DNA from: Saccharospirillaceae bacterium
GTDB taxonomy: Bacteria > Pseudomonadota > Gammaproteobacteria > Pseudomonadales > Oceanobacteraceae
Assembly: GCA_021208685.1 (NCBI GenBank)
Contig: JAJOJJ010000011.1
Location: forward strand, 186,001-250,000
DNA: 64,000 nt
Reading direction: 5' to 3'
The notes under the pieces were generated by a model. It was given only the letters and a program-made list of their open reading frames with translations. It had not been told where the DNA came from and did no database searches. How positions within the stretch are numbered: the first letter of the stretch is position 1; each line of letters starts with the position of its first letter. Shown piece after piece: positions 1 through 64,000 of this stretch. The translations under genes were made by a program, and so were the position numbers.

Positions 1-238
1 TTGAGCCTTTTTCCATGGCGCGCTGGCGTCGCGTGTTACGCACTTTGCGGCCTTCCTGATACTGCACTGCTTGTTTAAAGCTGCGCTTATCGGCTTCTTT
101 ATAGACTTTGGCGCAGCGGATCTGGTCGCCACAGCGCACTACGTAAACAGAAGCTTCCTTGCCACTCATTAATGGGCGGATAACTTCGTCGATCAGACCG
201 TCATCCACCAGGGGTTGTAATCGTTTTGGTATTTTCAT
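1..238 (-). CDS. RIO1-family serine protein kinase, N-terminal part (cut by window edge)
   Basis: This is the first 79 codons of a minus-strand gene that runs off the left edge. The start ATG is at 238-236. The visible protein begins MKIPKRLQPLVDDGLIDEV and continues with IRPLMSGKEASVYVVR, the nucleotide-binding loop of bacterial RIO-type kinases, where the S-G-K-E-A-[SA]-V-Y stretch replaces the usual glycine-rich loop. CAKVYKEADKRSFKQA then supplies the conserved lysine. Bacterial RIO proteins are small cytoplasmic kinases of poorly known substrate. The C-terminal catalytic and metal-binding motifs lie outside the window, so activity cannot be judged. It is divergent in no obvious way from Pseudomonas relatives I remember. 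Confidence 0.85.
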   Translation of the reverse strand, partial: MKIPKRLQPLVDDGLIDEVIRPLMSGKEASVYVVRCGDQIRCAKVYKEADKRSFKQAVQYQEGRKVRNTRRQRAMEKGS

Positions 239-294
239 CGGCGTGTTATACCCCAGAAAAGGGGCAGATGGAATCCGGGGAGGCAGCCGTATTC

Positions 295-321
295 AGCAGG
301 TCAGCATGCGGCTGACCTGCT
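295..321. repeat. Perfect 11-bp inverted repeat between the RIO kinase and the oxidoreductase gene
   Basis: AGCAGGTCAGC (295-305) and GCTGACCTGCT (311-321) form a perfect stem with a 5-base loop. It lies 15 bases downstream of the minus-strand oxidoreductase stop codon and upstream of the RIO kinase start. There is no clear T-run on the minus strand, so it is either a weak terminator or an mRNA-end-stabilising hairpin. Confidence 0.5.
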
Positions 322-336
322 ATCGGCCCGTTTTAG

Positions 337-1614
337 TCAGTTCAGAACTTCGAAAGACAGATCGGCTTTTTCCTGCAAGCGCCGGATAAAACGCTCGTCA
401 AACATGGAGGCTGGCGTCCAGAAACCACCCTCGCGGTCGCATTTTTTTCCATCGCGGTAATAATCGAGTGCCAGACCACTGGCCGCCTGACCGAGTACTT
501 TGGCGGTGGAGCCATAACCCGGATCGCCCTTGCCTTTTACGCAGGTGATGAGGGTTTGGCCATCGTCGCTGCGACCGATAAAGCGGATATCAAAAAAGCC
601 TTCCTGTTGCTGTTTTGGGCTTGGGCCTTCGCCGGGCTTGGGCAGTACGTATTTTTCCAGCAGCCAGCGGCTGGGTTTTAAGGCTGCGCCGAGTAAAAAT
701 GCTCCGATCCCGCCTGTCATCAGCGCGGCCCCGATCCAGCCCTTCGCACCTGAACCGGTTAACACGGCTTCGTTGTAGCAAAAATGGCTGCCATAGGCAT
801 GGTTACGCAGGGCGTTGGTGCGATGAACAATCCGGGTATTAATCGCAGCCATGATAAAGGGGGCGGTATAGCTCAGCAGGTCGGTATCTTTCTCAATTCC
901 GGACATTGTGTTCTGGCGCTGGCTGAAGCCATGACCAGCCGGGCACAGGGAGTAGGGGTTGGCTAACTCTTTGCGCAGAGCCGGATTCGCCATCACTTCT
1001 TTTGTCAGTTCCAGCATGCTGGCGATGGTTCCGCCGGAGATTCCCCCTTTGCCTGCTTTAAGCCGCATATGAACCTGGCTGGCATGATGACCAAACCGCT
1101 TTTGGGCTTCGGCTTGCAGAAAATAAACGCCCATATCGGAGGGAACTGAATCAAATCCGCAGCAATGCACGATGCGCGCACCGGAGGCTTTGGCAGCGGT
1201 TTCGTATTTTTCCAGCATGCGTTTAATCCACTGCGGCTCGCCGGTTAAATCGCAATAATCAGTACCGCTTTCGGCACAGGCTCTGACCAGTGGTTCGCCG
1301 TACAGGGCATAGGGGCCAACGGTGGAAACGATCACTCTGGTTTGTTCACACAGGGCACGAACCTGGTCGTCGCGGCTGGCATCGGCGAGCAGAATCGGCA
1401 GATGTCTGGCGTCGTCTCCCAGTGCCGGCACCAGACTGCCGCGCACCGTTTGCAACTTACTTTCTGAACGGCCGGCAATGGCCCATTTCAGTTCGCCATT
1501 AAGGCCGTAAGTTTCCGCCAGATAGCGGGTGAGAATCTGGCCGACAAAACTGGTGGCGCCAAACACGATCAGATCGAAATGAGGTGTGGTTGCATCAGGG
1601 CTGGTGGCGGTCAT
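337..1614 (-). CDS. Saccharopine dehydrogenase-like NAD(P)-binding oxidoreductase (trans-acting enoyl reductase type)
   Basis: The protein has 425 residues. An N-terminal Rossmann fold carries the dinucleotide motif VFGATSFVG at about residues 17-25, and further Rossmann strands include VIVSTVGPYALYGEPLV and a VHCCGFDSVPSD stretch typical of the saccharopine dehydrogenase / trans-acting enoyl reductase family. Family members act on lipid or polyketide intermediates or are uncharacterised; no lysine-pathway genes are nearby, so a true saccharopine reaction is unlikely. I chose the ATG at 1614 because AGGAG lies just upstream; an in-frame ATG 63 bases earlier lacks a ribosome-binding site. It is divergent from the arsenic operon and shows no functional link to it. 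The family is fairly sure, the substrate is unknown. Confidence 0.75.
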   Translation of the reverse strand: MTATSPDATTPHFDLIVFGATSFVGQILTRYLAETYGLNGELKWAIAGRSESKLQTVRGSLVPALGDDARHLPILLADASRDDQVRALCEQTRVIVSTVGPYALYGEPLVRACAESGTDYCDLTGEPQWIKRMLEKYETAAKASGARIVHCCGFDSVPSDMGVYFLQAEAQKRFGHHASQVHMRLKAGKGGISGGTIASMLELTKEVMANPALRKELANPYSLCPAGHGFSQRQNTMSGIEKDTDLLSYTAPFIMAAINTRIVHRTNALRNHAYGSHFCYNEAVLTGSGAKGWIGAALMTGGIGAFLLGAALKPSRWLLEKYVLPKPGEGPSPKQQQEGFFDIRFIGRSDDGQTLITCVKGKGDPGYGSTAKVLGQAASGLALDYYRDGKKCDREGGFWTPASMFDERFIRRLQEKADLSFEVLN

Positions 1615-1759
1615 AGCTGGCTCCTTGTCATTTTCTTTTGGGCTGCGGCAACGCTTTTTATTATCAGAGGCAGGCAAGTTACCGCTAAAGCCGATGGAAT
1701 GTAAGGGCTGGGAAGACCACAGAGGAGGGCATCCGGGTCAGTGTGGCATGGCAGGGTTG

Positions 1760-1782
1760 TATATATGGATAAACGTATATAT
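1760..1782. promoter_or_regulatory. Candidate ArsR operator and promoter region of the arsenic operon
   Basis: TATATATG (1760-1767) and CGTATATA (1774-1781) form an AT-rich dyad with one mismatch, 30-50 bases upstream of the arsR start. ArsR-type repressors bind such AT-rich dyads over their own promoter. Its position also argues that the arsR start lies downstream of it. This is inferred from position and symmetry only. Confidence 0.5.
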
Positions 1783-1813
1783 GATTTTCCGCATATTTTG
1801 GCTGGTGTGTGCT

Positions 1814-2152
1814 GTGAATCCGCTGACGCTGTTTAAATGTCTGAATGATGAAACCCGGCTGGTGATGGTGTTGCTGTTGCAGCAGTACGGCGAGCTGTGT
1901 GTGTGCGATTTAATGGCTGCACTGGAAGAAAGCCAGCCGAAAATTTCCCGCCATCTGGCACAACTGCGTTCGGCAGAATTACTCAGCAGCGAAAAGCGCG
2001 GTCAGTGGGTGTATTACCGCTTACATCCGCAGTTAGCGCCATGGGCGGTACAGATTATTGCCACCACCCTGACCGCCAATGGCGATTTTATTACGCCTTA
2101 TGCCAACCGTTGCCGTGTACTGATAACCGATAACCCAACGTCCTGTTGCTGA
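1814..2152 (+). CDS. arsR: ArsR-family arsenic-responsive repressor
   Basis: A 112-residue winged-helix repressor of the ars operon. The As(III)-sensing motif ELCVCDL is at residues 27-33, with Cys29 and Cys31, followed by the recognition helix around QPKISRHLAQLRSAELL and a wing containing RGQWVYYRL. Additional cysteines sit at positions 9, 100, 111 and 112. The length is normal for the family with a GTG start at 1814 (MNPLTLFKCLNDETR); an in-frame ATG at 1781 would add 11 residues but falls inside the candidate operator. Binding of arsenite should release the promoter and switch on arsC-acr3-arsH downstream. The stop codon is 29 bases before arsC, so the genes are surely co-transcribed. Start choice is the main uncertainty. 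Confidence 0.9.
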   Translation: MNPLTLFKCLNDETRLVMVLLLQQYGELCVCDLMAALEESQPKISRHLAQLRSAELLSSEKRGQWVYYRLHPQLAPWAVQIIATTLTANGDFITPYANRCRVLITDNPTSCC

Positions 2153-2181
2153 ACAGGCTACGGACATTTTCAGGATATGTT

Positions 2182-2658
2182 ATGAAGCTGTTATTTGTGT
2201 GTACCCATAACCGCTGCCGCAGCATTCTGGCAGAAGCCATTTGCAGGGCAGAGAGTAACGGCGTTTTCGAGGTGCGCAGCGCTGGTAGCCAGCCAGCGGG
2301 TGTGGTGTACCCGGGAACGCTGAATTTTCTGCAGCAACAGGGAATCAGCACTGACGGTTTGCGCAGTCAGAGCTGGGATGAATTCGCCGATTTCGCCCCG
2401 GATGTGGTGATTACCGTGTGTGACAGCGCAGCGGGGGAAGCTTGTCCGCTGTGGATGGGCAACAGCATGAAAGTACACTGGGGGCTGCCTGATCCATCCA
2501 AATTACCTGAAGCGGAACAGAGTGCGGCCTTTTCTCAGGTCGCCGCTACGTTGCGAGAGCGCATTCGTGCCCTCAGTGCTATCGACTGGTCGGATAAGCA
2601 TCCGGCTGATATACAGGCGCTTTTTCAACAACAGAATCAACGGCACAGCGGAGCATAA
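2182..2658 (+). CDS. arsC: Arsenate reductase, low-molecular-weight phosphatase type (thioredoxin-coupled)
   Basis: A 158-residue cytoplasmic enzyme that reduces arsenate to arsenite for export. The phosphatase P-loop CTHNRCR is at residues 7-13 (C-x5-R), the two further redox cysteines are in TVCDSAAGEACP (Cys80 and Cys88), and the catalytic aspartate is in GLPDPS (Asp104). This three-cysteine layout matches the thioredoxin-dependent ArsC of the pI258 type rather than the glutaredoxin type. The ATG at 2182 is preferred to one 36 bases upstream, which overlaps the arsR end; it starts directly at the conserved MKLLFVC strand. The C-terminal extension of about 25 residues beyond the core is slightly long. 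It is the second gene of the ars operon. Confidence 0.92.
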   Translation: MKLLFVCTHNRCRSILAEAICRAESNGVFEVRSAGSQPAGVVYPGTLNFLQQQGISTDGLRSQSWDEFADFAPDVVITVCDSAAGEACPLWMGNSMKVHWGLPDPSKLPEAEQSAAFSQVAATLRERIRALSAIDWSDKHPADIQALFQQQNQRHSGA

Positions 2659-2661
2659 AAC

Positions 2662-3693
2662 ATGGGTATTTTTGAGCGATTTTTAACTCTGTGGGTTGGC
2701 GCCGGTATGGTGCTGGGCGTTGCACTGGGACTGGTGTTGCCGGATTTTTTTGCCGCCATTGCTGCGCTGGAGGTGGCGCGGGTGAATCTGGTGGTGGCGG
2801 TCTTAATCTGGCTGATGATTTATCCGATGATGATTCAGATTGATTTTTCAGCCATCAAAGACGTTGGAAAAAAACCACAGGGGCTGGTGCTGACACTGGT
2901 GATCAACTGGCTGATTAAGCCGTTCAGTATGGCCTTACTTGGCTGGTTATTTTTCAAAGTCTTTTTTGCCGGTCTGGTCGACCCCCAGACCGCCAGTGAA
3001 TACATTGCCGGTATGATTCTGCTGGGTGTGGCACCGTGCACGGCGATGGTGTTTGTCTGGAGTCAGCTGACAAAAGGTGATGCCAATTACACTCTGGTTC
3101 AGGTATCGGTTAACGACCTGATCATGATTTTTGCCTTTGCGCCCATTACCGCTTTTTTATTGGGCGTATCCGATATTCAGGTGCCTTGGGAGACTCTGCT
3201 GATTTCGGTGCTGCTGTATGTGGTATTGCCATTGCTGGCCGGTGTTCTGACACGCAAGTGGTTATCGGCCGATCATCATGCTGAGCGTCTGACCCATTTT
3301 ATGGCAGCGATTAAACCCTTTTCTGTTCTCGGATTAATCAGCACCGTGGTTATTCTGTTTGCTTTGCAGGCACAAACCATTGTCGCCAAACCGTTCGATA
3401 TTCTGTTGATTGCCATTCCACTGACATTGCAGACTTACGGCATCTTTTTTATTGCTTATTTTATTGCGCGCAAAATGCGTCTGGCACACAACATTGCGGC
3501 GCCTGCCTGCATGATCGGCACCAGTAATTTCTTTGAACTGGCTGTGGCCGTGGCCATCTCGCTGTTTGGCCTGCATTCCGGTGCAGCACTGGCGACGGTC
3601 GTAGGCGTGCTGGTAGAAGTGCCGGTCATGTTATCGCTGGTGGCTTTTGCCAATAAAACCCGCGATTGGTTTCCGCCCGTCAACCGCCAATAG
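2662..3693 (+). CDS. acr3: ACR3-family arsenite efflux permease
   Basis: A 343-residue inner-membrane protein with about ten hydrophobic helices, of the BASS/ACR3 fold. The conserved cysteine of ACR3 transporters lies in [13 protein letters not shown] (Cys126), and a helix-breaking stretch resembling the second conserved region is at [14 protein letters not shown]. It exports arsenite using the proton gradient. The start at 2662 follows the arsC stop by 3 bases, so translation is probably coupled. The family length is normal (about 340-350). Choosing ACR3 over the unrelated ArsB carrier rests on the [16 protein letters not shown] opening and the BASS-type motifs. I am sure of this call. Confidence 0.95.
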
Positions 3694-3702
3694 GGTTAAG
3701 CC

Positions 3703-4413
3703 ATGAACGATTTACCGAATCTGATTCCGGAGTTATTTAACGTCCCGGCGGCTGACGAATTATTTTCCCGCGAGGCTGCCCGCCATAAGCCGCGGATTCT
3801 GCTGCTGTACGGCTCACTGCGCAGCCGTTCGTTCAGTCGCCTGGTGGTGGAAGAAAGTGTGCGCATATTGGAGGCTATGGGGGCCGAAACCCGGGTATTT
3901 AATCCCAGTGGTTTACCGCTGCCGGATGACAGTGACGACAGCCACCCCAAAGTGCAGGAATTGCGTGAACGGGTGAACTGGAGTGAAGGCATGGTGTGGT
4001 GCTCGCCGGAGCGCCACGGTGCCATGACCGGTATTATGAAAGCGCAGATCGACTGGATTCCGCTGAATATGGGCGCGGTGCGGCCAACGCAGGGTAAAAC
4101 ACTGGCGGTAATGCAGGTATGCGGTGGCTCGCAATCCTTTAATGCTGTGAATCAAATGCGAATATTAGGCCGCTGGATGCGGATGCTGACGATCCCCAAT
4201 CAATCATCGGTAGCCAAAGCCTGGGCTGAGTTTGATGACAATGATCGTATGAAGCCATCGCCGTATTACGACCGCATTGTCGATGTGCTGGAAGAGCTGC
4301 TGAAATTTACCTTGCTAACCCGCGATCGCAACGATTACCTGCTGGACCGTTATTCCGAGCGTAAAGAAAGCGCAGAAGAGTTAATGAAGCGCGTCAATCA
4401 GCGTTCCATATGA
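3703..4413 (+). CDS. arsH: ArsH, NADPH-dependent FMN oxidoreductase for organoarsenicals
   Basis: A 236-residue flavoprotein. The FMN phosphate-binding loop is [13 protein letters not shown] (about residues 34-46), followed by the family signature [21 protein letters not shown]'s core PERHGAMTG and the [13 protein letters not shown] segment. ArsH oxidises trivalent organoarsenicals to the less toxic pentavalent form and also acts as an FMN or quinone reductase. The N- and C-terminal extensions match ArsH rather than generic NADPH-dependent FMN reductases. It begins 9 bases after acr3 with GGGTTAAGCC upstream, and its last bases overlap the next gene by 4 bases. Length and motifs are normal. 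Confidence 0.95.
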
Positions 4414-4943
4414 GCGCTCAGATGATCGGCCTTGGTGATGACAAGGCCGCTTTTCAGGTATTTATTGCCAACCGTCCGCCGCTGGCGGAATACCAGCAAC
4501 TGAGAACTTTGCAACCTTTGCAGCGCGGTGACATCGCCCGCATTGCCAGCGACACCGGCAATCATTGGCGGAAAATATTTAATGTGTACGCCAAGCTGAT
4601 CTGTGCCTTGCAGCAGGCCGGTATTAACGGGGATAACAATCAGGAAATGTCTGGTTTTACACGCTGGCAGGATCTGCGCGATCAGCAGTTATTGCAGGCG
4701 GACAGTGGGCAGGCATTGTTATTTTCGCCGCCACAGCTGAACCCAGATACCACTAAAATCCGTTTATTACTGGCTAAAAGCTATGCCCAGACTCTGGGGT
4801 TAAGTACCGAGCTGATCTGGCTGGATAATGACTTTGCCCTGCATCCATCATCGGGCATTGTGGTGTGTCCGTATTTTGATTATCGCCAGTTATCGGATAT
4901 TAAAATTCAGCGGTTGGTGGGGTGGCTAAAGCAGAGTGGTTAA
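4410..4943 (+). CDS. Conserved hypothetical protein, fifth gene of the arsenic operon
   Basis: A 177-residue soluble protein with no signal peptide or membrane helix. I do not recognise its function; the segments [14 protein letters not shown] and [14 protein letters not shown] look like conserved family signatures, and I have a weak memory of such proteins as DUF6942, which is unverified. The ATG overlaps the arsH stop (ATGA), so translation is coupled to the resistance genes. One cysteine near residue 151 ([10 protein letters not shown]) and one at 66 are not arranged like an arsenic site. Because it also occurs as an ordinary gene in my memory of related genomes, co-transcription with ars may be a local rearrangement and not a resistance role. 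Confidence 0.8.
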
Positions 4944-4983
4944 AATAAGGAGGTTAAAATTATAGTGCGGCGGGAAATGACGT

Positions 4984-5187
4984 TCAGACAGACACGGCAA
5001 ACAACAGGCAATAAAAAGGGGAGCTGTTGCCCCCCTCACGCATTGCTTTGTTCAGTTGCCGCTTGGCCTGATGACGTTTGGCCTTAGTGGTGCTTTCGTG
5101 GACACCGCCTTTGCGCATAATGGCTGCACAGGCATGCAGGTTACGCCGTACCGGCTGGCCAGCCAGGGCATTGGATTTTTTGCTCAT
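4984..5187 (-). CDS. Small basic protein whose gene contains an intrinsic terminator before its stop codon (ArfA-like arrangement)
   Basis: A 67-residue protein starting MSKKSNALAGQPVRRN. The ATG at 5187 has GGAG seven bases upstream. Residues 12-50 are rich in Lys, Arg and His (MRKGGVHES, KAKRHQAKRQLNKAMR); the last 11 residues (PFYCLLFAVSV) are abruptly hydrophobic. A GC-rich hairpin followed by five Ts lies within codons 51-58, so most transcripts should end about 25 bases before the TGA at 4986-4984. The layout (basic body, hydrophobic tail, terminator within the frame) is that of E. coli arfA, which makes an active rescue factor only from non-stop mRNA. Sequence similarity to ArfA itself is weak, so the function is a hypothesis. 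Confidence 0.7.
   Translation of the reverse strand: MSKKSNALAGQPVRRNLHACAAIMRKGGVHESTTKAKRHQAKRQLNKAMREGGNSSPFYCLLFAVSV
5013..5035 (-). terminator. Intrinsic terminator inside the small basic protein gene
   Basis: On the minus strand GGGGGGC-AACA-GCTCCCC forms a seven-pair stem (one G-U) directly followed by TTTTTATT. In plus coordinates the stem is 5018-5035 and the T-run 5013-5017. It precedes the stop codon of the gene at 4984-5187. Confidence 0.65.
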
Positions 5188-5350
5188 ATCTGTCTCCGCT
5201 GTGTTATTGATCAGGCCTTTCCTGTTCAGATCTTTAGGCGGCAGTTGCTGCCGCCGCGCTATGATTACATAAAGCGGCAGCCGTTCAATCGTTATCTTGA
5301 TAAACACAGAACTTTCCTGCCAGTTGTTCTGCCTGGGTGGTAAAACTACT

Positions 5351-5618
5351 TAGGGCCTGTTAACACTAATTAAACAGGCCTGTTATTGGCTAAAAGTTTC
5401 TCAGACAAGGCGCTGAGAGTGTGGCCTAACGGGTTAAGCGAACGAACAGCAACGCAGGATGAGGAATTTTTAGCCATAACCCTTCGGGCTGAGGCCAGTT
5501 TTACCCATGAACATCGTCGTTCGTCATTCATTTAACCCGTTAATATCCCTCCTCACTCCTTGTTCTGAGAAAAACTGGCTCTCAGCAGGCCCGATTCACT
5601 TAGTGTTAACAGGCCCTA
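5351..5618. mobile_element. Fold-back MITE-like element, copy 1 (268 bp)
   Basis: Perfect 19-bp terminal inverted repeats begin TAGGGCCTGTTAACACTAA (5351-5369; reverse complement at 5600-5618). The two halves can be aligned as imperfect reverse complements over nearly their whole length, and the exact centre is the small palindrome CCCTTCGGG (5480-5488). TA at both outer edges suggests a TA target duplication. No transposase is encoded. Shared internal blocks (TCAGACAAGGCG, TAACGGGTTA, CCCGAAGGG centre) link it to the element at 8840-9108. Confidence 0.75.
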
Positions 5619-5632
5619 GTGTCGACAGGCCC
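5601..5632. repeat. Tandem duplication of the right end of fold-back element 1
   Basis: TAGTGTTAACAGGCCC (5601-5616) is followed immediately by TAGTGTCGACAGGCCC (5617-5632), identical at 14 of 16 bases. The second copy lies outside the element, so it may be a relic of an earlier insertion or of an abortive transposition at the same site. Confidence 0.6.
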
Positions 5633-5744
5633 TGGTCTGGCCTGTGGTGCGGGTGTATTCATCCTGGGCTTTAATCCGGTTATGCTGGGCGTCTTTGGCG
5701 TTATATTGGTTTGGAGTATGGCCGGATGGCAGAAATTGGCTTAA
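5619..5744 (+). pseudogene. Possible 3' remnant of a membrane-protein gene abutting fold-back element 1
   Basis: A frame that is open only from the edge of the element (stops at 5601 and 5607 lie inside it) encodes a strongly hydrophobic stretch, including GVFILGFNPVMLGVFGVILV, and ends in the TAA at 5742-5744. It overlaps the start of the DUF599 gene by 19 bases in another frame. It reads like the last transmembrane helix of a lost protein, or a 41-residue membrane peptide starting at GTG 5619. No ribosome-binding site is visible, which favours a remnant. Evidence is compositional only. Confidence 0.3.
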
Positions 5745-6466
5745 TTAACTGGCTCAGTCTGGCCTGGTTTATCGGTTGCTGGGTGGCCTATACCCAGTTT
5801 GCCAAGTACAAAGCGAAAACGTCGGCCTCACTGTCGTCTGTTTTGCATGTGCATCGTATTAACTGGATGAGACGATTGCTGCAGCGTGAAGTGCGGGTAG
5901 GCGATGCTGCGTTGTTGGCTAATCTTGAGCGTAACGTGAATTTCTTTGCCTCTTCCTGTGTGCTGATTCTGGCGGGTTTGCTGACTGCACTGACCGCCGT
6001 CGATAAAGTCGAGGGCATGTTGTCCGGAGTCTCGTTTGCCGTGGTCGATACCTTACTGGCGCTGGAACTGAAAATCCTGACCTTAATTGGCGTGTTTATA
6101 TACGCCTTCTTCACCTTTACCTGGTCGATGCGCCAGTTTGGCTTTGCCTCGGTGCTGGTGGGTGCGGCACCGTTACCGGGTGATGATTCGGTAACCGCTG
6201 CAGAGCGCCGCAGTTTTGCGATTTACGGTGCCAAGATTATTGATCAGGCCAGTCGCAGTTATAACTACGGGTTGCGTGCTTTTTATTTCTCATTGGCGCT
6301 TCTGACCTGGTTTGTCCACCCCTGGGCGTTTATTGCTGCGGCTGCTCTGGTCGTCGTGGTGCTGTATGAGCGGGAATTTTTATCGAACTCGCTGGAAGCG
6401 CTGAAGAAAGTGGAAAATGTTGGTGATAAATTATTTAAAGACGATAAAGAACTGTCGCGTTACTGA
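5726..6466 (+). CDS. DUF599 family inner-membrane protein
   Basis: A 246-residue protein with four to five hydrophobic helices, near residues 5-22, 72-92, 105-135 and 200-225. The pattern of an N-terminal helix, a basic loop (HVHRINWMRR), a long helix pair and a late SYNYGLRAFYFSLALLTWF block matches DUF599, a family of bacterial and plant membrane proteins of unknown role. I chose ATG 5726, which has GGAG ten bases upstream (5712-5715); a TTG at 5711 is in frame but covers that site. The C-terminus is a charged cytoplasmic tail. The fold-back element lies directly upstream, so the native promoter may have been altered. The gene stands alone and ends at a strong terminator. Confidence 0.85.
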   Translation: MAEIGLINWLSLAWFIGCWVAYTQFAKYKAKTSASLSSVLHVHRINWMRRLLQREVRVGDAALLANLERNVNFFASSCVLILAGLLTALTAVDKVEGMLSGVSFAVVDTLLALELKILTLIGVFIYAFFTFTWSMRQFGFASVLVGAAPLPGDDSVTAAERRSFAIYGAKIIDQASRSYNYGLRAFYFSLALLTWFVHPWAFIAAAALVVVVLYEREFLSNSLEALKKVENVGDKLFKDDKELSRY

Positions 6467-6479
6467 AGCGCTATTCAAT

Positions 6480-6508
6480 AAAAAACGCCGCATCTGCGGC
6501 GTTTTTTT
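6480..6508. terminator. Bidirectional intrinsic terminator between convergent genes
   Basis: AAAAACGCCGC-ATCT-GCGGCGTTTTTTT: a perfect stem flanked by A- and T-runs, serving the DUF599 gene on the plus strand and the alpha/beta hydrolase on the minus strand, whose stop codon it overlaps. Confidence 0.9.
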
Positions 6509-7304
6509 ATGTGTTTTTCCCGTGCTTCTGCTCAAGCCAGCCGGCAATATCGGCGGCAATGCTTTGCCAGCCGGGCTCGGCAATCAGCCAGTGAGCATGA
6601 TCCGGGTAGCAGCGATATTCGGCGTTGGCATAGCGGGTGGCGACTTTTTTGTTGATGGCGGCGGGGGTTATATGATCATCAGCGCCGGATATGACCAGTA
6701 AAGGCTGCATGACTTTGTGCTCATCAACCCGGCTGGCGTTATTGCGGTCAAGTAACCAGAAGCCAATTTCGAAGGCCGCGCGGCCACTTTCAAAACGCAT
6801 CTGCTGATAAGCCGGGTTTACCCTGTCATCCGGCAGACGATTAAACAGGGCGTAGCGCGCTGCGGCGGGAGACAGTTTGTTGGGCTTTTTCCAGAAGCCC
6901 CAGCGTGTCATTACGCCAAAAAAACTGCGTACAACAGCGGGTGTCAGTGCATGGACACCGGCCGGTGACGCCGGGCACAGTAATACCGCAGATGCTGCCA
7001 ATTGCCGCGCACACAGCATTTGTGCCAGTAATCCCCCCATTGAGTGACCAATCAGCACTGGCGGTTGCGGCAGTGTGCGGATAAAGGCTTCCAGATCGGC
7101 GGCGTAGTCGCGCAGACTGAGTTGGCCCAGCGTTGTACTTTCGTTGTCCCGCATCTCATGCAGGCGTAACGCCGGTGTATAGCAGTGATAGCCGCGCTCA
7201 GTGAAAAATTGCCGGTACGGGTCAAATACTTCAGGCCCGCACCACATGCCATGGATAAAGACGATGGGTGGATGTGATGACGCATCGGTGTACGGTAACG
7301 GCAT
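6507..7304 (-). CDS. Alpha/beta hydrolase
   Basis: A 265-residue soluble esterase/lipase-like enzyme. The oxyanion region HGMWCGPEVF (about residues 18-27), nucleophile elbow GHSMGG (Ser88), acidic residue in SGADDHITP and catalytic His in DHAHWLIAEPGW give a complete triad. No signal peptide is seen, so it acts in the cytoplasm. The start at 7304 has AGGAATTGAC upstream. It diverges from the FKBP gene. Similar proteins are annotated broadly as alpha/beta hydrolases, sometimes lysophospholipase-like; the substrate cannot be told. The triad is intact and the length is normal. Confidence 0.88.
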   Translation of the reverse strand: MPLPYTDASSHPPIVFIHGMWCGPEVFDPYRQFFTERGYHCYTPALRLHEMRDNESTTLGQLSLRDYAADLEAFIRTLPQPPVLIGHSMGGLLAQMLCARQLAASAVLLCPASPAGVHALTPAVVRSFFGVMTRWGFWKKPNKLSPAAARYALFNRLPDDRVNPAYQQMRFESGRAAFEIGFWLLDRNNASRVDEHKVMQPLLVISGADDHITPAAINKKVATRYANAEYRCYPDHAHWLIAEPGWQSIAADIAGWLEQKHGKNT

Positions 7305-7407
7305 AATGTCAATTCCTGTTCACTGGACGAAAGGCCATTAAACGGCATGGTACTGATGCCGTCCAGTCGCTAGAATGCCGGATTACTATATGGTTCCGGG
7401 AGTTATT

Positions 7408-7887
7408 ATGCTGAATATTCTGCTGTTGGTGGTGATTGCAGGTCTGCTGATTTATGCATTACGTCGTGCCGGGGTCGGCAGTGGCAAAAGCGCGGTTGAT
7501 AATGTCGCAGCGGGTGCAGAATTTCTGGCGGAAAATAAAAAGCAGGATGGCGTTAAAGAAACCGCATCCGGTCTGCAATATCGGGTATTGCAACCGGGCA
7601 CTGGTGAGAAACACCCTGGCCCGCGCGACCGGGTACTGGTGCATTATCACGGCACCTTGCTGGATGGTTCTGTGTTTGACAGTTCTGTGGTGCGTAACGA
7701 ACCCATTGCCTTTGGCCTGAATCAGGTGATCCGTGGCTGGACGGAAGGCTTGCAACTGATGGTTGAGGGCGAAAAAACACGTTTATTTATTCCGGCCGAT
7801 CTGGCCTACGGTAATCAGCGCGCCGGAACCATTCCGGCTGGCTCGTTGCTGATCTTTGATGTTGAATTATTAAAAATTGAACGTTGA
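7408..7887 (+). CDS. FKBP-type peptidyl-prolyl isomerase, membrane-anchored
   Basis: A 159-residue protein: an N-terminal hydrophobic anchor (residues 2-18, ILLLVVIAGLLIYAL), a linker, then an FKBP domain from about residue 50 with GLQYRVLQPGTGEKHPGPRD's core, VHYHGTLLDGSVFDSS, VIRGWTEGLQLM and IPADLAYG. These contain the aromatic residues that form the FKBP proline pocket. It catalyses prolyl cis-trans isomerisation, probably at the periplasmic face because the anchor looks like a signal-anchor. ATG 7408 has GGGAG upstream; an earlier in-frame ATG lacks one. It is close to FklB/FkpA relatives but shorter, without the dimerisation domain. Confidence 0.9.
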   Translation: MLNILLLVVIAGLLIYALRRAGVGSGKSAVDNVAAGAEFLAENKKQDGVKETASGLQYRVLQPGTGEKHPGPRDRVLVHYHGTLLDGSVFDSSVVRNEPIAFGLNQVIRGWTEGLQLMVEGEKTRLFIPADLAYGNQRAGTIPAGSLLIFDVELLKIER

Positions 7888-7969
7888 TAAATAATGAGAA
7901 AGGGCTTTCTTTCAAAGCAGCGGACTGAATATAAGCTTCAGTGATTATCGGCAGCAGGGAAAATACGCA

Positions 7970-8827
7970 ATGTGGCAGTGGCTGTTCAATAAACTGGCAA
8001 TCTGGGCGAAGCCCGAGGTGAAAGCATTACCTGTCTGGCAGCCGGAATGGTCTGACTTTTTATGGTCGCACGTGGCGTTTTATCAGCGTCTGGATGAAAC
8101 GCAGCGTCGGCAATTTGAGCACCGTTGTCAGCTGTTTCTGGCGACCACTGCGGTTGAAGGTGGTGTCGATGTTGAGGTGACCGATGAAGATCGCCTGCTG
8201 GTTGCCGCGAGTGCGGTGATTCCGGTCTGGGGTTTTCCGGGCTGGCATTATTTTAATGTTCGGGCCGTTTTTCTGTTGCCGGGCGCGTTTAATGCGGCGT
8301 TTCAGTGTGGAGCCCCGGATTCGTGTATTACCGGCATGGTTGGCACCGGGCCGATGGCAGGTAAGGTGGCACTGAGTAAGCCGGATTTACACGCCGGCTT
8401 TGCCAATCAGAAAGACAAGCACAATGTGGGTATCCATGAGTTTGTGCATCTGGTGGATATGGCCGATGGTGCTCTGGATGGTTTTCCTGAACGTCTGGAA
8501 AGTTATCGTGTCAGCGATGCCTGGTTCAGTCTGGTGCAGCAAAAGATTGGCGAGATGGAGCAGGACAGAACCGGTATCCCGGAATACGGTGCTACCAATC
8601 AGGCTGAATTTTTTGCGGTTGTTTCGGAATATTTCTTTGAGCGTCCACAGCTGCTGCAGAAAAAACATCCGCGTCTTTATGGCTATCTGAGTGAATTTTA
8701 TCAACAGAATCTGGCGGATCTCAGGTATGCGGCTGCTCCCCATAAAAACAGCCTGTGCCCCTGCGGCAGTGGTAAAAAGTACAAGCGCTGCTGTATGCCT
8801 GACGATCATCAGACATCCGCATCGTAA
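7970..8827 (+). CDS. mtfA: MtfA-type zinc peptidase with C-terminal SEC-C motif
   Basis: A 285-residue cytoplasmic protein. The M90-family zinc motif HEFVH is at residues 156-160, with a downstream glutamate region NQAEFFAVVSEYFFE supplying the third ligand. In E. coli MtfA titrates the glucose repressor Mlc and has aminopeptidase activity. The last 25 residues add a SEC-C zinc motif, CPCGSGKKYKRCC, which is absent from E. coli MtfA but common in the family elsewhere and is known in SecA. The start at 7970 follows AGGGAAAATACGCA. The gene ends 12 bases before fold-back element 2. Confidence 0.9.
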   Translation: MWQWLFNKLAIWAKPEVKALPVWQPEWSDFLWSHVAFYQRLDETQRRQFEHRCQLFLATTAVEGGVDVEVTDEDRLLVAASAVIPVWGFPGWHYFNVRAVFLLPGAFNAAFQCGAPDSCITGMVGTGPMAGKVALSKPDLHAGFANQKDKHNVGIHEFVHLVDMADGALDGFPERLESYRVSDAWFSLVQQKIGEMEQDRTGIPEYGATNQAEFFAVVSEYFFERPQLLQKKHPRLYGYLSEFYQQNLADLRYAAAPHKNSLCPCGSGKKYKRCCMPDDHQTSAS

Positions 8828-8839
8828 CGGTTTTATTTC

Positions 8840-9108
8840 TAGGGCACCTCTGAATAATTCAGTGCCCGCTTCGGCTTACTGAAAAAGTTCAGATCAAGGC
8901 GCCACGTTGAAGGCATAACGGGTTACGTCAAAACGTGGCAACACCGAGCTGGATTTTTTCAGCAAGCCCCGAAGGGCGTGGGCTGCAGAGCGTTTTGACG
9001 GTGTTGTCGATTTTATAAAGGACTCGCCATTCACTGCAATCGACGCCTTGTCAAAAGCACTCTGCAGCACTCACGCGAAGCTGTGCAGAATTATTCAGAG
9101 GTGCCCTA
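8840..9108. mobile_element. Fold-back MITE-like element, copy 2 (about 269 bp)
   Basis: Terminal inverted repeats CTAGGGCACCTCTGAATAAT (from 8839) and their perfect reverse complement ending at 9109 span 22 bases. The halves are imperfect reverse complements (GACAAGGCG, CAACACCG and GCAGC blocks recur), and CCCGAAGGG (8968-8976) sits at the centre. Length, TA edges, centre and the TAACGGGTTA block match the element at 5351-5618, although the outer repeats differ. No transposase. It ends 13 bases before the next start codon. Confidence 0.75.
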
Positions 9109-9121
9109 GTATGGACAGATT

Positions 9122-9844
9122 ATGCGCACAGGCCGGTTACTGATTACACTCTATGTTTTGTTGCCACTGCTGATGGTTTTTCCTGCTCAGAGCGAGCCGG
9201 TTCGCATGGGTACCTTTACGATTCCTTTAATGGTTGAATCGGAAAATCGCGGTGTGTTTATCCGTCTGGCGGAAGCGGTAGCGGAAGACGCCGGACTGGA
9301 ATTAAACATTGCTTTGTTCCCGACCCGGCGTGTACGTGAGGAATTTGCTGAACAGCGTCTGGATATGATCTTTCCGGCAATCAGCGAGTCCATAAAATCG
9401 CCATATCTGGCAACCACGGCGGTGTACAGTAAGCGTGTGTTCGCTTTTACCCGTGTGGAGGATCCTCTGGTATTAAAACCAGAAGATATGGCCGGAAAGC
9501 GTATTGGTTACACGGATGGATTCAGTTACTCCGGGGATGTGTTGTCCGTTGCCGGAGCCAGCTATCAGGGCACGATCACCGATCCGCAGAATATTAAAAA
9601 ACTGTTGGCGGGACGTATCGACGTATTTATCGGTGATGAACGCTCTGCGCTGCGCGCCATTGCAGAAGAACAGGCGAATCATCGGGTGCATTATGAGCGT
9701 ATGCATCCATTGAGTGAGCATCCGGTTTTTTTTGCTTTTCAGCGGACTTCGCGCGGTAGTGAATTGCATCAGCGTTTTAATCAGGCGCTGGCGAGAATGG
9801 CCGCCGATGGACGTTTGGCGGCCATTCTCAGCCAGACCCGCTGA
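9122..9844 (+). CDS. Periplasmic solute-binding protein, family 3 type
   Basis: A 240-residue secreted protein. Residues 1-24 form a signal peptide (positive start, hydrophobic core LLITLYVLLPLLMVFPAQS, cleavage near AQS-EP). The mature part has the bilobed type II binding-protein pattern: an early VAEDAGLELNIALFPTRR segment, DMIFPAISES, the hinge-region FTRVEDPLVLKPEDMAGKRI's core LKPEDMAGKRIGY, and a late VFFAFQRTSRGSELHQRFNQ. There is no permease or ATPase nearby, so it may be an orphan binding protein or a sensor domain. The start lies only 13 bases from fold-back element 2, with no strong ribosome-binding site, so expression may depend on the element. Confidence 0.8.
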   Translation: MRTGRLLITLYVLLPLLMVFPAQSEPVRMGTFTIPLMVESENRGVFIRLAEAVAEDAGLELNIALFPTRRVREEFAEQRLDMIFPAISESIKSPYLATTAVYSKRVFAFTRVEDPLVLKPEDMAGKRIGYTDGFSYSGDVLSVAGASYQGTITDPQNIKKLLAGRIDVFIGDERSALRAIAEEQANHRVHYERMHPLSEHPVFFAFQRTSRGSELHQRFNQALARMAADGRLAAILSQTR

Positions 9845-9846
9845 GT

Positions 9847-10395
9847 TTATCGCTTACTTTCCTGCAGTACCGTCATGCTGATTTCAATGGTTTGGCTGCT
9901 GTCTCCCAACCACAGCATGCCATCCTGAATACTGGCCTGCAGGCGCATGGTGCGGCTTGTCAGCTGCTGCAGCTGGCCGATGGCGGCAGCATCAAAATCG
10001 ATTACCCGCAGATTATTAAAACGCTGACAGCTGTTTTCAACCTGTTGCCACCAAAGCTGAGCGGCACGTCCGTGGTAGCTGTAAATAATGACGTGCTTTG
10101 CACGGTTGCAGGCTTTACGGATACGTTTTTCATCGGGCTGACCGAGCTCAATCCACAGGTCTATTTCATCGCTTAATGAATGCGCCCACAAATCCGGTTC
10201 ATCATCGGTGCTCAGGCCTTTGGTGAATTCCAGTTGTTCGCTGGCATTGAGGGTGAAGGCCGCGAGGCGAACCATCATGCGCTCGGTGGTTTCTGACGGA
10301 TGCTGGGCAATGGTCAGGTTGTAGGTCTGGTAATGGTGACGATCCATATCAGAGACATTTAATTCGGCTTTAAAAATGGTTGCTTTCAGCGCCAT
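9847..10395 (-). CDS. yaeQ: YaeQ family protein
   Basis: A 182-residue cytoplasmic protein. The opening MALKATIFKAELNVSDMDRHHY and the segments ERMMVRLAAFTLNA, LWIELGQPDEKRIRKAC and VIIYSYHGRAAQLWW's core are characteristic of YaeQ, whose fold is related to PD-(D/E)XK nucleases; the E-[LF]-G-Q-P-D stretch carries the equivalent of the catalytic acid. YaeQ was once proposed as an RfaH suppressor, which has not held up, so the role is open. It is convergent with the solute-binding protein gene, two bases apart. Full length. Confidence 0.92.
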   Translation of the reverse strand: MALKATIFKAELNVSDMDRHHYQTYNLTIAQHPSETTERMMVRLAAFTLNASEQLEFTKGLSTDDEPDLWAHSLSDEIDLWIELGQPDEKRIRKACNRAKHVIIYSYHGRAAQLWWQQVENSCQRFNNLRVIDFDAAAIGQLQQLTSRTMRLQASIQDGMLWLGDSSQTIEISMTVLQESKR

Positions 10396-10659
10396 GGGAC
10401 TCGTTGCCAGAAAAAATAAGTGCGTACTCTAATGGTTTCGCCTGTCCGCGGCTATGGTTCAGCGGTAGCCGATGAGCGCCGGGAAGCCACGGTCTTATAT
10501 TCGATCATGCTATTTGCCTCTGATCTTCTTAGTTTAAAGCGGTCTTTTGCCTTTCTGCCCGGGTGTTTCTCAGCTAGATATTAAATGGTCGTTCTGCCAC
10601 AAGCAGAGCGGCAATTGCTCTTGATGGGTAACGCTCAGGCCAAAAGCCGGAGGTGCAAC
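10396..10659. other. Intergenic region upstream of the 2-oxo acid dehydrogenase operon
   Basis: This is the first part of a 363-base gap that ends in the leader ORF described next. I see no gene, no clear terminator and no recognised operator here. AT-rich stretches near 10500-10590 (TTAGTTTAAAG, AGATATTAAATGG) are where the promoter of the operon would be expected, but I cannot assign -35 and -10 boxes with confidence. Confidence 0.4.
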
Positions 10660-10740
10660 ATGTCTCTTCAAATGATCTTCTGCGGTATTTGGCTGCGGAG
10701 CCGACGCTTCCCCTTGGTCTCATACATTCCGGCGGCCTGA
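10660..10740 (+). CDS. Possible 26-residue leader peptide upstream of the 2-oxo acid dehydrogenase operon
   Basis: An ATG at 10660 with a strong ribosome-binding site (GGAGGTG, spacing five) opens a 26-codon frame, beginning MSLQMIFCGIWLRSRR and ending at the TGA 10738-10740, 18 bases before the E1 alpha start. Composition is Arg-rich with scattered Trp, Phe and Tyr. It may be a leader peptide controlling the operon or a spurious ORF. No run of branched-chain codons of the usual attenuator kind is present. Confidence 0.35.
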   Translation: MSLQMIFCGIWLRSRRFPLVSYIPAA

Positions 10741-10758
10741 CTGACGGAGGAAAATACT

Positions 10759-11838
10759 ATGGCTCAAATTCCGGTTTTTGATCCCGGCGCTATGACGCAG
10801 TATCTGGGCTGCGACGGTGTTCCTGTGCGTGATGTTCCTCTCTGGGCGCACGACGTTGAACCGTTGTTACGCGCCTATGAGTGGATGATGCTGACACGGA
10901 TGTTCGACCAGAAAGCGGTAGCCTTGCAACGTACCGGACAGCTTGGCACTTTTCCATCTTCGGTCGGACAGGAAGCCATTGGCGTTGCCTGTGGTCTGGC
11001 TCTGGAAGCGCAGGATGTCTTTGTGCCGTATTACCGTGACCACGCCACGCAGCTGATCCGCGGGGCGGCCATGCAGGATCTGCTGTTGTACTGGGGTGGG
11101 GATGAGCGTGGCAGCTACGCAGGCCCGGCGCAGGATTTGCCGGTGTGTGTTCCCATTGCCACTCAGTGTGGTCATGCGGTGGGCGCGGCGGCGGCGCTGA
11201 AAATCCGCCACCAGCCGCAGGCGGTGCTGTGCACTCTGGGGGATGGCGCGACGTCCAAGGGCGATTTTTCTGAAGCCCTGAATCTGGCGGGCACCTGGCA
11301 TCTGCCGGTGGTGTTTGTCATCAATAACAACCAATGGGCGATTTCGGTACCGCGTGCCGCGCAGTGTGGTGCGCCGACGCTGGCCCAAAAAGGCTGGGGC
11401 GCAGGTATACACAGTGTGCAGGCCGACGGTAACGACATCATCGCCATGCTGGAGGTGGTGAACGAGGCACTGGATCGTGCACGCCACCGCAAAGGCCCGA
11501 CATTGATTGAGGCCATCAGCTACCGTCTGGGGGATCACACCACCGCCGACGATGCCAGCCGTTATCGTGCCGCAGATGATGTACAAGCTGCCTGGGAGCG
11601 GGAGCCGCTGCTGCGCCTGCGTCGGTTTCTGACGTCACAGGGTGCGTGGAGCGAGGCCATGGATGCCCGTTGGCAGGAGCATTGCCAGGCTCTGATCAGT
11701 AAAGCCGTAGAGCAATATCTGGCAACCCCGCCGCAGGCCGCAGAAGCGATGTTTGATCATTTATACGCGGAGTGGCCAGCCGCGCTGGATGAACAGCTTG
11801 ATCTGTTTGCCGCGCGCATGGCCGTACGGGAGGTGTGA
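10759..11838 (+). CDS. Thiamine-dependent 2-oxo acid dehydrogenase E1 component, alpha subunit
   Basis: A 359-residue cytoplasmic subunit. It carries the thiamine diphosphate motif GDG (161-163) ending in NN (189-191): LGDGATSKGDFSEALN and VFVINNNQWAIS. The phosphorylation-loop-like region YRLGDHTTADDASRY follows near residue 255. With the E1 beta gene 2 bases downstream it forms the heterotetrameric E1 that decarboxylates pyruvate or a branched-chain 2-oxo acid and passes the acyl group to E2. The NNQWAISVPR stretch resembles PdhA of Gram-positive type and BkdA alike, so the substrate cannot be settled. GGAGGAAAATACT precedes the ATG. No E3 gene is present, so the complex must share a lipoamide dehydrogenase. 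Confidence 0.88.
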   Translation: MAQIPVFDPGAMTQYLGCDGVPVRDVPLWAHDVEPLLRAYEWMMLTRMFDQKAVALQRTGQLGTFPSSVGQEAIGVACGLALEAQDVFVPYYRDHATQLIRGAAMQDLLLYWGGDERGSYAGPAQDLPVCVPIATQCGHAVGAAAALKIRHQPQAVLCTLGDGATSKGDFSEALNLAGTWHLPVVFVINNNQWAISVPRAAQCGAPTLAQKGWGAGIHSVQADGNDIIAMLEVVNEALDRARHRKGPTLIEAISYRLGDHTTADDASRYRAADDVQAAWEREPLLRLRRFLTSQGAWSEAMDARWQEHCQALISKAVEQYLATPPQAAEAMFDHLYAEWPAALDEQLDLFAARMAVREV

Positions 11839-11839
11839 T

Positions 11840-12862
11840 ATGAGCCTGCAAACCACTGAAACGGTCGGTCATGTGCCTGAATCCTGCGATCTGACTCTGG
11901 TTGAAGCCGTGAATCTGGCCCTGGCGCGGGCAATGACCGAAGACCCGGACGTCGTATTGTTGGGGGAGGATATTGGCCTTAACGGCGGAGTCTTCCGCGC
12001 CACACAAGGGTTGCAACAGCAGTTTGGCCGCGAACGGGTAATGGATACGCCACTGGCCGAAGCCCTGATTGCCGGTACGGCCATCGGCATGGCCACTCAG
12101 GGGCTGAAACCGGTCGCCGAAATTCAGTTTATGGGGTTTATTTTTCCGGCCATGGAGCAGCTGGTGACCCACGCCGCAAGGTTGCGCAACCGTACCCGCG
12201 GGCGGTTGCATTGTCCGCTGGTGATACGTGCGCCGTTTGGTGGTGGCATTCATGCGCCGGAACATCACTCCGAAAGCACCGAAGCGCTGTTTGCGCATAT
12301 TCCCGGTTTGCGGGTGGTGATTCCATCGTCGCCGCGACGGGCTTATGGCCTGCTGCTGAGTGCGATTGATAACCCCGATCCGGTGATATTTCTCGAACCC
12401 AAGCGCCTTTATCGCGCACTCAAGCAACCGCTCAGCGATGACGGTGCCCGTCTGCCACTCGATACGGTATTTATTCTGCGTGAAGGGCATGACATGACGC
12501 TGGTCAGCTGGGGGGCGTGCATACAGGAAACACTGGCAGCGGCGCAGGAGCTGGAGCAGCGTGGCATCAGCGCTGAAGTGATCGACGTGGCGACGGTCAG
12601 TCCGCTGGATATGGACAGCATCCGCGCCTCGGTCGAGAAAACCGGACGCTGTGTGATTATTCATGAGGCCGCCCGCAGCGGAGGAATCGGTGCCGATATT
12701 TCTGCCCGGCTGAGTGAGCAGAGTCTCGATTTACTGCAGGCTCCGGTGATCCGGGTGACAGGCTTTGATACGCCAATGCCGTATTTCCGTCAGGAATTGC
12801 TCTATCTGCCGCAGGTGGCCGACATTGTCGCCGCCGCTGACCAGTGCATGAGCTACCGTTAA
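11840..12862 (+). CDS. Thiamine-dependent 2-oxo acid dehydrogenase E1 component, beta subunit
   Basis: A 340-residue subunit that pairs with the preceding E1 alpha. Transketolase pyrimidine-binding motifs are present: VEAVNLALARAMTEDPDVV, LLGEDIG, RVMDTPLAEALIAGTAIGMA's core, then APFGGGIHAPEHHSES, PDPVIFLEPKRLYR and the C-terminal VSWGACIQETLAA domain with IDVATVSPLDMDS. ATG 11840 has GGGAGGTGTGAT upstream and lies just 1 base after the E1 alpha stop codon; an upstream in-frame start would overlap E1 alpha. The N-terminal extension before LTLVEAVN is about 17 residues longer than usual. All family landmarks are intact. Confidence 0.92.
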   Translation: MSLQTTETVGHVPESCDLTLVEAVNLALARAMTEDPDVVLLGEDIGLNGGVFRATQGLQQQFGRERVMDTPLAEALIAGTAIGMATQGLKPVAEIQFMGFIFPAMEQLVTHAARLRNRTRGRLHCPLVIRAPFGGGIHAPEHHSESTEALFAHIPGLRVVIPSSPRRAYGLLLSAIDNPDPVIFLEPKRLYRALKQPLSDDGARLPLDTVFILREGHDMTLVSWGACIQETLAAAQELEQRGISAEVIDVATVSPLDMDSIRASVEKTGRCVIIHEAARSGGIGADISARLSEQSLDLLQAPVIRVTGFDTPMPYFRQELLYLPQVADIVAAADQCMSYR

Positions 12863-12903
12863 ATCGGTAACAAAAACGAATGGCCGGTAAATCAGGAGTG
12901 TCT

Positions 12904-14061
12904 ATGCGTTATTTCCGCTTACCCGATTTAGGTGAAGGACTGGCGGATGCCGATATTGTGGAATGGCATGTAAAAGCCGGTGATACCGTGGCGGTTGATC
13001 AGTTGCTGTTGTCGGTTGAAACCGCCAAGGCCATCGTTGAGCTGCCGTCTCCCTGTGCGGGTGTGGTCAGCCATTGTTTTGGCGAACCCGGCGATACCGT
13101 GAATACCGGCGAGCCATTGGTGGAGTTTGTTCAGGACGGCAGCAGCGCTCTGGCAAGCCGGGAAGATAACGGTTCCGTGGTGGGCGAAATGCCGGTCGCC
13201 AGAGAACGCAGTGACGATCATTTTGTGATAGGAAAGGGTGGTCCTGGTATCAGTGCCGACCGGGTGCGGGTGACCCCCAGTGTGCGGGCACTGGCACGGC
13301 GTCTGAATGTCGATATTCAGCAAGTCAGTGGCAGCGGCCCGCATGGCCGGATCACCGCTGACGATGTGGAAAAAGCCGGACGCCTGGACCAGCAGCTGGG
13401 GCAGGGCGAGCGCCTGACCGGTGTGCGTAAAAGCATGGCGCGCACAATGGCTCAGGCCCATGCGCAGGTGGTGCCGGTTACCCTGTTTGATGAGGCCGAT
13501 GTGTCGCACTGGGATGCCGGGGAGGATGTCAGTATCCGGCTGGTGCAGGCCATTGCCGCCGGTTGTGTTGCGGTGCCGGATTTAAACGGCTGGTTTCATG
13601 GCGATGAGCAGCATCAGCAGATGACCCGGCGACTGATCAGTCAGATTGATCTGGGCATCGCCGTTGATACCCCGCAGGGCTTATTCGTACCGGTATTACG
13701 CGATGTCGGTTCACGCAGTGCGGACGATTTACGTGCCGGGCTGGATCGCCTGAAAGCTGACGTCCGTAAACGCACCATTCCGCCGCAGGAAATGCAGGGT
13801 GCGACCATTACATTATCGAATTACGGGGCCATCGCCGGGCGTTATGGCACACCGGTGGTGGTGCCGCCAACGATGGCCATTCTGGGTGCCGGACGGGTTT
13901 TGGAAAAACCGCTGTGTGCGATGGGAGAATTGTTCGCCGGTAAAGTGTTGCCACTGTCACTGACCTTTGATCACCGTGCGGTGACGGGAGGCGAGGCCAG
14001 TCGTTTTTTAGCGGCGGTTATTACCGACCTGCAGAAAGAGCCGGACCTTATTGATCGCTGA
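12904..14061 (+). CDS. Dihydrolipoamide acyltransferase (E2) of the 2-oxo acid dehydrogenase complex
   Basis: A 385-residue E2 with all three domains. A single N-terminal lipoyl domain (residues 1-77) has the lipoylated lysine in ETAKAIVELPSP (Lys42). A peripheral-subunit-binding domain follows at about 118-155 (TPSVRALARRLNVDI, GSGPHGRITADDV). The catalytic domain runs from about 168 to 385, with the active-site motif DHRAVTGGE (His357) near the end. It moves the acyl group from E1 to CoA. ATG 12904 has CAGGAGTG upstream. One lipoyl domain and no E3 nearby fit a BKD or Gram-positive-like PDH operon rather than the AceEF type. The operon ends at the hairpin at 14080. Confidence 0.92.
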   Translation: MRYFRLPDLGEGLADADIVEWHVKAGDTVAVDQLLLSVETAKAIVELPSPCAGVVSHCFGEPGDTVNTGEPLVEFVQDGSSALASREDNGSVVGEMPVARERSDDHFVIGKGGPGISADRVRVTPSVRALARRLNVDIQQVSGSGPHGRITADDVEKAGRLDQQLGQGERLTGVRKSMARTMAQAHAQVVPVTLFDEADVSHWDAGEDVSIRLVQAIAAGCVAVPDLNGWFHGDEQHQQMTRRLISQIDLGIAVDTPQGLFVPVLRDVGSRSADDLRAGLDRLKADVRKRTIPPQEMQGATITLSNYGAIAGRYGTPVVVPPTMAILGAGRVLEKPLCAMGELFAGKVLPLSLTFDHRAVTGGEASRFLAAVITDLQKEPDLIDR

Positions 14062-14079
14062 ACACCTGCTGAAACCGCT

Positions 14080-14103
14080 GCCGGCCACACAGGCCGGCTT
14101 TTA
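14080..14103 (+). terminator. Intrinsic terminator of the 2-oxo acid dehydrogenase operon
   Basis: GCCGGCC-ACACA-GGCCGGC followed by TTTTAT, 19 bases after the E2 stop codon. It also overlaps the stop of the convergent gene at 14101. Confidence 0.8.
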
Positions 14104-14565
14104 TCCGCTGTGACCGGCGTGTTCCTGTGCCCAGGCCAGCAGCATACGGTGAACCCGTTCGTCGCACGGCAGATGATGCAGTTCGCTTTCATCGAGCGCG
14201 TCAGCATCCTGCCATTCATCACGGCAGTCGCTGATTTCAATGCTCAGATCGCGGCTGCAGGCGTCATACAGTTTTTCCAGCAGATCGGTGACCCGCGCGG
14301 GATCGTCGGCAAACAGATAAGGCTGTTCCAGATCGTGTTCCAGCTCGCGCATCACCGACCAGGCGGTTTCGCCACGCTGGTACAGCGTATCCGGTGTAAT
14401 ACCATGCAGATCCTGCAGGCTGATGTCCCAGTCGTCCCAGTCATCTTCCGGCTGAATCAGCGTTGTTTTTATCTGACCATCGGACTGAGACCAGGCAATG
14501 GCAACCGGGTGGGCGTGTTCTTCAAACGAACTGCCGTCGATGGCAATAAATTGCGGGTATTTCAC
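14101..14565 (-). CDS. DnaQ-like exonuclease-fold protein with altered active site
   Basis: A 154-residue cytoplasmic protein. The first strand, FIAIDGSSFEEHAHPVAIAW, matches the Exo I position of DEDD exonucleases, but the usual D-x-E is D-x-S here. LHGITPDTLYQRG resembles the region before Exo II (the HGI-T signature), and a late HRMLLAWAQEH has the look of the Exo III helix. The loss of the second acid suggests weak or no nuclease activity; the fold assignment is an inference from these motifs. It is convergent with the E2 gene, and its stop overlaps the terminator. No functional link with neighbours is seen. Confidence 0.6.
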   Translation of the reverse strand: MKYPQFIAIDGSSFEEHAHPVAIAWSQSDGQIKTTLIQPEDDWDDWDISLQDLHGITPDTLYQRGETAWSVMRELEHDLEQPYLFADDPARVTDLLEKLYDACSRDLSIEISDCRDEWQDADALDESELHHLPCDERVHRMLLAWAQEHAGHSG

Positions 14566-14710
14566 AATGGCCTCACAGGATTCAGAGAAGCGCCGAATCT
14601 ACTCAGATGCACCGGGTTTGGCAAGGGCGTCAATCCGGCAGGTCAGGCTCAGGAATAAGGCCGTAACCAATCCGTTTACCGGTTGGGACGACACCCATTA
14701 CCCGTGGTTG

Positions 14711-14965
14711 TCAGCCTGGCCGGATATCGGGTTCATGGCGCAGCAGGCTGTCGAGCGTGTCGATGACTTCGGCCCAGTCGGCATCCTGAGCCAGTGACTC
14801 GCGCAGAAAGGCTTGTTGTGAGGGCGTAAAAAAATCAAGTTCAGCCAGTTTGGTTTTACCTGACACCGGCTTGTGACGCTCGATAAAGTCGGCAATATTC
14901 TGATCAGAGTTGGGCAGACCAAGCTGCGCAAACAGAGCATTAAGGTTGTGCACCGGCGATTCCAT
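14711..14965 (-). CDS. DUF2789 family protein
   Basis: An 84-residue soluble protein. The opening (VHNLNALFAQLGLPNSDQNI) and LDFFTPSQQAFLRESLAQD followed by DWAEVIDTLDSLLR are the conserved parts of DUF2789, a small helical family found in Pseudomonas and relatives without known function. ATG 14965 sits eight bases after AGAGG; a second ATG six bases upstream is too close to that site. The gene stands alone between the exonuclease-like gene and the desaturase. Length is normal. Confidence 0.85.
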   Translation of the reverse strand: MESPVHNLNALFAQLGLPNSDQNIADFIERHKPVSGKTKLAELDFFTPSQQAFLRESLAQDADWAEVIDTLDSLLRHEPDIRPG

Positions 14966-15044
14966 AAGCATACCTCTGGAGGGGAGTGTGTTCTGGTATT
15001 GTACTGATGATACCGCTTAGCCGCTCAATGTCAGAGTACCGGCT

Positions 15045-16109
15045 TCAGTCATGCTGGCCAAGCTGGCGCAGATGCCGGTAATGGCCCTTCAGTGCTGCCC
15101 AAAGACCCGGATAACTGCGCACAGGATGCCCCTGCGCCGCACAGGCGTCCTGCAGCAGCTTATGCAATGCCGGGTAGTGGATATGGCTGACACGGGGAAA
15201 TAAATGATGCTCGACCTGAAAGTTCAGACCGCCCAGTGCCCAGGTCAGAAAGCGGTTCTGAGTGGCAAAATCAACCGTCGTGCGCAGCTGGTGAGTTGCC
15301 CATTCATCGCTCAGGGTGCCGTTTGCATCCGGTTGTGGAAATTCAGCCTGATCGACGATGTGCGCGAGTTGAAAAACCACCGCAAACAAAAAGCCGAGTA
15401 CGGCATGCATCAGTAAAAAGCCGGCAATGACCGTTGTGCTGTCAGACAGCGTCAGAGGCAGCGCGACGTAAACCAGCAGATACAGCAGTTTACTGGCCCA
15501 GAATTCGGCATGATCCGCAATGGACAACGGGTGGCTGAAGCTGCGCTGGGCGATTTTCTGGCGGAAGTAGGCTTTGTAATCCAGTGCGAAAAACCAGAAC
15601 AGGCTGGTCAGTGTGTACAGCAGCCAGACATAAAGATGCTGATAGCGGTGAAACCAGAAACGCCGCTGGTGCGGACTCATGCGAAACAGCCCCAGAGCAT
15701 CGATGTCTTCATCCACGTCATCAACATTGGTAAAACTGTGGTGATTACGGTTGTGCTTCTGTGCCCAATAAAAGCGGTTACTGCCAATCAGATTAAAGGT
15801 GAGGGCCGCTAAGCGATTCAGGCGGCGTGAGGCACTGAATGACTCATGAGCGCCATCGTGCATGACATTAAAACCAACCAGTGCTGTGGCTATTCCATGA
15901 ATGAACCAGGCGGCAAGACTCCAGGGGGACGGCAGTAACAAAAGGGCGGCATAACTGGCAGTGAACAGCAGCACAATAAGTATGGCTTTACGGTACAGAC
16001 GCTGGTCACCACTTTTGGCAATGCCTTGCTGCCGGAAATACTGGTTAACCTGAGCGGAAAGCTGCTGATAGACCGGCCGCTGATCGGGAGAGAAATGAAC
16101 CTGATTCAT
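15045..16109 (-). CDS. Membrane fatty acid desaturase (front-end / linoleoyl-CoA desaturase type)
   Basis: A 354-residue di-iron membrane enzyme. The three histidine boxes are HDGAH (84-88), HNRNHH (119-124) and QVEHHLFP near residue 300; the Q in the third box is typical of front-end (delta-5/delta-6-like) desaturases. Two hydrophobic pairs flank the boxes (about 41-80 and 155-245). There is no fused cytochrome b5 domain, so a separate electron donor is needed. It would introduce double bases into acyl chains for membrane fluidity. It lies 66 bases downstream of the AraC-type gene on the same strand, so it may be co-transcribed with or controlled by it. I am sure of the family, not of regiospecificity. 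Confidence 0.9.
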   Translation of the reverse strand: MNQVHFSPDQRPVYQQLSAQVNQYFRQQGIAKSGDQRLYRKAILIVLLFTASYAALLLLPSPWSLAAWFIHGIATALVGFNVMHDGAHESFSASRRLNRLAALTFNLIGSNRFYWAQKHNRNHHSFTNVDDVDEDIDALGLFRMSPHQRRFWFHRYQHLYVWLLYTLTSLFWFFALDYKAYFRQKIAQRSFSHPLSIADHAEFWASKLLYLLVYVALPLTLSDSTTVIAGFLLMHAVLGFLFAVVFQLAHIVDQAEFPQPDANGTLSDEWATHQLRTTVDFATQNRFLTWALGGLNFQVEHHLFPRVSHIHYPALHKLLQDACAAQGHPVRSYPGLWAALKGHYRHLRQLGQHD

Positions 16110-16175
16110 GATTTATTATGATTGTTATGGTTGACGCCATGCTACCTGAGTTTGAAATTTTGTAAAACGTACGTC

Positions 16176-17252
16176 TCAGGAAGGCAGATCCTCGCTCATG
16201 CTTTCTTCGGTGGCATGCCCCCGGATCTGCTCCCGCGCTCTTTTACGGAAAGCGCGTGGCGATTCCCCCAGCCAGCGGCGGAACGCACGGCCAAAGTTGG
16301 AAGGATCGTTATAGCCCAGCTGCTGGGCGATATCTTCCACCGATGCGTTGCTTTCCAGCAGCAGTTGCAATGCCTGCTCGCGCCGGGCTTCATCAATAAT
16401 ATTCTGATAAGTGGTATTCAGCTGCGCCAGCTGACGGTTGATGGTCCGTGGACTGGAGTTCAGTGTGCTCGCCATAACCGTCAGGGTTGGGAAAGCATCC
16501 ATACGATCAAGGCGGCGACGTATCTGCGTGACAAGATCCTGCCCGCGGTCAAGTTCGGCCAGCTGCTTTTCGCATTCGGCTTCTGCCATACGCCGTGCAG
16601 TGGTATTGGCCGTGGATACCGGAATATCGAGCAACCAGGCCGGGATGCACAGCTGATTGTGTGGCTGATTAAACATGACCGGAATACCCAGAATCCCTTC
16701 GTAACAGGAGGCTGGCCGAACCGCTGCATCGGTAAACTTGGCGACCGCCGTTAACTCTTCGCTGTTCTGGGTAAGAAACCGCGAAATAGTGACCAGTGTC
16801 GAAATAATATTCTGCACCACAAAACTGAACGTGCTGGGCATCGCCGCCAGACGGTTGATCTGAATAATCGCGCTATCGTGATCATGAATAAAACGGATAT
16901 CCGCCAGCAGGGTGCGGGTGCGGGCGTAACGGATGGCCAGTGACAGCGCCTGACCCAGCGTATCGCTGGCCATAATGGCAAAGCCGAGAAAACCGTGGCT
17001 GGAAATATTCATGCGCTTGCCGTGTTCAAGCCCCAGCAACGGATCACCGCTGAGGGCCAGAGCATTCTCGACCACCTTGTGATATTGCAGCGGTGAAATG
17101 TATTCCTGTGCCGATGCCAGCGTCTTGCCACTGAGGCCTGTCCCCTGAGCTAGCTGCGAGGTATTAATTCCCTGCTGGGCCAGTAATTCAATTAATTGCG
17201 ACAGGTATTCGGTGCCGATAAAGGCGCGGTTGGCGGCGGACGAGTGTGACAT
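16176..17252 (-). CDS. AraC-family transcriptional regulator (OruR/arabinose-binding-like N-domain)
   Basis: A 358-residue regulator. Residues 20-210 form the alpha-helical sensing domain found in OruR/MmsR-like AraC proteins (ISPLQYHKVVENALALSGDP; LLGLEHGKRMNISSHGFLGF's core). The C-terminal double helix-turn-helix contains ILDGN-like LLLESNASVEDIAQQLGYND and SNFGRAFRRWLGESPRAFRK, a well-kept second HTH. Regulators of this group often control lipid or desaturase genes, and here the desaturase follows on the same strand while fadD is divergent 132 bases away, so either may be a target. Effector unknown. Length and domains are complete. Confidence 0.9.
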   Translation of the reverse strand: MSHSSAANRAFIGTEYLSQLIELLAQQGINTSQLAQGTGLSGKTLASAQEYISPLQYHKVVENALALSGDPLLGLEHGKRMNISSHGFLGFAIMASDTLGQALSLAIRYARTRTLLADIRFIHDHDSAIIQINRLAAMPSTFSFVVQNIISTLVTISRFLTQNSEELTAVAKFTDAAVRPASCYEGILGIPVMFNQPHNQLCIPAWLLDIPVSTANTTARRMAEAECEKQLAELDRGQDLVTQIRRRLDRMDAFPTLTVMASTLNSSPRTINRQLAQLNTTYQNIIDEARREQALQLLLESNASVEDIAQQLGYNDPSNFGRAFRRWLGESPRAFRKRAREQIRGHATEESMSEDLPS

Positions 17253-17384
17253 AGTGGCCGGAATATTCAGGGTGGCGTGTTATGACCGGAAGCATGTCAC
17301 GTTTTCCTCTTTAACTCAACGCAGGTTTCGGTCATAGTTTTGGCCATTAAAAAAACAAAAACCTGAAATCTGAAGGGGAACCCT

Positions 17385-19109
17385 GTGGAAGCATCTTTCT
17401 GGGACGGCAAACGCGCACCTGGTGTCAGTGATCACATTGATCTGAATAAATACAATGCCGTGGTAGAGGTAGTGGAAAGCGCGTTTCAGCGCTATGCCGA
17501 CCGCGCTGCATTTACCAGTATCGGCTACACACTGACGTATCGTCAGATTGATGAATACAGCGCAGCGTTTGCGGCTTATCTGCAAAATCATACCAGTCTG
17601 CAACCCGGTGATCGCATAGCGATTCAGATGCCGAATATTCTGCAATTTCCGATTGCAATGTACGGGGCATTACGCGCTGGCATGATTGTGGTGAATACCA
17701 ACCCTCTCTATACCGAGCGGGAAATGCTGCACCAGTTCAACGATTCCGGCGCCAAAGCCCTGGTGTGTATGGATGTGTTCGCCCGCTCTGTGCAGAACAT
17801 CCGCGCCCAAACCGGCCTCCGGCATATTATCGTCACCAGTCTGGCCGATATGCTGCCCTTCCCGAAACGCACGCTGATTAATGCTGCTGCCAAGTACGTT
17901 AAGAAAATGGTTCCTGCTTACAGCCTGCCGGATGCGGTGCCATTCCGTAAGGCCTTGTCGCAGGGCGCTAAGTTTGGCGGTTTTGTTGCCAATTACATCA
18001 AGAACCCGAACGATACCATCATTCTGCAATATACCGGTGGCACCACGGGTGTGGCCAAAGGTGCTGAACTGACTAACCGCAATCTGGTGGCAAACATGAT
18101 GCAGGCACGTGCCATGCTCAGTCAGATTGATCCGGCAACCGGCAAGCAGATCAAACCGGATACTGGCGTAAAGGTGGTAGCACCGCTGCCGCTGTACCAC
18201 ATTTATTCGTTTACCGTGCATCTGATGGCGCTGTTTGAAACCGGAGATCACAGTATCCTGATTGCCAACCCGCGTGATACCAACATGTTTGTGCGCATGA
18301 TCAAACCGCACCAACTGACCGGATTTATTGGTCTGAACACGTTGTTTGTTTCACTGCTTAACCATCCGGAATTTAAAAACTGTGATTTCAGTCAGCTGAA
18401 ACTGACCCTCTCCGGTGGTACCGCGCTGGTTGAAAATACCGCCCGTCGCTGGAAGGAAGCCACCGGTTGCGGCATTTCTGAAGCCTATGGTTTAACCGAA
18501 TGTTCTCCTGCTGTCTGCATGAATCCATCCGGTGGTCTGGAGCAAATGGGCACCGTGGGACAGGCTGTTCCCGGTACGGCACTGAAATGTATCGATCCTG
18601 AAGGCAACGAAGTGGCTGTGGGCGAGCGCGGTGAGCTGTGCGTGAAAGGCCCGCAGGTCATGAAAGGCTACTGGAATCGTCCGGAGGCCACGGCTGACAG
18701 CTTTACAGCGGATGGCGAATGGCTGCGTACCGGTGACGTTGCTGTGATCGATGAAGACGGTTTCGTGAAAATCGTTGACCGCATTAAAGATATGATTCTG
18801 GTATCTGGCTTTAACGTCTATCCAAATGAAATTGAAGATGTGGTGGCCATGCATCCGGCCGTTGAAAACTGTGCAGCGATTGGTGTCCCTGATGAGAAAA
18901 CCGGTGAAGCGGTTAAATTATTCGTCGTGGCAACCGATCCTAATGTGACGGTGGAAGACATTAAGAAACACTGCCGCGAAAATATGACCGCCTACAAAGT
19001 GCCGCGTCATGTTGAGTTCCGCAGCGAATTACCAATGACTCCGGTCGGTAAAATTCTGCGTCGTGAGCTGAAGGATGAAGAAGCAAAAAAGCAGGCTGAG
19101 CCAGCCTGA
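17385..19109 (+). CDS. fadD: Long-chain fatty acid-CoA ligase
   Basis: A 574-residue adenylate-forming enzyme that activates fatty acids to acyl-CoA at the inner face of the membrane. The P-loop-like motif YTGGTTGVAKGAEL (about residues 214-227), the ISEAYGLTECSPAV core with the conserved TE, GEWLRTGDVAVID with the hinge Asp, KDMILVSGFNVYP and the catalytic lysine in PMTPVGKILRRELK are all present. The start is GTG 17385 with GGGGAA upstream. It lies before the acyl-CoA dehydrogenase gene, separated by a terminator, so the two steps of beta-oxidation entry are adjacent. Intact. Confidence 0.95.
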   Translation: MEASFWDGKRAPGVSDHIDLNKYNAVVEVVESAFQRYADRAAFTSIGYTLTYRQIDEYSAAFAAYLQNHTSLQPGDRIAIQMPNILQFPIAMYGALRAGMIVVNTNPLYTEREMLHQFNDSGAKALVCMDVFARSVQNIRAQTGLRHIIVTSLADMLPFPKRTLINAAAKYVKKMVPAYSLPDAVPFRKALSQGAKFGGFVANYIKNPNDTIILQYTGGTTGVAKGAELTNRNLVANMMQARAMLSQIDPATGKQIKPDTGVKVVAPLPLYHIYSFTVHLMALFETGDHSILIANPRDTNMFVRMIKPHQLTGFIGLNTLFVSLLNHPEFKNCDFSQLKLTLSGGTALVENTARRWKEATGCGISEAYGLTECSPAVCMNPSGGLEQMGTVGQAVPGTALKCIDPEGNEVAVGERGELCVKGPQVMKGYWNRPEATADSFTADGEWLRTGDVAVIDEDGFVKIVDRIKDMILVSGFNVYPNEIEDVVAMHPAVENCAAIGVPDEKTGEAVKLFVVATDPNVTVEDIKKHCRENMTAYKVPRHVEFRSELPMTPVGKILRRELKDEEAKKQAEPA

Positions 19110-19127
19110 CCGGCTCATAGCCTGAAT

Positions 19128-19158
19128 AAAAAAGCCCGCGCCTGATGCGGGCTTTTTT
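19128..19158 (+). terminator. Intrinsic terminator after fadD
   Basis: AAAAAAGCCCGC-GCCTGAT-GCGGGCTTTTTT, an eight-pair GC stem with flanking A and T runs, 18 bases after the stop codon. Confidence 0.9.
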
Positions 19159-19334
19159 ATTTCAGCTTCCGGTGTCTGCCCGCCAACCTCCGATAGGTTA
19201 CCCAAGTGACGGACAGCCGCGGCCGCATAGCCAATGGCGTGACAGGTCGCTGTTGCCAAAATCGCCGCACATTTTTACCCGATAGCGGGCAGTCCATGTT
19301 GCCCTGAGTTCTGCGTTATTCTGAGGATGTGCAA

Positions 19335-21140
19335 ATGATCCAGTACAAGGCTCCACTTAAAGATATTCAGTTTCTGATTAACGATGTATTCGATTTTCAG
19401 TCCCACTACAAAAGCATTCCCGGTGGCGATGAGGCTACGCCGGAAATGGTCGATGCCATTCTGACGGAAGCCGCGCGCTTCAGCGAAGAAGTGGTTTCTC
19501 CGCTTTACCAGAGCGGTGATGATGGCTGTGTGTGGAACGATGGCGAAGTCACCACGCCAAAGGGCTTTAAAGAGGCCTACGGTCAGTATGTTGAAGGCGG
19601 ATGGCAGGGGATGTCGGCACCGGTGGCTTACGGTGGTCAGGGGCTGCCGCTTTCTCTTGGGGTCATCAAATCCGAGATGATTGGTACGGCCAACTGGGTG
19701 TGGGGTATGTATCCTGGTCTGTCGCTGGGGGCAATGAACACCATTTATATGCATGGTACCGAAGAGCAGAAACAGACCTATCTGGTACCGATGACGGAAG
19801 GTCGCTGGACCGGAACCATGTGTCTGACGGAACCTCAGTGTGGTACCGACCTTGGCCAGGTTAAAACCAAAGCTGAGCCTAACGGTGATGGCAGTTACAG
19901 TCTGACCGGTACCAAAATTTTTATTTCGTCCGGCGAGCATGATCTGACCGAACAGATCGTTCACATTGTTCTGGCGCGTTTGCCGAATGCTCCGGAAGGC
20001 ACCAAAGGTATTTCACTGTTTATTGTTCCTAAATTTCATGTCAACGCTGATGGTTCGCTGGGTGACCGAAATCCGGTGGTCTGTGGTTCGATTGAAGAAA
20101 AAATGGGTATTCATGGTTCATCCACCTGTGTGATGAACTTTGATGGTGCAAAGGGGTTTCTGATCGGGCCTGAGCACAAGGGTCTGATGTGTATGTTCAC
20201 CTTTATGAACACTGCCCGTATCGGCACTTCGATTCAGGGGGTTGGTGCCGCTGAGTTGTCGTTCCAGGGTGCGTTGCCTTATGCCAAAGATCGTCGCTCG
20301 ATGCGCTCGTTAAGCGGTACCAAGCATCCGGATAAAGTAGCTGATTCGCTCATTGTGCATCCTGATGTACGTCGTATGCTGCTGACTCAGAAAGCGATTG
20401 CTGAAGGCGGTCGCGCCATGCTGTATCACGCTGCCCGACTTGCTGATTTTATGATGGCGGCGCATGACCGTGGCGATAAAAAGGGCTATGACCAATTCGA
20501 TGATAAGCTGGGCTTTTTAACCCCGATTCTGAAAGCCTTTCTGACCGAGCTGGGTTATGAGGCAGCCAATCACGGTGTGCAGATTTACGGTGGGCATGGT
20601 TTCATCAAAGAATGGGGCATGGAGCAGATTGTCCGTGATACCCAGATTGCCAAACTGTACGAAGGCACGACCGGGGTTCAGGCGCTGGATCTGCTGGGTC
20701 GTAAAATTCTTTTGGGGAAACTGAAATCCTTTAATGAATTCCGTGCTGAAGTTACGGCTTTTATTAAAACTCACGAAAACCGCGCAGAAATGAAGCCGCT
20801 GATCAGACAGCTGAAGCGTTATATGCTGCAATGGCGCATCAATACATTCCGTGTAGCGTACAAGGCATCGAAAAATCGTGATATGGTCGGCGCGGCTTCG
20901 GTGGATTACCTGATGTTCTCCGGTTATGTTGTTATGGCGTATTTCTGGGCTCAGATGGCCGATAAAGCTTACAGCGGCATGAAATCCGGTAAGGGTGACC
21001 GTGATTTTTATCAGGCAAAAATTCATACCGCAGAGTTTTATTTTGATCGCTTGCTGCCGCGGGCAAAAGGTCACGCGAAAATGATGTTGAAAGATCCGAA
21101 AACACTGATGCAGATGAAAGAAGAACACTTCGCATTCTGA
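19335..21140 (+). CDS. Acyl-CoA dehydrogenase, long form with extra C-terminal domain
   Basis: A 601-residue flavoenzyme of beta-oxidation. It begins MIQYKAPLKDIQFLINDVFD, the standard opening of the 590-600-residue acyl-CoA dehydrogenases. The FAD-binding strands MCLTEPQCGTDLGQVKTKA and FISSGEHDLTEQIVHIVLAR's core are present, and the catalytic region YGGHGFIKEWGMEQIVRD is followed by DTQIAKLYEGTTGVQALDL. From about residue 470 the AcylCoA_dehyd_C-type extension ends in a LMQMKEEHF tail. ATG 19335 has AGGA seven bases upstream; a GTG six bases earlier is less likely. It converts acyl-CoA to trans-2-enoyl-CoA after FadD. Also resembles DmdC-like enzymes, so chain length is uncertain. Confidence 0.92.
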   Translation: MIQYKAPLKDIQFLINDVFDFQSHYKSIPGGDEATPEMVDAILTEAARFSEEVVSPLYQSGDDGCVWNDGEVTTPKGFKEAYGQYVEGGWQGMSAPVAYGGQGLPLSLGVIKSEMIGTANWVWGMYPGLSLGAMNTIYMHGTEEQKQTYLVPMTEGRWTGTMCLTEPQCGTDLGQVKTKAEPNGDGSYSLTGTKIFISSGEHDLTEQIVHIVLARLPNAPEGTKGISLFIVPKFHVNADGSLGDRNPVVCGSIEEKMGIHGSSTCVMNFDGAKGFLIGPEHKGLMCMFTFMNTARIGTSIQGVGAAELSFQGALPYAKDRRSMRSLSGTKHPDKVADSLIVHPDVRRMLLTQKAIAEGGRAMLYHAARLADFMMAAHDRGDKKGYDQFDDKLGFLTPILKAFLTELGYEAANHGVQIYGGHGFIKEWGMEQIVRDTQIAKLYEGTTGVQALDLLGRKILLGKLKSFNEFRAEVTAFIKTHENRAEMKPLIRQLKRYMLQWRINTFRVAYKASKNRDMVGAASVDYLMFSGYVVMAYFWAQMADKAYSGMKSGKGDRDFYQAKIHTAEFYFDRLLPRAKGHAKMMLKDPKTLMQMKEEHFAF

Positions 21141-21154
21141 TGATGTGACGAAAT

Positions 21155-21182
21155 AAAAAGCCCGGAAATCTCCGGGCTTTTT
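21155..21182. terminator. Bidirectional intrinsic terminator after the acyl-CoA dehydrogenase gene
   Basis: AAAAAGCCCGGA-AA-TCTCCGGGCTTTTT, between the convergent acyl-CoA dehydrogenase and sensor-like genes. Confidence 0.9.
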
Positions 21183-21212
21183 AGTATCTGCGCTTCACCC
21201 GTGGGCGATCCG

Positions 21213-23015
21213 TTACAGCCGCGCCATATCCAGACTGAATTCCAGCCGCAGTGTATTGGGAGCCGTCAGCATTCGTTCCAGCTTACCGTCAAAACGCAGT
21301 GAAATAATATGATCGCACAGGTCGTAAAATTCGTTGCCGGGGTTGCTCCGTCGGCTGCTGTTCAGATCGGTTGGTGCATTATCCGGCGGTGATGCCAAGT
21401 GAAAAACAAGGGTGGTTATGATCTGGTTATTCATCAGGCGCAGATTCAGATCAAGCTGCGAGCAGCGATTCAGCATTGGTTCCTGCAGGATAAGATAATC
21501 CAGCAGGAAACGTATCAGGAGTGGATTTTCTTCAATAATTAATGAAAAAGGCAATTGCGGGTTAACTATTATATTCTCTAAGGCCTGCGCCTGACTGAGC
21601 CACTCTTCTATGCAGTGCGTGAGGTTAATGCTGGTGCGTTCATCCTGAGTGGTTATGCGCAGATATTGCAGAAAGATCTGGATGCCGGGGAGCATTTCAG
21701 GCTGGCGAATGTGTTCGGCCAGGTGTTCCAGTTGCTTGAGCAGCAGGTGATTGATTTTTTTCTGCTGTTGCTGGCGTTCATTCGTGTTCAGCTGTTCCAG
21801 CTCATATTCCAGCTTCTGTACTGTGGCTTTGGTTCTGAGCTGTTCGTTGTACAGTTCTTCGGTGCGTTGGGTGACTTTGTTTTCCAGTGAAATGGTCAAT
21901 TCCTGTGCGTGACGGCGGGCAATCTGTTCTTTGGTCCGGTCGACTACGCAGATTAAAATCTGCTGCGGACGGTTTTCGTCGTAGCGGATAATCTGCAGTG
22001 TGATATCGAAATAGCATTCTTCTTTGCGGAAATTGTACAGACAAAATTCATCGTGAATACGGGCGATCCGCCCCTGCAGTAATTTATTAATGCGCTCTCG
22101 TTGTTCTACCCCGTGCGGGCCACTGATCATATCCATCAGCCGGTCCATCGGATGCTTCATGCTTTCCAGCTCCAGTTCGGTGCTGGCCAGCTGGTTGGCA
22201 AAGTGGTTGTTGCACTCGAAAGTATCTTCATCCGGCAGATAACGGCAGAAGCCAATGGCGGCATTATTAATGGCCATGCTGAGCTGTTCTTTGGTGTTCT
22301 CAAGCTGCATTCGTGACCGTTCACGCTCATCAACATCCTGCTGCAGGGTGTCACGCATGCGGTTAATGGCATCGGCGACCATATTCAGCTCGTCGCGTTT
22401 GTGCGGTGGATCATTCAGCAGCAGAGGATGATCCAGCTTGTTCAGATTGAACTGGCTGGCCCATTCGGCCATCCGGCCAAGGCGACGGGTAATCACCTGA
22501 TGCACAATAAAAAGCACGAATACGGAGATGGAAAAGGTTTTTATGAATTGTGTCAGTAAGATGTTGACGGCTTTATGTCTCAGCTCATCGTACAGGCCCG
22601 TATAGTCGATATTCAGATGCAGGTTACCCAGATGATATGTCTGACCAGCGCTCTGGTACTCCAGCGGAAAGGTGTAACTCTGATCCGAGCGGGTATACAC
22701 GTCTCCGGCGCTGTGCAGCACATTGCCTTTGTTTTCAACATAAACGAATACAACGCCAGGAAAGTTAAGAATCCCGTTCAGTTGCGACTCAATCTGCCGC
22801 GAATCAAAATTCCAGAGGCTGTAGCTGATGCTCTGCTGATAACTGGTTTGGATCTGGCGCAGGTTTTTGTCATAGCTGCTCATGCCCCGCTGATAATCGG
22901 ACATGAGAATGAAGAGAAAAGCGGCCAGTGTGGTCACAAAGCTGAATGCCAGCAGATACGACAGCAGTCGACGGCCAATGGATGAATAGCTTCTGTAGCT
23001 GGCTGGGGTATTCAC
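21213..23015 (-). CDS. Membrane sensor with HAMP and PAS-like domains and a kinase-like but degenerate C-terminus
   Basis: A 600-residue inner-membrane protein. A first helix (about 15-37) and a second (about 160-178) enclose a periplasmic sensor part of about 120 residues. A HAMP linker follows (VITRRLGRMAEWASQF to INRMRDTLQQDV), then a PAS-like domain (about 245-365) whose INNAAIGFCRYLPDEDTFE start is typical, a coiled coil (365-430) and a helical C-terminal part of 170 residues. That part lies where a histidine kinase core should be, yet I find no conserved H-box and no N, G1 or G2 ATP-binding boxes. It could signal through protein contact rather than phosphotransfer. Gene stands alone; no response regulator nearby. 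Confidence 0.75.
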   Translation of the reverse strand: MNTPASYRSYSSIGRRLLSYLLAFSFVTTLAAFLFILMSDYQRGMSSYDKNLRQIQTSYQQSISYSLWNFDSRQIESQLNGILNFPGVVFVYVENKGNVLHSAGDVYTRSDQSYTFPLEYQSAGQTYHLGNLHLNIDYTGLYDELRHKAVNILLTQFIKTFSISVFVLFIVHQVITRRLGRMAEWASQFNLNKLDHPLLLNDPPHKRDELNMVADAINRMRDTLQQDVDERERSRMQLENTKEQLSMAINNAAIGFCRYLPDEDTFECNNHFANQLASTELELESMKHPMDRLMDMISGPHGVEQRERINKLLQGRIARIHDEFCLYNFRKEECYFDITLQIIRYDENRPQQILICVVDRTKEQIARRHAQELTISLENKVTQRTEELYNEQLRTKATVQKLEYELEQLNTNERQQQQKKINHLLLKQLEHLAEHIRQPEMLPGIQIFLQYLRITTQDERTSINLTHCIEEWLSQAQALENIIVNPQLPFSLIIEENPLLIRFLLDYLILQEPMLNRCSQLDLNLRLMNNQIITTLVFHLASPPDNAPTDLNSSRRSNPGNEFYDLCDHIISLRFDGKLERMLTAPNTLRLEFSLDMARL

Positions 23016-23230
23016 ATCAGTACTTCGCAGTCAGTTGCTGGAATATATCTCAACCGGGTTCTTTCCATTTTTTATGGATTTATATTAGCCCGTGTTGTTC
23101 ATTCTGGCGGGCTTACAGCAAGAAGACAATGAAATAGTCATGCCAGAAGTGGCACAGACTGCGGGCAATGTTGTTGTAAGTTGACATGACACAACTTCTT
23201 TTCGGGTATAACCCCGGTCATTTTTATTTC

Positions 23231-23244
23231 TTGATTTGCATCAA
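23231..23244. promoter_or_regulatory. Fnr/Anr box upstream of ompW
   Basis: TTGATTTGCATCAA matches the Fnr consensus TTGAT-N4-ATCAA at all ten positions. It lies 63-76 bases upstream of the ompW start, a distance that fits activation. Anr is encoded at 48017-48784, and OmpW is Fnr-regulated in E. coli. Confidence 0.85.
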
Positions 23245-23306
23245 ACCGCATGGCGGATTAACCGTTAATCTGAGCCCATCTTTTGAGCATAGATGAGGAA
23301 CACAGA

Positions 23307-23888
23307 ATGAAACTGTTGAAAACTTTGTTAGCAAGCGCCGTCGCGGTTTCGGCAATGCCAGCACTGGCTTATGAAGCCGGCGATATTATTGTTAAAGCGG
23401 GTATCGTTAATGTGAATCCGAAGGAAGACAGTGGTGTTGATGGTCTGACTGTGAAAGATGACACTCAGCTGGGTCTGACGCTGACTTATATGGTTGCTCC
23501 ACAGATTGGTGTTGAAGTATTAGCGGCAACGCCTTTCAAACATGGTATTGAATTGAACGGCAATCGTGTTGCAACAACCAAGCACCTGCCACCAACAGTA
23601 TCCGCTCAGTATTATCTGATGGACCCTGCATCCAAGTTGCAGCCTTATGTGGGTCTGGGTGTGAACCATACGTTCTTCTTCGAAGAGGATGGTGCGGTTA
23701 ATCATCTGGGTAAAAGCTGGGGGCTGTCATACTCAGCAGGTCTGAACTATGACCTGGGCAACAATCTGTTAGCAAACGTTGCTGTCTGGAAAATAGATAT
23801 TGACAGTGAGGCTGATACTGCACTGGGCGAACTTGATGTTGAAATCGATCCGCTGGTATTTATGGTCGGCGCTGGTATGAAGTTCTGA
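23307..23888 (+). CDS. ompW: OmpW-family outer membrane protein
   Basis: A 193-residue eight-stranded beta-barrel porin. The signal peptide is residues 1-21 (MKLLKTLLASAVAVSAMPALA). The mature start YEAGDIIVKAGIVNVNPKED, the LGLTLTYMVAPQIGVEVLAA block, HLPPTVSAQYYL and LQPYVGLGVNHTFFFEE are the OmpW landmarks, and it ends in a phenylalanine (GAGMKF) as outer membrane barrels do. OmpW forms a hydrophobic channel for small nonpolar compounds. ATG 23307 has GAGGA upstream. A perfect Fnr/Anr box precedes it, so it should respond to oxygen limitation. The 290-base gap upstream holds this promoter and nothing else that I recognise. Confidence 0.95.
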   Translation: MKLLKTLLASAVAVSAMPALAYEAGDIIVKAGIVNVNPKEDSGVDGLTVKDDTQLGLTLTYMVAPQIGVEVLAATPFKHGIELNGNRVATTKHLPPTVSAQYYLMDPASKLQPYVGLGVNHTFFFEEDGAVNHLGKSWGLSYSAGLNYDLGNNLLANVAVWKIDIDSEADTALGELDVEIDPLVFMVGAGMKF

Positions 23889-23907
23889 TAACAGAACGGA
23901 AGTATGT

Positions 23908-23934
23908 AAAAAGCCACGCATTGCGTGGCTTTTT
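23908..23934. terminator. Bidirectional intrinsic terminator after ompW
   Basis: AAAAAGCCACGCA-TT-GCGTGGCTTTTT, 20 bases after the ompW stop and close to the end of the convergent gene. Confidence 0.9.
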
Positions 23935-23962
23935 GCTTTATCTGCTGTGATGAATTGAAGAT

Positions 23963-24613
23963 TTAATCGACAGCAATGTTGGCATGCTGCTGATCAGTCA
24001 GCCCCAGAATTTCATGTTTAAAACGCTGGGATACCGGGTGTTCTCCAATCCAGATTTTCAGTAACGCGTCATACAGGTCTTTGCCAGGCAGGGTGCCCTT
24101 GATTTCGCCGTTAATTACCACGCGAGAGCCAAGGCCGGGAATGTAATCGACATAACCGACATCGCCGCGTTCCAGTTTTCCATCAAACATTTTTACTAAT
24201 CGGTCCAGTCGTTCATCCATGTGGGCTGCTTCAGCATCCGATACGTTCAGTTGCAGCGCGTCATACATCGCGGTTGCAATGCGACGTCCGCTGACGCGGT
24301 TGGTCAGTATGTGGTAGACGATGCGCTTATAACTGTCCTGTTCGATCAGCTGCTCCGGATTATCCGAGGGCTGTTCTGTATAGAGCAGACCAACATAGGT
24401 ATCGACCAGATAATACAGGGTGCGGACAGAGGCACCATTTAACTGCAGCGCCGGGATTTCGCTGGATTGAGGCAGTATCTCGGGGAATTCAAATCCTTCG
24501 ATGGTGCGTGCGTGGCTGGTGGTGCTCAGTGCGAGCATGCCGGTAAACAAAAAGGGTTGCAGGGCTGATGTGAACGGGTGTTTGAGAGCTTTGCGCAATA
24601 ACAGCTTAACCAT
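23963..24613 (-). CDS. Chalcone isomerase-like domain protein, secreted
   Basis: A 216-residue exported protein. An N-terminal signal region ends near TTSHA-RTIEG (about residue 35). The body has the Chalcone_3 pattern: ALQLNGASVRTLYYLVDTYV with the VxxYLxGxYLxxP-like strand, LTNRVSGRRIATAMYDAL, then a late GDVGYVDYIPGLGSRVVINGE and a C-terminal WIGEHPVSQRFKHEILG, which is a common end motif of this family. Bacterial members have no known isomerase activity and are often near fatty acid or redox genes. The long basic N-terminus (MVKLLLRKALKHP) may mean the true start is a later codon, but no better site is seen. Confidence 0.8.
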   Translation of the reverse strand: MVKLLLRKALKHPFTSALQPFLFTGMLALSTTSHARTIEGFEFPEILPQSSEIPALQLNGASVRTLYYLVDTYVGLLYTEQPSDNPEQLIEQDSYKRIVYHILTNRVSGRRIATAMYDALQLNVSDAEAAHMDERLDRLVKMFDGKLERGDVGYVDYIPGLGSRVVINGEIKGTLPGKDLYDALLKIWIGEHPVSQRFKHEILGLTDQQHANIAVD

Positions 24614-24792
24614 GGAGATCCCTCTGGCTTTTTATTGTTATCGCTTCACTCTATGCCTCATAGGGTGCTGGAGCAATGACTGTCATAATTAATTCATCAA
24701 ACTTTGTTATGGCGTCCCATCAGGTTTCTTCAGATTTTCGCATGACTATCTGGCTGTTCGTCTGGCAAAAATATCGGCAGTTGTCCGGACGT

Positions 24793-26190
24793 TCACAGCA
24801 GAGGGGCCAGCAGGCGGGTTGTTTTGGCCAGCAGCACCGGCCACCAGTGTTGGCTGATGATTGTCGGTTCGGAGTGGCTGAAATCGGTCAGCAGCATGGC
24901 CTCAACATCTGAGGCAAAACGCCGGCTTTGTATCAGGGCGCCGATTTCAAAATTAATCCGCAGTGAGCGGTTGTCGAGGTTGGCGCTGCCAATACTGGAC
25001 CATTCATCATCAATCAGCAGAACTTTCTGATGTAAAAAGCCTTTTTTGTACGTGTAAAAACGGACATTGCAGTGGCTGAGTAAATCGATGTAGCCACGCA
25101 TGGCTTGTTGTACCAGCCAGCTGTCACTTGTTTCCGGCACCAGAATGCGGATATCAATGCCACGCAGGCCGGCCAGTTGCAGCGCGCTGACCAGGTTCTG
25201 ATCCGGAACAAAGTACGGACTGACCAGCCAGCAGCGTTTTTTGGCGCTGTGAATAAGATGGGTGAAATACAGACTGGCGCTTTCCGTTTCATCGGCAGGC
25301 CCGGAGGCAATGCACATCACATTATTATCGCCCTGAGCAGGGCAGCCCAGCCATTCGATGCTCGGCAGATATTGCGTGGCCCAGTGCCAGTCTTCGGTAA
25401 ACGACAATTGAAAACAAAGCGTGGCGGGGCCATGAATTTCTATGTGAGTGTCGCGCCAGAGGCTGTTCTCCTGCGGATTGCCAAGGTATTCATTACCGAC
25501 GTTATAGCCGCCGACGTAAGTAAACTCGCCATCGCAGATCACCAGTTTACGGTGATTGCGGAAATTGAGCTGGGTACGGTTGCGCAGTTGCAGAGGGTTA
25601 AAACGCGAGACACGGACACCGGATTCACGCAGCCTTTTCAGAAAGTGACGGCCCAGTCCGCGGCTGCCGATCTCGTCGTACAGCAGGTAAATGGCGACGC
25701 CGGCGCGGGAGCGTTCACAGAGTAAATCGGCCAGTTTCTGACCGGTGTCATCGTCGCGCAAAATATAGAACTGTACGCACACATAGCGTTGCGCTGCAGC
25801 GATTCGCCGGAACATAGTGCTGTAGGTAATCTCACCGTCAGTCAGAAGGCGACACTGATTGCCACGGATCTGTGGCAGACGGAACAGTGAGTAGAGTGGG
25901 CGTGTCAGCGTGCCAGCGCTGAGCGCAAAGGGTTCAAGTCCTCGCTGAACCTGATCCGCGATAAAGCTGAGGTTGTGATCACCGTGACGGCGTGCACGTA
26001 AATAGCCGTGGAAACGGCGACTGCCAAAGAATACGTACAATGGCAGGGTGACCAGCGGCATCAGCAGTAAGCCGAGCACCCAGGCAATGGTGCCTTGCGC
26101 GGTGCGCCCCTGCCAGAGTGCATCAACCGCTGCCAGTATCCCGAAGGTATACAGCAGCAGCGGCCATATCCACCACGCTTGCTCTGGCAT
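24793..26190 (-). CDS. cls: Cardiolipin synthase (phospholipase D family)
   Basis: A 465-residue inner-membrane enzyme that makes cardiolipin from phosphatidylglycerol. Two hydrophobic helices open the protein (about 7-25 and 34-54), followed by two HKD motifs: HRKLVICDGEFTYVGGYN and HQKVLLIDDEWSSIGSANLD, each with the H-x-K-x4-D pattern and the following serine or glycine region. The layout is that of ClsA-type enzymes (about 480 residues). It ends 41 bases after folE starts on the same strand but the two are not obviously coupled; folE precedes it downstream in transcription order. Complete and normal. Confidence 0.93.
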   Translation of the reverse strand: MPEQAWWIWPLLLYTFGILAAVDALWQGRTAQGTIAWVLGLLLMPLVTLPLYVFFGSRRFHGYLRARRHGDHNLSFIADQVQRGLEPFALSAGTLTRPLYSLFRLPQIRGNQCRLLTDGEITYSTMFRRIAAAQRYVCVQFYILRDDDTGQKLADLLCERSRAGVAIYLLYDEIGSRGLGRHFLKRLRESGVRVSRFNPLQLRNRTQLNFRNHRKLVICDGEFTYVGGYNVGNEYLGNPQENSLWRDTHIEIHGPATLCFQLSFTEDWHWATQYLPSIEWLGCPAQGDNNVMCIASGPADETESASLYFTHLIHSAKKRCWLVSPYFVPDQNLVSALQLAGLRGIDIRILVPETSDSWLVQQAMRGYIDLLSHCNVRFYTYKKGFLHQKVLLIDDEWSSIGSANLDNRSLRINFEIGALIQSRRFASDVEAMLLTDFSHSEPTIISQHWWPVLLAKTTRLLAPLL

Positions 26191-26231
26191 GACGCCCCCT
26201 TAACTGATAATTATCCGAGTAAACGGGATTA

Positions 26232-26783
26232 TCAGAGGCCAATCAAGCGCATAAATTCGTCGCGGGTTGCCGCGTTGGTGCGGAAATCACCTTTCATGAC
26301 CGATGTGCGCATCATGGAATTCTGCTTTTGTACTCCACGCATCATCATACACATGTGTTGAGCTTCAACGATGACGCCAACACCGCGACAGCCGGTAACT
26401 TCGTGAACGGCTTCTGCAATTTGTTTGGTCATGTTTTCCTGAATCTGCAGGCGGCGGCCGAACATGTCGACAATACGGGCAAATTTAGACAGCCCCAGCA
26501 CTTTACCATCCGGCAGGTAGCCGATGTGACAACGGCCAATAAAAGGCAGTACATGATGCTCACACAGGGAATAGAACTCGATGCCCTGAACCACGACCAT
26601 CTCATCGTTATCGCTGGTGAAAACGGCATTGTTAACCACCTCATGGAGATCGGTGGTGTAACCGCTGGTCAGAAACTGCATCGCTTTGGCGGCGCGCTTG
26701 GGGGTATCCAGCAGGCCTTCACGTTCAACGTTTTCGCCCAGTTCCGACAGTACCTGCTGGTACAGGGATTCTAGATTTGACAT
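26232..26783 (-). CDS. folE: GTP cyclohydrolase I
   Basis: A 183-residue decameric cytoplasmic enzyme that converts GTP to dihydroneopterin triphosphate, the first step of folate and tetrahydropterin synthesis. The zinc and active-site motifs are intact: [20 protein letters not shown] (Cys, His, His), [14 protein letters not shown]'s core and [19 protein letters not shown] with the second zinc cysteine. The protein begins [18 protein letters not shown]. The cls start lies 41 bases beyond its stop codon, so they may share a transcript. A 34-base palindrome lies 50-83 bases upstream of the start codon, a good place for an operator. Gammaproteobacteria often carry two folE copies; whether this is the main one is unknown. 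Confidence 0.95.
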
Positions 26784-26832
26784 GTCTATACCGTTGTTAA
26801 TTTAAATACCTGAGCATTTTACTCAATTTTCT

Positions 26833-26866
26833 AAAACTTATACAAACGAGTTTTTGTATAAGTTTT
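26833..26866. promoter_or_regulatory. Long AT-rich perfect palindrome between murI and folE
   Basis: AAAACTTATACAAA (26833-26846) and TTTGTATAAGTTTT (26853-26866) are perfect 14-base arms with a 6-base loop. It overlaps the murI stop codon and lies 50-83 bases upstream of folE. It may be an operator for folE, with TATACA/TGTATA half-sites of the type bound by MerR-family LitR/CarH regulators, or a weak AT-rich terminator for murI. The operator idea is inference. Confidence 0.5.
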
Positions 26867-27716
26867 ATTTTTCTGGCAAAACCGCACAGCGGCTTACCGG
26901 TCCCAGCGTACTGAGATAGCGGATGGCTCCGGTTGGCTCCTTGTGGCTGTCCGTCCAGAAACATTGCAAATCGCCATTGCGGGCAGGATTTATGGCAGTG
27001 GCCAGCGTTGTTGACGATACCGTTTGTGGTAACAGATCCGCGACCCGGCGGGCGATGGCGTTGCCGGAATCAACCCATGTAATTGCTGGCCACTGTTGTT
27101 GCAGTTGTGCTTTCAGCAATGGGAAGTGGGTGCAGCCAAGTACGACGTGGCTTAATGGCACCGGGTGTTGCAGCCAGCTATTCAGATGCTCAAACAGCCC
27201 GTACGGCGTGCGTTGTTCATTGATCCAGTCTTCAGCCCACTGCACCAGTTCTGTGCTGCCGAAGCGACGTACCGTGCAATGCCCGGCAAAATCGCGGATC
27301 AGGTTATCGGTGTATGTACGGTTGATGGTCGCCGGGGTTGCCAGCAGGCCGATGTGTCCTCCTGGTCGCCATGAGTCCGGTGTGCCGGTTGTCTCAGCCG
27401 CCTGAGCCGCTGCCACCTTGATCGCGGGAACAACGCCCACAACAGGAATACTCAGCTGTTCACGCAGCTGCGGCAGGGTGAGGGTGCTGGCTGTGTTGCA
27501 GGCGATGATCAGCAGGTCTGGCTGCAATGCCTTTACCGCAAGGGTGCATACTTTCAGGACCCGCGGAATGAGTTCGTCATCGGGCTTCAGACCATAGGGA
27601 AAGGCTTCGTTGTCCATCAGATAGTGCAGCGAGAGATGCGGTAGCCGTTGCCGCACTTCAGTGAGAATACTGAGTCCTCCGACGCCGGAGTCGAAGATCA
27701 AAACCGATGAATTCAT
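26865..27716 (-). CDS. murI: Glutamate racemase
   Basis: A 283-residue cytoplasmic enzyme that makes D-glutamate for peptidoglycan. It starts MNSSVLIFDSGVGGLSIL with the D-S-G-[VI]-G-G substrate loop, and carries both catalytic cysteines: IIACNTAST (about Cys74) and VVLGCTHFPLL (about Cys195), plus LGVVPAIKVA-like VVGVVPAIK. The C-terminal 20 residues (RYLSTLGPVSRCAVLPEK) are ordinary for this group. The gene begins a minus-strand run murI-folE-cls, separated from folE by the palindrome. Complete. Confidence 0.95.
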   Translation of the reverse strand: MNSSVLIFDSGVGGLSILTEVRQRLPHLSLHYLMDNEAFPYGLKPDDELIPRVLKVCTLAVKALQPDLLIIACNTASTLTLPQLREQLSIPVVGVVPAIKVAAAQAAETTGTPDSWRPGGHIGLLATPATINRTYTDNLIRDFAGHCTVRRFGSTELVQWAEDWINEQRTPYGLFEHLNSWLQHPVPLSHVVLGCTHFPLLKAQLQQQWPAITWVDSGNAIARRVADLLPQTVSSTTLATAINPARNGDLQCFWTDSHKEPTGAIRYLSTLGPVSRCAVLPEK

Positions 27717-27846
27717 GATGGTACAGGTTGAAGAAAGCGCAGCAGTTTAGCAAAAGTTTGAGCGTTTATCTCCCGTTGGCATTCAGTCAGCGCGAAATGA
27801 CAGCGAGCATCTATACTTTCTGGGATCGATAAGGAGCCGTAACTGA

Positions 27847-28842
27847 GTGGACTTACAGGAATTACTGGATAACGCCCGGCGCAATGAAGCACTGTTGCGC
27901 CGTCTGCAGGCCTTTGAACTGCAATTGCTTTCCTGCCAGACCTGGTTTGATTTTCTTACCCTTTTGCTTGAGGGCCTGCCTGCCCAGTTTGATCTGGACG
28001 CTGCCACTCTGAAAGTCTGTGATCCTGACGGCGAACTGAAAGCGGCCATGTTGCAATCTCTCGATCTGGAACAGGGAGTGCTGCTGAATCAGCTGGAGTT
28101 TCAGAGTCGCGTCCCGATTGTTGAGGCTGCGCCGGTTGCTCCGCCGCCCCCCTGGCACAGCGGGCTGGCTTTGCCGCTGTTACGCAATGATGTGTATCTG
28201 GGGCAATTACGTCTGTACTCAATGAATCCTGCGCGCTTTCAGGGCGGGATGGCCACCGATTTTATGCAGCATCTGGCGGCCGTCATTGCCGCATGCCTGA
28301 TGATGGTTAAACAATCGGAAGAGCAGGCGCGACTTGCGCTGACAGACCCTCTGACCGGAGCAGAAAATCGGCGCGGTTTTGAACGGGCCTACCAGCGCGA
28401 GTGGTCACGCGGACAGCGGCAGTATCATGTTTTTGCCATGATTCTGCTGGATCTTGATCACTTCAAACGGGTGAATGATGTACACGGTCATGGTACTGGC
28501 GACCGCGCCTTAAAAACCTTATGCCGGACGCTGAAAGGCGTGATGCGGCCGACCGATCACATCGGCCGTCTTGGCGGGGAAGAATTTGCGCTGTTGCTGC
28601 CCGGTTGTCAGCCGGATCAGTTACGTGCTGTGGTTGAGCGGGTGCAGCAGGCCATCCGTTCAATGAACGTGCATAACGATCTGCAGCAGGTGGTACCCAT
28701 GACCGCCTCAGGCAGCTATGTTTCAATCACCCCGCGTCCTCACCAGAATCTGGAATTGGGACAAATTATTGATCACCTCGACAACTATCTGTATCAGGCT
28801 AAGCGACAAGGTCGTGACTCGTTCATCAGTGCCGAACAGTGA
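27847..28842 (+). CDS. Diguanylate cyclase with DUF484/GAF-like sensor domain
   Basis: A 331-residue soluble protein. Residues 1-155 resemble DUF484, a GAF-like sensing domain (FDFLTLLLEGLPAQFDL; HSGLALPLLRNDVYLGQLRL). Residues 165-328 form a GGDEF domain with the active-site variant GGEEF (243-247), which is catalytically competent in known enzymes, and a product-inhibition site RPTD (234-237) exactly five residues upstream. It should make cyclic di-GMP and be subject to feedback. LDLDHFKRVNDVHGHGTGD holds the metal-binding aspartates. The start is GTG 27847 with AGGAG about 10 bases upstream. No phosphodiesterase domain and no membrane segment. Confidence 0.9.
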   Translation: MDLQELLDNARRNEALLRRLQAFELQLLSCQTWFDFLTLLLEGLPAQFDLDAATLKVCDPDGELKAAMLQSLDLEQGVLLNQLEFQSRVPIVEAAPVAPPPPWHSGLALPLLRNDVYLGQLRLYSMNPARFQGGMATDFMQHLAAVIAACLMMVKQSEEQARLALTDPLTGAENRRGFERAYQREWSRGQRQYHVFAMILLDLDHFKRVNDVHGHGTGDRALKTLCRTLKGVMRPTDHIGRLGGEEFALLLPGCQPDQLRAVVERVQQAIRSMNVHNDLQQVVPMTASGSYVSITPRPHQNLELGQIIDHLDNYLYQAKRQGRDSFISAEQ

Positions 28843-28899
28843 CGAGAGTCAAAGGTTGCCCCGTGAATTGGGTTACAGTTCATTTTTATCGGAGGTTTC

Positions 28900-29748
28900 A
28901 TGACGGATTCTTCTTCCCGCTCTTTTCCGTTGGTCATCCCGGTCGTTAAAACGGCTGACGTGGCTGAACCGGAGAAAACCATACACTTGCCCTATGGTGA
29001 GCGTATGACCCGCGAACGCTATGAACAGGAAAAGCAGAGCCTGCAGATTGAGCTGCTGAAAATGCAGAGTTGGGTCAAAGAAACCGGGCAGAAAATGGTG
29101 CTGCTGTTTGAGGGACGCGATGCTGCCGGTAAAGGCGGAACCATTAAGCGCTTCATGGAGCATCTGAATCCGCGTGGCGCACACGTTGTTGCACTGGAAA
29201 AGCCCAGTGATACGGAACGTACCCAATGGTATTTCCAGCGCTATGTTCAGCACCTGCCCGCGGCGGGTGAAATCGTGATGTTTGACCGCTCATGGTATAA
29301 CCGTGCGGGTGTTGAGCGGGTGATGGGGTTTTGCAGTAACAGCGAATATCTGGAATTCATGCGTGAAGTACCGGAGCTGGAGAGAATGTTGGTCCGCTCA
29401 GGAATACGGCTGGTGAAATTCTGGTTTTCCGTCAGCCGTCAGGAACAGCTGAGACGTTTTCAGAGCCGTCAGGTGGATCCGCTGAAGCAGTGGAAGCTCA
29501 GCCCGATAGATCTGGCATCACTGGATAAATGGGACGACTATACCGAAGCCAAAGAAGCGATGTTTTATTACACCAACCATCTCGATGCTCCCTGGACTGT
29601 GGTGCGTTCCGATGACAAGAAACGTGCCCGCCTGAATGCAATGCGCTATGTGTTGAATCAGCTTGATTACACCAATAAATCAACGTCGCTTGACCTGACA
29701 CCCGATCCGCTGATTATTCAGCCTGCTACTCAGTCTATGGACTGTTAG
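28900..29748 (+). CDS. ppk2: Polyphosphate kinase 2
   Basis: A 282-residue cytoplasmic kinase that uses polyphosphate to phosphorylate nucleotides. The Walker A loop GRDAAGKGG is at residues 72-80, Walker B/lid motifs are in VMFDRSWYNRAGVERVMGF's core FDRSWYNRAGVERV, and a lid arginine cluster is in RQEQLRRFQSRQ followed by KQWKLSPIDLASLDKWDDY. One PPK2 domain and this DRSWYNRAGVE form fit class I (nucleoside diphosphate) enzymes. GGAGGTTTC precedes the ATG. A short protein gene follows after 8 bases and may be co-expressed. The gene is 57 bases after the diguanylate cyclase, so a shared transcript is possible. Confidence 0.93.
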   Translation: MTDSSSRSFPLVIPVVKTADVAEPEKTIHLPYGERMTRERYEQEKQSLQIELLKMQSWVKETGQKMVLLFEGRDAAGKGGTIKRFMEHLNPRGAHVVALEKPSDTERTQWYFQRYVQHLPAAGEIVMFDRSWYNRAGVERVMGFCSNSEYLEFMREVPELERMLVRSGIRLVKFWFSVSRQEQLRRFQSRQVDPLKQWKLSPIDLASLDKWDDYTEAKEAMFYYTNHLDAPWTVVRSDDKKRARLNAMRYVLNQLDYTNKSTSLDLTPDPLIIQPATQSMDC

Positions 29749-29756
29749 GACGCATT

Positions 29757-29978
29757 ATGCAGGACAGACCGCACCGCAAACACGCGCAGAAAATTGTGCA
29801 GAATTTCCGCAATGAACTGGATAAGACGTTAGCGGATGCCATTGGTGACTACCATTTTGGCAGTCTGGAAGTATTGATTGAATCGGCACTGAACACCGTG
29901 GTGATGACGGCAATGAATGAAACCGTCAACGATATTGAGCAGCTGCTGAAACAGGCGAAGCAGCGTGCCAAAGGCTGA
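29757..29978 (+). CDS. Small helical protein downstream of ppk2
   Basis: A 73-residue soluble protein that I do not recognise. It begins MQDRPHRKHAQKIVQNFRNE and appears all-helical and charged, with an amphipathic C-terminal half (VNDIEQLLKQAKQRAKG). AGGAC precedes the ATG, and it starts 8 bases after the ppk2 stop, so the two are almost certainly co-transcribed. The basic ends and acidic centre would suit a nucleic-acid or protein partner, but that is a guess. It ends at a perfect 13-base hairpin. Confidence 0.75.
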   Translation: MQDRPHRKHAQKIVQNFRNELDKTLADAIGDYHFGSLEVLIESALNTVVMTAMNETVNDIEQLLKQAKQRAKG

Positions 29979-30006
29979 TGTCGCCGCTGACGAGTCAGCG
30001 GCGACA
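29979..30006. repeat. Perfect 13-base inverted repeat after the ppk2 operon
   Basis: TGTCGCCGCTGAC-GA-GTCAGCGGCGACA, a 13-pair stem with a two-base spacer between convergent genes. No T-run follows on either strand, so it is more likely an mRNA 3'-end hairpin or cruciform than an intrinsic terminator. Confidence 0.7.
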
Positions 30007-30022
30007 GAACACCATCCCTTTA

Positions 30023-30589
30023 TCAGCTCCGGAAGGTCAGACTGAAACTGACCGGAACCACTTCCGCGATGCGTTCCAGTTTGGCAATGTCGCGCAGTTT
30101 CTGGATTCCGGCGGTCAGGGCAAAGCTGTCCGCATGCAACAGAACTGGCTGCAGACTGGTGATGACCACGCTTTTATCCTGAGCCGGCACGATTGATACC
30201 GGAACACTGATGTCTTCCTCGTGACCATGCAGCATCAGTTTTCCTTTCAGCGTCAGGGTTTGGCTGTCTCCACCGCTGGCCTTATTCAGAACGTCAACAG
30301 GGACCACCGCATTAAACGTTGCATGACTGAAGCGGTTGGTTTCGAACAACCATTCCTGCATGCGGGTATCGCGTATCGGAATACCGGAATCAATACTGGT
30401 CAGGTCGATACTCAGCTCGGCCATTCCCTGATCGCTGACCTTGCCACGGATGCTGCGGAATTGATGGACTTCGGTCAGATGCGTGTTTTTCGTCGTCAGA
30501 AAGGTCAGTGAAGAAGACGGTTGCAGTGTCCATTCAGCCTGACTGAATGCACTCAGCAGCAGGGCTGGGATAAGCACTAGGTAGCGCAT
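30023..30589 (-). CDS. YceI family periplasmic protein
   Basis: A 188-residue secreted lipocalin-like protein. The signal peptide is MRYLVLIPALLLSAFSQA (cleaved before EWTLQ). The YceI pattern follows: a WxLxPxxSxLxFxTxK-like opening (LQPSSSLTFLTTKNTH), ELSIDLTSIDSGIPIRDTRM, then LFETNRFSHATFNA and LKGKLMLHGHEEDISVPVSI. Members bind polyisoprenoid quinones or lipids in the periplasm. It sits at the end of a minus-strand pair with the DUF2489 gene, 35 bases apart. Complete; ligand unknown. Confidence 0.9.
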   Translation of the reverse strand: MRYLVLIPALLLSAFSQAEWTLQPSSSLTFLTTKNTHLTEVHQFRSIRGKVSDQGMAELSIDLTSIDSGIPIRDTRMQEWLFETNRFSHATFNAVVPVDVLNKASGGDSQTLTLKGKLMLHGHEEDISVPVSIVPAQDKSVVITSLQPVLLHADSFALTAGIQKLRDIAKLERIAEVVPVSFSLTFRS

Positions 30590-30624
30590 GATGTGTTCCT
30601 TTTATGGGGTGAGTCCGGCACCGA

Positions 30625-31107
30625 TTAATGGATCAGCGTGACGGCAGGGAAAGAATAACTGACCAGCCAGCGCAATTCGCGTTCAATGACTGCGCGGTTT
30701 TCTTTCTCCAGTGCCCAGCGCTGCTGGTCCAGTCTGAACTGTTCCTTGCGCGGCAGTTGCTTATAAGCATCCAGAATCGGCATTGATGATGTTGACTGGT
30801 AATGGCTGCGAATGGCGCGCAGTTCATCCTGCTCCCATACTGCCGGGTCCAGAGCCGAAAGCAGGTACTGAATACGCAGCACGCCTTCGGTGATTTCGCA
30901 CTGCTCGTCGAGAACAGAACGGGCGATAAAGCGGATATCCTGCAGCAGTTCCAGCTGGCGGTTGCGCAATTGCAGTGTGGCCTGAGCCTCTTCGTCCTGA
31001 TGACGCTGTTGTACTGCGCTGACCTTGCGTGTCAGGTGCCAGGCATAGCCTGCCAGCAGGGCGATAATCAGCAATCCCAGAATCATCAGGCTGTACGTCA
31101 GGATCAT
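30625..31107 (-). CDS. DUF2489 family membrane-anchored protein
   Basis: A 160-residue protein. One N-terminal transmembrane helix (residues 2-25, ILTYSLMILGLLIIALLAG) is followed by a coiled-coil-like cytoplasmic part (QQRHQDEEAQATLQLRNR) and the DUF2489 core: LELLQDIRFIARSVLDEQCE, EITEGVLRIQYLLSAL, then PRKEQFRLDQQRWALEKEN. The family is widespread in gammaproteobacteria and unexplained. ATG 31107 has CGGAG upstream; a start 36 bases earlier is less well placed. Just downstream is the YceI gene, which may share the transcript. Confidence 0.88.
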   Translation of the reverse strand: MILTYSLMILGLLIIALLAGYAWHLTRKVSAVQQRHQDEEAQATLQLRNRQLELLQDIRFIARSVLDEQCEITEGVLRIQYLLSALDPAVWEQDELRAIRSHYQSTSSMPILDAYKQLPRKEQFRLDQQRWALEKENRAVIERELRWLVSYSFPAVTLIH

Positions 31108-31201
31108 AAACGGGGCTCCGTTATGTAGCAGGGCAGGCATCATAGCCTGTGAGAGGATAGAAATTAACCTGCAGTTACTGGGGGAATATTAACCCTGGGC
31201 A

Positions 31202-31417
31202 TCAGCGGCACAGACGGCAGGCACTGCGGGGTGTTGTACCTTCGCGATAACAGACGCGCCAGCGGGCCCCGTGACGCTGCGGCTGAACTTCGTAGTGGCG
31301 TCCATCGGTTCTGGTGTCAACCGCTCCGGCCATTTCTTCGGCGCTGGATACAGATTTACCATCAGGAAAAGCATCCGCCCTGCGGATTTCTGCGCTTTCT
31401 GAGGTTCGTTGTTTCAT
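31202..31417 (-). CDS. Small arginine-rich hypothetical protein
   Basis: A 71-residue protein beginning MKQRTSESAEIRRADAFPDG. It is polar, Arg-rich and ends with three cysteines in CYREG and ACRLCR. The ATG at 31417 has AAAGG upstream at a loose distance. I do not recognise the family. It lies just beyond the SulP gene end, on the same strand, so it may ride on that transcript. Coding potential is moderate: the two overlapping antisense frames are less protein-like. The C-terminal C-x2-C-like end hints at metal binding, which is a guess. Confidence 0.5.
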   Translation of the reverse strand: MKQRTSESAEIRRADAFPDGKSVSSAEEMAGAVDTRTDGRHYEVQPQRHGARWRVCYREGTTPRSACRLCR

Positions 31418-31442
31418 ACGGATTACCTTTACGTTCGTCCTT

Positions 31443-33149
31443 TCAGCGGTCTGCCAGAGTGCGTAATGCCTCACTGGCGGTGAAAAATACCTGACCCGGG
31501 GCGAGCTCTTCGAGCAGATTGGTTTTACCCAGCTGATCCATGACCGGGCCTTTTACTTCGGCCAGATGCAGTTGAATGTGCTGCTTGCGCAGTTCTCTCA
31601 GCAGGTGTTGCAGGGTTTCAAAGCCGCTGAAATCGATATGATTGATGGCGCTGCCGACCAGAACCACATGGCGGATGTGCCCACCGCGTTGCAGGCGCTG
31701 GCGAATAACATCTTCCAGATACTGGCCATTGGCAAAATACAGATTTTCATCAATCCGGATCATCAGTACCTGTTCGCTGGTGGTTACCTGATGACGTTTA
31801 ACATTACGGAAATGATCACTGTTACCAACGCGGCCAATCTCCGCTATATGAGGTTCGCTGGAGCGGCGCAGATACAACACCAGTGACATCACCATGCCCA
31901 GTAAAATGCCATCGACCGCGCCGGCAGCCAGCACGGCGGTAAAGGTGACCAGCCACACCAGACCGTCACTTTTCTGAAAGCGCCAGGCCTGGATGGCATC
32001 CCTGAAACTGATCAGCGGTATGACGGCACTGACAATAATGACGGCGAGAACCGCGTAAGGAAGATCCATGAATAACCGGCTGGCGAACAGGCAAACCAGT
32101 GCAACCAGCACAACGGTAATGATGCTGGCCAGTTGGGTGCGGGCACCAGCAGCGCGGTTTACCACGCTGCGGCCAAACCCACCGGCTACCGGGAACGCCT
32201 GGCTGAAGGCGGCAGCCAGATTCGCGGTCCCTAACGCCAGCAGTTCCTGATTGCTGTGCAGACGTTGCGGCGCCGCGGTTACTGATCCTGTGTCCGGTGC
32301 CGGCGCAAGGGCTGCTGCCGCCGAAAGACTCGACAGATAGCCAAGCAGGGCAATAACAGCGGCGGCTGGCAACAGCGTTTGCCACTGCTCAAGGCTCAGG
32401 ATTGGCAGCGTCAGTGCTGGCAGGCCTGCCGGTAATTCACCAATGGTCGCGATGTCCGGGGCGGTCGTCTGAACGATGATAATGCCTGCGACAACGGCTG
32501 CCAGTGGTCCGGATTTATTCAGCAGGCTGCTCAGGCTCTGGGGCAGACGGGCGGTCATTTTGGGTAACAGCCATTGCCAGACAGACAATAACAGCAGGGC
32601 AGCCAGAGCAACGCTCAGTGCGTCCGGCTGCCACTGCTCAGAGTTGCTGATAAACAGTATTGCCGTTTGCCACAATGAGTTACCACCGGGTACAGGAATG
32701 CCGGTTATGTATTTCAGCTGGCTGACCACAATCAGAATGGCGGTTGCACTGGTAAAGGCAGAAATCACGGAATGGCTGATGAACGTCGTCCAGCGTCCCA
32801 GATCAATCAGAAAAAACAGCAACAGCCACAGACCGGTCAGCAGTGCCAGAGCACTGGCCATGCTCAGATACTCTGTGCTGCCGGGCATGGCCATATTGTG
32901 CAGTGCTTCAAAGGTCATCAGGGAAATAACAGCCACCGGGCCAACGGCCAGAATTGGGCTGCTGCCCAGCAGGGCATAGGCCAGTACCGGCAGCAATGCG
33001 GCATACAGTCCGGCCTGTGCCGGCATTCCGGCCAGCAGAGCGTATGCCATGGCTTGCGGTGTGATCAGTGCGGCAACGATCAGTCCGGCTGTCATGTCAG
33101 GCATCAGCCAGCGGCGCTGATAACCCGACAGGGTGTTAGTCAGGCGCAT
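31443..33149 (-). CDS. SulP family inorganic anion transporter with STAS domain
   Basis: A 568-residue inner-membrane permease. About ten to twelve helices span residues 12-415, starting with the SulP signature (DMTAGLIVAALITPQAMAYA, then LLAGMPAQAGLYAALLPV), and a STAS domain occupies about 435-560 (LMIRIDENLYFANGQYLEDV; HVVLVGSAINHIDFSG). Family members carry sulfate, bicarbonate or other anions. Its start overlaps the end of the upstream BigR-type gene by 14 bases, so both are translated from one message. That repressor normally controls sulfide stress genes, which suggests a role in sulfate or sulfite export or uptake here. Confidence 0.93.
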   Translation of the reverse strand: MRLTNTLSGYQRRWLMPDMTAGLIVAALITPQAMAYALLAGMPAQAGLYAALLPVLAYALLGSSPILAVGPVAVISLMTFEALHNMAMPGSTEYLSMASALALLTGLWLLLFFLIDLGRWTTFISHSVISAFTSATAILIVVSQLKYITGIPVPGGNSLWQTAILFISNSEQWQPDALSVALAALLLLSVWQWLLPKMTARLPQSLSSLLNKSGPLAAVVAGIIIVQTTAPDIATIGELPAGLPALTLPILSLEQWQTLLPAAAVIALLGYLSSLSAAAALAPAPDTGSVTAAPQRLHSNQELLALGTANLAAAFSQAFPVAGGFGRSVVNRAAGARTQLASIITVVLVALVCLFASRLFMDLPYAVLAVIIVSAVIPLISFRDAIQAWRFQKSDGLVWLVTFTAVLAAGAVDGILLGMVMSLVLYLRRSSEPHIAEIGRVGNSDHFRNVKRHQVTTSEQVLMIRIDENLYFANGQYLEDVIRQRLQRGGHIRHVVLVGSAINHIDFSGFETLQHLLRELRKQHIQLHLAEVKGPVMDQLGKTNLLEELAPGQVFFTASEALRTLADR

Positions 33150-33480
33150 GCAAAGAAGTCTCCTGATGGGCGGCAGGCGGTGTTGTATCGCAATATAAAC
33201 CGTTCAGTACGTTGATAATCCGTTCGGCTTTATCGTCACTGAGCTGATAATAGACATTCTGAGCGCTGCGCCGGGTGTGTACCAGATGTTCGCTGCGCAA
33301 CCAGGCCAGATGCTGGGACAGTGCCGACTGACTCAGAGGCAAGCGGTTGGTCAGTTCGCTGACCGATATTTCACCATGGCGCAGGCAGCAAAGAATGGTC
33401 AGGCGGTGCTCATTGGCCAGCGCCTTAAGCAGGCGGACGGCCTCCTGACGATGATGATCGAGGGCATCGTGGTTGATCAT
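33136..33480 (-). CDS. ArsR/SmtB-type repressor resembling BigR/SqrR (sulfide-responsive)
   Basis: A 114-residue winged-helix protein. Features are VRLLKALANEHRLTILCCLRHGEI, a recognition helix in LPLSQSALSQHLAWLRSEHLV and the wing RRSAQNVYYQLS. Cysteines in the ILCCL helix and near the end (GLYCD) correspond to the pair that forms a tetrasulfide bridge in BigR/SqrR, so it probably senses persulfides. It is the first gene of the run with SulP and is divergent, 101 bases apart, from the persulfide dioxygenase gene, the usual target. AT-rich repeats in the gap are good operator candidates. Confidence 0.88.
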   Translation of the reverse strand: MINHDALDHHRQEAVRLLKALANEHRLTILCCLRHGEISVSELTNRLPLSQSALSQHLAWLRSEHLVHTRRSAQNVYYQLSDDKAERIINVLNGLYCDTTPPAAHQETSLHAPD

Positions 33481-33519
33481 GAATTGTCTTCCGGACTACG
33501 CTTTTGGAAGTGTATATCA

Positions 33520-33548
33520 AATATTGCTAAATAAGAATATGCTAATAT
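33520..33548. promoter_or_regulatory. Candidate operator between the BigR-type and persulfide dioxygenase genes
   Basis: Repeats AATATTGCTAA (33520-33530) and AATATGCTAATAT (33536-33548) occur in a very AT-rich divergent promoter region, with a third similar CGCTAAAT near 33554. This is the position expected for the repressor, which would control both directions. The exact site was not tested. Confidence 0.45.
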
Positions 33549-33581
33549 AATCACGCTAAATTCATGTCGCCGGAGGTAACC

Positions 33582-34466
33582 ATGACCCGCCTGCCAAGTG
33601 ATCCCGCTATACACATCGACAGTTTTTTCCACGCCGATACGTTTACGTTCACCCACCTGCTCATTGATAAAAGCACGGGTTATGCGGCAGTTATCGATCC
33701 GGTGCTCGATTTTGATCAGAAGTCCGGGCGGACCAGCACCGCATTCATTGACGCTATTCTGGCTCAGGCCGCGCAGCAATCGCTGACGCTCAAATATGTG
33801 CTGGAAACCCATGCCCATGCCGATCATCTGACCGCTGCGGATTACATTCGCCAGTACACTGAGGCACAGATTGTAATTGGCGCTGACATTCGTCAGGTAC
33901 AGCGCACCTTCAAGAACATTTTTAATGAAGATGAGCGCTTTCTCGCTGATGGGCATCAGTTTGATCAGCTGGTCAGCGACGGCGACCGTCTGCCGTTAGG
34001 TAACAGTCAGATTGATGTGCTGGCGACGCCCGGCCATACGCCAGCCTGTGTCAGCTATCAGGTGAATCAACGCGATGTCTTTGTCGGCGATACGCTGTTT
34101 ATGCCGGATGTCGGTACGGCACGCTGTGATTTTCCCGGTGGGGATGCTGCTGTTCTGTTTCAGTCAGTGCAGCGATTACTGGCGTTGCCGGAGGATACGG
34201 TACTGCATTTGTGTCATGACTATCCGCCGTCTGATCGACCGGTTTGCTCTGCCGTTACGGTGGCGGAGCAGCGGGCTGACAATATCCATGTAAAAGCCGG
34301 TATCAGTGAGGCGGATTTCATTCAGATGCGTAACGAGCGTGATGCCGGACTGGATATGCCGCGTCTGATTCTTCCGTCTTTGCAGATAAATATCCGGGCA
34401 GGGGCTTTTCCTCAGGCTGAAGACAATGGCGTGGCATACCTTAAGCTGCCATTAAACCTGTTATAA
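33582..34466 (+). CDS. MBL-fold persulfide dioxygenase (ETHE1/Blh-like)
   Basis: A 294-residue metallo-beta-lactamase-fold enzyme. The metal motif THAHADHLTAADYI (H-x-H-x-D-H), the second His in GHTPACVSYQV and the metal-bridging aspartate in FVGDTLFMPDVGTARCDFPGG are intact; the GTARCDFPGG loop is diagnostic of ETHE1-like persulfide dioxygenases. It oxidises glutathione persulfide to sulfite. ATG 33582 has a strong CGGAGG. Its divergent neighbours are the BigR-type repressor and SulP, so the three form a sulfide detoxification unit in which sulfite or sulfate could leave through SulP. Rhodanese is not fused. Very confident in the family. Confidence 0.93.
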   Translation: MTRLPSDPAIHIDSFFHADTFTFTHLLIDKSTGYAAVIDPVLDFDQKSGRTSTAFIDAILAQAAQQSLTLKYVLETHAHADHLTAADYIRQYTEAQIVIGADIRQVQRTFKNIFNEDERFLADGHQFDQLVSDGDRLPLGNSQIDVLATPGHTPACVSYQVNQRDVFVGDTLFMPDVGTARCDFPGGDAAVLFQSVQRLLALPEDTVLHLCHDYPPSDRPVCSAVTVAEQRADNIHVKAGISEADFIQMRNERDAGLDMPRLILPSLQINIRAGAFPQAEDNGVAYLKLPLNLL

Positions 34467-34548
34467 CGGGCTTTGCATGGCAATGACTTTTTGGCATTTG
34501 CACCGATTTCTATTAGTCTGAATGCAACCAAACAAAAAGGAATAAGCC

Positions 34549-34986
34549 ATGCTGGCGAACAACCGTTGGGTCAGGGCTACCGGTAGTCTGAATGATAAAC
34601 CCATCAGTATTCAGTACCGCGAAGACTGGGAACTTGCCCGTGAAGCAGAGTTATACCCGCTGTGTGTACAAATCGCCTGGAACGCTCACAGCGTTGACGA
34701 CAGTACCGGCTTTCCCAGCTTGCCTGAGCAGGGCAAAATCCTCACCTTTGGTGAGCTTCTGCAACATAATCTTGAGCCCGGCGAAAATGCCCTGGTTGCA
34801 ATGGTGATTACCCACGACGGAGTATGTCAGTGGATCATTTACTGCAAAGATATTGAGCGGCTGAAAGAAGGTCTTGATCATATCCCCACGGGTGAGGGCT
34901 TATACCCGATTGACGTGGTGGCGGATGAAGACCCTCTGTGGAATACCTTTACACAGGTTTATCAGGCGATTCGTTCAGAAGCCTGA
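34549..34986 (+). CDS. DUF695-like protein
   Basis: A 145-residue soluble protein. It begins MLANNRWVRATGSLNDKPIS; the IQYREDWELAREAELYPLCV, ALVAMVITHDGVCQWIIYCK and late DPLWNTFTQVYQAI stretches look like DUF695, a small family of unknown function. AAAGGAATAAGCC precedes the ATG. Its last 38 bases overlap, tail to tail, the end of the GTPase gene on the other strand. I am only moderately sure of the family name. No functional clue in the neighbours. Confidence 0.7.
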   Translation: MLANNRWVRATGSLNDKPISIQYREDWELAREAELYPLCVQIAWNAHSVDDSTGFPSLPEQGKILTFGELLQHNLEPGENALVAMVITHDGVCQWIIYCKDIERLKEGLDHIPTGEGLYPIDVVADEDPLWNTFTQVYQAIRSEA

Positions 34987-35860
34987 GCGCCTCCAGCCGG
35001 CGTTCTTCAATTTCAGCCAGCTCCTGTTCGACTATGGCCGGGTTTTCCAGCGTAATCCGGCCAATTTTTCCCGCCCGCAATTCATGCAGACACAACTCAG
35101 CGGCTTTATGCAGATCGGCAATGCCACCGGGTTTCAGGCAGCCGCGTTTTGCGGCAATGGTGCTCAGGGCATCCGAAGCGGTTGCCGGTAATTCCTTAAA
35201 GCGAAACCGTGCCGACAGCTCTGAACCGTATTGATTGAGCAGATAACCAAGCGCATAGGTTGCTACATCGGTGTATTCCATGGCGGTATCTTTCACTGCA
35301 CCGCTGGCCGCCAGGCGATAGCCGCTGTGTTCGTTCTCAAATTTGGGCCAGAGAATTCCCGGGGTATCTGAAAGGACGATGCCATTCTTCAGGTCGATCA
35401 TCTGATTGGCCTTGGTTACCGCAGGTTCATTACCGGTTTTAGCGATATAGCGCCCCGCGAGGGCGTTGATCAGGGTGGATTTACCCACATTGGGAATGCC
35501 CATAATCATGACCCGGACAGAGAGCTTCTTTTCCAGTCGGGCAGCGCCCAGCTTTCGGCATAAATCAATGAGTTTCTTAACCTGACTGCGGTCTTCTGCG
35601 ACCAGCGGAATGGCCTGAGTATTGTGTTGCTTACCAAAGTAATCGACCCATTGCTGAGTCACTCCGGGATCGGCCAGATCCGCTTTATTAAGCACCTTTA
35701 TGCAGGTTTTATCACCGCGCAGTTCGTCAACCAGTGGGTTGGTGCTGGAGTATGGCAGGCGGGCGTCAAGTACTTCGACCACGATGTCGATGTCAGGCAT
35801 CGCTTCGCTGATTTTCTTGCGGGCTTTGTTCATGTGCCCTGGGAACCATTGAATGGCCAT
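34949..35860 (-). CDS. ylqF: Ribosome biogenesis GTPase YlqF/RbgA
   Basis: A 303-residue circularly permuted GTPase for large-subunit assembly. It starts MAIQWFPGHMNKARKKI, the family signature. The G motifs are in permuted order: VLNKADLAD (G4), then GIPNVGKSTLINAL (G1) and LSDTPGILWP (G3). The C-terminal RNA-binding-like region includes RFRFKELPATASDAL and a helical tail. The ATG at 35860 is preferred to a start 69 bases upstream that lacks the conserved opening. It overlaps the DUF695-like gene by 38 bases at the 3' ends. Length is normal. Confidence 0.93.
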   Translation of the reverse strand: MAIQWFPGHMNKARKKISEAMPDIDIVVEVLDARLPYSSTNPLVDELRGDKTCIKVLNKADLADPGVTQQWVDYFGKQHNTQAIPLVAEDRSQVKKLIDLCRKLGAARLEKKLSVRVMIMGIPNVGKSTLINALAGRYIAKTGNEPAVTKANQMIDLKNGIVLSDTPGILWPKFENEHSGYRLAASGAVKDTAMEYTDVATYALGYLLNQYGSELSARFRFKELPATASDALSTIAAKRGCLKPGGIADLHKAAELCLHELRAGKIGRITLENPAIVEQELAEIEERRLEALRLLNESPDKPV

Positions 35861-36068
35861 AGTGACGCTTTCCAATTGACGAGTGATTAAAAGGGCGGCA
35901 CATTGTAAAGCAAGGCCAGTGGAGAGCAACCGCTCACTTAAGCGCAGTGGCCTGAATATAGGTAAGAACTGCGTTTACTGGTGAGAATCTCCGACACTGG
36001 ACTGTCACAATTGCGGGTTACCCTAAACCTCAATCGGCAAGGTGAAATTGATCGGATTGGAGACAACT

Positions 36069-36260
36069 ATGGATGTCTTACCAGAAAATTTTGCCCGGAG
36101 TGCCAAGAAGCAGGGGCGTCAGGCTTCGGCAACGGTCTCCGGTCGGCGGCGTGCAGGATTTCTGCTCGGCAATAAATTTGTTTTTTCAGATCAGTCTGAG
36201 ATTGTCTGGGTTGAAGCTGGACCGGGCGAATTCAGGGAATTGCGGATCTGGCGTAAATAG
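36069..36260 (+). CDS. Small basic hypothetical protein
   Basis: A 63-residue protein, starting MDVLPENFARSAKKQGRQA and rich in Arg, Lys and Gln near the front, with a more ordered second half (FLLGNKFVFSDQSEIVWVEAG). TTGGAGACAACT precedes ATG 36069 with good spacing. It ends 49 bases before a strong terminator, which supports a real small gene. I do not recognise it. It is convergent with the gene at 36343. Confidence 0.6.
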   Translation: MDVLPENFARSAKKQGRQASATVSGRRRAGFLLGNKFVFSDQSEIVWVEAGPGEFRELRIWRK

Positions 36261-36309
36261 CCGGCAGATTGTCAGTCATTGCCGCTTTGCTCGCGGAGTC
36301 ATTGAAATG

Positions 36310-36342
36310 ACCGGAGCTTTTCACAGCTCCGGTTCGGTTTTG
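36310..36342 (+). terminator. Intrinsic terminator after the small gene at 36069
   Basis: ACCGGAGCT-TTTCAC-AGCTCCGGT followed by TCGGTTTTG. It lies between this gene and the convergent one ending at 36343. Confidence 0.75.
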
Positions 36343-36957
36343 TCAGCTGCCGAACATCGACAGTGGCTGTTTTCCTTCGCTGGTTTCCTGCGCGTGATGA
36401 TCAGACGCTTCTGGCGTTGCTGACATGGTGGTCACACCGTTATCGCTGTTGTTGGCATTGACCGGCGTATTCTCAGCCTGAGGTGCGATCGGTGCTGTTT
36501 CATCATCAGTGTCGGATTCGTCGTTATCCGCGTGGCTGGATGAGGGACGATTACCGGACTCCTGTAATTTAGCTTTTTTACGTTCAATCTTGGTGATCTG
36601 GCGATCATGATTTGCCCAGACTCCGGTTTTGATTTCAACGTTGTGAATACCGTTTTCCTCAGCAATTTCATCCGCCAGTGAGCGTGCTGCTTCATCAGCA
36701 TCCCGGGCCAGCAACTTACGTTCACCGGCATCCAGCCGGGCGAATAGATCAATCAGGGCGTTGGACAAAACTTCCTGGGCGATTTCGTCCCGGTTTTTAC
36801 GGAAGCGGCGCGCAATCACATTGAGCATGGCCAGATCGTTGGCGTCCAGACGTATGGTCAGTGCGGCCAGAGTCTGCTCGCGTTCACGTTTTGCTTTCTC
36901 TTCCTCGTAGTAACGATCAACAAGAGATTGGGTGCTGGTAATATCGATATCCTGCAT
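36343..36957 (-). CDS. Hypothetical protein with coiled N-terminus and disordered acidic C-terminus
   Basis: A 204-residue protein. Residues 1-110 are helical and charged: DRYYEEEKAKREREQTLA, then LTIRLDANDLAMLNVIARRF, which looks like a ribbon-helix-helix-type segment, and NRDEIAQEVLSNALIDLFA. The last 80 residues are low-complexity, rich in Asp, Asn, Ser and Glu, and end with KQPLSMFGS. I do not recognise the family. The N-domain could be a DNA-binding or partner-binding module, a guess based on the RLDANDLAMLNVIARRFRKNRDEIA's RHH-like pattern read in parts. No neighbours suggest a job. Confidence 0.7.
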   Translation of the reverse strand: MQDIDITSTQSLVDRYYEEEKAKREREQTLAALTIRLDANDLAMLNVIARRFRKNRDEIAQEVLSNALIDLFARLDAGERKLLARDADEAARSLADEIAEENGIHNVEIKTGVWANHDRQITKIERKKAKLQESGNRPSSSHADNDESDTDDETAPIAPQAENTPVNANNSDNGVTTMSATPEASDHHAQETSEGKQPLSMFGS

Positions 36958-37078
36958 GATTGGCTTCCGTCTGGTGGTTCAGATTCAGTCGGGTACTGTA
37001 TATGTTTACATGGGTTTTGTGCAACCGCCTGCGGTTGTTTATAGTAGTTGCCGTTGTCAATTTTGTTATGGGCTGATT

Positions 37079-37375
37079 ATGAATATTGCTGATTCCATTG
37101 CCGCTAAACTCGCTGTTTTATCCCCTTCGCATCTGGATATCCTTAATGAAAGTCATAGACATGCGGGGCCTGCCACTGAATCACATTTCAAGCTGGTTGT
37201 GGTCAGTACAGAATTTGATGGTAAGCGTCCGGTCGCGCGACATCAGCGGGTTTATCAGTTGCTTGCCGAGGAGCTATCCGGGCCTGTTCATGCTCTGGCT
37301 CTGCATCTTTATTCACCTCAGGAATGGCAGGAAGCGACCGTGCCGCCATCCCCTCAGTGTCAGGGCGGTCATTGA
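37079..37375 (+). CDS. bolA: BolA-family protein
   Basis: A 98-residue cytoplasmic protein. It begins MNIADSIAAKLAVLSPSHLD and has the BolA signature HLDILNESHRHAGPATESHF, with the loop histidines, then FKLVVVSTEFDGK and VARHQRVYQLLAEEL. BolA proteins partner with monothiol glutaredoxins and bind iron-sulfur clusters or DNA. The SHRH.GP.TESHFK pattern fits BolA itself more than YrbA. The start is set by the conserved beginning, since the frame is open far upstream; no strong ribosome-binding site is visible. Confidence 0.93.
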   Translation: MNIADSIAAKLAVLSPSHLDILNESHRHAGPATESHFKLVVVSTEFDGKRPVARHQRVYQLLAEELSGPVHALALHLYSPQEWQEATVPPSPQCQGGH

Positions 37376-37535
37376 CCAGCGCCGCTAGCGGGGCATTATA
37401 GGCCTGTATTTGCGGGCCTGTTTCCGCGTCGGATCTGCCGCTCAGAACCGCGCTATTTTGGCTGATGTGCACCTACATTGAACCTGAAAGTGCAGGCATT
37501 CTGCGGCCTGTAATAAAGCATAGCGAGATCTATAT

Positions 37536-38198
37536 ATGCGGTTGGCTGCTCGTCTGCTGGTAGTGCTGTCTTTGTTGTTGGGTCAGGTCTGTATGGCAGA
37601 CTGGGAGCTGGCTAAAGACGATAAAAGTAATCAGATTCGTGTGTATACGCGTGATGCTGAAGATTCAGATATGCGTGAATTCCGTGGCGAGATGCACGTT
37701 CAGACGTCCTTGTCTGCACTGGTGGCGCTGATCGAAGATAATAAAGCCGGTCCGCAGTGGATACATCACTGCCGTGCGCTGGAAGTGATTGAGCAGATTT
37801 CTGACTATGAGCGGCTGTTTTATATGGTGACGGAAGCACCCTGGCCGGTAAAAGACCGCGATAGTGTCATCTACAGTGTTCTTACTCAGGATAAGGCGGA
37901 TGGGACGGTACATATCGACATGCAGGTCCGCAATCAGGTATTTCCGGCCAGTGATGAGTTTATCCGCATAACCGATATGCAGGGTTTTTGGGAGTTTCAG
38001 CCGCAGGATAATGGCTGGGTCCGGGTAATCTATCAGGTTCATGCAGATCCGGCAGGAGGGATTCCGGCCTGGCTGGCCAATAGCATGGTTGTTGAAACCC
38101 CTTATTACACGCTGAAAAATATGCGCAAAATGATCACTCAGGAGCCCTATGTGAGTGCGTACCTGTCCCATATTCAGGACATTGGCGTAAAGCACTAA
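37536..38198 (+). CDS. Periplasmic START-domain protein
   Basis: A 220-residue secreted protein. The signal peptide is residues 1-21 (LLVVLSLLLGQVCMA, cut before DWELA). The mature part matches bacterial START/StAR-like lipid-binding proteins: WELAKDDKSNQIRVYTRD, a SLSALVALIEDNKAGPQWIH lid region, FYMVTEAPWPVKDRDSVIYS and WEFQPQDNGWVRVIYQVHAD. Ligands are probably lipids or other hydrophobics. It precedes the PstS-OmpA gene by 117 bases, with the Pho boxes in between, so they are separate units. Complete. Confidence 0.88.
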   Translation: MRLAARLLVVLSLLLGQVCMADWELAKDDKSNQIRVYTRDAEDSDMREFRGEMHVQTSLSALVALIEDNKAGPQWIHHCRALEVIEQISDYERLFYMVTEAPWPVKDRDSVIYSVLTQDKADGTVHIDMQVRNQVFPASDEFIRITDMQGFWEFQPQDNGWVRVIYQVHADPAGGIPAWLANSMVVETPYYTLKNMRKMITQEPYVSAYLSHIQDIGVKH

Positions 38199-38250
38199 TA
38201 CCTCAGAATGATGCCGCGGATTCATGAATATTCGTTCCGGACTCGGGCAT

Positions 38251-38279
38251 TTGTCATTGCATTGTCATAAAAGCGTCAT
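38251..38279 (+). promoter_or_regulatory. Pho box: three tandem PhoB half-sites upstream of the PstS-OmpA gene
   Basis: TTGTCAT (38251-38257), TTGTCAT (38262-38268) and GCGTCAT (38273-38279) repeat with an 11-base period and 4-base spacers, exactly the PhoB arrangement (CTGTCAT-N4-CTGTCAT). A -10-like TACAAT begins at 38279, so the repeats replace the -35 box. The start codon is 37 bases downstream of the last repeat. Confidence 0.88.
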
Positions 38280-38315
38280 ACAATCCCGCGCACATTAAAC
38301 TCAGAAGTAAGTACT

Positions 38316-39686
38316 ATGAATTTCTGGCGCGCTTCCTTTTCTTTAATACTAACGTTTGTCTTCGCTGCAACGGCGGCTAAGGCTGGACAAACAGCTCCTT
38401 TTGAGGGGTTGCCTGTTGATGGGGATGTTAATCTCTTTTCTGTTCAGGGTTCGAACACCATTGGTGAAGATTTGGCCCCACGACTTGCCAGAGCTTACCT
38501 GACCAGCAAGGGTGCAGAGGATGTCCGAATTCTTGCGGGAACGATTGAAAACGAGCGTATTATCACAGGCTTTTATCGCCCGACCCGAACCCGTGTGAGT
38601 ATTTTTGTGGCGGCTCATGGTTCAGGAACCGGTTATTCCGGCTTGCTGGATGGCAGTGCGGATATTGCGGCCTCGTCCAGACCCATCAAAGATTCGGAAT
38701 ATCAGATGCTGCGCGATATTGCTGATATGCGCAGTGTGAAGAGTGAGCACATCGTTGGCATCGACGGTCTGGCGATTATTGTTAATCCTGACAACCCTGT
38801 CAGTGATCTCAGTGTTCAGGAACTGGCTGACATTTTTTCCGGTGAATATCAGGATTGGTCTGAACTGGGCGGTACTCCGGGGCCAATTAATCTTTACGCC
38901 CGTGATAATAATTCTGGTACCTGGGATAGTTTCAAGAGCATGGTTCTGGGGAGCCAGTATCGCCTGAGTGAGAAAGCACTGCGTTTTGAATCAAGCCAGG
39001 AGCTGTCTGACAGGGTATCAGCGGATCGCTACGGTATCGGTTTTATCGGTTTGTCGTTTGTCCGTTCAGCAAAACCGATTTCTGTCTCTGATGGCAGTGC
39101 CAAATCGTTATTACCAAATAAACTGACCGTTGCGACAGAGGATTATGCATTATCGCGCCGTTTGTTTATGTACACCGATGATGAGCCAGCCAATGCGTAT
39201 GTTAAAGAATTCATTGATTTCTCTTTACAGGATGACGGGCAAAAAATTGTTGCCGATGTTGGATTCATCTCTCAAGAACTGAAAGCCGTTGTACCTGAAT
39301 TTTACAATGAACTGCCTGAGGATTTCCGGCAGCTGACAACTGATGCCAAGCGCCTGACGATTAACTTCCGCTTTCAGGAAGGCAGTGCAAAACTGGACAA
39401 TAAAGCGCTGAAAGATCTGGAACGTCTGGCCGATTTTCTCCATGCCAATGGTTCTGCTGAGGTGGTGCTGATTGGGTTTGGTGATAAAAAGAAAACCGAA
39501 AAACGCTCGCAGTTATTATCCAAATTGCGTGCAATGGCTGTCCGTCGCGAGCTGGTGCGTTATGGGATTTATCCTAAGGATTCGGTTGGCTACGGTGAGG
39601 ATCTGCCCGTTGCTTCCGTTAATGGTTCAGAAGGGCGCAACAAAAACCGCCGGGTGGAAGTCTGGGTGCGTAACGCCGGGGCGTGA
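38316..39686 (+). CDS. PstS-type phosphate-binding protein fused to a C-terminal OmpA domain
   Basis: A 456-residue secreted protein. Signal peptide 1-23 (ATAAKA cleavage). Residues 35-325 form a PstS-like binding domain: SVQGSNTIGEDLAPRLARAY, AAHGSGTGYSGLLDGSADIA with the phosphate-binding SGT.. and D.. loops, ASSRPIKDSEYQML and INLYARDNNSGTWDSF. Residues 335-456 form an OmpA-like peptidoglycan-binding domain (INFRFQEGSAKLDNKALKDL; EGRNKNRRVEVWV end). The protein should bind phosphate and dock to the cell wall. Three tandem Pho boxes precede it, so it is induced by phosphate limitation. No pstCAB genes are adjacent. The fusion is uncommon but known in some marine gammaproteobacteria. Confidence 0.88.
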   Translation: MNFWRASFSLILTFVFAATAAKAGQTAPFEGLPVDGDVNLFSVQGSNTIGEDLAPRLARAYLTSKGAEDVRILAGTIENERIITGFYRPTRTRVSIFVAAHGSGTGYSGLLDGSADIAASSRPIKDSEYQMLRDIADMRSVKSEHIVGIDGLAIIVNPDNPVSDLSVQELADIFSGEYQDWSELGGTPGPINLYARDNNSGTWDSFKSMVLGSQYRLSEKALRFESSQELSDRVSADRYGIGFIGLSFVRSAKPISVSDGSAKSLLPNKLTVATEDYALSRRLFMYTDDEPANAYVKEFIDFSLQDDGQKIVADVGFISQELKAVVPEFYNELPEDFRQLTTDAKRLTINFRFQEGSAKLDNKALKDLERLADFLHANGSAEVVLIGFGDKKKTEKRSQLLSKLRAMAVRRELVRYGIYPKDSVGYGEDLPVASVNGSEGRNKNRRVEVWVRNAGA

Positions 39687-39862
39687 GTTTCCCTGCAATG
39701 ATGGTTCCGCTCTGATGGGCTGCGGTCTCTTTTGGTGCCCATTCAACTTTTTGGCGTGAATGCGGGTTTTGCTTCGTTTGTGAGCATGGCCCGCTGCTGT
39801 TTACCGTGGCTTTTATGAGTGTTGTGATGGCAGCGAGTCCGTGCGATCCGGCAATTTAGCGG

Positions 39863-39931
39863 CCATTGCGAGGAGCCCAGCGACGCGGCAATCTTGCTTA
39901 AGATAGACGCGTGGGTTGTTTCGTCGCTGGG
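39863..39931. repeat. REP-like palindromic repeat of the CATTGCGAGGAGC type
   Basis: CATTGCGAGGAGC is followed by CCCAGCGACG (39876-39885), GGCAATCT, and the reverse complement CGTCGCTGGG (39922-39931). This general motif (CATTGCGAGGAG..GCGACG.GGCAATC) is a repeat I have met in many unrelated bacterial genomes. It sits in the 270-base gap after the PstS-OmpA gene, which contains nothing else that I recognise. Confidence 0.65.
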
Positions 39932-39955
39932 ATTCCGTTCGCCACTTATGCCGGA

Positions 39956-40531
39956 TTAATCTTCGGCGTGCAGCAGCAGGTACAGCTCAACCACGGCAGC
40001 CGGAATGTTGCTGCACATCTGGTTCGACAGATCGATGTCTTCGTCAATGTCCGCCATTTCATCTTCATCCATAAATAACCCGGATGCGTACATGATTGGG
40101 AACAGGTGTTGGGCAACGGTTTCTTCTTCACGCGCATACCACTGTTCTTCCTGCAGCAGGACGCCGGTCATGAATCCCATGGCCCAGCTTTCGAGTGGCG
40201 GTTCTTCTTCATCGTCGACCAGAGTCAGGTCGGCCGGAACCGGAAAATCCTGACCAGAATCGAGCCATGCCTGAATCTCTTTGGCCAGTTTGAGCAGCAG
40301 GGTATTAACCTGTTCTTTTTCGGCTTTGCTGAAGCCCTGTTGTTCGTCGAAGGCGCAATCCCAGATTTGCTGAACGCTGAACTCTACCGGGCCAGCAATC
40401 AGTGCTGTCATCAGGCCATGAACGGCGAAGAAATCAAAGCTGTCCTGACGGTCGGCTTCGTCTTCGAGCAATACGCCCAGGGTTTCCAGTTCGTCTTCAT
40501 TAAGGGATGGGATACTATTGAGATCGGACAT
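39956..40531 (-). CDS. UPF0149 (YecA/YgfB) family protein
   Basis: A 191-residue acidic cytoplasmic protein. The pattern FAVHGLMTALIAGP, then LTLVDDEEEPPLESWAMGFM and GVLLQEEQWY matches UPF0149 / YecA-like proteins, which carry a G-[FY]-[ML]-.G hydrophobic helix, and the body ends in AAVVELYLLLHAED. There is no C-terminal SEC-C zinc motif. Roles in Pseudomonas relatives include binding to the transcription factor AlpA (YgfB), though that is not to be assumed here. Divergent from the metallopeptidase gene, 44 bases apart. Confidence 0.82.
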   Translation of the reverse strand: MSDLNSIPSLNEDELETLGVLLEDEADRQDSFDFFAVHGLMTALIAGPVEFSVQQIWDCAFDEQQGFSKAEKEQVNTLLLKLAKEIQAWLDSGQDFPVPADLTLVDDEEEPPLESWAMGFMTGVLLQEEQWYAREEETVAQHLFPIMYASGLFMDEDEMADIDEDIDLSNQMCSNIPAAVVELYLLLHAED

Positions 40532-40575
40532 ACGCTACTCCTGAATTTGGCGCTAATCCTAACAGGCTTGAGACC

Positions 40576-41274
40576 GTGCGGAAATCTTACAAACAACAAT
40601 TCTGGCTGACTGTTGGCGGTGAACAGGTCGCTGTTCATCTCTCGGCTATGCGGCGTAAGAGTATGCGTATGTTGGTGAATGCCGATGGTAACGTGGATCT
40701 CCGTATTCCGCTTGGCTACCCCAAAGCGGAGGTGCTGGCGTTTGTGAATGCCAATCACGACTGGTTGCTGAAGCGTCGCAGTGAAGTGCTGGCACGACAG
40801 CAGGAAGCGCAACAAAGCGTTCTGATCCGTGGGCGCGAATTGCCGTTTAAACGCAGTGCGCTGGATGAGTTTATGGTGGCTGAACAGGCTGTCTGGGTAC
40901 CGGAAAGCTGGCAGCCCGCGCAGATTGAACAGGCGTTGGATGGTTGGCTCAGAGCCGAGGCCCGCTATGAATATGCGCAGATGATTGAGCGCTGGTGGCC
41001 ATTCTTCAGCCAGTTTGATGTACGCCGCCCGCAATTGCGTATTAAAAAAATGCGCACCCGCTGGGGCAGCCTGTCGCAGCGTGGTTATATCAACCTGAAT
41101 CTGGCTCTGATGCAGTTACCGCCCGGGTTGCTGGAGCTGGTGGTGGTGCATGAGTTGTGTCATCTGCGCCATTTTGATCATGGAGTAGGGTTTAAAACCC
41201 TGATGAGTCAGTGTCTGCCGGATTGGCGACAGCGCGAACAGCAGTTAAATCAGCTGTCGCGCCGTTTGCTCTAG
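40576..41274 (+). CDS. YgjP-type (DUF45) metallopeptidase
   Basis: A 232-residue cytoplasmic zinc peptidase-like protein. The motif VVVHELCHLRHFDHG (H-E-x2-H with the downstream H) lies near residue 192, after the conserved KKMRTRWGSLSQRGYINLNL, a signature of the YgjP/WLM-like family. Its N-terminal part has the DUF45 beta strands (MRRKSMRMLVNADGNVDLRI). The start is GTG 40576 because the frame has no upstream ATG. It ends in the gap of 6 bases before the convergent deacetylase gene. Function in relatives is unknown, possibly protein quality control. Confidence 0.88.
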   Translation: MRKSYKQQFWLTVGGEQVAVHLSAMRRKSMRMLVNADGNVDLRIPLGYPKAEVLAFVNANHDWLLKRRSEVLARQQEAQQSVLIRGRELPFKRSALDEFMVAEQAVWVPESWQPAQIEQALDGWLRAEARYEYAQMIERWWPFFSQFDVRRPQLRIKKMRTRWGSLSQRGYINLNLALMQLPPGLLELVVVHELCHLRHFDHGVGFKTLMSQCLPDWRQREQQLNQLSRRLL

Positions 41275-41280
41275 GGCCTG

Positions 41281-42324
41281 TCAGCGCGATTTGACGGCGC
41301 TGTTAATCCATAACTGCGAATACCAGTAATACCAACCCGGATGGCGCACACTGGGGGCTGTGCAGTTGTAGCGGCTGCGGCCACCGCGAATGGCTTTCTC
41401 TGCACGGGCGCTCAGATTAACCATGCCATTTTCGGCGTCTGTTTGCGTGCTGATCGCACCTTCGCCACTGGCAAAACACTGAATCTGACGCGGGCGCAGG
41501 TCAACTTCCGGGAAATGAATGGCCAGTGTCGGCGGGTTTTCTTCGGCCAGTACCGGCTCAATCAACTGCGAAGGTGGCACCGGCAGAGCGAGGGTATAGA
41601 GTTTGGTTTTCAGGGTTTTTACGTCGGCATATATGCCAGAGGCCGGATACCGTGGCAGTGCCTGTGGATGAGACATCGGTCCGACCGGTCCGGACTGCTG
41701 GCCAAAAGCAAGATAGCCGTTCGCTGCCAGCCAACCGATGATTTCCAGATTGAATTCACCATAAGGATAAGCCAGCAGCTTATGGCTGGTGCCCAGTTCT
41801 TTCTGCAGACGCGCTTCCGGCTCTGCCACTTCCTGAGTCAGCCAAGCATCGAGTGTTTTACCTTCAGGGCGTTCAATCAGATAAGGGTGGCCAGCACTGT
41901 GGTTGGCAATTAAGGCACCATTGTCCTGCAGTTCTTTCAATTGTTGCCAGTCCATCACCACGCTGTGCTGTTCATCGACCGCATTGGTATTGACGAAGAC
42001 GGTAAAAGGCCACTGGCGTTGTTTCAGCAGTGGATAGGCGTTGTCATAGACCGAGCGATAGGCGTCATCGAACGTAATGGCGACGGATTTCTCCGGTAAC
42101 GATTCACCCGCACGGATCTTGGCCAGCGCCTGGCCGAGATCAATCACATGCATATTCTCCTGTTCCAGCAATTGCAGATGGCTGGCAAAACCTTCGGGGC
42201 TGATGCTGGTGGAGGCCGGCGTTGTGACGGATATATGGTGATATTGCAGAATCACCAGCTGAGCGCGCGCTGAGACAGAGAAAAGCAGGCTGAGCAGAAC
42301 GAGCGGGAGAGAAAACTGAATCAT
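41281..42324 (-). CDS. Secreted polysaccharide deacetylase
   Basis: A 347-residue exported enzyme. Signal peptide 1-21 (SVSARA-QLV). NodB-homology motifs: LQYHHISVTTPASTS, VAITFDDAYRSVYDN (the catalytic D-D) and ALIANHSAGHPYL (the metal-binding H-x3-H). KLLAYPYGEFNLEI is the next strand. The C-terminal 100 residues form a beta-rich module of unknown role ending with WYYWYSQLWI. It removes acetyl or similar groups from a cell wall or capsule glycan. It overlaps the end of the DnaJ-related gene by 4 bases (ATGA), so the two are co-translated on the minus strand. Confidence 0.9.
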   Translation of the reverse strand: MIQFSLPLVLLSLLFSVSARAQLVILQYHHISVTTPASTSISPEGFASHLQLLEQENMHVIDLGQALAKIRAGESLPEKSVAITFDDAYRSVYDNAYPLLKQRQWPFTVFVNTNAVDEQHSVVMDWQQLKELQDNGALIANHSAGHPYLIERPEGKTLDAWLTQEVAEPEARLQKELGTSHKLLAYPYGEFNLEIIGWLAANGYLAFGQQSGPVGPMSHPQALPRYPASGIYADVKTLKTKLYTLALPVPPSQLIEPVLAEENPPTLAIHFPEVDLRPRQIQCFASGEGAISTQTDAENGMVNLSARAEKAIRGGRSRYNCTAPSVRHPGWYYWYSQLWINSAVKSR

Positions 42325-42941
42325 GGATACCGGTGCTTGAGTCGTTGAAAGGCGGTCTGAATCGTGCGGAAGCGGTTGATATCACCGCCACGGTCGGGAT
42401 GGTGCTGCATGGCCAGACGCCGGTATTGTAATCGAATCTCGGCCCCTGTCACTGGCTTGCTGAGTTCCAGTTCAGCAATGTCCTGATCTTCCTGTTCTGG
42501 TTGCAGCATGGTTTGCCAGAAGCTGCGCAGCAGCTCATCGACCTCTTCCTGAGGGGTATTCAGCTGACTGAGATCGAGATAATACCCAGCCACTGGCTGG
42601 TGCTCCGCCAGTGTGCTGCTCTGAGCGGTCAGCGGCCAGGGCTGGCGGCAAATTCTGAGGGCGCTGATATCGAGCAGGGCGCTTTGTTCAGCCGCCCATT
42701 GCTGCTGCAGGCGATAGAGGCAATGCATCAGAACAAAGTGGCTGCGGAACATGGTCAGTGAGTCGCGCAGGGCATCGGGGCGGAAAATTCCCTGTTCAGG
42801 GGCCTGCAACCAGCACAGCAGGTCATATTCGCTGCAGGCCTGACCGTCGGCCAGACGCAGACTCAGTAATTCCAGCAGGGGAGCGAAGTCGTCAGTGGCG
42901 CTGTCACTGGCCGCCGGAGTGTAGAGGGCATCTGAAGTCAT
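42321..42941 (-). CDS. DnaJ-related protein with C-terminal J domain
   Basis: A 206-residue protein. Residues 1-140 match the DnaJ-related N-terminal region (FAPLLELLSLRLADGQACSE; LLCWLQAPEQGIFRPDALRD), and the last 60 hold a J domain with the essential HPD: LQYRRLAMQHHPDRGGD, ending FRTIQTAFQRLKHRYP. It should stimulate a DnaK partner. The distribution of such proteins is narrow (gammaproteobacteria). It is coupled to the deacetylase by a 4-base overlap, perhaps for its folding or export. ATG 42941 with CGGACAT context. Confidence 0.88.
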   Translation of the reverse strand: MTSDALYTPAASDSATDDFAPLLELLSLRLADGQACSEYDLLCWLQAPEQGIFRPDALRDSLTMFRSHFVLMHCLYRLQQQWAAEQSALLDISALRICRQPWPLTAQSSTLAEHQPVAGYYLDLSQLNTPQEEVDELLRSFWQTMLQPEQEDQDIAELELSKPVTGAEIRLQYRRLAMQHHPDRGGDINRFRTIQTAFQRLKHRYP

Positions 42942-42977
42942 GTCCCTATGCTAGCACAGGGTGATTGGCAGGGGGGC

Positions 42978-43244
42978 TCAGGGCTGGTCGGGGTCCGTAT
43001 CCTCAATCAACTTGCGGGCAAACGCCGGTAAGCGATGTTTAATGCTGTTCAGCTTGTGTGAGAACGTGCGGTAGCGACGGCGCATAAACTGCAAAAATGC
43101 GCGTACCTGGGGGATGGTCGATACCAGCATAGACAGACCCAGAATGATCAGGATAATGCCCAGCGGAATGGGCATCGGCGTGATAATAATCCCCAGCAGC
43201 AACAGCAGAACACCGGTCACCATTTTAACGCTGCGTTTGATCAT
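42978..43244 (-). CDS. Small membrane protein, PGPGW/YbaN-like
   Basis: An 88-residue inner-membrane protein with a helical hairpin (about 8-45: VTGVLLLLLGIIITPMPIPL then GIILIILGLSMLVSTIP), resembling the PGPGW membrane family, with PMPIPLG replacing P-[LP]-P-G-P. The second half is a basic cytoplasmic tail. It lies 36 bases before the DnaJ-related gene on the same strand and may be part of that operon. The family name is tentative. Confidence 0.7.
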   Translation of the reverse strand: MIKRSVKMVTGVLLLLLGIIITPMPIPLGIILIILGLSMLVSTIPQVRAFLQFMRRRYRTFSHKLNSIKHRLPAFARKLIEDTDPDQP

Positions 43245-43387
43245 TCTGTATCATCATCCCAAGAGTTTGCCGGTTTGTCCGGTGCGGTGGGAATGCGGTG
43301 CGTTGCTGTTCAGGCATGCCCATGCTGACACCCTGACATGACTCTGTTGCGAAACCATGAAAATTTTTGGTACAGGCCCCGTTGTTT

Positions 43388-43936
43388 ATGACTGAACAGG
43401 AAAAAAAACCGCTGCCGAAGCGCAGCCATCTGATTACCCGCGAAGGCGAGCAGGCGTTGCGCAGAGAGTACGACTACCTGTGGCGCACCGAGCGCCCTAA
43501 AGTGACGCAGGAAGTTTCCGATGCCGCCAAACTGGGCGACCGTTCAGAAAATGCCGAATACATCTACGGTAAGCGCCGTTTACGCCAGATCGACAGCCGC
43601 GTCCGTTTTCTGCTGAAACGTCTGGAGATTCTGACTGTGGTGGACCGGCTGCCCGCCGATCCGCAGAAAGTCTTTTTCGGTGCCTGGCTGGCGCTCGAAG
43701 ATGATGGGGGCCATGTTCACCGCTATCGTCTGGTGGGCGAAGATGAAATTGATCTCAAACGCGGCTATATCAGCGTTGATGCGCCGCTGGCGCGCGGCTT
43801 ACTGGGCAAGCGGGTCGATGATGAAGTGACTGTGCGCCTGCCGAAGGGAGAAGAAACCTTTTACATTCTCAGCGTGTGTTATCAGCGGCCTGAATGGGAT
43901 GCCGGCGGTACGGATCAGGCGGTATTTTCTGCCTGA
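43388..43936 (+). CDS. greB: Transcription elongation factor GreB
   Basis: A 182-residue RNA polymerase cleavage factor. An N-terminal coiled coil (LITREGEQALRREYDYLWRT; RPKVTQEVSDAAKLGDRSEN, the latter with the tip acidic residues D and E in GDRSENAEY) and a C-terminal FKBP-like domain (YRLVGEDEIDLKRGYISVDA; LLGKRVDDEVTVRLPKGEE) are present. YGKRRLRQIDSRVRFLLKRL identifies GreB rather than GreA. It is about 15-20 residues longer than E. coli GreB at the C-terminus. ATG 43388 is used; the ribosome-binding site is weak. The frame runs 32 bases short of the next gene. Confidence 0.94.
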   Translation: MTEQEKKPLPKRSHLITREGEQALRREYDYLWRTERPKVTQEVSDAAKLGDRSENAEYIYGKRRLRQIDSRVRFLLKRLEILTVVDRLPADPQKVFFGAWLALEDDGGHVHRYRLVGEDEIDLKRGYISVDAPLARGLLGKRVDDEVTVRLPKGEETFYILSVCYQRPEWDAGGTDQAVFSA

Positions 43937-43991
43937 TACTCTGACAGCATGGCCGTTCACCTCTGCTAGGCTTACTGGCAGGAGGATCATT

Positions 43992-44477
43992 ATGATGTCA
44001 GTACGTGGTATGACGGCTTTGCTGCTCTGGCTGAGCGCCGGAGCGGCGATGGCGGCGGATGTTTCAGCGGCAGCTGAAGAAGGCGAAACCTGGCCTTTTG
44101 CCGGTGTGTATAAAATGCCGGTCTGGATTGATCAGGTGCAGCGGGTTTGCCCCTGGAAATCGGAAGCCGGAGAAGGCTATGTCCGTGTTGTGCGCACCAA
44201 TGTGAAGGGTCCGCACGGGCTTTATCTGCAGTGGATCCGCAAAGGCATTGCCGGCAGTGAGACCAAGGCGATTTCAACGGTACGGGTAGAAGAGCTGGAG
44301 GAGCAGTATCAGGTCCGCCTGCAAATGCCACAGCCGGAATTAAGCTCTACGGCTTGCCATCTGACAGGCCTGGCTGAATCCATCATTACCGACCGGCGTT
44401 ACAAAATGGAATTCATCATCAAAGGGCCCGGAGACTATCAGCTGCTGGTCACCAGTATGTTGCAAGGCGGTCTGTGA
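43992..44477 (+). CDS. Secreted protein of unknown function
   Basis: A 161-residue exported protein. It has a clear signal peptide (MMSVRGMTALLLWLSAGAAMAAD) cleaved near residue 21. The mature part has aromatic strands, WPFAGVYKMPVWIDQVQRVC and SEAGEGYVRVVRTNVKGPHG, and two cysteines (near 58 and 122) that could form a disulfide. ATG 43992 follows a strong GGAGG at 43981; a second ATG three bases later is possible. I do not recognise the family. It follows greB by 55 bases and ends at its own terminator. Confidence 0.75.
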   Translation: MMSVRGMTALLLWLSAGAAMAADVSAAAEEGETWPFAGVYKMPVWIDQVQRVCPWKSEAGEGYVRVVRTNVKGPHGLYLQWIRKGIAGSETKAISTVRVEELEEQYQVRLQMPQPELSSTACHLTGLAESIITDRRYKMEFIIKGPGDYQLLVTSMLQGGL

Positions 44478-44491
44478 CCGCCTTTCTTTTG
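44465..44491 (+). terminator. Intrinsic terminator overlapping the stop of the gene at 43992
   Basis: AAGGCGGTC-TGT-GACCGCCTT then TTCTTTTG; a perfect nine-pair stem in which the loop and stem contain the stop codon TGA (44475-44477). Confidence 0.8.
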
Positions 44492-44504
44492 GGCTCAACT
44501 CAGA

Positions 44505-45356
44505 TCAGTCGATCTGAACCACATCCAGACGGGTAAACAGATGGCCTTTGTCCTGCTTGTCTTGCAGGGTGACAAAGTCAAAGAGTTGCGTATCACCTAA
44601 TTGCGACGGCGCGACGTTACAGATGGCTGAAAAAATATTTTCACTGCGTCCCGGCTGCTCTTTCTCCCACTGCTCCAGCATCATTTTGATATTCTGCCGC
44701 TGCAGATTTTCCTGTGAGCCGCACAGGTTGCACGGAATGATCGGGAAACCTTTGGCCTGGGCAAACTTTTCAATGTCCTTTTCTTTGCAATACGCCAGTG
44801 GGCGGATCAGAACGTGCTTCTGATCATCACTCAGCAGCTTGGGGGGCATCGCCTTGAGCTTACCGCCATAAAACATATTCAGAAACAGGGTTTCGATGAT
44901 GTCATCACGGTGATGGCCGAGGGCAATTTTGTTGGCGCCAATGCTTTCGGCGAAACCGTACAGGGTGCCACGACGCAGGCGTGAGCACAGGCCACAGGTG
45001 GTTTTACCTTCCGGGATGATTTCTTTCACCACGCTGTAGGTGTCTTTTTCCACAATGTGAAAATCAACACCCAGCCCGCTCAGGTATTGCGGCAGAATAT
45101 GTTCAGGAAAGCCAGGCTGCTTCTGATCCATGTTGACCGCGACGATATCGAAATGAATCGGCGCGCTTTTCTGCAGACTCAGCAGAATATCGAGCATGGT
45201 GTACGAATCTTTACCGCCGGACAGGCAAACCATGACCTTATCGCCATCTTCGATCATGCGGTAGTCTTCAATGGCCTTGCCGACATTACGGCGCAGGCGC
45301 TTCTGCAGTTTGTTGAACTCGAGTTGCTCTTTGCGCTCGGCAGCGGATTCGATCAT
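44505..45356 (-). CDS. ttcA: tRNA 2-thiocytidine(32) synthetase TtcA
   Basis: A 283-residue cytoplasmic enzyme that thiolates cytidine 32 in certain tRNAs. The ATP PP-loop SGGKDS is at residues 46-51, and the iron-sulfur cysteines are in CGLCSRLRR (Cys121, Cys124) and CNLCGSQ (Cys209, Cys212), with a [14 protein letters not shown] active-site segment. The ATG at 45356 matches the conserved start; an in-frame ATG 66 bases upstream is less likely. Anr and ttcA proximity is common in Pseudomonas relatives because the enzyme needs an iron-sulfur cluster, though here other genes intervene. Intact. Confidence 0.95.
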
Positions 45357-45564
45357 AAAAACACCCTGAATAATTGCGCCCGCTTTATAGCAGAATGCAT
45401 CGGGGGAAGGAACCGTCAGCACAGGCCTGACAGCTGATTCTGTGCAGAACGAAGCCCCGGAGTAACGGTACAGATGGCCTTCAGTTTAGGGGATATTCCT
45501 TATTTTCTATTGAGCACATAACTTTACACTGGGCGGCGGACATCAACCAAACGAGGATATATCT

Positions 45565-46425
45565 GTGACGACAGTACATGACGATAAACATCCACGCATT
45601 GACCCTGCCGAAGACAATGCTTTCTTTCCATCCCCTTATTCTCTCAGCCAGTTTACTTCACCGAAATCGGATCTGAGTGGTGCAGATTATCCTGTTCCCT
45701 ACAACGGAGGCCGCTGGAAAATTCTGCTGGTCGGAGCTGACGAACGCTACCTGATGACGGATAACGGTTCTCTTTTTTCAACAGGAAATCACCCGGTTGA
45801 AACATTGCTGCCCATGTATCACCTCGACAAGGCAGGGTTTTCATTTGATATCGCCACGCTTTCCGGCAATCCCGTGAAATTCGAATGGTGGGCAATGCCG
45901 TCTGAGGATGAAGAGGTCAAGGGCCTTTATCAAAAATATCGCACACCCTTTAAACAGCCACTCAAATTAGCGGATGTTGTAGAAAATGCGCTGGGTGAAG
46001 ATTCCGATTATATCGGAGTATTTATTCCGGGCGGTCATGGCGCTCTTATTGGCTTACCCGAAAGTGACGACATGAAAGCGGTACTGACGTGGGCGGTAAA
46101 TCATGACAAATTTATAATTTCATTGTGCCACGGCCCGGCAGCCTTTCTGGCGGTTGGCGATGATCCAATCTTCCGGGGCTATCAAATAGTCGCTTTCCCT
46201 GACGAGATGGATTCCCAAACCCCGTCAATCGGTTACATGCCGGGACATCTCACCTGGAAATTTGGTGAAAAACTCAACGCTATCGGGTTTGATATTCTCA
46301 ATGAGGGGATTTCAGGTCAGGTTCATCAGGATCGCAAACTCCTGACCGGGGATAGTCCTCTGGCCGGAAACGCACTGGGTCAGCTGGCTGCGCAGGCTTT
46401 ATTAAATGCCGTAGAAAAAGAGTAA
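45565..46425 (+). CDS. hchA: Protein/nucleic acid deglycase Hsp31 (HchA)
   Basis: A 286-residue DJ-1/PfpI-superfamily chaperone and glyoxalase. The nucleophile elbow [10 protein letters not shown] puts the catalytic cysteine at 188 with His189; the conserved glutamate lies in the [12 protein letters not shown] region or [14 protein letters not shown]. The family-specific P domain ([19 protein letters not shown]) is present, which marks HchA rather than shorter DJ-1 proteins. The start is GTG 45565 (CGAGGATATATCT upstream). It repairs methylglyoxal-glycated proteins and holds unfolded proteins at high temperature. It is 6 bases from the LuxR gene, a shared transcript. Confidence 0.95.
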
Positions 46426-46431
46426 ATCGAG

Positions 46432-47142
46432 ATGCCTGCTGACGATATCACCCGCTGTTTGTTGGAATTTGATCAGAGTCGTGATTTTTCAACGGTTCAG
46501 CAGGGGGTTCGGCAGTGGGCTGACCGCTATGGCTATGACAGGATCGTGTTGTTTTCTGCTCATTCCGGTCTTGATGGCATTGTGGAGCGGATTTATTGGA
46601 TTGAAGGCGATTGGTTTGATAACGGTAAAACCGTTGATGCCCGCGATTACGTTCGCTATTGCCCTGTGACCCGCCATGTTTTGGAAACGGCCAAACCGTT
46701 CTACTGGACTAAGATATCTGACGGAACAACGGATCAGTATCGCATTGTCAAAAAACCTTCCGGCGCAGGGGTTCATGGTCTTCAGATTCCCGTGTTTGGC
46801 CCGCTTGGTCTTGAAGGCGCCATCAGCCTTGGCGGGAAAACCATCGAGAGTTCGCCTAAAGCTGCCCTTGAATTAACGCTGCTTGCCAGTGCGGCATTTT
46901 CTGCAGCCCGCCGCCTGCTCGATGGTGTGCAGGAAGAGCAACCCCAAACACTTTCCGGACGCGAAAATCAGGTGCTGTCATTGACGGCTCTGGGGAAAAG
47001 GCAAAGCGATATCGCCCTGTCTCTGGGACTATCCATCAGAACGATTGAAAATCATCTGCGCAATATCCGGATAAAACTGGGGGTTGCCACGACGGCTGAG
47101 GCCGTCAGGATCGCTTTGCAGAGGGGATACATTAAGGGCTGA
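46432..47142 (+). CDS. LuxR-family regulator with autoinducer-binding-like domain
   Basis: A 236-residue regulator. Residues 15-155 form the autoinducer-binding fold (VQQGVRQWADRYGYDRIVLF; ETAKPFYWTKISDG; GLQIPVFGPLGLEGAISLGG), and residues 168-236 the LuxR helix-turn-helix (LSGRENQVLSLTALGKRQSD; LSIRTIENHLRNIRIKLGV). The conserved Asp-Pro pair of homoserine-lactone receptors is Cys77-Pro78 here, so the lactone contact is altered. No LuxI synthase is nearby, so it is a solo that may sense another molecule. Co-transcribed with hchA, 6 bases apart, so the deglycase is a probable target. Confidence 0.88.
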   Translation: MPADDITRCLLEFDQSRDFSTVQQGVRQWADRYGYDRIVLFSAHSGLDGIVERIYWIEGDWFDNGKTVDARDYVRYCPVTRHVLETAKPFYWTKISDGTTDQYRIVKKPSGAGVHGLQIPVFGPLGLEGAISLGGKTIESSPKAALELTLLASAAFSAARRLLDGVQEEQPQTLSGRENQVLSLTALGKRQSDIALSLGLSIRTIENHLRNIRIKLGVATTAEAVRIALQRGYIKG

Positions 47143-47267
47143 TCGTCTCTGGAGCCTGATGTTTTCCCGCAAACCGGTTTTATGCATCACCACATGACTC
47201 GCAGGTACTCCGGATTGGCTTCGATCGAATGAGCGCTTATTCGTGCATAACGGGGAGCGATGTAAAC

Positions 47268-47762
47268 TCAGGCTGCGCGGTTGGGCAATGCGCTGACTTC
47301 TGCAAAGTGGATGCAGAAATCTTCAATACTGACGCTGCTGCGAGGGTGGTAGAAGCGTTTCCACAAACGGGCAAGCTGCTCCGGTGTTGCGCTTAGCGGT
47401 AAAACGAAGTCGTTATTACGGGCATAAATAAACCAGGCAATGGCCGTCGCATAGGATAAATTGGTGGTCAGTTCGGCGTGAGGATGGTTAAGAAAATCAT
47501 GCTGACTGGCAAGACCGCGAACGGTGCTGGCCAATTCTGGTTGCCGCGCCAGATAAGCATCCCAGACGTGGCGGTGAGTCAGGCTGTGAATGCGATAAAT
47601 TCCCAACCCCCGCTGACCGGCCGCTTTCAGATGTGATCCAAGAGCGGATTCCTGTGCCGCCGTTGCCAGTAACAGCGTGCACGCCATCGGGTTGGTAACG
47701 CCAATGCGTTGCAGGGTTGGCTGGATCACCCAGCGGGTCAGTTCGTGTGCGCAGATGCCCAT
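47268..47762 (-). CDS. Orphan protein resembling phage virion-associated proteins
   Basis: A 164-residue soluble protein. It starts MGICAHELTRWVIQPTLQRI after a near-perfect ribosome-binding site (GGAGGTGACC). TLLLATAAQESALGSHLKAA followed by GQRGLGIYRIHSLTHRHVWD reads like the lysozyme-like core E-S-x-G...G-x-G-x-[YW]-Q/R-[IM] of small virion-internal proteins of podo- and myoviruses that I recall, and LSYATAIAWFIYARNNDFVL is another common block. The glutamate in AQESALG could be catalytic. It has no phage neighbours, so it would be a domesticated or relic gene. Tentative. Confidence 0.65.
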   Translation of the reverse strand: MGICAHELTRWVIQPTLQRIGVTNPMACTLLLATAAQESALGSHLKAAGQRGLGIYRIHSLTHRHVWDAYLARQPELASTVRGLASQHDFLNHPHAELTTNLSYATAIAWFIYARNNDFVLPLSATPEQLARLWKRFYHPRSSVSIEDFCIHFAEVSALPNRAA

Positions 47763-47969
47763 GGTCACCTCCTTATACGTCATATCGGCTGAATGACGTT
47801 GTTTCTGCAATCTTAGATCAGATTATTTTATCTGCTGCGGTTTTATACCAATTGCCAATAGCAAGTCTGGAAACCGGCGCCAGAAAAACACCCTCTATAC
47901 AGCCTTTACTGCAGGAAAGCATTTCCCGTACCACAGGAACCTGAGGCCTGCGAATGAACATGCGGGCAT

Positions 47970-47995
47970 AAAAAAACCGGTCAGTGACCGGTTTT
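47970..47995. terminator. Intrinsic terminator after anr
   Basis: AAAACCGGTCA-G-TGACCGGTTTT with an A-run on the 5' side; on the minus strand this gives a stem followed by TTTTTTTAT just after the anr stop codon. Confidence 0.88.
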
Positions 47996-48016
47996 CAGGG
48001 AATGGCGACTGGCTGC

Positions 48017-48784
48017 TTATTCCTGTGGATGAGCGGCGCACTCTTTATCACTGTTCAGACCCGCCAGTTCATAGAGCATATCGGCATCCTGCAGAATCAC
48101 CTCTTTGCCCTGTGTTTCGATCAGGCCGTTTTTCTGGAAGCGGGTGAATACCCGGCTGATGGTTTCAACCGCCAGGCCTAAGTAGTTACTGATGTCCACC
48201 CGCGACATTGGCAGGCGGAAATGACTGGCTGAGAAACCACGGCGCGCGTAGCGCTGGGAAATATCAATCAGGAAAGAGGCAACACGTTCTTCGGCGTTCT
48301 TTTTGCTGAGCAGCAGCATCATGTTCTGGTCATGACGGATTTCAGTGCCCATGGTGCGCATCAGTTGCTTACGCAGATCCGGCAGATCATCGGCAAGCGT
48401 GTCGAGTTGTTGCAGCGGAATCTCACAGACCGTGGTGGTTTCCAGTGCTTTGGCGGTCAGCGGATAATTGCCGTTATCGTAACCGGCCAGACCAACCAGC
48501 TCAGAAGCCAGGTGGAAACCGGTAATCTGTTCTTCACCGTTGCTGGCCAGTGTGTAGGTTTTCAGGGCGCCGGTACGAACCGCAAACACCGACTGAAACG
48601 CTTCACCCTGTTGAAACAGCAGCTGGCCTTTCTGGATCGGACGGCCGCGGCGGATGATATCGTCGAGGCGCTCCATATCGGAATCGTTCAGAGACAGTGG
48701 CAGGCACAGCGCGTTCAGCGAGCAGGTCTGGCAGTGTGGTTGATTGCCCCGTAGCGGAGCAGGCGCAACATGTGTCGTTTTCAT
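48017..48784 (-). CDS. anr: Oxygen-sensing regulator Anr/Fnr
   Basis: A 255-residue Crp/Fnr-family activator. The [4Fe-4S] cysteines are in [10 protein letters not shown] (Cys18, Cys21, Cys27) with the fourth at Cys120 (ETTTVC). The C-terminal HTH ([20 protein letters not shown]) has the E-x2-S-R contact of Fnr-type proteins. It binds TTGAT-N4-ATCAA under low oxygen and here has candidate sites upstream of ompW (23231) and ccoN (57622). The ATG at 48784 has GGAATC upstream; a longer frame exists but lacks family support. It ends the ccoNOQP-ccoGHIS-anr cluster, the order seen in Pseudomonas and relatives. Confidence 0.95.
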
Positions 48785-48869
48785 GACTGATTCCTGAGTA
48801 AAACTCCGAAGGCGGAGTATGTAACAAGTGCAGCAGTTGCGGCTATGTTCGGCATTAGCATGCAATCTG

Positions 48870-49532
48870 TCAAGAAAGTAGCCACACCGATGCTGCCGTC
48901 CACAGACCAAAGCCGATCAGTAATCCTCCGGCGATCTGACGCACGCGACCATCGCTCAGCAGTGGCGTCAGCACATTGGCCGCCAGTGTGCTGGCAAACA
49001 GTGCTGGCAGGGTACCCAGACCAAAGGCGAACATCGCCGCCGCTCCCAGCAGTGGCTGACCGTTAGCAGCAACCCAGCTTAAAGTACTGTAAATCAGACC
49101 GCAGGGCAGCCAGCCCCAGAGCATGCCCAGCCACAGCCGGTCAATGGCGCGCGGAGACTGCATAAAGCAGCGGGTCAGGGGCTGCAGGTATTTCCAGATG
49201 CCCTGGCCCAGCTGTTCAATGCGGGTCAGCATCAGTGACCAGCGGGCAATGTACAAGCCCATCAGGATCAGCATCAGTGCAGCCAGCGTGCGTAACAGCA
49301 GCATCAGCCAGTGATGCTGGCTCTGCAGCCACAGGCCGGCACTGGCAACGATCAGTCCGGCGATGCTGTAGCTGAGTATACGCCCGGTGTTAAACAGCAG
49401 GGTTACACGGATGCGTTGCGTTCCGGCGTTGCTGCCAATCGCAGCAGCAATGCCACCGCACATCACCAGGCAGTGGCTGGAGCCGAACAATCCCAGCAGA
49501 AAAGCCGTCAGCAGCGAGAGCGGTTCAATCAT
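48870..49532 (-). CDS. Sulfite exporter TauE/SafE-like membrane protein of the cbb3 locus
   Basis: A 220-residue inner-membrane protein with about six helices. The first, [23 protein letters not shown] with H-C-x3-C, is the hallmark of the TauE/SafE-like DsbD-family proteins that lie between ccoS and anr in gammaproteobacteria, where they probably help copper delivery to the oxidase. [20 protein letters not shown] and [15 protein letters not shown] give the second repeat with another cysteine. The start overlaps the ccoS stop by 4 bases (ATGA). The name (cytochrome c biogenesis / sulfite exporter) is historical; function in cbb3 assembly is inferred from context. Confidence 0.85.
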
Positions 49533-49723
49533 GGTTTTTCCGCAGGCGTCTTATCCTGCTGCGCGGATGAGGTGTCATCGGCGGGATCATCATCGAACAA
49601 AATGCGATGGGCAGGAGAATCCATGTCATCAAACTGCCCATTACGTACCGCCCAGAAAAAAACGGCAATGGCGATGCCCAGCAGCAGCAAAGACAGAGGA
49701 ACAAGTGCGTAGAGTAAATCCAT
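49529..49723 (-). CDS. ccoS: Cbb3 oxidase assembly protein CcoS
   Basis: A 64-residue membrane protein. It opens MDLLYALVPLSLLLLGIAIA and has a single helix, followed by the CcoS signature FFWAVRNGQFDDMDSPAHRI and a short acidic tail (DDDPADD). It is needed for cofactor insertion in the cbb3 oxidase. The start overlaps the ccoI stop by one base (TGATG), so translation is coupled. A longer upstream frame is a chance extension. Length is typical. Confidence 0.93.
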   Translation of the reverse strand: MDLLYALVPLSLLLLGIAIAVFFWAVRNGQFDDMDSPAHRILFDDDPADDTSSAQQDKTPAEKP

Positions 49724-52149
49724 CAGGGGTTCTCCGGCGGCAGAATCGTTTGAGTGCGCAGCAGCCGCATGGCATTGGCAACGACCAGTACAGAGCTGAG
49801 TGACATGCCGATAGCAGCCTGCCACGGTTCGACCAGGCCAGCGGCGGCAGCGGGCAGTGCCAGCACATTGTAACCAATGGCCCAGATATGATTTTGGGTG
49901 ATGATACGCCGGGTTTTAACGCCGGTATCCAGACTTTGCAGCAGCACTTCCAGCTGACCGTTCGTGAGTAAGGTATCGGCATTGGTTTTTGCCAGATCAC
50001 TCGCTTCGTTGACGGCCAGGGAAAGATCGGCTCCAGCCAGCACAGGCACATCATTAATGCCGTCACCGACCATCATGATTTTCTCTCCGGCGTTCTGCCA
50101 TCTCTGAACGGCTGCCAGTTTGTCTGAAGGCGTCATGCCTGATCTGACATCACGGATACCCAGCTGGGCAGCAACCAATGGCCCTGATTCTCCCGGATCT
50201 CCGGTGAGCAGCGAGACCTCAATGCCGCGTTGCTGTAAGCCGCGGACAACGGTTGCAGCGGAGCGGCGCAGGCTGTCGTTCAGCTGAATCCAGCCAAGAG
50301 GCCCGATATTGTCAGCCGCCAGCAACAGCCACTGACCATTGCCTTGCGGCACGCTGAGTGGCTGATGCCAGGCAAAATCCGCCCGGCCGAAGCGCAGGGT
50401 CATGCCATTCCACTGGCCCAGAATGCCTTGTCCGGAAATCTGCTCCGGCTGTTCAACCCTGGACGGTGTAATGCTGCTGAAGGCCTTGGCAATCGGATGG
50501 GTACTGTACTTTTCCAGACCTGCTGCCAGCGCCAGTAATTCAGCTTCGTCTTTATCGGCAAGGGGAATGACCTGCTCCAGTGTCAGTCGTCCCTGGGTGA
50601 GGGTACCTGTCTTGTCAAAGACCACGCGATTGATTTGCGGCAGGGTTTCCAGAACATGGCTTTTACTGATCAGCAGTCCACGTTCGCGCATGGCGGCCGT
50701 GGCGGCGGTCAGCGCTGTGGGCGTGGCCAGCGCCAGTGCACAGGGGCAGGTAACAACCAGAACAGAAAGAGCAATAAAAAAGGCTTTTTCGGCGCCATCC
50801 TGTAACCAGAACAGAAAGACCGACAGCGATATCAGCAGCACCGCCATGACAAAATAGCTGGCGACTCTATCGGCGATGAGTGCTGCCCGTGGCTTCGCCT
50901 GCTGGGCACGGTCAAGCAGACGCATAATGGTCGACAGTTGCGCATCGGCCCCTGTGGCGGTTACCCGCATGGTAATGGGGCTTTCGACATTCATCGTACC
51001 GCCAATCAGGGTGTCGCCCACTTTCTTGCTGACGGGCATGTACTCGCCGGTCAGCGCGGCTTCATCGACCGAGCTGCGGCCTTCAATCACAACACCGTCG
51101 GCGGCAATGGCCTGACCGGGTTTAACCCGTAACACATCACCGACCATGATGTCTGTCGAGGCAATCAGGACATCGTGGTCACCTTCCACCCTGAGCGCCA
51201 GATTGGGCAGCAGCGTCAGTAGATTATTACCCGCACGGCTCATGCGGTGGCGGGCGCGCATTTCAAAGTAACGGCCAACCAGCAGGAAGAAAATAAACAT
51301 GCATATTTCGCTGAAATAGACTTCAACCCCCTGATTGAAGGTACTCCAGATACTGGCACCAAAGGCCAGCATAATGGCCAGGGATACCGGGACATCCATG
51401 GTCAGATGACGGGCTTGCAGGTCACGCAGGGCGGCGCGGAAAAAGGGCGCGCCGCTGTAGAGAATAACCGGAACCGCCAGCACCATCTGCGCCAGACGCA
51501 GAAAGAATTCAGCGGCAATGCTCATGTCCGAATAGGTCGGAATGGACATCATCATAATCTGCATCATGCCGAAACCGGCCAGTGCCATCCGCCGGATGGC
51601 GACTTTATTCTCTTTGTGACGGGCCTGTTCCTGTGACGTTGCAGAAAAGGGCGTTGCTTTGTAGCCAAGACGCAGCAGCGCTTCAATCAGGGTGGATACG
51701 TTGATCTCTGCATGCTTCCAGCGCAAAAACAAACGATGGCTGGACAAATTCAGCAACGCTTTATCGATACCGGGTAATTGCGCCATGCGATGTTCAATCA
51801 GCCAGCTGCAGGCTGCGCAGCTGATGCCTTCGATAATAAAGGTGGCTTCGGCGAACTCGCCATCACGGGCGACAAACTGCTTCTGCAAAGCGTCGCTGTC
51901 ATAGAATAACAGCGTGTCACGGGCTTCAATGTCGGCGTTGCTGAATTCCGCCGGGGTCACTTCCGGCAGCACAGTGCGGTGGCGGTAATAATCTTTCAGG
52001 CCACTGGCAACAATGGTTTCAGCAATGGCCTTACAACCGGGGCAGCACATAGGCTGCCGCTGGCCATCAATCAGGGTTGACCAGCGCTCACCGTCGGTGG
52101 TGGCTTCACCACAGTGAAAACAGCGCTCTTGGGCGGAATGTGCAGTCAT
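49723..52149 (-). CDS. ccoI: Copper-transporting P1B-type ATPase CcoI
   Basis: An 808-residue inner-membrane copper pump that supplies Cu for cbb3 oxidase. The N-terminus has a cysteine-rich region (FHCGEATTDG; CCPGCKAIAETI) and a ferredoxin-like domain with CAACSW (the C-x2-C site). Eight helices follow, with the transmembrane metal site CPCALALATPTAL, the phosphorylation motif DKTGTLTQGR and the hinge GDGINDVPVLAGADLSLAV. This layout is that of CcoI/FixI. The gene overlaps ccoH by 4 bases and ccoS by 1. All catalytic motifs are intact. Confidence 0.95.
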   Translation of the reverse strand: MTAHSAQERCFHCGEATTDGERWSTLIDGQRQPMCCPGCKAIAETIVASGLKDYYRHRTVLPEVTPAEFSNADIEARDTLLFYDSDALQKQFVARDGEFAEATFIIEGISCAACSWLIEHRMAQLPGIDKALLNLSSHRLFLRWKHAEINVSTLIEALLRLGYKATPFSATSQEQARHKENKVAIRRMALAGFGMMQIMMMSIPTYSDMSIAAEFFLRLAQMVLAVPVILYSGAPFFRAALRDLQARHLTMDVPVSLAIMLAFGASIWSTFNQGVEVYFSEICMFIFFLLVGRYFEMRARHRMSRAGNNLLTLLPNLALRVEGDHDVLIASTDIMVGDVLRVKPGQAIAADGVVIEGRSSVDEAALTGEYMPVSKKVGDTLIGGTMNVESPITMRVTATGADAQLSTIMRLLDRAQQAKPRAALIADRVASYFVMAVLLISLSVFLFWLQDGAEKAFFIALSVLVVTCPCALALATPTALTAATAAMRERGLLISKSHVLETLPQINRVVFDKTGTLTQGRLTLEQVIPLADKDEAELLALAAGLEKYSTHPIAKAFSSITPSRVEQPEQISGQGILGQWNGMTLRFGRADFAWHQPLSVPQGNGQWLLLAADNIGPLGWIQLNDSLRRSAATVVRGLQQRGIEVSLLTGDPGESGPLVAAQLGIRDVRSGMTPSDKLAAVQRWQNAGEKIMMVGDGINDVPVLAGADLSLAVNEASDLAKTNADTLLTNGQLEVLLQSLDTGVKTRRIITQNHIWAIGYNVLALPAAAAGLVEPWQAAIGMSLSSVLVVANAMRLLRTQTILPPENP

Positions 52150-52646
52150 TGGGCGTGTAAATTTACAACCTTATTGGCTTCGATCAGTTCGGTACCGCGG
52201 ATACGCCATTGCTGTTCCTGACTGATCAGCCAGAGATGGCGGCGTTCCGGTAATACCAGTTCATTGACCCCGGCATAATGACCCTTGCTCATGCGTTGCA
52301 GTAACACCGTCAGATCACGATCCTGCAGCGTCGGGTGAATCAGTTGCAGTTGCAGGGTGGCGGGTTCTTCATCGAGATAGCCGCTGAGGGTCAGATGCAC
52401 TTCATCGGCACTGAACGTTAACCCGGCTTTTATTTGCAGGCGGGCGGCATGAGCATCGGCTTCAACGTTTTCGGTATAGCTGACGCCATCCTTGTAGTAA
52501 CTGTCGCTTACCAACGAATCTTTTGAGTCAAGGGCCAGTGTCAGCATCACAAACCCCCAGCAGATGGCCAACAGCGGAATACCCGCAACCAGCCACACCA
52601 TAGGTTCTTTATACCAAGGAGCGTGTTCTTTGGATTCGGTGTTCAT
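52146..52646 (-). CDS. ccoH: Cbb3 oxidase assembly protein CcoH (FixH)
   Basis: A 166-residue membrane-anchored protein. It starts MNTESKEHAPWYKEPMVWLV, has one helix near residues 14-36 (VWLVAGIPLLAICWGFVMLT) and a soluble part with the FixH pattern DSLVSDSYYKDGVSYTEN, then beta strands ending with LIEANKVVNLHAQ. CcoH is required for cbb3 maturation with CcoI. The start ATG at 52646 is preferred to a codon 18 bases upstream. The stop overlaps the ccoI start by 4 bases. The terminator just upstream separates it from ccoG. Confidence 0.92.
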   Translation of the reverse strand: MNTESKEHAPWYKEPMVWLVAGIPLLAICWGFVMLTLALDSKDSLVSDSYYKDGVSYTENVEADAHAARLQIKAGLTFSADEVHLTLSGYLDEEPATLQLQLIHPTLQDRDLTVLLQRMSKGHYAGVNELVLPERRHLWLISQEQQWRIRGTELIEANKVVNLHAQ

Positions 52647-52673
52647 AGACTTCTCAATCGGCAACGGGCGGGA

Positions 52674-52708
52674 TAAAAAAACCGCCCAAGTTTAACCACT
52701 TGGACGGT
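52674..52708 (-). terminator. Intrinsic terminator between ccoG and ccoH
   Basis: On the minus strand ACCGTCCAAGT-GGTTAA-ACTTGGGCGGT is followed by TTTTTTTAT. It lies within the 135-base gap after ccoG, so ccoHIS transcription must either pass through it or start from its own promoter. Confidence 0.75.
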
Positions 52709-52781
52709 CAGTCTCCAGTTTGGATTTGTCAGATTTGCTGACGCGGGTCATGCTTATGACAACCCGTTCTGATGCGCAAAA

Positions 52782-54188
52782 TCAACCGCGGGGAGCAATA
52801 AAGCGGCTTTCTTCCCGTGCGACTTCTTCTCCGCTGTCACCATCCGTAATGACAAATTCGATATCCACCCGGCTGCTTGGGATCTGAACCTCATCCGGAT
52901 CCACTTCAATGGTCAGAAGAACCTCTTTCAGCTCGTTGACACGCAGGTAATGCGTTGTCTGCACATCCATTTTCATACCTTCCAGACCATTCAGGCTGAG
53001 CAGGTAGGTTTTCGGACTTTGCGACATATTAATCAGCTTAAGCGTATAAGAATTGGTAATGGTGTCGTTGGCCGTCATCTGATAAAGCGCACCACGGTCA
53101 CGCTCAATATCCAGCTTGAACGGTGTACGGGTACCGATGGCGTAAACAAAGGCTCCCATCATAATCAGCAGTAACGCCGCATACCCGACCAGACGCGGAC
53201 GGAAAAAGTGAGTCTTTTTCCCTTCCAGTTCATTTTCGGTGGTGTAGCGGATCAGGCCTTTCGGCTTGTTCAGTTTTTCCATGATGGAGTCGCACGCATC
53301 AATACAGAGTGCGCAACCAATGCACTGGTACTGCAGACCATCGCGGATATCAATGCCGGTAGGACAGACCTGCACACACAGCGAGCAGTCCACACAGTCA
53401 CCGAGCCGATCCTGTTCCGCAGCATTTTCCTCTTTTTTACTGCGTTTGCCGCGCGGTTCGCCACGATTAACATCGTAAGAAACAGCCAGGGTATCCGGAT
53501 CGTACATCACCGACTGGAAGCGTGCATAAGGGCACATATAAATACAGACCTGTTCACGCATCCAGCCGGCATTAATGTAGGTGGCCGCAGTGAAAAAGAC
53601 GATCCAGAATAACGCCCAGCCACCCGTGTTCAGGGTAAAGAAATCCGGCACCAATTCGCGGATCGGGGTGAAGTAACCGACAAAGGTTACACCGGTCCAG
53701 ATGGCGATGATCATCCACAACGTATGTTTCAGCGCTTTTTTGCGGAATTTGCTGGCGCTCATCGGTTCTTTATCAAGCTTCATGCGGGCGTTGCGGGTAC
53801 CTTCGGTACGCTCCTCAATCCACATAAAAATAAACGACCAGGCCGACTGCGGGCAGGTATAACCACACCAGATCCGACCGGCAAGGTTGGTGATTGTGAA
53901 CAGGCCGAAGGCGCAGATAATTAATAACCATGACAGCAGCATAAAATCCTGCGGCCAGAAGGTAACACCAAAAATATGAAACTGACGCGCTGGCAGATCG
54001 AACAGAATAGCCTGTCGGCCTTCCCAGTTAAGCCAGGCACTGCCGAAGTATCCGAGCATTAAAGCCCACAGCGACCATGTACGTAATTTCTGGAAAAAAC
54101 CCTCAATTTCACGCACGTAAATCTTTTTACGCTTTTCGTACATGCTTTGGGTTTTGGGAGTGACATCTTTGACCGGAATATTACTCAT
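52782..54188 (-). CDS. ccoG: Cbb3 oxidase accessory protein CcoG (RdxA/FixG)
   Basis: A 468-residue membrane iron-sulfur protein that reduces copper for the oxidase. It begins MSNIPVKDVTPKTQSMYEKR, and five helices are predicted (around 35-55, 83-105, 155-175, 190-210, 332-352). Two ferredoxin-type clusters are encoded by DCVDCSLCVQVCPTGIDIRD and QYQCIGCALCIDACDSIMEK, each C-x2-C-x2-C-x3-C. A WCGYTCPQSAWS and EQVCIYMCPYARFQ motif also matches RdxA. The C-terminal 100 residues are a periplasmic Ig-like domain. Complete; it has its own terminator before ccoH and follows the one after ccoP. Confidence 0.95.
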   Translation of the reverse strand: MSNIPVKDVTPKTQSMYEKRKKIYVREIEGFFQKLRTWSLWALMLGYFGSAWLNWEGRQAILFDLPARQFHIFGVTFWPQDFMLLSWLLIICAFGLFTITNLAGRIWCGYTCPQSAWSFIFMWIEERTEGTRNARMKLDKEPMSASKFRKKALKHTLWMIIAIWTGVTFVGYFTPIRELVPDFFTLNTGGWALFWIVFFTAATYINAGWMREQVCIYMCPYARFQSVMYDPDTLAVSYDVNRGEPRGKRSKKEENAAEQDRLGDCVDCSLCVQVCPTGIDIRDGLQYQCIGCALCIDACDSIMEKLNKPKGLIRYTTENELEGKKTHFFRPRLVGYAALLLIMMGAFVYAIGTRTPFKLDIERDRGALYQMTANDTITNSYTLKLINMSQSPKTYLLSLNGLEGMKMDVQTTHYLRVNELKEVLLTIEVDPDEVQIPSSRVDIEFVITDGDSGEEVAREESRFIAPRG

Positions 54189-54310
54189 AACGGCAAATCA
54201 CCTTGGTTGGGAGTGCATGACGGCGCTTTGCGAAACCAGAGACGGAGCAGGGCTCCACAGCGCTCTATATAACGCAGCAATTATATAGCTTGTTGCTGGT
54301 TGCTATAACG

Positions 54311-54337
54311 AAAAAAGCGGCTTAAAGCCGCTTTTTT
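54311..54337. terminator. Intrinsic terminator after ccoP
   Basis: AAAAAAGCGGC-TTAAA-GCCGCTTTTTT, symmetric, in the gap between ccoP and ccoG. It ends the ccoNOQP transcript. Confidence 0.9.
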
Positions 54338-54397
54338 CTGTTTTTATTGCCTTAGCTCAACCCCGGCTGGTTTCACCTGTCCGGGGTCTTGCTGCGT

Positions 54398-55321
54398 TTA
54401 CTGCTGATGAGACAGCGAGTAAACGTAAGTGGTCAGCAGATGGATCTTGGCTTCAGCGTTGTTACCAAGAATTTCCAGATGCGCAGGCATTTTACCGTTA
54501 CGACCATGCTTCAGAGTGAACTCAATCTGCTTGGAAGAACCGCCATACAGCCAGATATCATCGGTCAGGTTCGGAGCGCCGAGCATCTGATTGCCTTTGC
54601 CATCGGTACCGTGACACGCCATACACAGCTGCTGATACTTCGGCGCTGCTTTTTCAGCGGCTTCTGCATCATGCTTCAGACCGGACAGGCTGCGGACGTA
54701 GTTCACCATGTCAGCAGTACCTTCTTCGCCCAGAACTCCACCCCAGGCTGGCATTGCGCCCTGACGACCGTATGTCAGGGTGTGTTTGATGGCTTCAGGA
54801 GAGCCACCATACAGCCAGTCGTTATCGGTCAGGTTCGGGAAGCCCTGAGCGCCTTTGGCGGTAGAGCCATGGCACACGGCACAGTTACTCTTGAACAGGC
54901 GCTGACCGGTCTGCAGAGCGTCTGCATCCTTGGCCAGTTCCTCAACCGGAGTGGCAGTGAACTTGGCGTACAGAGGAGCGATGTCGGCATCGAACTTCTG
55001 TACTTCGGCTTTCCACTGGTTGGTAGACGTCCAGGTAACCTGTTCGCCGTCGACTTCAACGGTCAGCAGACCATCAAAGTTACCCAGACCGTACACGCCG
55101 AGGTAGCCAAAACCAAACACGATGGTGGCCCAGAACATAAATACCCACCAGCGTGGCAGCGGGTTGTCCAGTTCCTGAATACCGTCGTAATCATGACCAG
55201 TTGTCTGGTCAGTTTCTTCTTTACGCTGGCCGCGGCTGGTGTACATGATCAGTACGCCGCAACCAATCATGGATCCCAGTACGATGACTGCGATCCACAC
55301 TTGCCAGAAAGTGCTTAACAT
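54398..55321 (-). CDS. ccoP: Cbb3-type cytochrome c oxidase subunit III (diheme)
   Basis: A 307-residue membrane-anchored diheme cytochrome c. Two N-terminal helices (7-27 and 58-80) are followed by two c-type heme sites, CAVCH (147-151) and CMACH (233-237), with methionine ligands in the GAMPAWGG and GKMPAHLE regions. It passes electrons from soluble cytochrome c to CcoO/CcoN. The duplicated c-domain (GSPEAIKHTLTYGRQG versus GSSKQIEFTLKHGRNG) is typical. Stops 2 bases before ccoQ start region on the minus strand (ccoQ ends at 55324). Complete. Confidence 0.96.
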   Translation of the reverse strand: MLSTFWQVWIAVIVLGSMIGCGVLIMYTSRGQRKEETDQTTGHDYDGIQELDNPLPRWWVFMFWATIVFGFGYLGVYGLGNFDGLLTVEVDGEQVTWTSTNQWKAEVQKFDADIAPLYAKFTATPVEELAKDADALQTGQRLFKSNCAVCHGSTAKGAQGFPNLTDNDWLYGGSPEAIKHTLTYGRQGAMPAWGGVLGEEGTADMVNYVRSLSGLKHDAEAAEKAAPKYQQLCMACHGTDGKGNQMLGAPNLTDDIWLYGGSSKQIEFTLKHGRNGKMPAHLEILGNNAEAKIHLLTTYVYSLSHQQ

Positions 55322-55323
55322 AT

Positions 55324-55500
55324 TTATTTACTCCGATCTTTATCGTCGTGCGCTGGCATTTCATCGTTATCGTGAAATGGAATCTGAGCATCATCGTCAA
55401 AACGCTTTTTTCGGCTGGAGCCATAAGCCCACCAGAAGATGCCTGCAAAAGCCATCAGGGCGAAAATACTGCCCAATCCGCGCACGTCGTTAATATCCAT
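55324..55500 (-). CDS. ccoQ: Cbb3-type cytochrome c oxidase subunit IV (CcoQ)
   Basis: A 58-residue protein read directly from the sequence. It starts MDINDVRGLGSIFALMAF, with one helix (about 10-30) and the charged FWWAYGSSRKKRFDDDAQIP tail typical of CcoQ/FixQ. It stabilises the oxidase. ATG at 55500, TAA at 55326-55324; GGTAATTCCC upstream gives a weak ribosome-binding site. It lies between ccoO and ccoP with gaps of 5 and 2 bases, as in all cco operons. Too short to appear in many automatic annotations. Confidence 0.95.
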   Translation of the reverse strand: MDINDVRGLGSIFALMAFAGIFWWAYGSSRKKRFDDDAQIPFHDNDEMPAHDDKDRSK

Positions 55501-55505
55501 GGGAA

Positions 55506-56114
55506 TTACCGTTTAGTGACTACAGTGCCCAGGTGCTGCAGATAAGCAACCAGAGCTTCGATTTCACGTTTGCCGTCAACGGCCTCTTTTGCACCTTCGA
55601 TGTCAGCATCGGTGTACGGTACGCCGACCATACGCAAGGCTTCCATTTTCTTCGGTGTCAGGCGACCGTCGATTTTGTCTTCAAACAACCATGGATAAGA
55701 AGGCATGATCGACTCAGGTACAACGTCACGCGGGTTGTACATGTGAGCACGGTGCCACTCATCAGAGTAACGGCCACCCAGACGCGCCAGGTCAGGACCG
55801 GTACGCTTGGAGCCCCACAGGAACGGATGTTCGTATACGGATTCACCCGCCGTGGAGAATGGGCCGTAACGCTCCGTTTCTGCGCGGAACGGACGAACCA
55901 TCTGGGTGTGACATACATGGCAGCCTTCACGGATGTAGATGTCACGGCCTTCCAGCTGCATCGCTGTGTAAGGTTCCAGGCCCTCTGCAGGCTTATTGGT
56001 GTCTTCATGGAAGAACAGCGGAACGATTTCAACCAGACCACCCCAGCTCAGGGCGATCACAATCATCACCACCATCAGCGGCAGACTTTTCTCAATATTG
56101 TCGTGCTTAATCAT
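55506..56114 (-). CDS. ccoO: Cbb3-type cytochrome c oxidase subunit II (monoheme)
   Basis: A 202-residue membrane-anchored cytochrome c. One N-terminal helix (12-34) is followed by the heme motif CHVCH (65-69, in [18 protein letters not shown]) and the methionine ligand in [31 protein letters not shown] is the conserved FixO signature. It shuttles electrons to the CcoN subunit. The gene begins 13 bases after ccoN ends, and 5 bases separate it from ccoQ. Complete, standard length. Confidence 0.96.
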
Positions 56115-56127
56115 GTTTCAGTACTCC

Positions 56128-57561
56128 TTAAGCCTGTGCTGCGACTGCGTTGCCAGCTTCTTTATTGGCAGCGCGTACCGTCATGAACACGTTGTAAGCC
56201 ATGATCAGCATACCGGTCAGGAACAGCGCACCCCCCAGAACACGAACCACGTAGCCGCCATGAGAGGCTTCTACCGATTCAACGAAGCTGTAAGTCAGGG
56301 TGCCGTCAGCGTTCACTGCACGCCACATCAGACCCTGCATGATGCCGTTTACCCACATCGCAGCGATGTACAGTACGGTACCGATGGTGGACAGCCAGAA
56401 GTGAACGTTGATCAGTTTTACGGAGTGCATATCACCGGCTTTACGGCCGAACATGATCGGGATCAGGTGGTACAGGGCACCGATGGATACCATCGCAACC
56501 CAGCCCAGAGCACCGGAGTGAACGTGGCCAATGGTCCAGTCAGTATTGTGAGACAGCGCGTTTACCGTCTTGATCGACATCATCGGGCCTTCGAAGGTGG
56601 ACATACCGTAGAACGACAGGGATACCACCAGGAAACGCAGAATAGGGTCGTTACGCAGTTTGTGCCACGCACCGGACAGGGTCATCATACCGTTGATCAT
56701 ACCGCCCCAGCTTGGTGCCAGCAGGATCAGAGACATAACCATACCGGCAGTCTGAGCCCAGTCAGGCAGAGCGGAGTAGTGCAGGTGGTGACCACCGGCC
56801 CAAACGTAGATAGAAATCAGCGCCCAGAAGTGCACGATGGACAAACGGTAAGAGTAAACCGGACGGCCAGCCTGCTTCGGCACGAAGTAGTACATGATGC
56901 CCAGGAAGCCTGCAGTCAGGAAGAAACCTACCGCATTGTGACCCCACCACCACTGGATCATGGCATCGATGGTGCCAGCCCAGACAGAGTAAGACTTGCC
57001 GAGAGAAACCGGTACTGCCAGGTTGTTACCGATGTACAGGATCGCAATCATGATCATGAAAGCAGCAAAGAACCAGTTGGCAACATAAATGTGGCTTTCT
57101 TTACGGATAGCCAGGGTGCCAAGGAAGTTCACCACATAAGCAACCCACACCAGAGTTACCAGAATATCGATTGGCCATTCCAGCTCAGCGTATTCTTTGG
57201 CAGAGGTCATACCCAGAGGCAGAGTAATGGCAGCCGCCACCACAATGGCCTGCCAGCCCCAGAAGGTGAAGCTTGCCAGCGTGTCCGAGAACAGACGGGT
57301 GCGACAGGTGCGCTGCACAATGTAGTAAGAGGTTGCAAACAGTGCAGAACCACCGAAAGCAAAAATAACCGCATTGGTGTGCAGCGGACGTAAACGACCG
57401 AAAGACAGCCAAGGCGTATCAAAGTTCAGTGCAGGCCAAGCCAGCTGGGCAGCGATAAGTACACCAACCGCCATGCCAACAATGCCCCAGACTACGGTCA
57501 TGATGGCAAACTGTCTTACCACCTTGTAGTTGTACTCGGGATGGTCAAATGCTGTGCTCAT
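56128..57561 (-). CDS. ccoN: Cbb3-type cytochrome c oxidase subunit I
   Basis: A 477-residue catalytic subunit with twelve helices. Heme and copper ligands are in [38 protein letters not shown] and [20 protein letters not shown] (copper His), and [20 protein letters not shown] supplies the binuclear-centre histidines. It reduces oxygen with high affinity and pumps protons. It heads the ccoNOQP operon; the 371-base gap upstream holds Fnr-like sites. Complete; some species have two copies of ccoN, and only one is seen here. Confidence 0.97.
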
Positions 57562-57621
57562 GATCAGATTCCATTTAACAGCGAGGATTGAGGGTTAAAA
57601 AAATCGGCGCAATTATGGTGT

Positions 57622-57644
57622 TTGATACCATTATTTGCAATCAA
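57622..57644. promoter_or_regulatory. Candidate Anr/Fnr sites upstream of ccoN
   Basis: On the minus strand TTGATTGCAAATAATGGTATCAA contains two overlapping boxes, TTGAT-TGCA-AATAA and AATAA-TGGT-ATCAA, sharing the middle half. Each matches only one half-site perfectly. The position, 61-83 bases before ccoN, is right for Anr activation. The plus-strand block is 57622-57644. Confidence 0.5.
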
Positions 57645-57932
57645 ACACCGGAAAAACGCCAGATTTTACAGCAGGTTATCCTGCTTTTATGGAGCTTATG
57701 AACGGCCAGCTGAGAACCTCTGTCACCATGACATGGTGGTTTTCTTCAGCGAACAGCCCACACTCTCTGCCGCTGACAGAATAGCTGGAAGTTATCCTGA
57801 TAGCGGTTGAGCAAATCATAAGGAAGTAGCAACCGCGAATCTTGATATAGCGCAAGAAGCACTGGGGACGGGAAACACAATTGCAACCCATGCGGCAATT
57901 TTCCGCGAAGGCCATGGGATAACAGGAAATAA
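57645..57932. other. Rest of the ccoN-hydrolase intergenic region
   Basis: This gap has no gene that I can support. It includes CTTGATATAGCGCAAG (57841-57856), a dyad with the TTGAT-N4-[AGC]-CAA outline of a weak Fnr/Anr site, 77 bases upstream of the hydrolase start. I see no terminator, small ORF or repeat otherwise. Confidence 0.35.
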
Positions 57933-58583
57933 ATGAACAAAAAATACACAGTAACCGGCAATCCCGATCATCCGCTGTTTATTTTTGCCCACGGTGCCGG
58001 GGCCGGCAGTGACAGCGAATTTATGCAACAAATGGCCGGGCGGATTGCGGCGCAGAAACTATGCGTGGTGCGTTTTGATTTTCCCTATATGGAGCAGTGC
58101 GCGCTGGATGGTAAACGTCGTCCACCGCAGCCGCTGCCTGCATTACTGGATGATTATTCCGGCTTAATTAAGCAGCTTGGCCGGCCCTGCGTCATTGGTG
58201 GGAAATCCATGGGCGGACGGGTGGCATCGCTGCTGATGCAGAGTGAAAACGCATCGGCGCTTATTCAGGGTTGCGTGTGTCTGGGTTACCCGTTTCATCC
58301 CGCCGGAAAACCGCACACATTGCGCACAGAACATCTGCGCGCCATTCATCAGCCGCTGCTGATTGTGCAGGGCACGCGGGACCCTCTGGGGTCGCAGGAA
58401 GAGGTTAAAGGTTATGACCTTGATGATGCGCTGCAATGGCTTTGGCTGCCGGATGGTGATCATGATTTAAAACCCCGTAAATCATCCGGTTTCACTCATG
58501 GGCAACATTTGCATTCTGCTGCCACGGCGGTGGCGGAGTTTGTTTATGCAAGGGCATCCCGGAGTCCTTCAGGGGGACCTTAA
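57933..58583 (+). CDS. Alpha/beta hydrolase, KANL3/Tex30-like
   Basis: A 216-residue soluble enzyme. The motif FIFAHGAGAGSDSEFMQQMA holds the oxyanion-hole region, GGKSMGGRVAS the nucleophile Ser92, then the acidic and His residues in VQGTRDPLGSQEEV and LPDGDHDLKPRK. This set is the pattern of the KANL3/Tex30-like alpha/beta hydrolases (dienelactone-hydrolase-related). AGGAAATAA precedes the start. Gene sits between the cco promoter region and the TonB receptor; a short unrelated spacer follows. Substrate unknown. Confidence 0.88.
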   Translation: MNKKYTVTGNPDHPLFIFAHGAGAGSDSEFMQQMAGRIAAQKLCVVRFDFPYMEQCALDGKRRPPQPLPALLDDYSGLIKQLGRPCVIGGKSMGGRVASLLMQSENASALIQGCVCLGYPFHPAGKPHTLRTEHLRAIHQPLLIVQGTRDPLGSQEEVKGYDLDDALQWLWLPDGDHDLKPRKSSGFTHGQHLHSAATAVAEFVYARASRSPSGGP

Positions 58584-58625
58584 ATAACTCGCGACACGCT
58601 GAATGAGATTTAATTCATTTTATAA

Positions 58626-58644
58626 ATAAAAATTATTCGCAATT
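58626..58644. promoter_or_regulatory. Fur-box-like site upstream of the TonB receptor
   Basis: ATAAAAATTATTCGCAATT resembles the Fur consensus (GATAATGATAATCATTATC) in the AATTATTCnCAATT form often seen upstream of siderophore receptors. It lies 95-113 bases before the start codon. Imperfect match. Confidence 0.5.
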
Positions 58645-58738
58645 GAGTTGTGTTGTTGTTAGCATGCGCTGCGTTTTTGATGGGCTTCTCAGAAAAGCCT
58701 GATTTATGACCAGCATGTGTTTAACAGGGGATAACACA

Positions 58739-61102
58739 ATGATCAGACCAACTCTCTGGCGTCAGGCTGTTTTGCCAGCGGCAATCGCCTTGGCCAGTTT
58801 TTCTGCACAGGCAGACCAGGCCGAAAAAAGCGCGGTAGACCTGAGCAAAATGGTTGTTTCAGCCGCCGGTTTCGAGCAGAAAATCGTCGAGGCACCTGCC
58901 AGTATTTCCGTCATTACTCAGGAAGAGCTGCGCTCCCGCCCGTACATGACACTGCTGGACGCGGTACGCGAACTGGAGGGTGTGGACATTGGTGAAACCC
59001 GCGATAAAACCGGTCAGGGGTCGGTCAGTATCCGCGGCATGGGAGCCGATTACACTCTGCTGCTGATCGACGGACGCCGGCAGAACAATCACGGCGATAT
59101 TTACCCGAATAATTTCGGCGGCAACCAGTTTAACCACGTGCCACCACTGGATGCGATTGAGCGCATTGAAGTGATCCGTGGCCCGGCCTCAACCCTGTAC
59201 GGTGCGGATGCGCTGGGTGGTGTCATCAACATCATCACCAAAAAAGTCACCGACGAGTGGGCGGGTTCCGTCACCCTGGGCCGTTCATTTCAGGAGCAGG
59301 ACGAATACGGCAATGACACCACCGCCGATTTCAGCCTGATGGGCCCGGTCATTAAAGATGTGCTCGGCATTGAACTGCGTGGCAGCCTCTACCAGCGCGA
59401 TGCCTCCGAACCGGAATACGAAGATGTCACCGACCCGGCCGGTGTCAGCCGTAAACGCACACTGGGCTTTGGTTCCGGTGGTAAAACCACCGACAACACC
59501 AATACCAACCTGGGCTTTGGCGTGAACTGGAAGCTGGCCGCCAATCAGACTCTGACGCTGGACGTTGACCAGTCCGAACAAACCTACGACAACAAACCAC
59601 TGGCCGACGGCAGCTTCCCGCTGGGCACGGTCGACAGCATCGACACCCTCTGGCGCGCCCGTGGTGGTCAGGTGCAGCCGCGGGTCGGTTATGCCAAAGA
59701 TCAGGAATTTACCCGTGATCAGTGGGCCATTGCCCATGAAGGCGAATGGTCATTCGGCAGCAGCTGGGTGTCCTTGCAGCATATTTCGACCGCCAACGAA
59801 GGCCGCACCGTACCTTTCTCCGTGGCAGAGCGTGAGCTGCTGCAACAAATGTACGACGGCACTGGCGCTTATGCGGGTCTGACCGTTGACGAGCGCAAGA
59901 CCATTGCCGCTGAGACCTTCCTGCCGCGTCCGAAGCGCACCATGGAAAGCAGCCAGTACACCCTGGATGCCAAGGTCGATATGCCGGTGAATGATTTTTA
60001 TGGTCATCACCAGGTCGTGGTTGGCGGCCAAGTGATTGTTGCTGAACTGAAAGACGGAGTCTTTGGTCTGGAAGGCGGTGACGCTGGCAGTGAAACCTCC
60101 GACTTCACCATGTACTCGCTGTTTGCTGAAGATAACTGGTCAATGCTCGACGATTTCACCCTGACCACCGGTGTGCGTTACGACAACCACGACGTGTTCG
60201 GCAGTAATGTCAGCCCGCGCCTGTACGGTGTGTACAACCTTGACCTGAGCTGGACAGTAAAAGGGGGCGTATCCACCGGTTACAAAACCCCGAAAACCAC
60301 CGATCTGTTTAACGGCATCACCGGCTTCGGCGGGCAGGGCACCATGCCGTTTGCCGGCAACCCGGATCTGGAACCGGAAAAAAGCGTCAACAGCGAACTG
60401 GCACTCTACTGGGAAGCGATGGAAGGCGGGCATAACGTCAACGTCACCGCTTTCCATAATAAGTTCAAAGACAAAATCGCCAGCGGCGAGCGGGTACCGA
60501 CCTGTGCCAGCACCAACGGTGCCAAGCCCTGTGTGAATCTGGGCGAGTACGAAACGCTGAACTACACCAGCTGGAGCCAGAAAATCAACATCGACGAAGC
60601 GCTGGTGCGCGGTGCCGAAGTTGCAGCCCGCTGGCAGATGAGTGAGGCGCTGTCACTGCGTGCTAACTACACCTACACCGACAGCAAACAACTGTCCGGT
60701 GGTGAAAAAGGCCAGCCGCTGACCAACAGTGCCAAGCACATGTCGAACCTGACACTGGGCTGGGATATCAACGACAAAGCCAACGTCTACCTGACCGGCG
60801 AAACCCGCTCGTCACGCTTCCGCGATGTGGACGAAGACGGCAACGCGCTGTACTTCAAAAACTACCGCGTACTGCATCTGGGTGCGTCGTATGAAATCAG
60901 CACCAACCTGAGCGTTAATGGCCGCATCAACAACCTGCTGGATGAAGACTTCACCAGCTATCAGACCCGTTTTGAGGATGGTGTGAACGGCGATGCTGCC
61001 GACGGCGATTATGACGATGACGGTGAAATCACCTACATCGACGACTACAACAACAAAGACAAGCGCCGCAATGTCTGGCTGGGTGTGAACTACCGGTTCT
61101 GA
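58739..61102 (+). CDS. TonB-dependent outer membrane receptor (catecholate siderophore type)
   Basis: A 787-residue outer membrane protein. A signal peptide (residues 1-25, AIALASFSAQA) precedes a TonB-box-like region (DLSKMVVSAAGFEQK) and the plug domain: APASISVITQEELRSRP, VSIRGMGADYTLLLIDGRR and the conserved IERIEVIRGPASTLYGADAL, then GGVINIITKK. A large barrel follows and ends in NVWLGVNYRF, a terminal aromatic. The plug and DXRD-like motifs match CirA/IrgA-like catecholate siderophore receptors. ATG 58739 has AGGGG upstream. It probably imports a ferric siderophore, driven by TonB. Complete; the Fur-like site points to iron control. Confidence 0.93.
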   Translation: MIRPTLWRQAVLPAAIALASFSAQADQAEKSAVDLSKMVVSAAGFEQKIVEAPASISVITQEELRSRPYMTLLDAVRELEGVDIGETRDKTGQGSVSIRGMGADYTLLLIDGRRQNNHGDIYPNNFGGNQFNHVPPLDAIERIEVIRGPASTLYGADALGGVINIITKKVTDEWAGSVTLGRSFQEQDEYGNDTTADFSLMGPVIKDVLGIELRGSLYQRDASEPEYEDVTDPAGVSRKRTLGFGSGGKTTDNTNTNLGFGVNWKLAANQTLTLDVDQSEQTYDNKPLADGSFPLGTVDSIDTLWRARGGQVQPRVGYAKDQEFTRDQWAIAHEGEWSFGSSWVSLQHISTANEGRTVPFSVAERELLQQMYDGTGAYAGLTVDERKTIAAETFLPRPKRTMESSQYTLDAKVDMPVNDFYGHHQVVVGGQVIVAELKDGVFGLEGGDAGSETSDFTMYSLFAEDNWSMLDDFTLTTGVRYDNHDVFGSNVSPRLYGVYNLDLSWTVKGGVSTGYKTPKTTDLFNGITGFGGQGTMPFAGNPDLEPEKSVNSELALYWEAMEGGHNVNVTAFHNKFKDKIASGERVPTCASTNGAKPCVNLGEYETLNYTSWSQKINIDEALVRGAEVAARWQMSEALSLRANYTYTDSKQLSGGEKGQPLTNSAKHMSNLTLGWDINDKANVYLTGETRSSRFRDVDEDGNALYFKNYRVLHLGASYEISTNLSVNGRINNLLDEDFTSYQTRFEDGVNGDAADGDYDDDGEITYIDDYNNKDKRRNVWLGVNYRF

Positions 61103-61128
61103 TCCGGCGTACAGACGCTGAGCGCACA

Positions 61129-61163
61129 CAACAGCCCTCACTCTGAGGGCTGTTGCGTTTTTC
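61129..61163 (+). terminator. Intrinsic terminator after the TonB receptor gene
   Basis: CAACAGCCCTCA-CTC-TGAGGGCTGTTG followed by CGTTTTTC; 27 bases after the stop codon. It separates the receptor from the four downstream genes. Confidence 0.9.
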
Positions 61164-61254
61164 GCCCTGTCTGGCTCAGCGCGGATGTGCAACCGATGTG
61201 CAGTCGATCTGCGGCGATTGTTGAGTGATAAATGAATAGAAGTGTCAATTTACT

Positions 61255-61275
61255 AATGCAAATTGTTCGTATTTG
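61255..61275. promoter_or_regulatory. Fur-box-like site upstream of the PepSY-type gene
   Basis: AATGCAAATTGTTCGTATTTG closely follows the AATG-NN-AATTGTTC-NN-ATTTG pattern seen in Fur operators. It lies 70-90 bases before the start at 61345. A second Fur site after the terminator supports a separate iron-regulated transcript. Confidence 0.55.
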
Positions 61276-61344
61276 CAGGTTTTCTGATAGACTGCCCGCC
61301 CTCAGCACCCCCGACAGCCCGGTAGCCGCCATGAAATACTTCCG

Positions 61345-61956
61345 ATGACCCGATTGTTCTCCGCCCACCTGCCTGTATTTGGCAGCCTGCGCCAGTGGCA
61401 CTGGATCAGCTCAGCCCTCTGTCTGGTGGGCATGATTCTGTTTGCCTTTACCGGCATTACGTTAAATCACGCGGCGGATATCAAAGCCGAGCCGGTTACC
61501 GTCACGCTGGAAACCGAGCTGTCCGCCACCTTATTAAAAACCCTGTCCGGTCGCCGTGAAGGCCCGCTGCCGCTGGCGCTGCGCCAATGGCTGCTGCACG
61601 AGCACAACATCAGCGTGCCATCCACCGATGCCGAATGGCAGGGCGATGAAGTGTATCTGGGCATGCCCAGACCCGGTGGCGATGCCTGGCTGAGCATTGA
61701 AACCGACAGCGGCGTCCTGCTTTACGAGCGCACCGAGCGCGGCTGGATTTCGTACCTGAATGACCTGCACAAAGGCCGTAATACCGGCCCGCTGTGGTCA
61801 TGGTTTATCGATATTTTTTCGCTGCTGTGTCTGATTTTCTCACTCAGTGGTTTGTGGCTTCTGGTGCGCTACGCCCGCCAGCGGCCTTCGACCTGGCCGA
61901 TGGTCGCACTTGGCGTGGTCATCCCGCTGCTGATCATCATTTTGACTGTGCATTAA
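61345..61956 (+). CDS. PepSY-associated membrane protein (reductase/iron-uptake type)
   Basis: A 203-residue inner-membrane protein. Helix 1 (LRQWHWISSALCLVGMILFA) with the conserved W-H, a short periplasmic part, helices near 148-170 (SWFIDIFSLLCLIFSLSGLW) and 185-202. GRNTGPLWSWFIDIFSLL resembles the PepSY_TM pattern of PiuB and FoxB-like siderophore-reducing proteins. In related genomes such genes lie beside TonB receptors and reduce or process ferric siderophores. The ATG overlaps a five-codon frame (ATG at 61331) whose TGA shares bases with it. It heads a run of four closely spaced genes. Confidence 0.82.
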   Translation: MTRLFSAHLPVFGSLRQWHWISSALCLVGMILFAFTGITLNHAADIKAEPVTVTLETELSATLLKTLSGRREGPLPLALRQWLLHEHNISVPSTDAEWQGDEVYLGMPRPGGDAWLSIETDSGVLLYERTERGWISYLNDLHKGRNTGPLWSWFIDIFSLLCLIFSLSGLWLLVRYARQRPSTWPMVALGVVIPLLIIILTVH

Positions 61957-61966
61957 AGGAAGGAAT

Positions 61967-62539
61967 ATGAACAAAGCAAGTCCGCGTACGCTGCTGCCTG
62001 CGCTGCTGCTGGCCGCAGCACAATTTGCCAGTGTGCAATCGGCAAGCGCCGCCGAAATGACCCTCGCGGTCGAGATTCCAACGCTCGACGTCGCCGAATA
62101 CCACAAGCCCTACGTTGCCATCTGGATTGAAAACAACCGCACCAAAGCGGTTACCAATCTGGCTGTGTGGTACGACACCGGAATGCGCAATAACGAAGGC
62201 GAAAAATGGCTGAAAGACATGCGCCAGTGGTGGCGCCGCACTGGCCGCACGCTGCAGATGCCGGTCGATGGCGTTACCGGCGCGACCAAGGGGCCGGGTC
62301 AGCACAACCTGCAATTCCGCTTCGGTGCGCAGCCACTCGATACCCTGGAAGCCGGTGATTACACCCTGCGGGTAGAAGCGGCCCGTGAAGTCGGCGGACG
62401 CGAACTGCTCAACCTGCCGTTCAGCTGGCCTTTAACCGCTGAAGCCAATGACGCCAGCCGCACCCATACCGGCGGCATCAGCGTTACACAATCCGGAACC
62501 GAAGAGCTGGGCAGCGTTGCGCTGCACATTAACCCCTGA
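61967..62539 (+). CDS. DUF2271 family secreted protein
   Basis: A 190-residue exported protein. Signal peptide 1-29 (ASAA-EMTLA). The DUF2271 pattern follows: LAVEIPTLDVAEYHKPYVAI, WIENNRTKAVTNLAVWYDTG, then GEKWLKDMRQWWRRTGR and VDGVTGATKGPGQH. The last two contain the conserved Trp and Gly residues. Family function is unknown but it is regularly linked with PepSY and DUF4198 in iron clusters. AAGGAAGGA precedes the ATG, 11 bases after the PepSY gene. Complete. Confidence 0.9.
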   Translation: MNKASPRTLLPALLLAAAQFASVQSASAAEMTLAVEIPTLDVAEYHKPYVAIWIENNRTKAVTNLAVWYDTGMRNNEGEKWLKDMRQWWRRTGRTLQMPVDGVTGATKGPGQHNLQFRFGAQPLDTLEAGDYTLRVEAAREVGGRELLNLPFSWPLTAEANDASRTHTGGISVTQSGTEELGSVALHINP

Positions 62540-62553
62540 GTCAGGAGACCCCT

Positions 62554-63381
62554 ATGTTGAACAAAACTCTGTTAAAAACGCTGTTCGTTGGCGCTCTGGT
62601 ATCCGCCAGCCTGAGTGTGCAGGCTCACCGCGCCTGGATCGTACCGCAGGAAACCGTACTGTCCGGCGAAAACCGCTGGGTCAGCTTTGATGCGGCAGTA
62701 TCCAACGACATCTTCCTGGCCAACTACAACCCCGGCCGCTTCAGCGATGTACAGGTGCTCAACCCCGACGGCAGCAAAGGCCAGGTTGAAAACCTGCACA
62801 CCGGCAAATACCGCAGCGTGTTTGATCTGCCGTTAACACAGGAAGGCACCTACCGCCTGTTTATTGCCTCAACCGGCCTGCGCGCCCTGTGGGAAGAAGA
62901 CGGCAAGCGCCGCATGTATCCGGGCCGTGGCGAATCATACAGCGCCGAAGGCTTCGCCAAAGCCGTACCGCAAAACGCCGAAAAATTAGTGGTATCGCAG
63001 GCGTCCCGCCGCATGGAAACCTTTGTGACGCTGGGAGCGCCAAGCCGCAACGCACTGGCGGCCAGCGGGCAGGGACTGGAGCTGGTGGCCGTCACACACC
63101 CGAATGATCTGTTTGCTGGTGAAGAAGCCACCTTCCGTTTTCTGATCGACGGTGAAGCCGCACAGGGAGCCGACGTTACCCTGATCCGCGAAGGCACCCG
63201 CTACCGCAATGCGCAGGAAGAAATCACCCTCAAAACCGACAGCAACGGTGAAATCACCGTACGCTGGAACGGCGCCGGACGTTACTTTCTGGAAGCCGAA
63301 TACAAAGACAACACAGCGCAAAAACCCGCCACCGAACGCAGCGGCAGCTATGTGGCCGTGCTTGAGGTTCTGCCAGACTGA
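62554..63381 (+). CDS. DUF4198 family secreted protein
   Basis: A 275-residue exported protein. Signal peptide 1-24 (SASLSVQA-HRAW). The mature part begins AHRAWIVPQETVLSGENRWV, the DUF4198 hallmark with an early His that could bind a metal (the H next to the cleavage site), and has two Ig-like halves, the second with GEEATFRFLIDGEAAQGADV and ITLKTDSNGEITVRWNGAGR. Members are periplasmic and often lie with cobalt, nickel or iron transporters. It follows DUF2271 by 14 bases with CAGGAGACC. Complete. Confidence 0.9.
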   Translation: MLNKTLLKTLFVGALVSASLSVQAHRAWIVPQETVLSGENRWVSFDAAVSNDIFLANYNPGRFSDVQVLNPDGSKGQVENLHTGKYRSVFDLPLTQEGTYRLFIASTGLRALWEEDGKRRMYPGRGESYSAEGFAKAVPQNAEKLVVSQASRRMETFVTLGAPSRNALAASGQGLELVAVTHPNDLFAGEEATFRFLIDGEAAQGADVTLIREGTRYRNAQEEITLKTDSNGEITVRWNGAGRYFLEAEYKDNTAQKPATERSGSYVAVLEVLPD

Positions 63382-63383
63382 TC

Positions 63384-64000
63384 ATGATCTCTCTGCAACC
63401 CTGGGCGCAGGCCACACTGCTGATACTTGGCTGGTGCCTGCTCACACTCTGGTGTTTCCGCACAGCCCTGCGGCAGCGCTGGCATAACCGCCGCGCTGCT
63501 CATCGTCGCTTGTCTGAAACGGTTGCTCCTGTGACGGTTGATCCTGTAGTAGTTGCCTACGCCAGCGAAGGCGGCACGGCAGTCGCCCTGGCCGGGGATT
63601 TAGCGCAGCAGTTAGAGCAGGGCGGCGAGACGGTTAGCCTGCTGCCCCTCAACCAGCTCAGTCCGAAGCAACTGAGCGTCAGCCACCGCTTACTGATCAT
63701 TGCCAGCACCTATGGCGATGGTGAAGCACCGACCAACGGCCAGCACTTTATCCGCCGTCTGCAACAGGCACTTAAGCAACGGCAGCCCGTGCTGCAAAAC
63801 CTGCGCTATGCCGTGCTCGCCCTGGCGACGACGACTACCCGCAGTTCTGCGCCTTTGGTCTGCAACTGCACAAACAGTTGCAACAGGCTGGTGCGCAGCC
63901 CATGTTTGCGCCGCTGTGCGTGAATCGTCTTCAGCGGCAAGCGCTTGAACAATGGCAACAGCAACTGGCGGCGCAGGGACTCACCGTGGCCTGTACGGTG
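63384..64000 (+). pseudogene. Flavodoxin-domain (sulfite reductase flavoprotein-like) gene with apparent frameshift, cut by window edge
   Basis: The reading frame from ATG 63384 begins with a membrane helix (residues 8-28) and a flavodoxin domain: VVVAYASEGGTAVALAGDLA, IIASTYGDGEAPTNGQHF, LRYAVLAL. At about 63824-63825 the frame breaks: the expected A-L-G-D-D-D-Y-P-Q-F-C needs one more G (CTGG where CTGGG would fit). After the shift, plus one frame continues correctly to the window end (DDDYPQFCAFGLQLHKQL; QPMFAPLCVNRLQRQALEQW). Without the shift the product stops at 63923. Either a real inactivating deletion or a sequencing error. The full protein would be a diflavin reductase that may supply electrons for siderophore iron release. 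Confidence 0.75.

Follow-up and report, generated by a model that had tools for sequence, protein, structure and literature searches.

Results

The P0001 locus and its in-frame hairpin

The window, by which we mean the whole 64,000-nucleotide stretch of DNA analyzed here from a Saccharospirillaceae bacterium, carries on its minus strand a small open reading frame, P0001, facing a gene of the DUF6942 family. The features at this locus are as follows:

5187–4984, minus strand: P0001, a basic open reading frame of 67 codons, candidate nonstop-regulated rescue factor with 94 distinct family members
5194–5197, minus strand: GGAG, Shine–Dalgarno-like, read from the sequence
5035–5187, minus strand: codons 1–51, conserved basic body and expected functional product (alignments A2 and A4; predicted helix 34–51)
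5095–5118, minus strand: core motif MRKGGVHE, residues 24–31 (G27, G28 and H30 the same in all 27 members aligned)
5016–5037, minus strand: GC-rich hairpin of 9 pairs within the reading frame (fold, terminator scan and ortholog comparison)
5013–5017, minus strand: U run TTTTT of the intrinsic terminator, read from the sequence; the mRNA 3′ end would lie near here, for a product of about 57–59 residues
4987–5013, minus strand: codons 59–67 past the terminator, a hydrophobic tail that varies and would seldom be translated (ortholog tails, stop-distance and hydropathy comparisons)
4984–4986, minus strand: TGA stop codon, read from the sequence and expected to be absent from most P0001 mRNA
4410–4943, plus strand: DUF6942 gene, convergent neighbor (PF22098, E 5.9e-56), of a family of unknown function

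P0001 starts with ATG, and GGAG ends 6 nt ahead of it; the choice of start codons in the relatives favored such sites, so this one lends no independent support. The stem (GAGGGGGGC-AACA-GCTCCCCTT, 5037–5016) consists of 9 pairs, 6 of them G-C, and together with TTTTT it spans codons 51–59, leaving the TGA 26 nt past the U run. This bears out a preliminary description of the locus, which had pointed to a stem, a T run and a stop codon about 25 bases further on. The hairpin fits only the minus-strand gene because, on the plus strand, the stem is followed by TCACGC, with no U run. The 86 nt around it fold with −31.3 kcal/mol (z −2.79), which 1 of 200 shuffles equaled or bettered. A generic terminator scan of 12 kb returned 19 sites against a chance mean of 15.8 (sd 4.3), so the P0001 sequence alone is not convincing. 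The hairpin becomes convincing because it is identical in 7 of 7 orthologs and because in-frame hairpins recur in the family above two controls, as described below.

The AlphaFold2 model of P0001 (alignment A4), which is of modest confidence (mean pLDDT 69.6, pTM 0.35), places an extended N-terminal half before a predicted helix at residues 34–51 that ends where the hairpin starts; pLDDT is 84–87 at residues 31–50. The GGQ catalytic motif was not found in the P0001 sequence.

By eye, the end of the DUF6942 gene adjoins several P0001 orthologs too. Just upstream of P0001, at 5351–5618, lies an element of ~265 bp with 24-nt inverted ends. Counting this copy, the genome holds 44 full or partial matches to the element, which appears to be a non-coding repeat of a mobile or palindromic kind. 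An arsenic-resistance-like run, also recognized by eye, occupies 1586–4413 and comprises an ArsR-type regulator, a small phosphatase-like protein, an Acr3-like transporter and an ArsH-type FMN reductase, the last being the sole member checked (PF03358).

The P0001 family

We collected 94 distinct relatives of P0001 from many lineages (drawn from loci L001–L040 and L056–L133, identical copies counted once). Their common core is P-[LI]-[LM]-[RK]-K-G-G-x-H-E-K-[ST], set within the longer text R-N-x-x-A-x-x-P-[LI]-[LM]-[RK]-K-G-G-[VAP]-H-E-K-[ST]-x-K-A-K-R, next to which comes a basic stretch. A19, G27, G28, H30 and R38 are invariant in all 27 members aligned in A4 (A4, and the ArfA set A3 with 14, were built from the ORFs at hand). 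Eleven loci without a match to the motif pattern (L010, L029, L093, L108, L123, L126 and L129–L133) were left out of the 94 and their hairpins left unscored, some of them being good profile matches (L108, E 2.6e-15; L029, E 1.4e-10). Five loci of the phylum sample, L149–L153, were also kept out; L150 and L153 lie outside the class, and L153 is weak.

The initial search gave matches in 10 of 55 genomes including P0001's own, one of which (L010) looks false. With profile A2, the family was found in 37 of 293 genomes of the same order, spread over 21 of 118 genera; with profile A4, it was found in 27 of 369 genomes of the same class and in 6 of 398 genomes of the phylum sample, two of them outside the class. 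One genome (G570) has two profile matches, L110 and L133. Furthermore, a core alignment search returned 51 loci in named records, from Marinomonas, Reinekea, Hahella, Gynuella, Cellvibrio, Saccharophagus, Ketobacter, Leucothrix, Thiothrix, Cocleimonas, Marinicella, Psychrobacter, Thalassolituus, Candidatus Thiodiazotropha and others.

The family does not correspond to an established one in the collections searched. Pfam, NCBIfam and PHROGs gave no consistent family for the 27 aligned members, the best-recurring match being a PHROG of unknown function hit by two of them (E 0.0015), and P0001 itself matched no Pfam family up to E 10. Plasmid and phage records, searched with one member as the query, gave no match. 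No description of the family was found in literature, mostly outside subscription journals, searched with the motif letters and for other rescue factors.

In-frame hairpins recur across the family

Is the hairpin a property of this one gene or of the family? The region between motif and stop codon was searched for stems of at least six pairs with one mismatch allowed, a finder that misses weak stems. As controls, we used 316 neighboring long open-frame ends in the same loci, picked mechanically and possibly including shadow frames, and 3760 dinucleotide shuffles. The results show in-frame hairpins of −10 kcal/mol or lower in 65 of the 94 members, compared with 60 of the 316 neighbor ends and 349 of the 3760 shuffles. 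Hairpins of the U-tract type, defined by five or more T among 8 nt at the stem end and an energy of −12 or lower, were found in 37 of the 94 members, compared with 1 neighbor end and 15 shuffles; at a relaxed −8, the U-tract type still reached only 43 members. After thinning to a single sequence for each 60% single-linkage cluster, 15 of 23 had a hairpin (P 5e-6 versus neighbors) and 7 of 23 had the U-tract type (P 2e-8); for 70% clusters, the counts were 28 and 14 of 45. The U-tract hairpins comprise 34 distinct strings between lineages, some near-identical, which indicates that the feature is kept while its letters change. Furthermore, the stem ends a median of 83 nt after GGxH (sd 21, range 62–176) and 0–210 nt before the stop codon (sd 39); the hairpin thus keeps its place relative to the protein body more closely than relative to the stop codon.

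Could the hairpin instead serve a neighboring gene? If it were the terminator of the convergent DUF6942 gene, lying inside P0001 by accident, one would expect the closeness that is seen, with the DUF6942 gene ending at 4943, 40 nt from the P0001 stop, and a convergent neighbor in 35 of the 65 hairpin members. However, locus L003 keeps the same hairpin although the long ORF that follows there has the same orientation, and we find this explanation hardly credible. A leader peptide with an attenuator controlling a downstream gene would also be a short ORF with a terminator hairpin at its end, and 22 of the 65 hairpin members do have a same-strand long ORF next to them within 600 nt. In the window, on the other hand, the next gene is convergent, which excludes attenuation here by orientation; the same 35 of 65 members have a convergent next ORF, 8 of 65 have none within 600 nt, and no attenuator-typical codon run is seen by eye in P0001. 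This reading is very improbable.

No hairpin of −10 kcal/mol or lower was found in 29 of the 94 members. Five of these are of the Psychrobacter type (L035–L038 and L098, the last named Psychrobacter), a branch that is apparently unregulated; they have an N-terminal extension, a conserved DWLSE C-terminus and a plain stop. A common ending, W-[RE]-[DE]-[DE]-[VL]-x-F-E-[RK]-[ST]-[LV]-K, followed by a plain stop and unlike that of other members, is seen in L070, L086, L110 and L117. Loss of the hairpin through loss of tmRNA was considered and rejected, since 12 of 13 hairpin-less genomes have tmRNA over the cut-off. It was over the cut-off in 16 of all 17 genomes checked, the exception being a 91% complete genome (G317); matches under the cut-off, probably tRNA-like, were not counted. 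The hairpin-less members may be constitutive versions like arfT, or they may have changed function.

The hairpin is conserved in the Thalassolituus group, and the tail and stop look little selected

In the Thalassolituus group, the 33-nt run of codons containing the stem and the first U's has one and the same sequence in all 7 orthologs. This is not explained by the protein sequence: among the seven sequences, 11 of 20 amino-acid-identical non-Met codons vary synonymously in the body (33 codons compared), whereas 0 of 10 do so in the hairpin (P 0.004 versus body). The codons after the hairpin, on the other hand, differ in number and kind. The nonstop gene design proposed in the preliminary description is thus upheld by the ortholog comparison that it had asked for, in which the in-frame hairpin is retained and the last codons change.

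Across the 65 hairpin members, the first in-frame stop past the hairpin comes after a median of 11 codons, versus 15 in the other frames (P 0.08). The 48 scorable tails are more hydrophobic than neighboring C-termini (P 4e-10), but their hydropathy is about that of the other two frames (P 0.15), and we rejected the tail as a selected hydrophobic signal. The abruptly hydrophobic tail of P0001, which had been remarked on before, is real, yet the same DNA is about as hydrophobic in its other two frames, and so the tail looks like little-selected 3′ flank. Tail and stop codon both look little selected, as would be expected if the mRNA usually ended at the hairpin.

In the ArfA loci examined (L041–L055), 13 of 15 ORFs end in AA, 8 of those in LAA. 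Such an ending resembles the end of the SsrA tag. Among long open frames, 8 of 488 have an AA ending, compared with 7 of the 65 hairpin members and 1 of the 29 other family members. It may be that the protein made by read-through brings along a protease signal of its own.

Could P0001 be a small protein of another function (for instance, a stress protein that binds RNA or ribosomes), with a terminator that runs into the ORF end as a result of genome compactness? Small basic proteins are common, and some hairpin-less members combine a conserved C-terminus with an ordinary stop. However, overlap by compactness sits poorly with U-tract hairpins that are frequent in the family and nearly absent from neighboring ORF ends, and with stems that end up to 210 nt ahead of the stop, followed by codons that look little selected. 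We regard this alternative as unlikely.

Rescue systems of the host and distribution of ArfA

The host has tmRNA (198.9 bits, over the cut-off) and release factors, and ArfA is absent from it: PF03889 gave 0 matches in the genome, with the E. coli control found. Three proteins have an RF-1 domain, two of them full-size and taken as RF1 and RF2. The third is ArfB (NF006718, E 1.5e-58), so another backup exists in the host, which counts against a backup role for P0001.

Among the 293 genomes of the order, ArfA was found over the cut-off in 19 (23 at E 0.01) and the P0001 family in 37, and among the 369 genomes of the class, the numbers were 6 and 27; in neither sample did both occur in one genome. 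This non-overlap is weak by itself because only ~2.4 shared genomes would be expected in the order sample, by a hand calculation, and both kinds are lineage-clumped. More telling are two splits, both involving putative ArfA: within taxonomic family f35, genus g42 has the P0001 family and g63 has ArfA, and within genus g170 of family f97, genome G504 has the P0001 family and genomes G366 and G608 have ArfA.

Discussion

A candidate family of backup rescue factors

P0001 has a conserved body, an in-frame hairpin kept despite sequence change and a little-selected tail. We consider it quite probable that the protein is one of an unnamed family, found mainly in Gammaproteobacteria, whose members serve as backup ribosome rescue factors and are produced from their own nonstop mRNA. 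The two parts of this proposal differ in strength: the nonstop gene design is well supported by the sequence comparisons, and the rescue function is suggested by analogy with known factors. Our best reading, by the same analogy, is that the family would comprise new, widespread, tmRNA-repressed and release-factor-dependent ribosome rescue factors.

How might such a gene work? Transcription of P0001 would stop at the in-frame hairpin and U run, or the hairpin would be cut, and ribosomes that have read about 58 codons would then arrive at the end of the message with no stop codon encountered. While tmRNA–SmpB is active, the product would be tagged and destroyed; when tmRNA is short, a peptide of 50–58 residues would be released, its basic helix would lie in the empty mRNA channel and a release factor would be recruited. 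The mRNA 3′ end, the tagging, the ribosome binding and the release-factor recruitment are modeled here on ArfA, BrfA and ArfT. Members without a U-tract hairpin would need cleavage or another route.

It is plausible that further rescue factors exist and that sequence similarity may miss them, as put forward in passages of a review (PMC8012679) and of the BrfA paper (PMC6881298). An in-frame hairpin that is kept while its letters change offers a way to find such factors. In the counts given by a survey of 15,259 genomes, arfA was present in 699 of 2,704 Gammaproteobacteria (PMC11633108), which leaves many of them without a known backup. The P0001 family, which is carried by Marinomonas, Cellvibrio, Hahella, Thiothrix, Psychrobacter, Thalassolituus and others, is a candidate backup and may fill that role in some of these. 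Furthermore, the self-repressing terminator is present in some natural members of the family and absent from others, which makes it possible to test what that regulation is worth.

Comparison with known rescue factors

The closest parallel in gene design is ArfA of E. coli and other beta- and gammaproteobacteria, for which the in-frame terminator has been described in published work. Like ArfA, P0001 is a small basic protein in a tmRNA-containing genome, with, at the sequence level, a hairpin before the stop codon of the kind that makes a nonstop mRNA, and with a hydrophobic read-through tail. Among 15 ArfA ORFs, 9 had the whole in-frame hairpin in the last 75 nt, 5 (L041–L045) had one spanning the stop and L051 had none clear in the stretch shown.

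The preliminary description had left a choice between a rescue factor of another lineage and a divergent ArfA; the former is favored by our data, and the latter, in which PF03889 has drifted beyond recognition, we consider quite improbable. Gene design and size are the same, a P-L-[LF]-[RK] stretch is common to both by eye, the two never occur together in a genome of the two samples (293 and 369), and they replace each other between genera of f35 and between genomes of f97/g170, where the ArfA matches are putative. Against this, hhalign of the 27 members with 14 ArfA sequences gave a probability of 0.2% (E 0.27), other settings (local, global) and orders gave E 0.08–0.95 with a probability below 1%, and the proposed comparison with PF03889 gave no match for any of the 27 up to E 1. 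A same-order ArfA profile finds E. coli ArfA chains at 6.5e-16, whereas the P0001 family profile finds none up to E 10. There is thus no detectable homology, and the P0001 family has a KGGxHEK core where ArfA has GKGS, which is present in 14 of 14 sequences of set A3 (as KGKGS in 13 of 14) and absent from the 27 members of A4.

BrfA of Bacillus resembles P0001 in having an intrinsic terminator inside the ORF; in the account of PMC6881298, which places it in Bacillus only, trans-translation keeps BrfA low. The same account treats BrfA as unrelated to ArfA, whereas PMC11633108 calls it an ArfA homolog with 21.5% identity. Our search of the PDB with the P0001 family profile gave the aryl hydrocarbon receptor as the sole match up to E 10, in a copy that may be without a BrfA chain. 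ArfB (YaeJ) and P0001 both have a basic C-terminal tail that would sit in the mRNA channel; unlike P0001, ArfB is larger in function, as it has its own GGQ domain, and it is encoded elsewhere in the same genome.

Could the P0001 family be related to ArfT? ArfT of Francisella tularensis, as described in PMC6299226, has 40 residues, KKGGSTNKK near its C-terminus and no terminator before the stop. It works with RF1 or RF2, and PMC6514570 calls it widely distributed. Its KKGGSTNKK recalls K-K-G-G-x-H-x-K of the P0001 family, with KKGG and a later K in common over the nine published residues compared, and one member (L127) reads LKKGGSHKKSK. Both are small and basic, and some family members, like arfT, are without a terminator, whereas P0001 itself has one before its stop. 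PF10685 (KGG repeat), which we take to be possibly a broad ArfT-like family, matched nothing in the host genome at E 0.1, in a search that did find 4 control genomes, and none of the 27 members up to E 1. Nine residues are too few to prove homology with ArfT; the P0001 family is perhaps the wider ArfT family.

A bolder picture, which we offer tentatively and which could well prove wrong, is that of an unrecognized, class-wide family of rescue factors that recruit release factors, of which Francisella ArfT would be a terminator-less offshoot. In those Gammaproteobacteria where it occurs, the family would take the place of ArfA. Its self-limiting nonstop design would have arisen separately from those of ArfA and BrfA; the terminator would be anchored to the protein body, and the stop codon would be free to drift.
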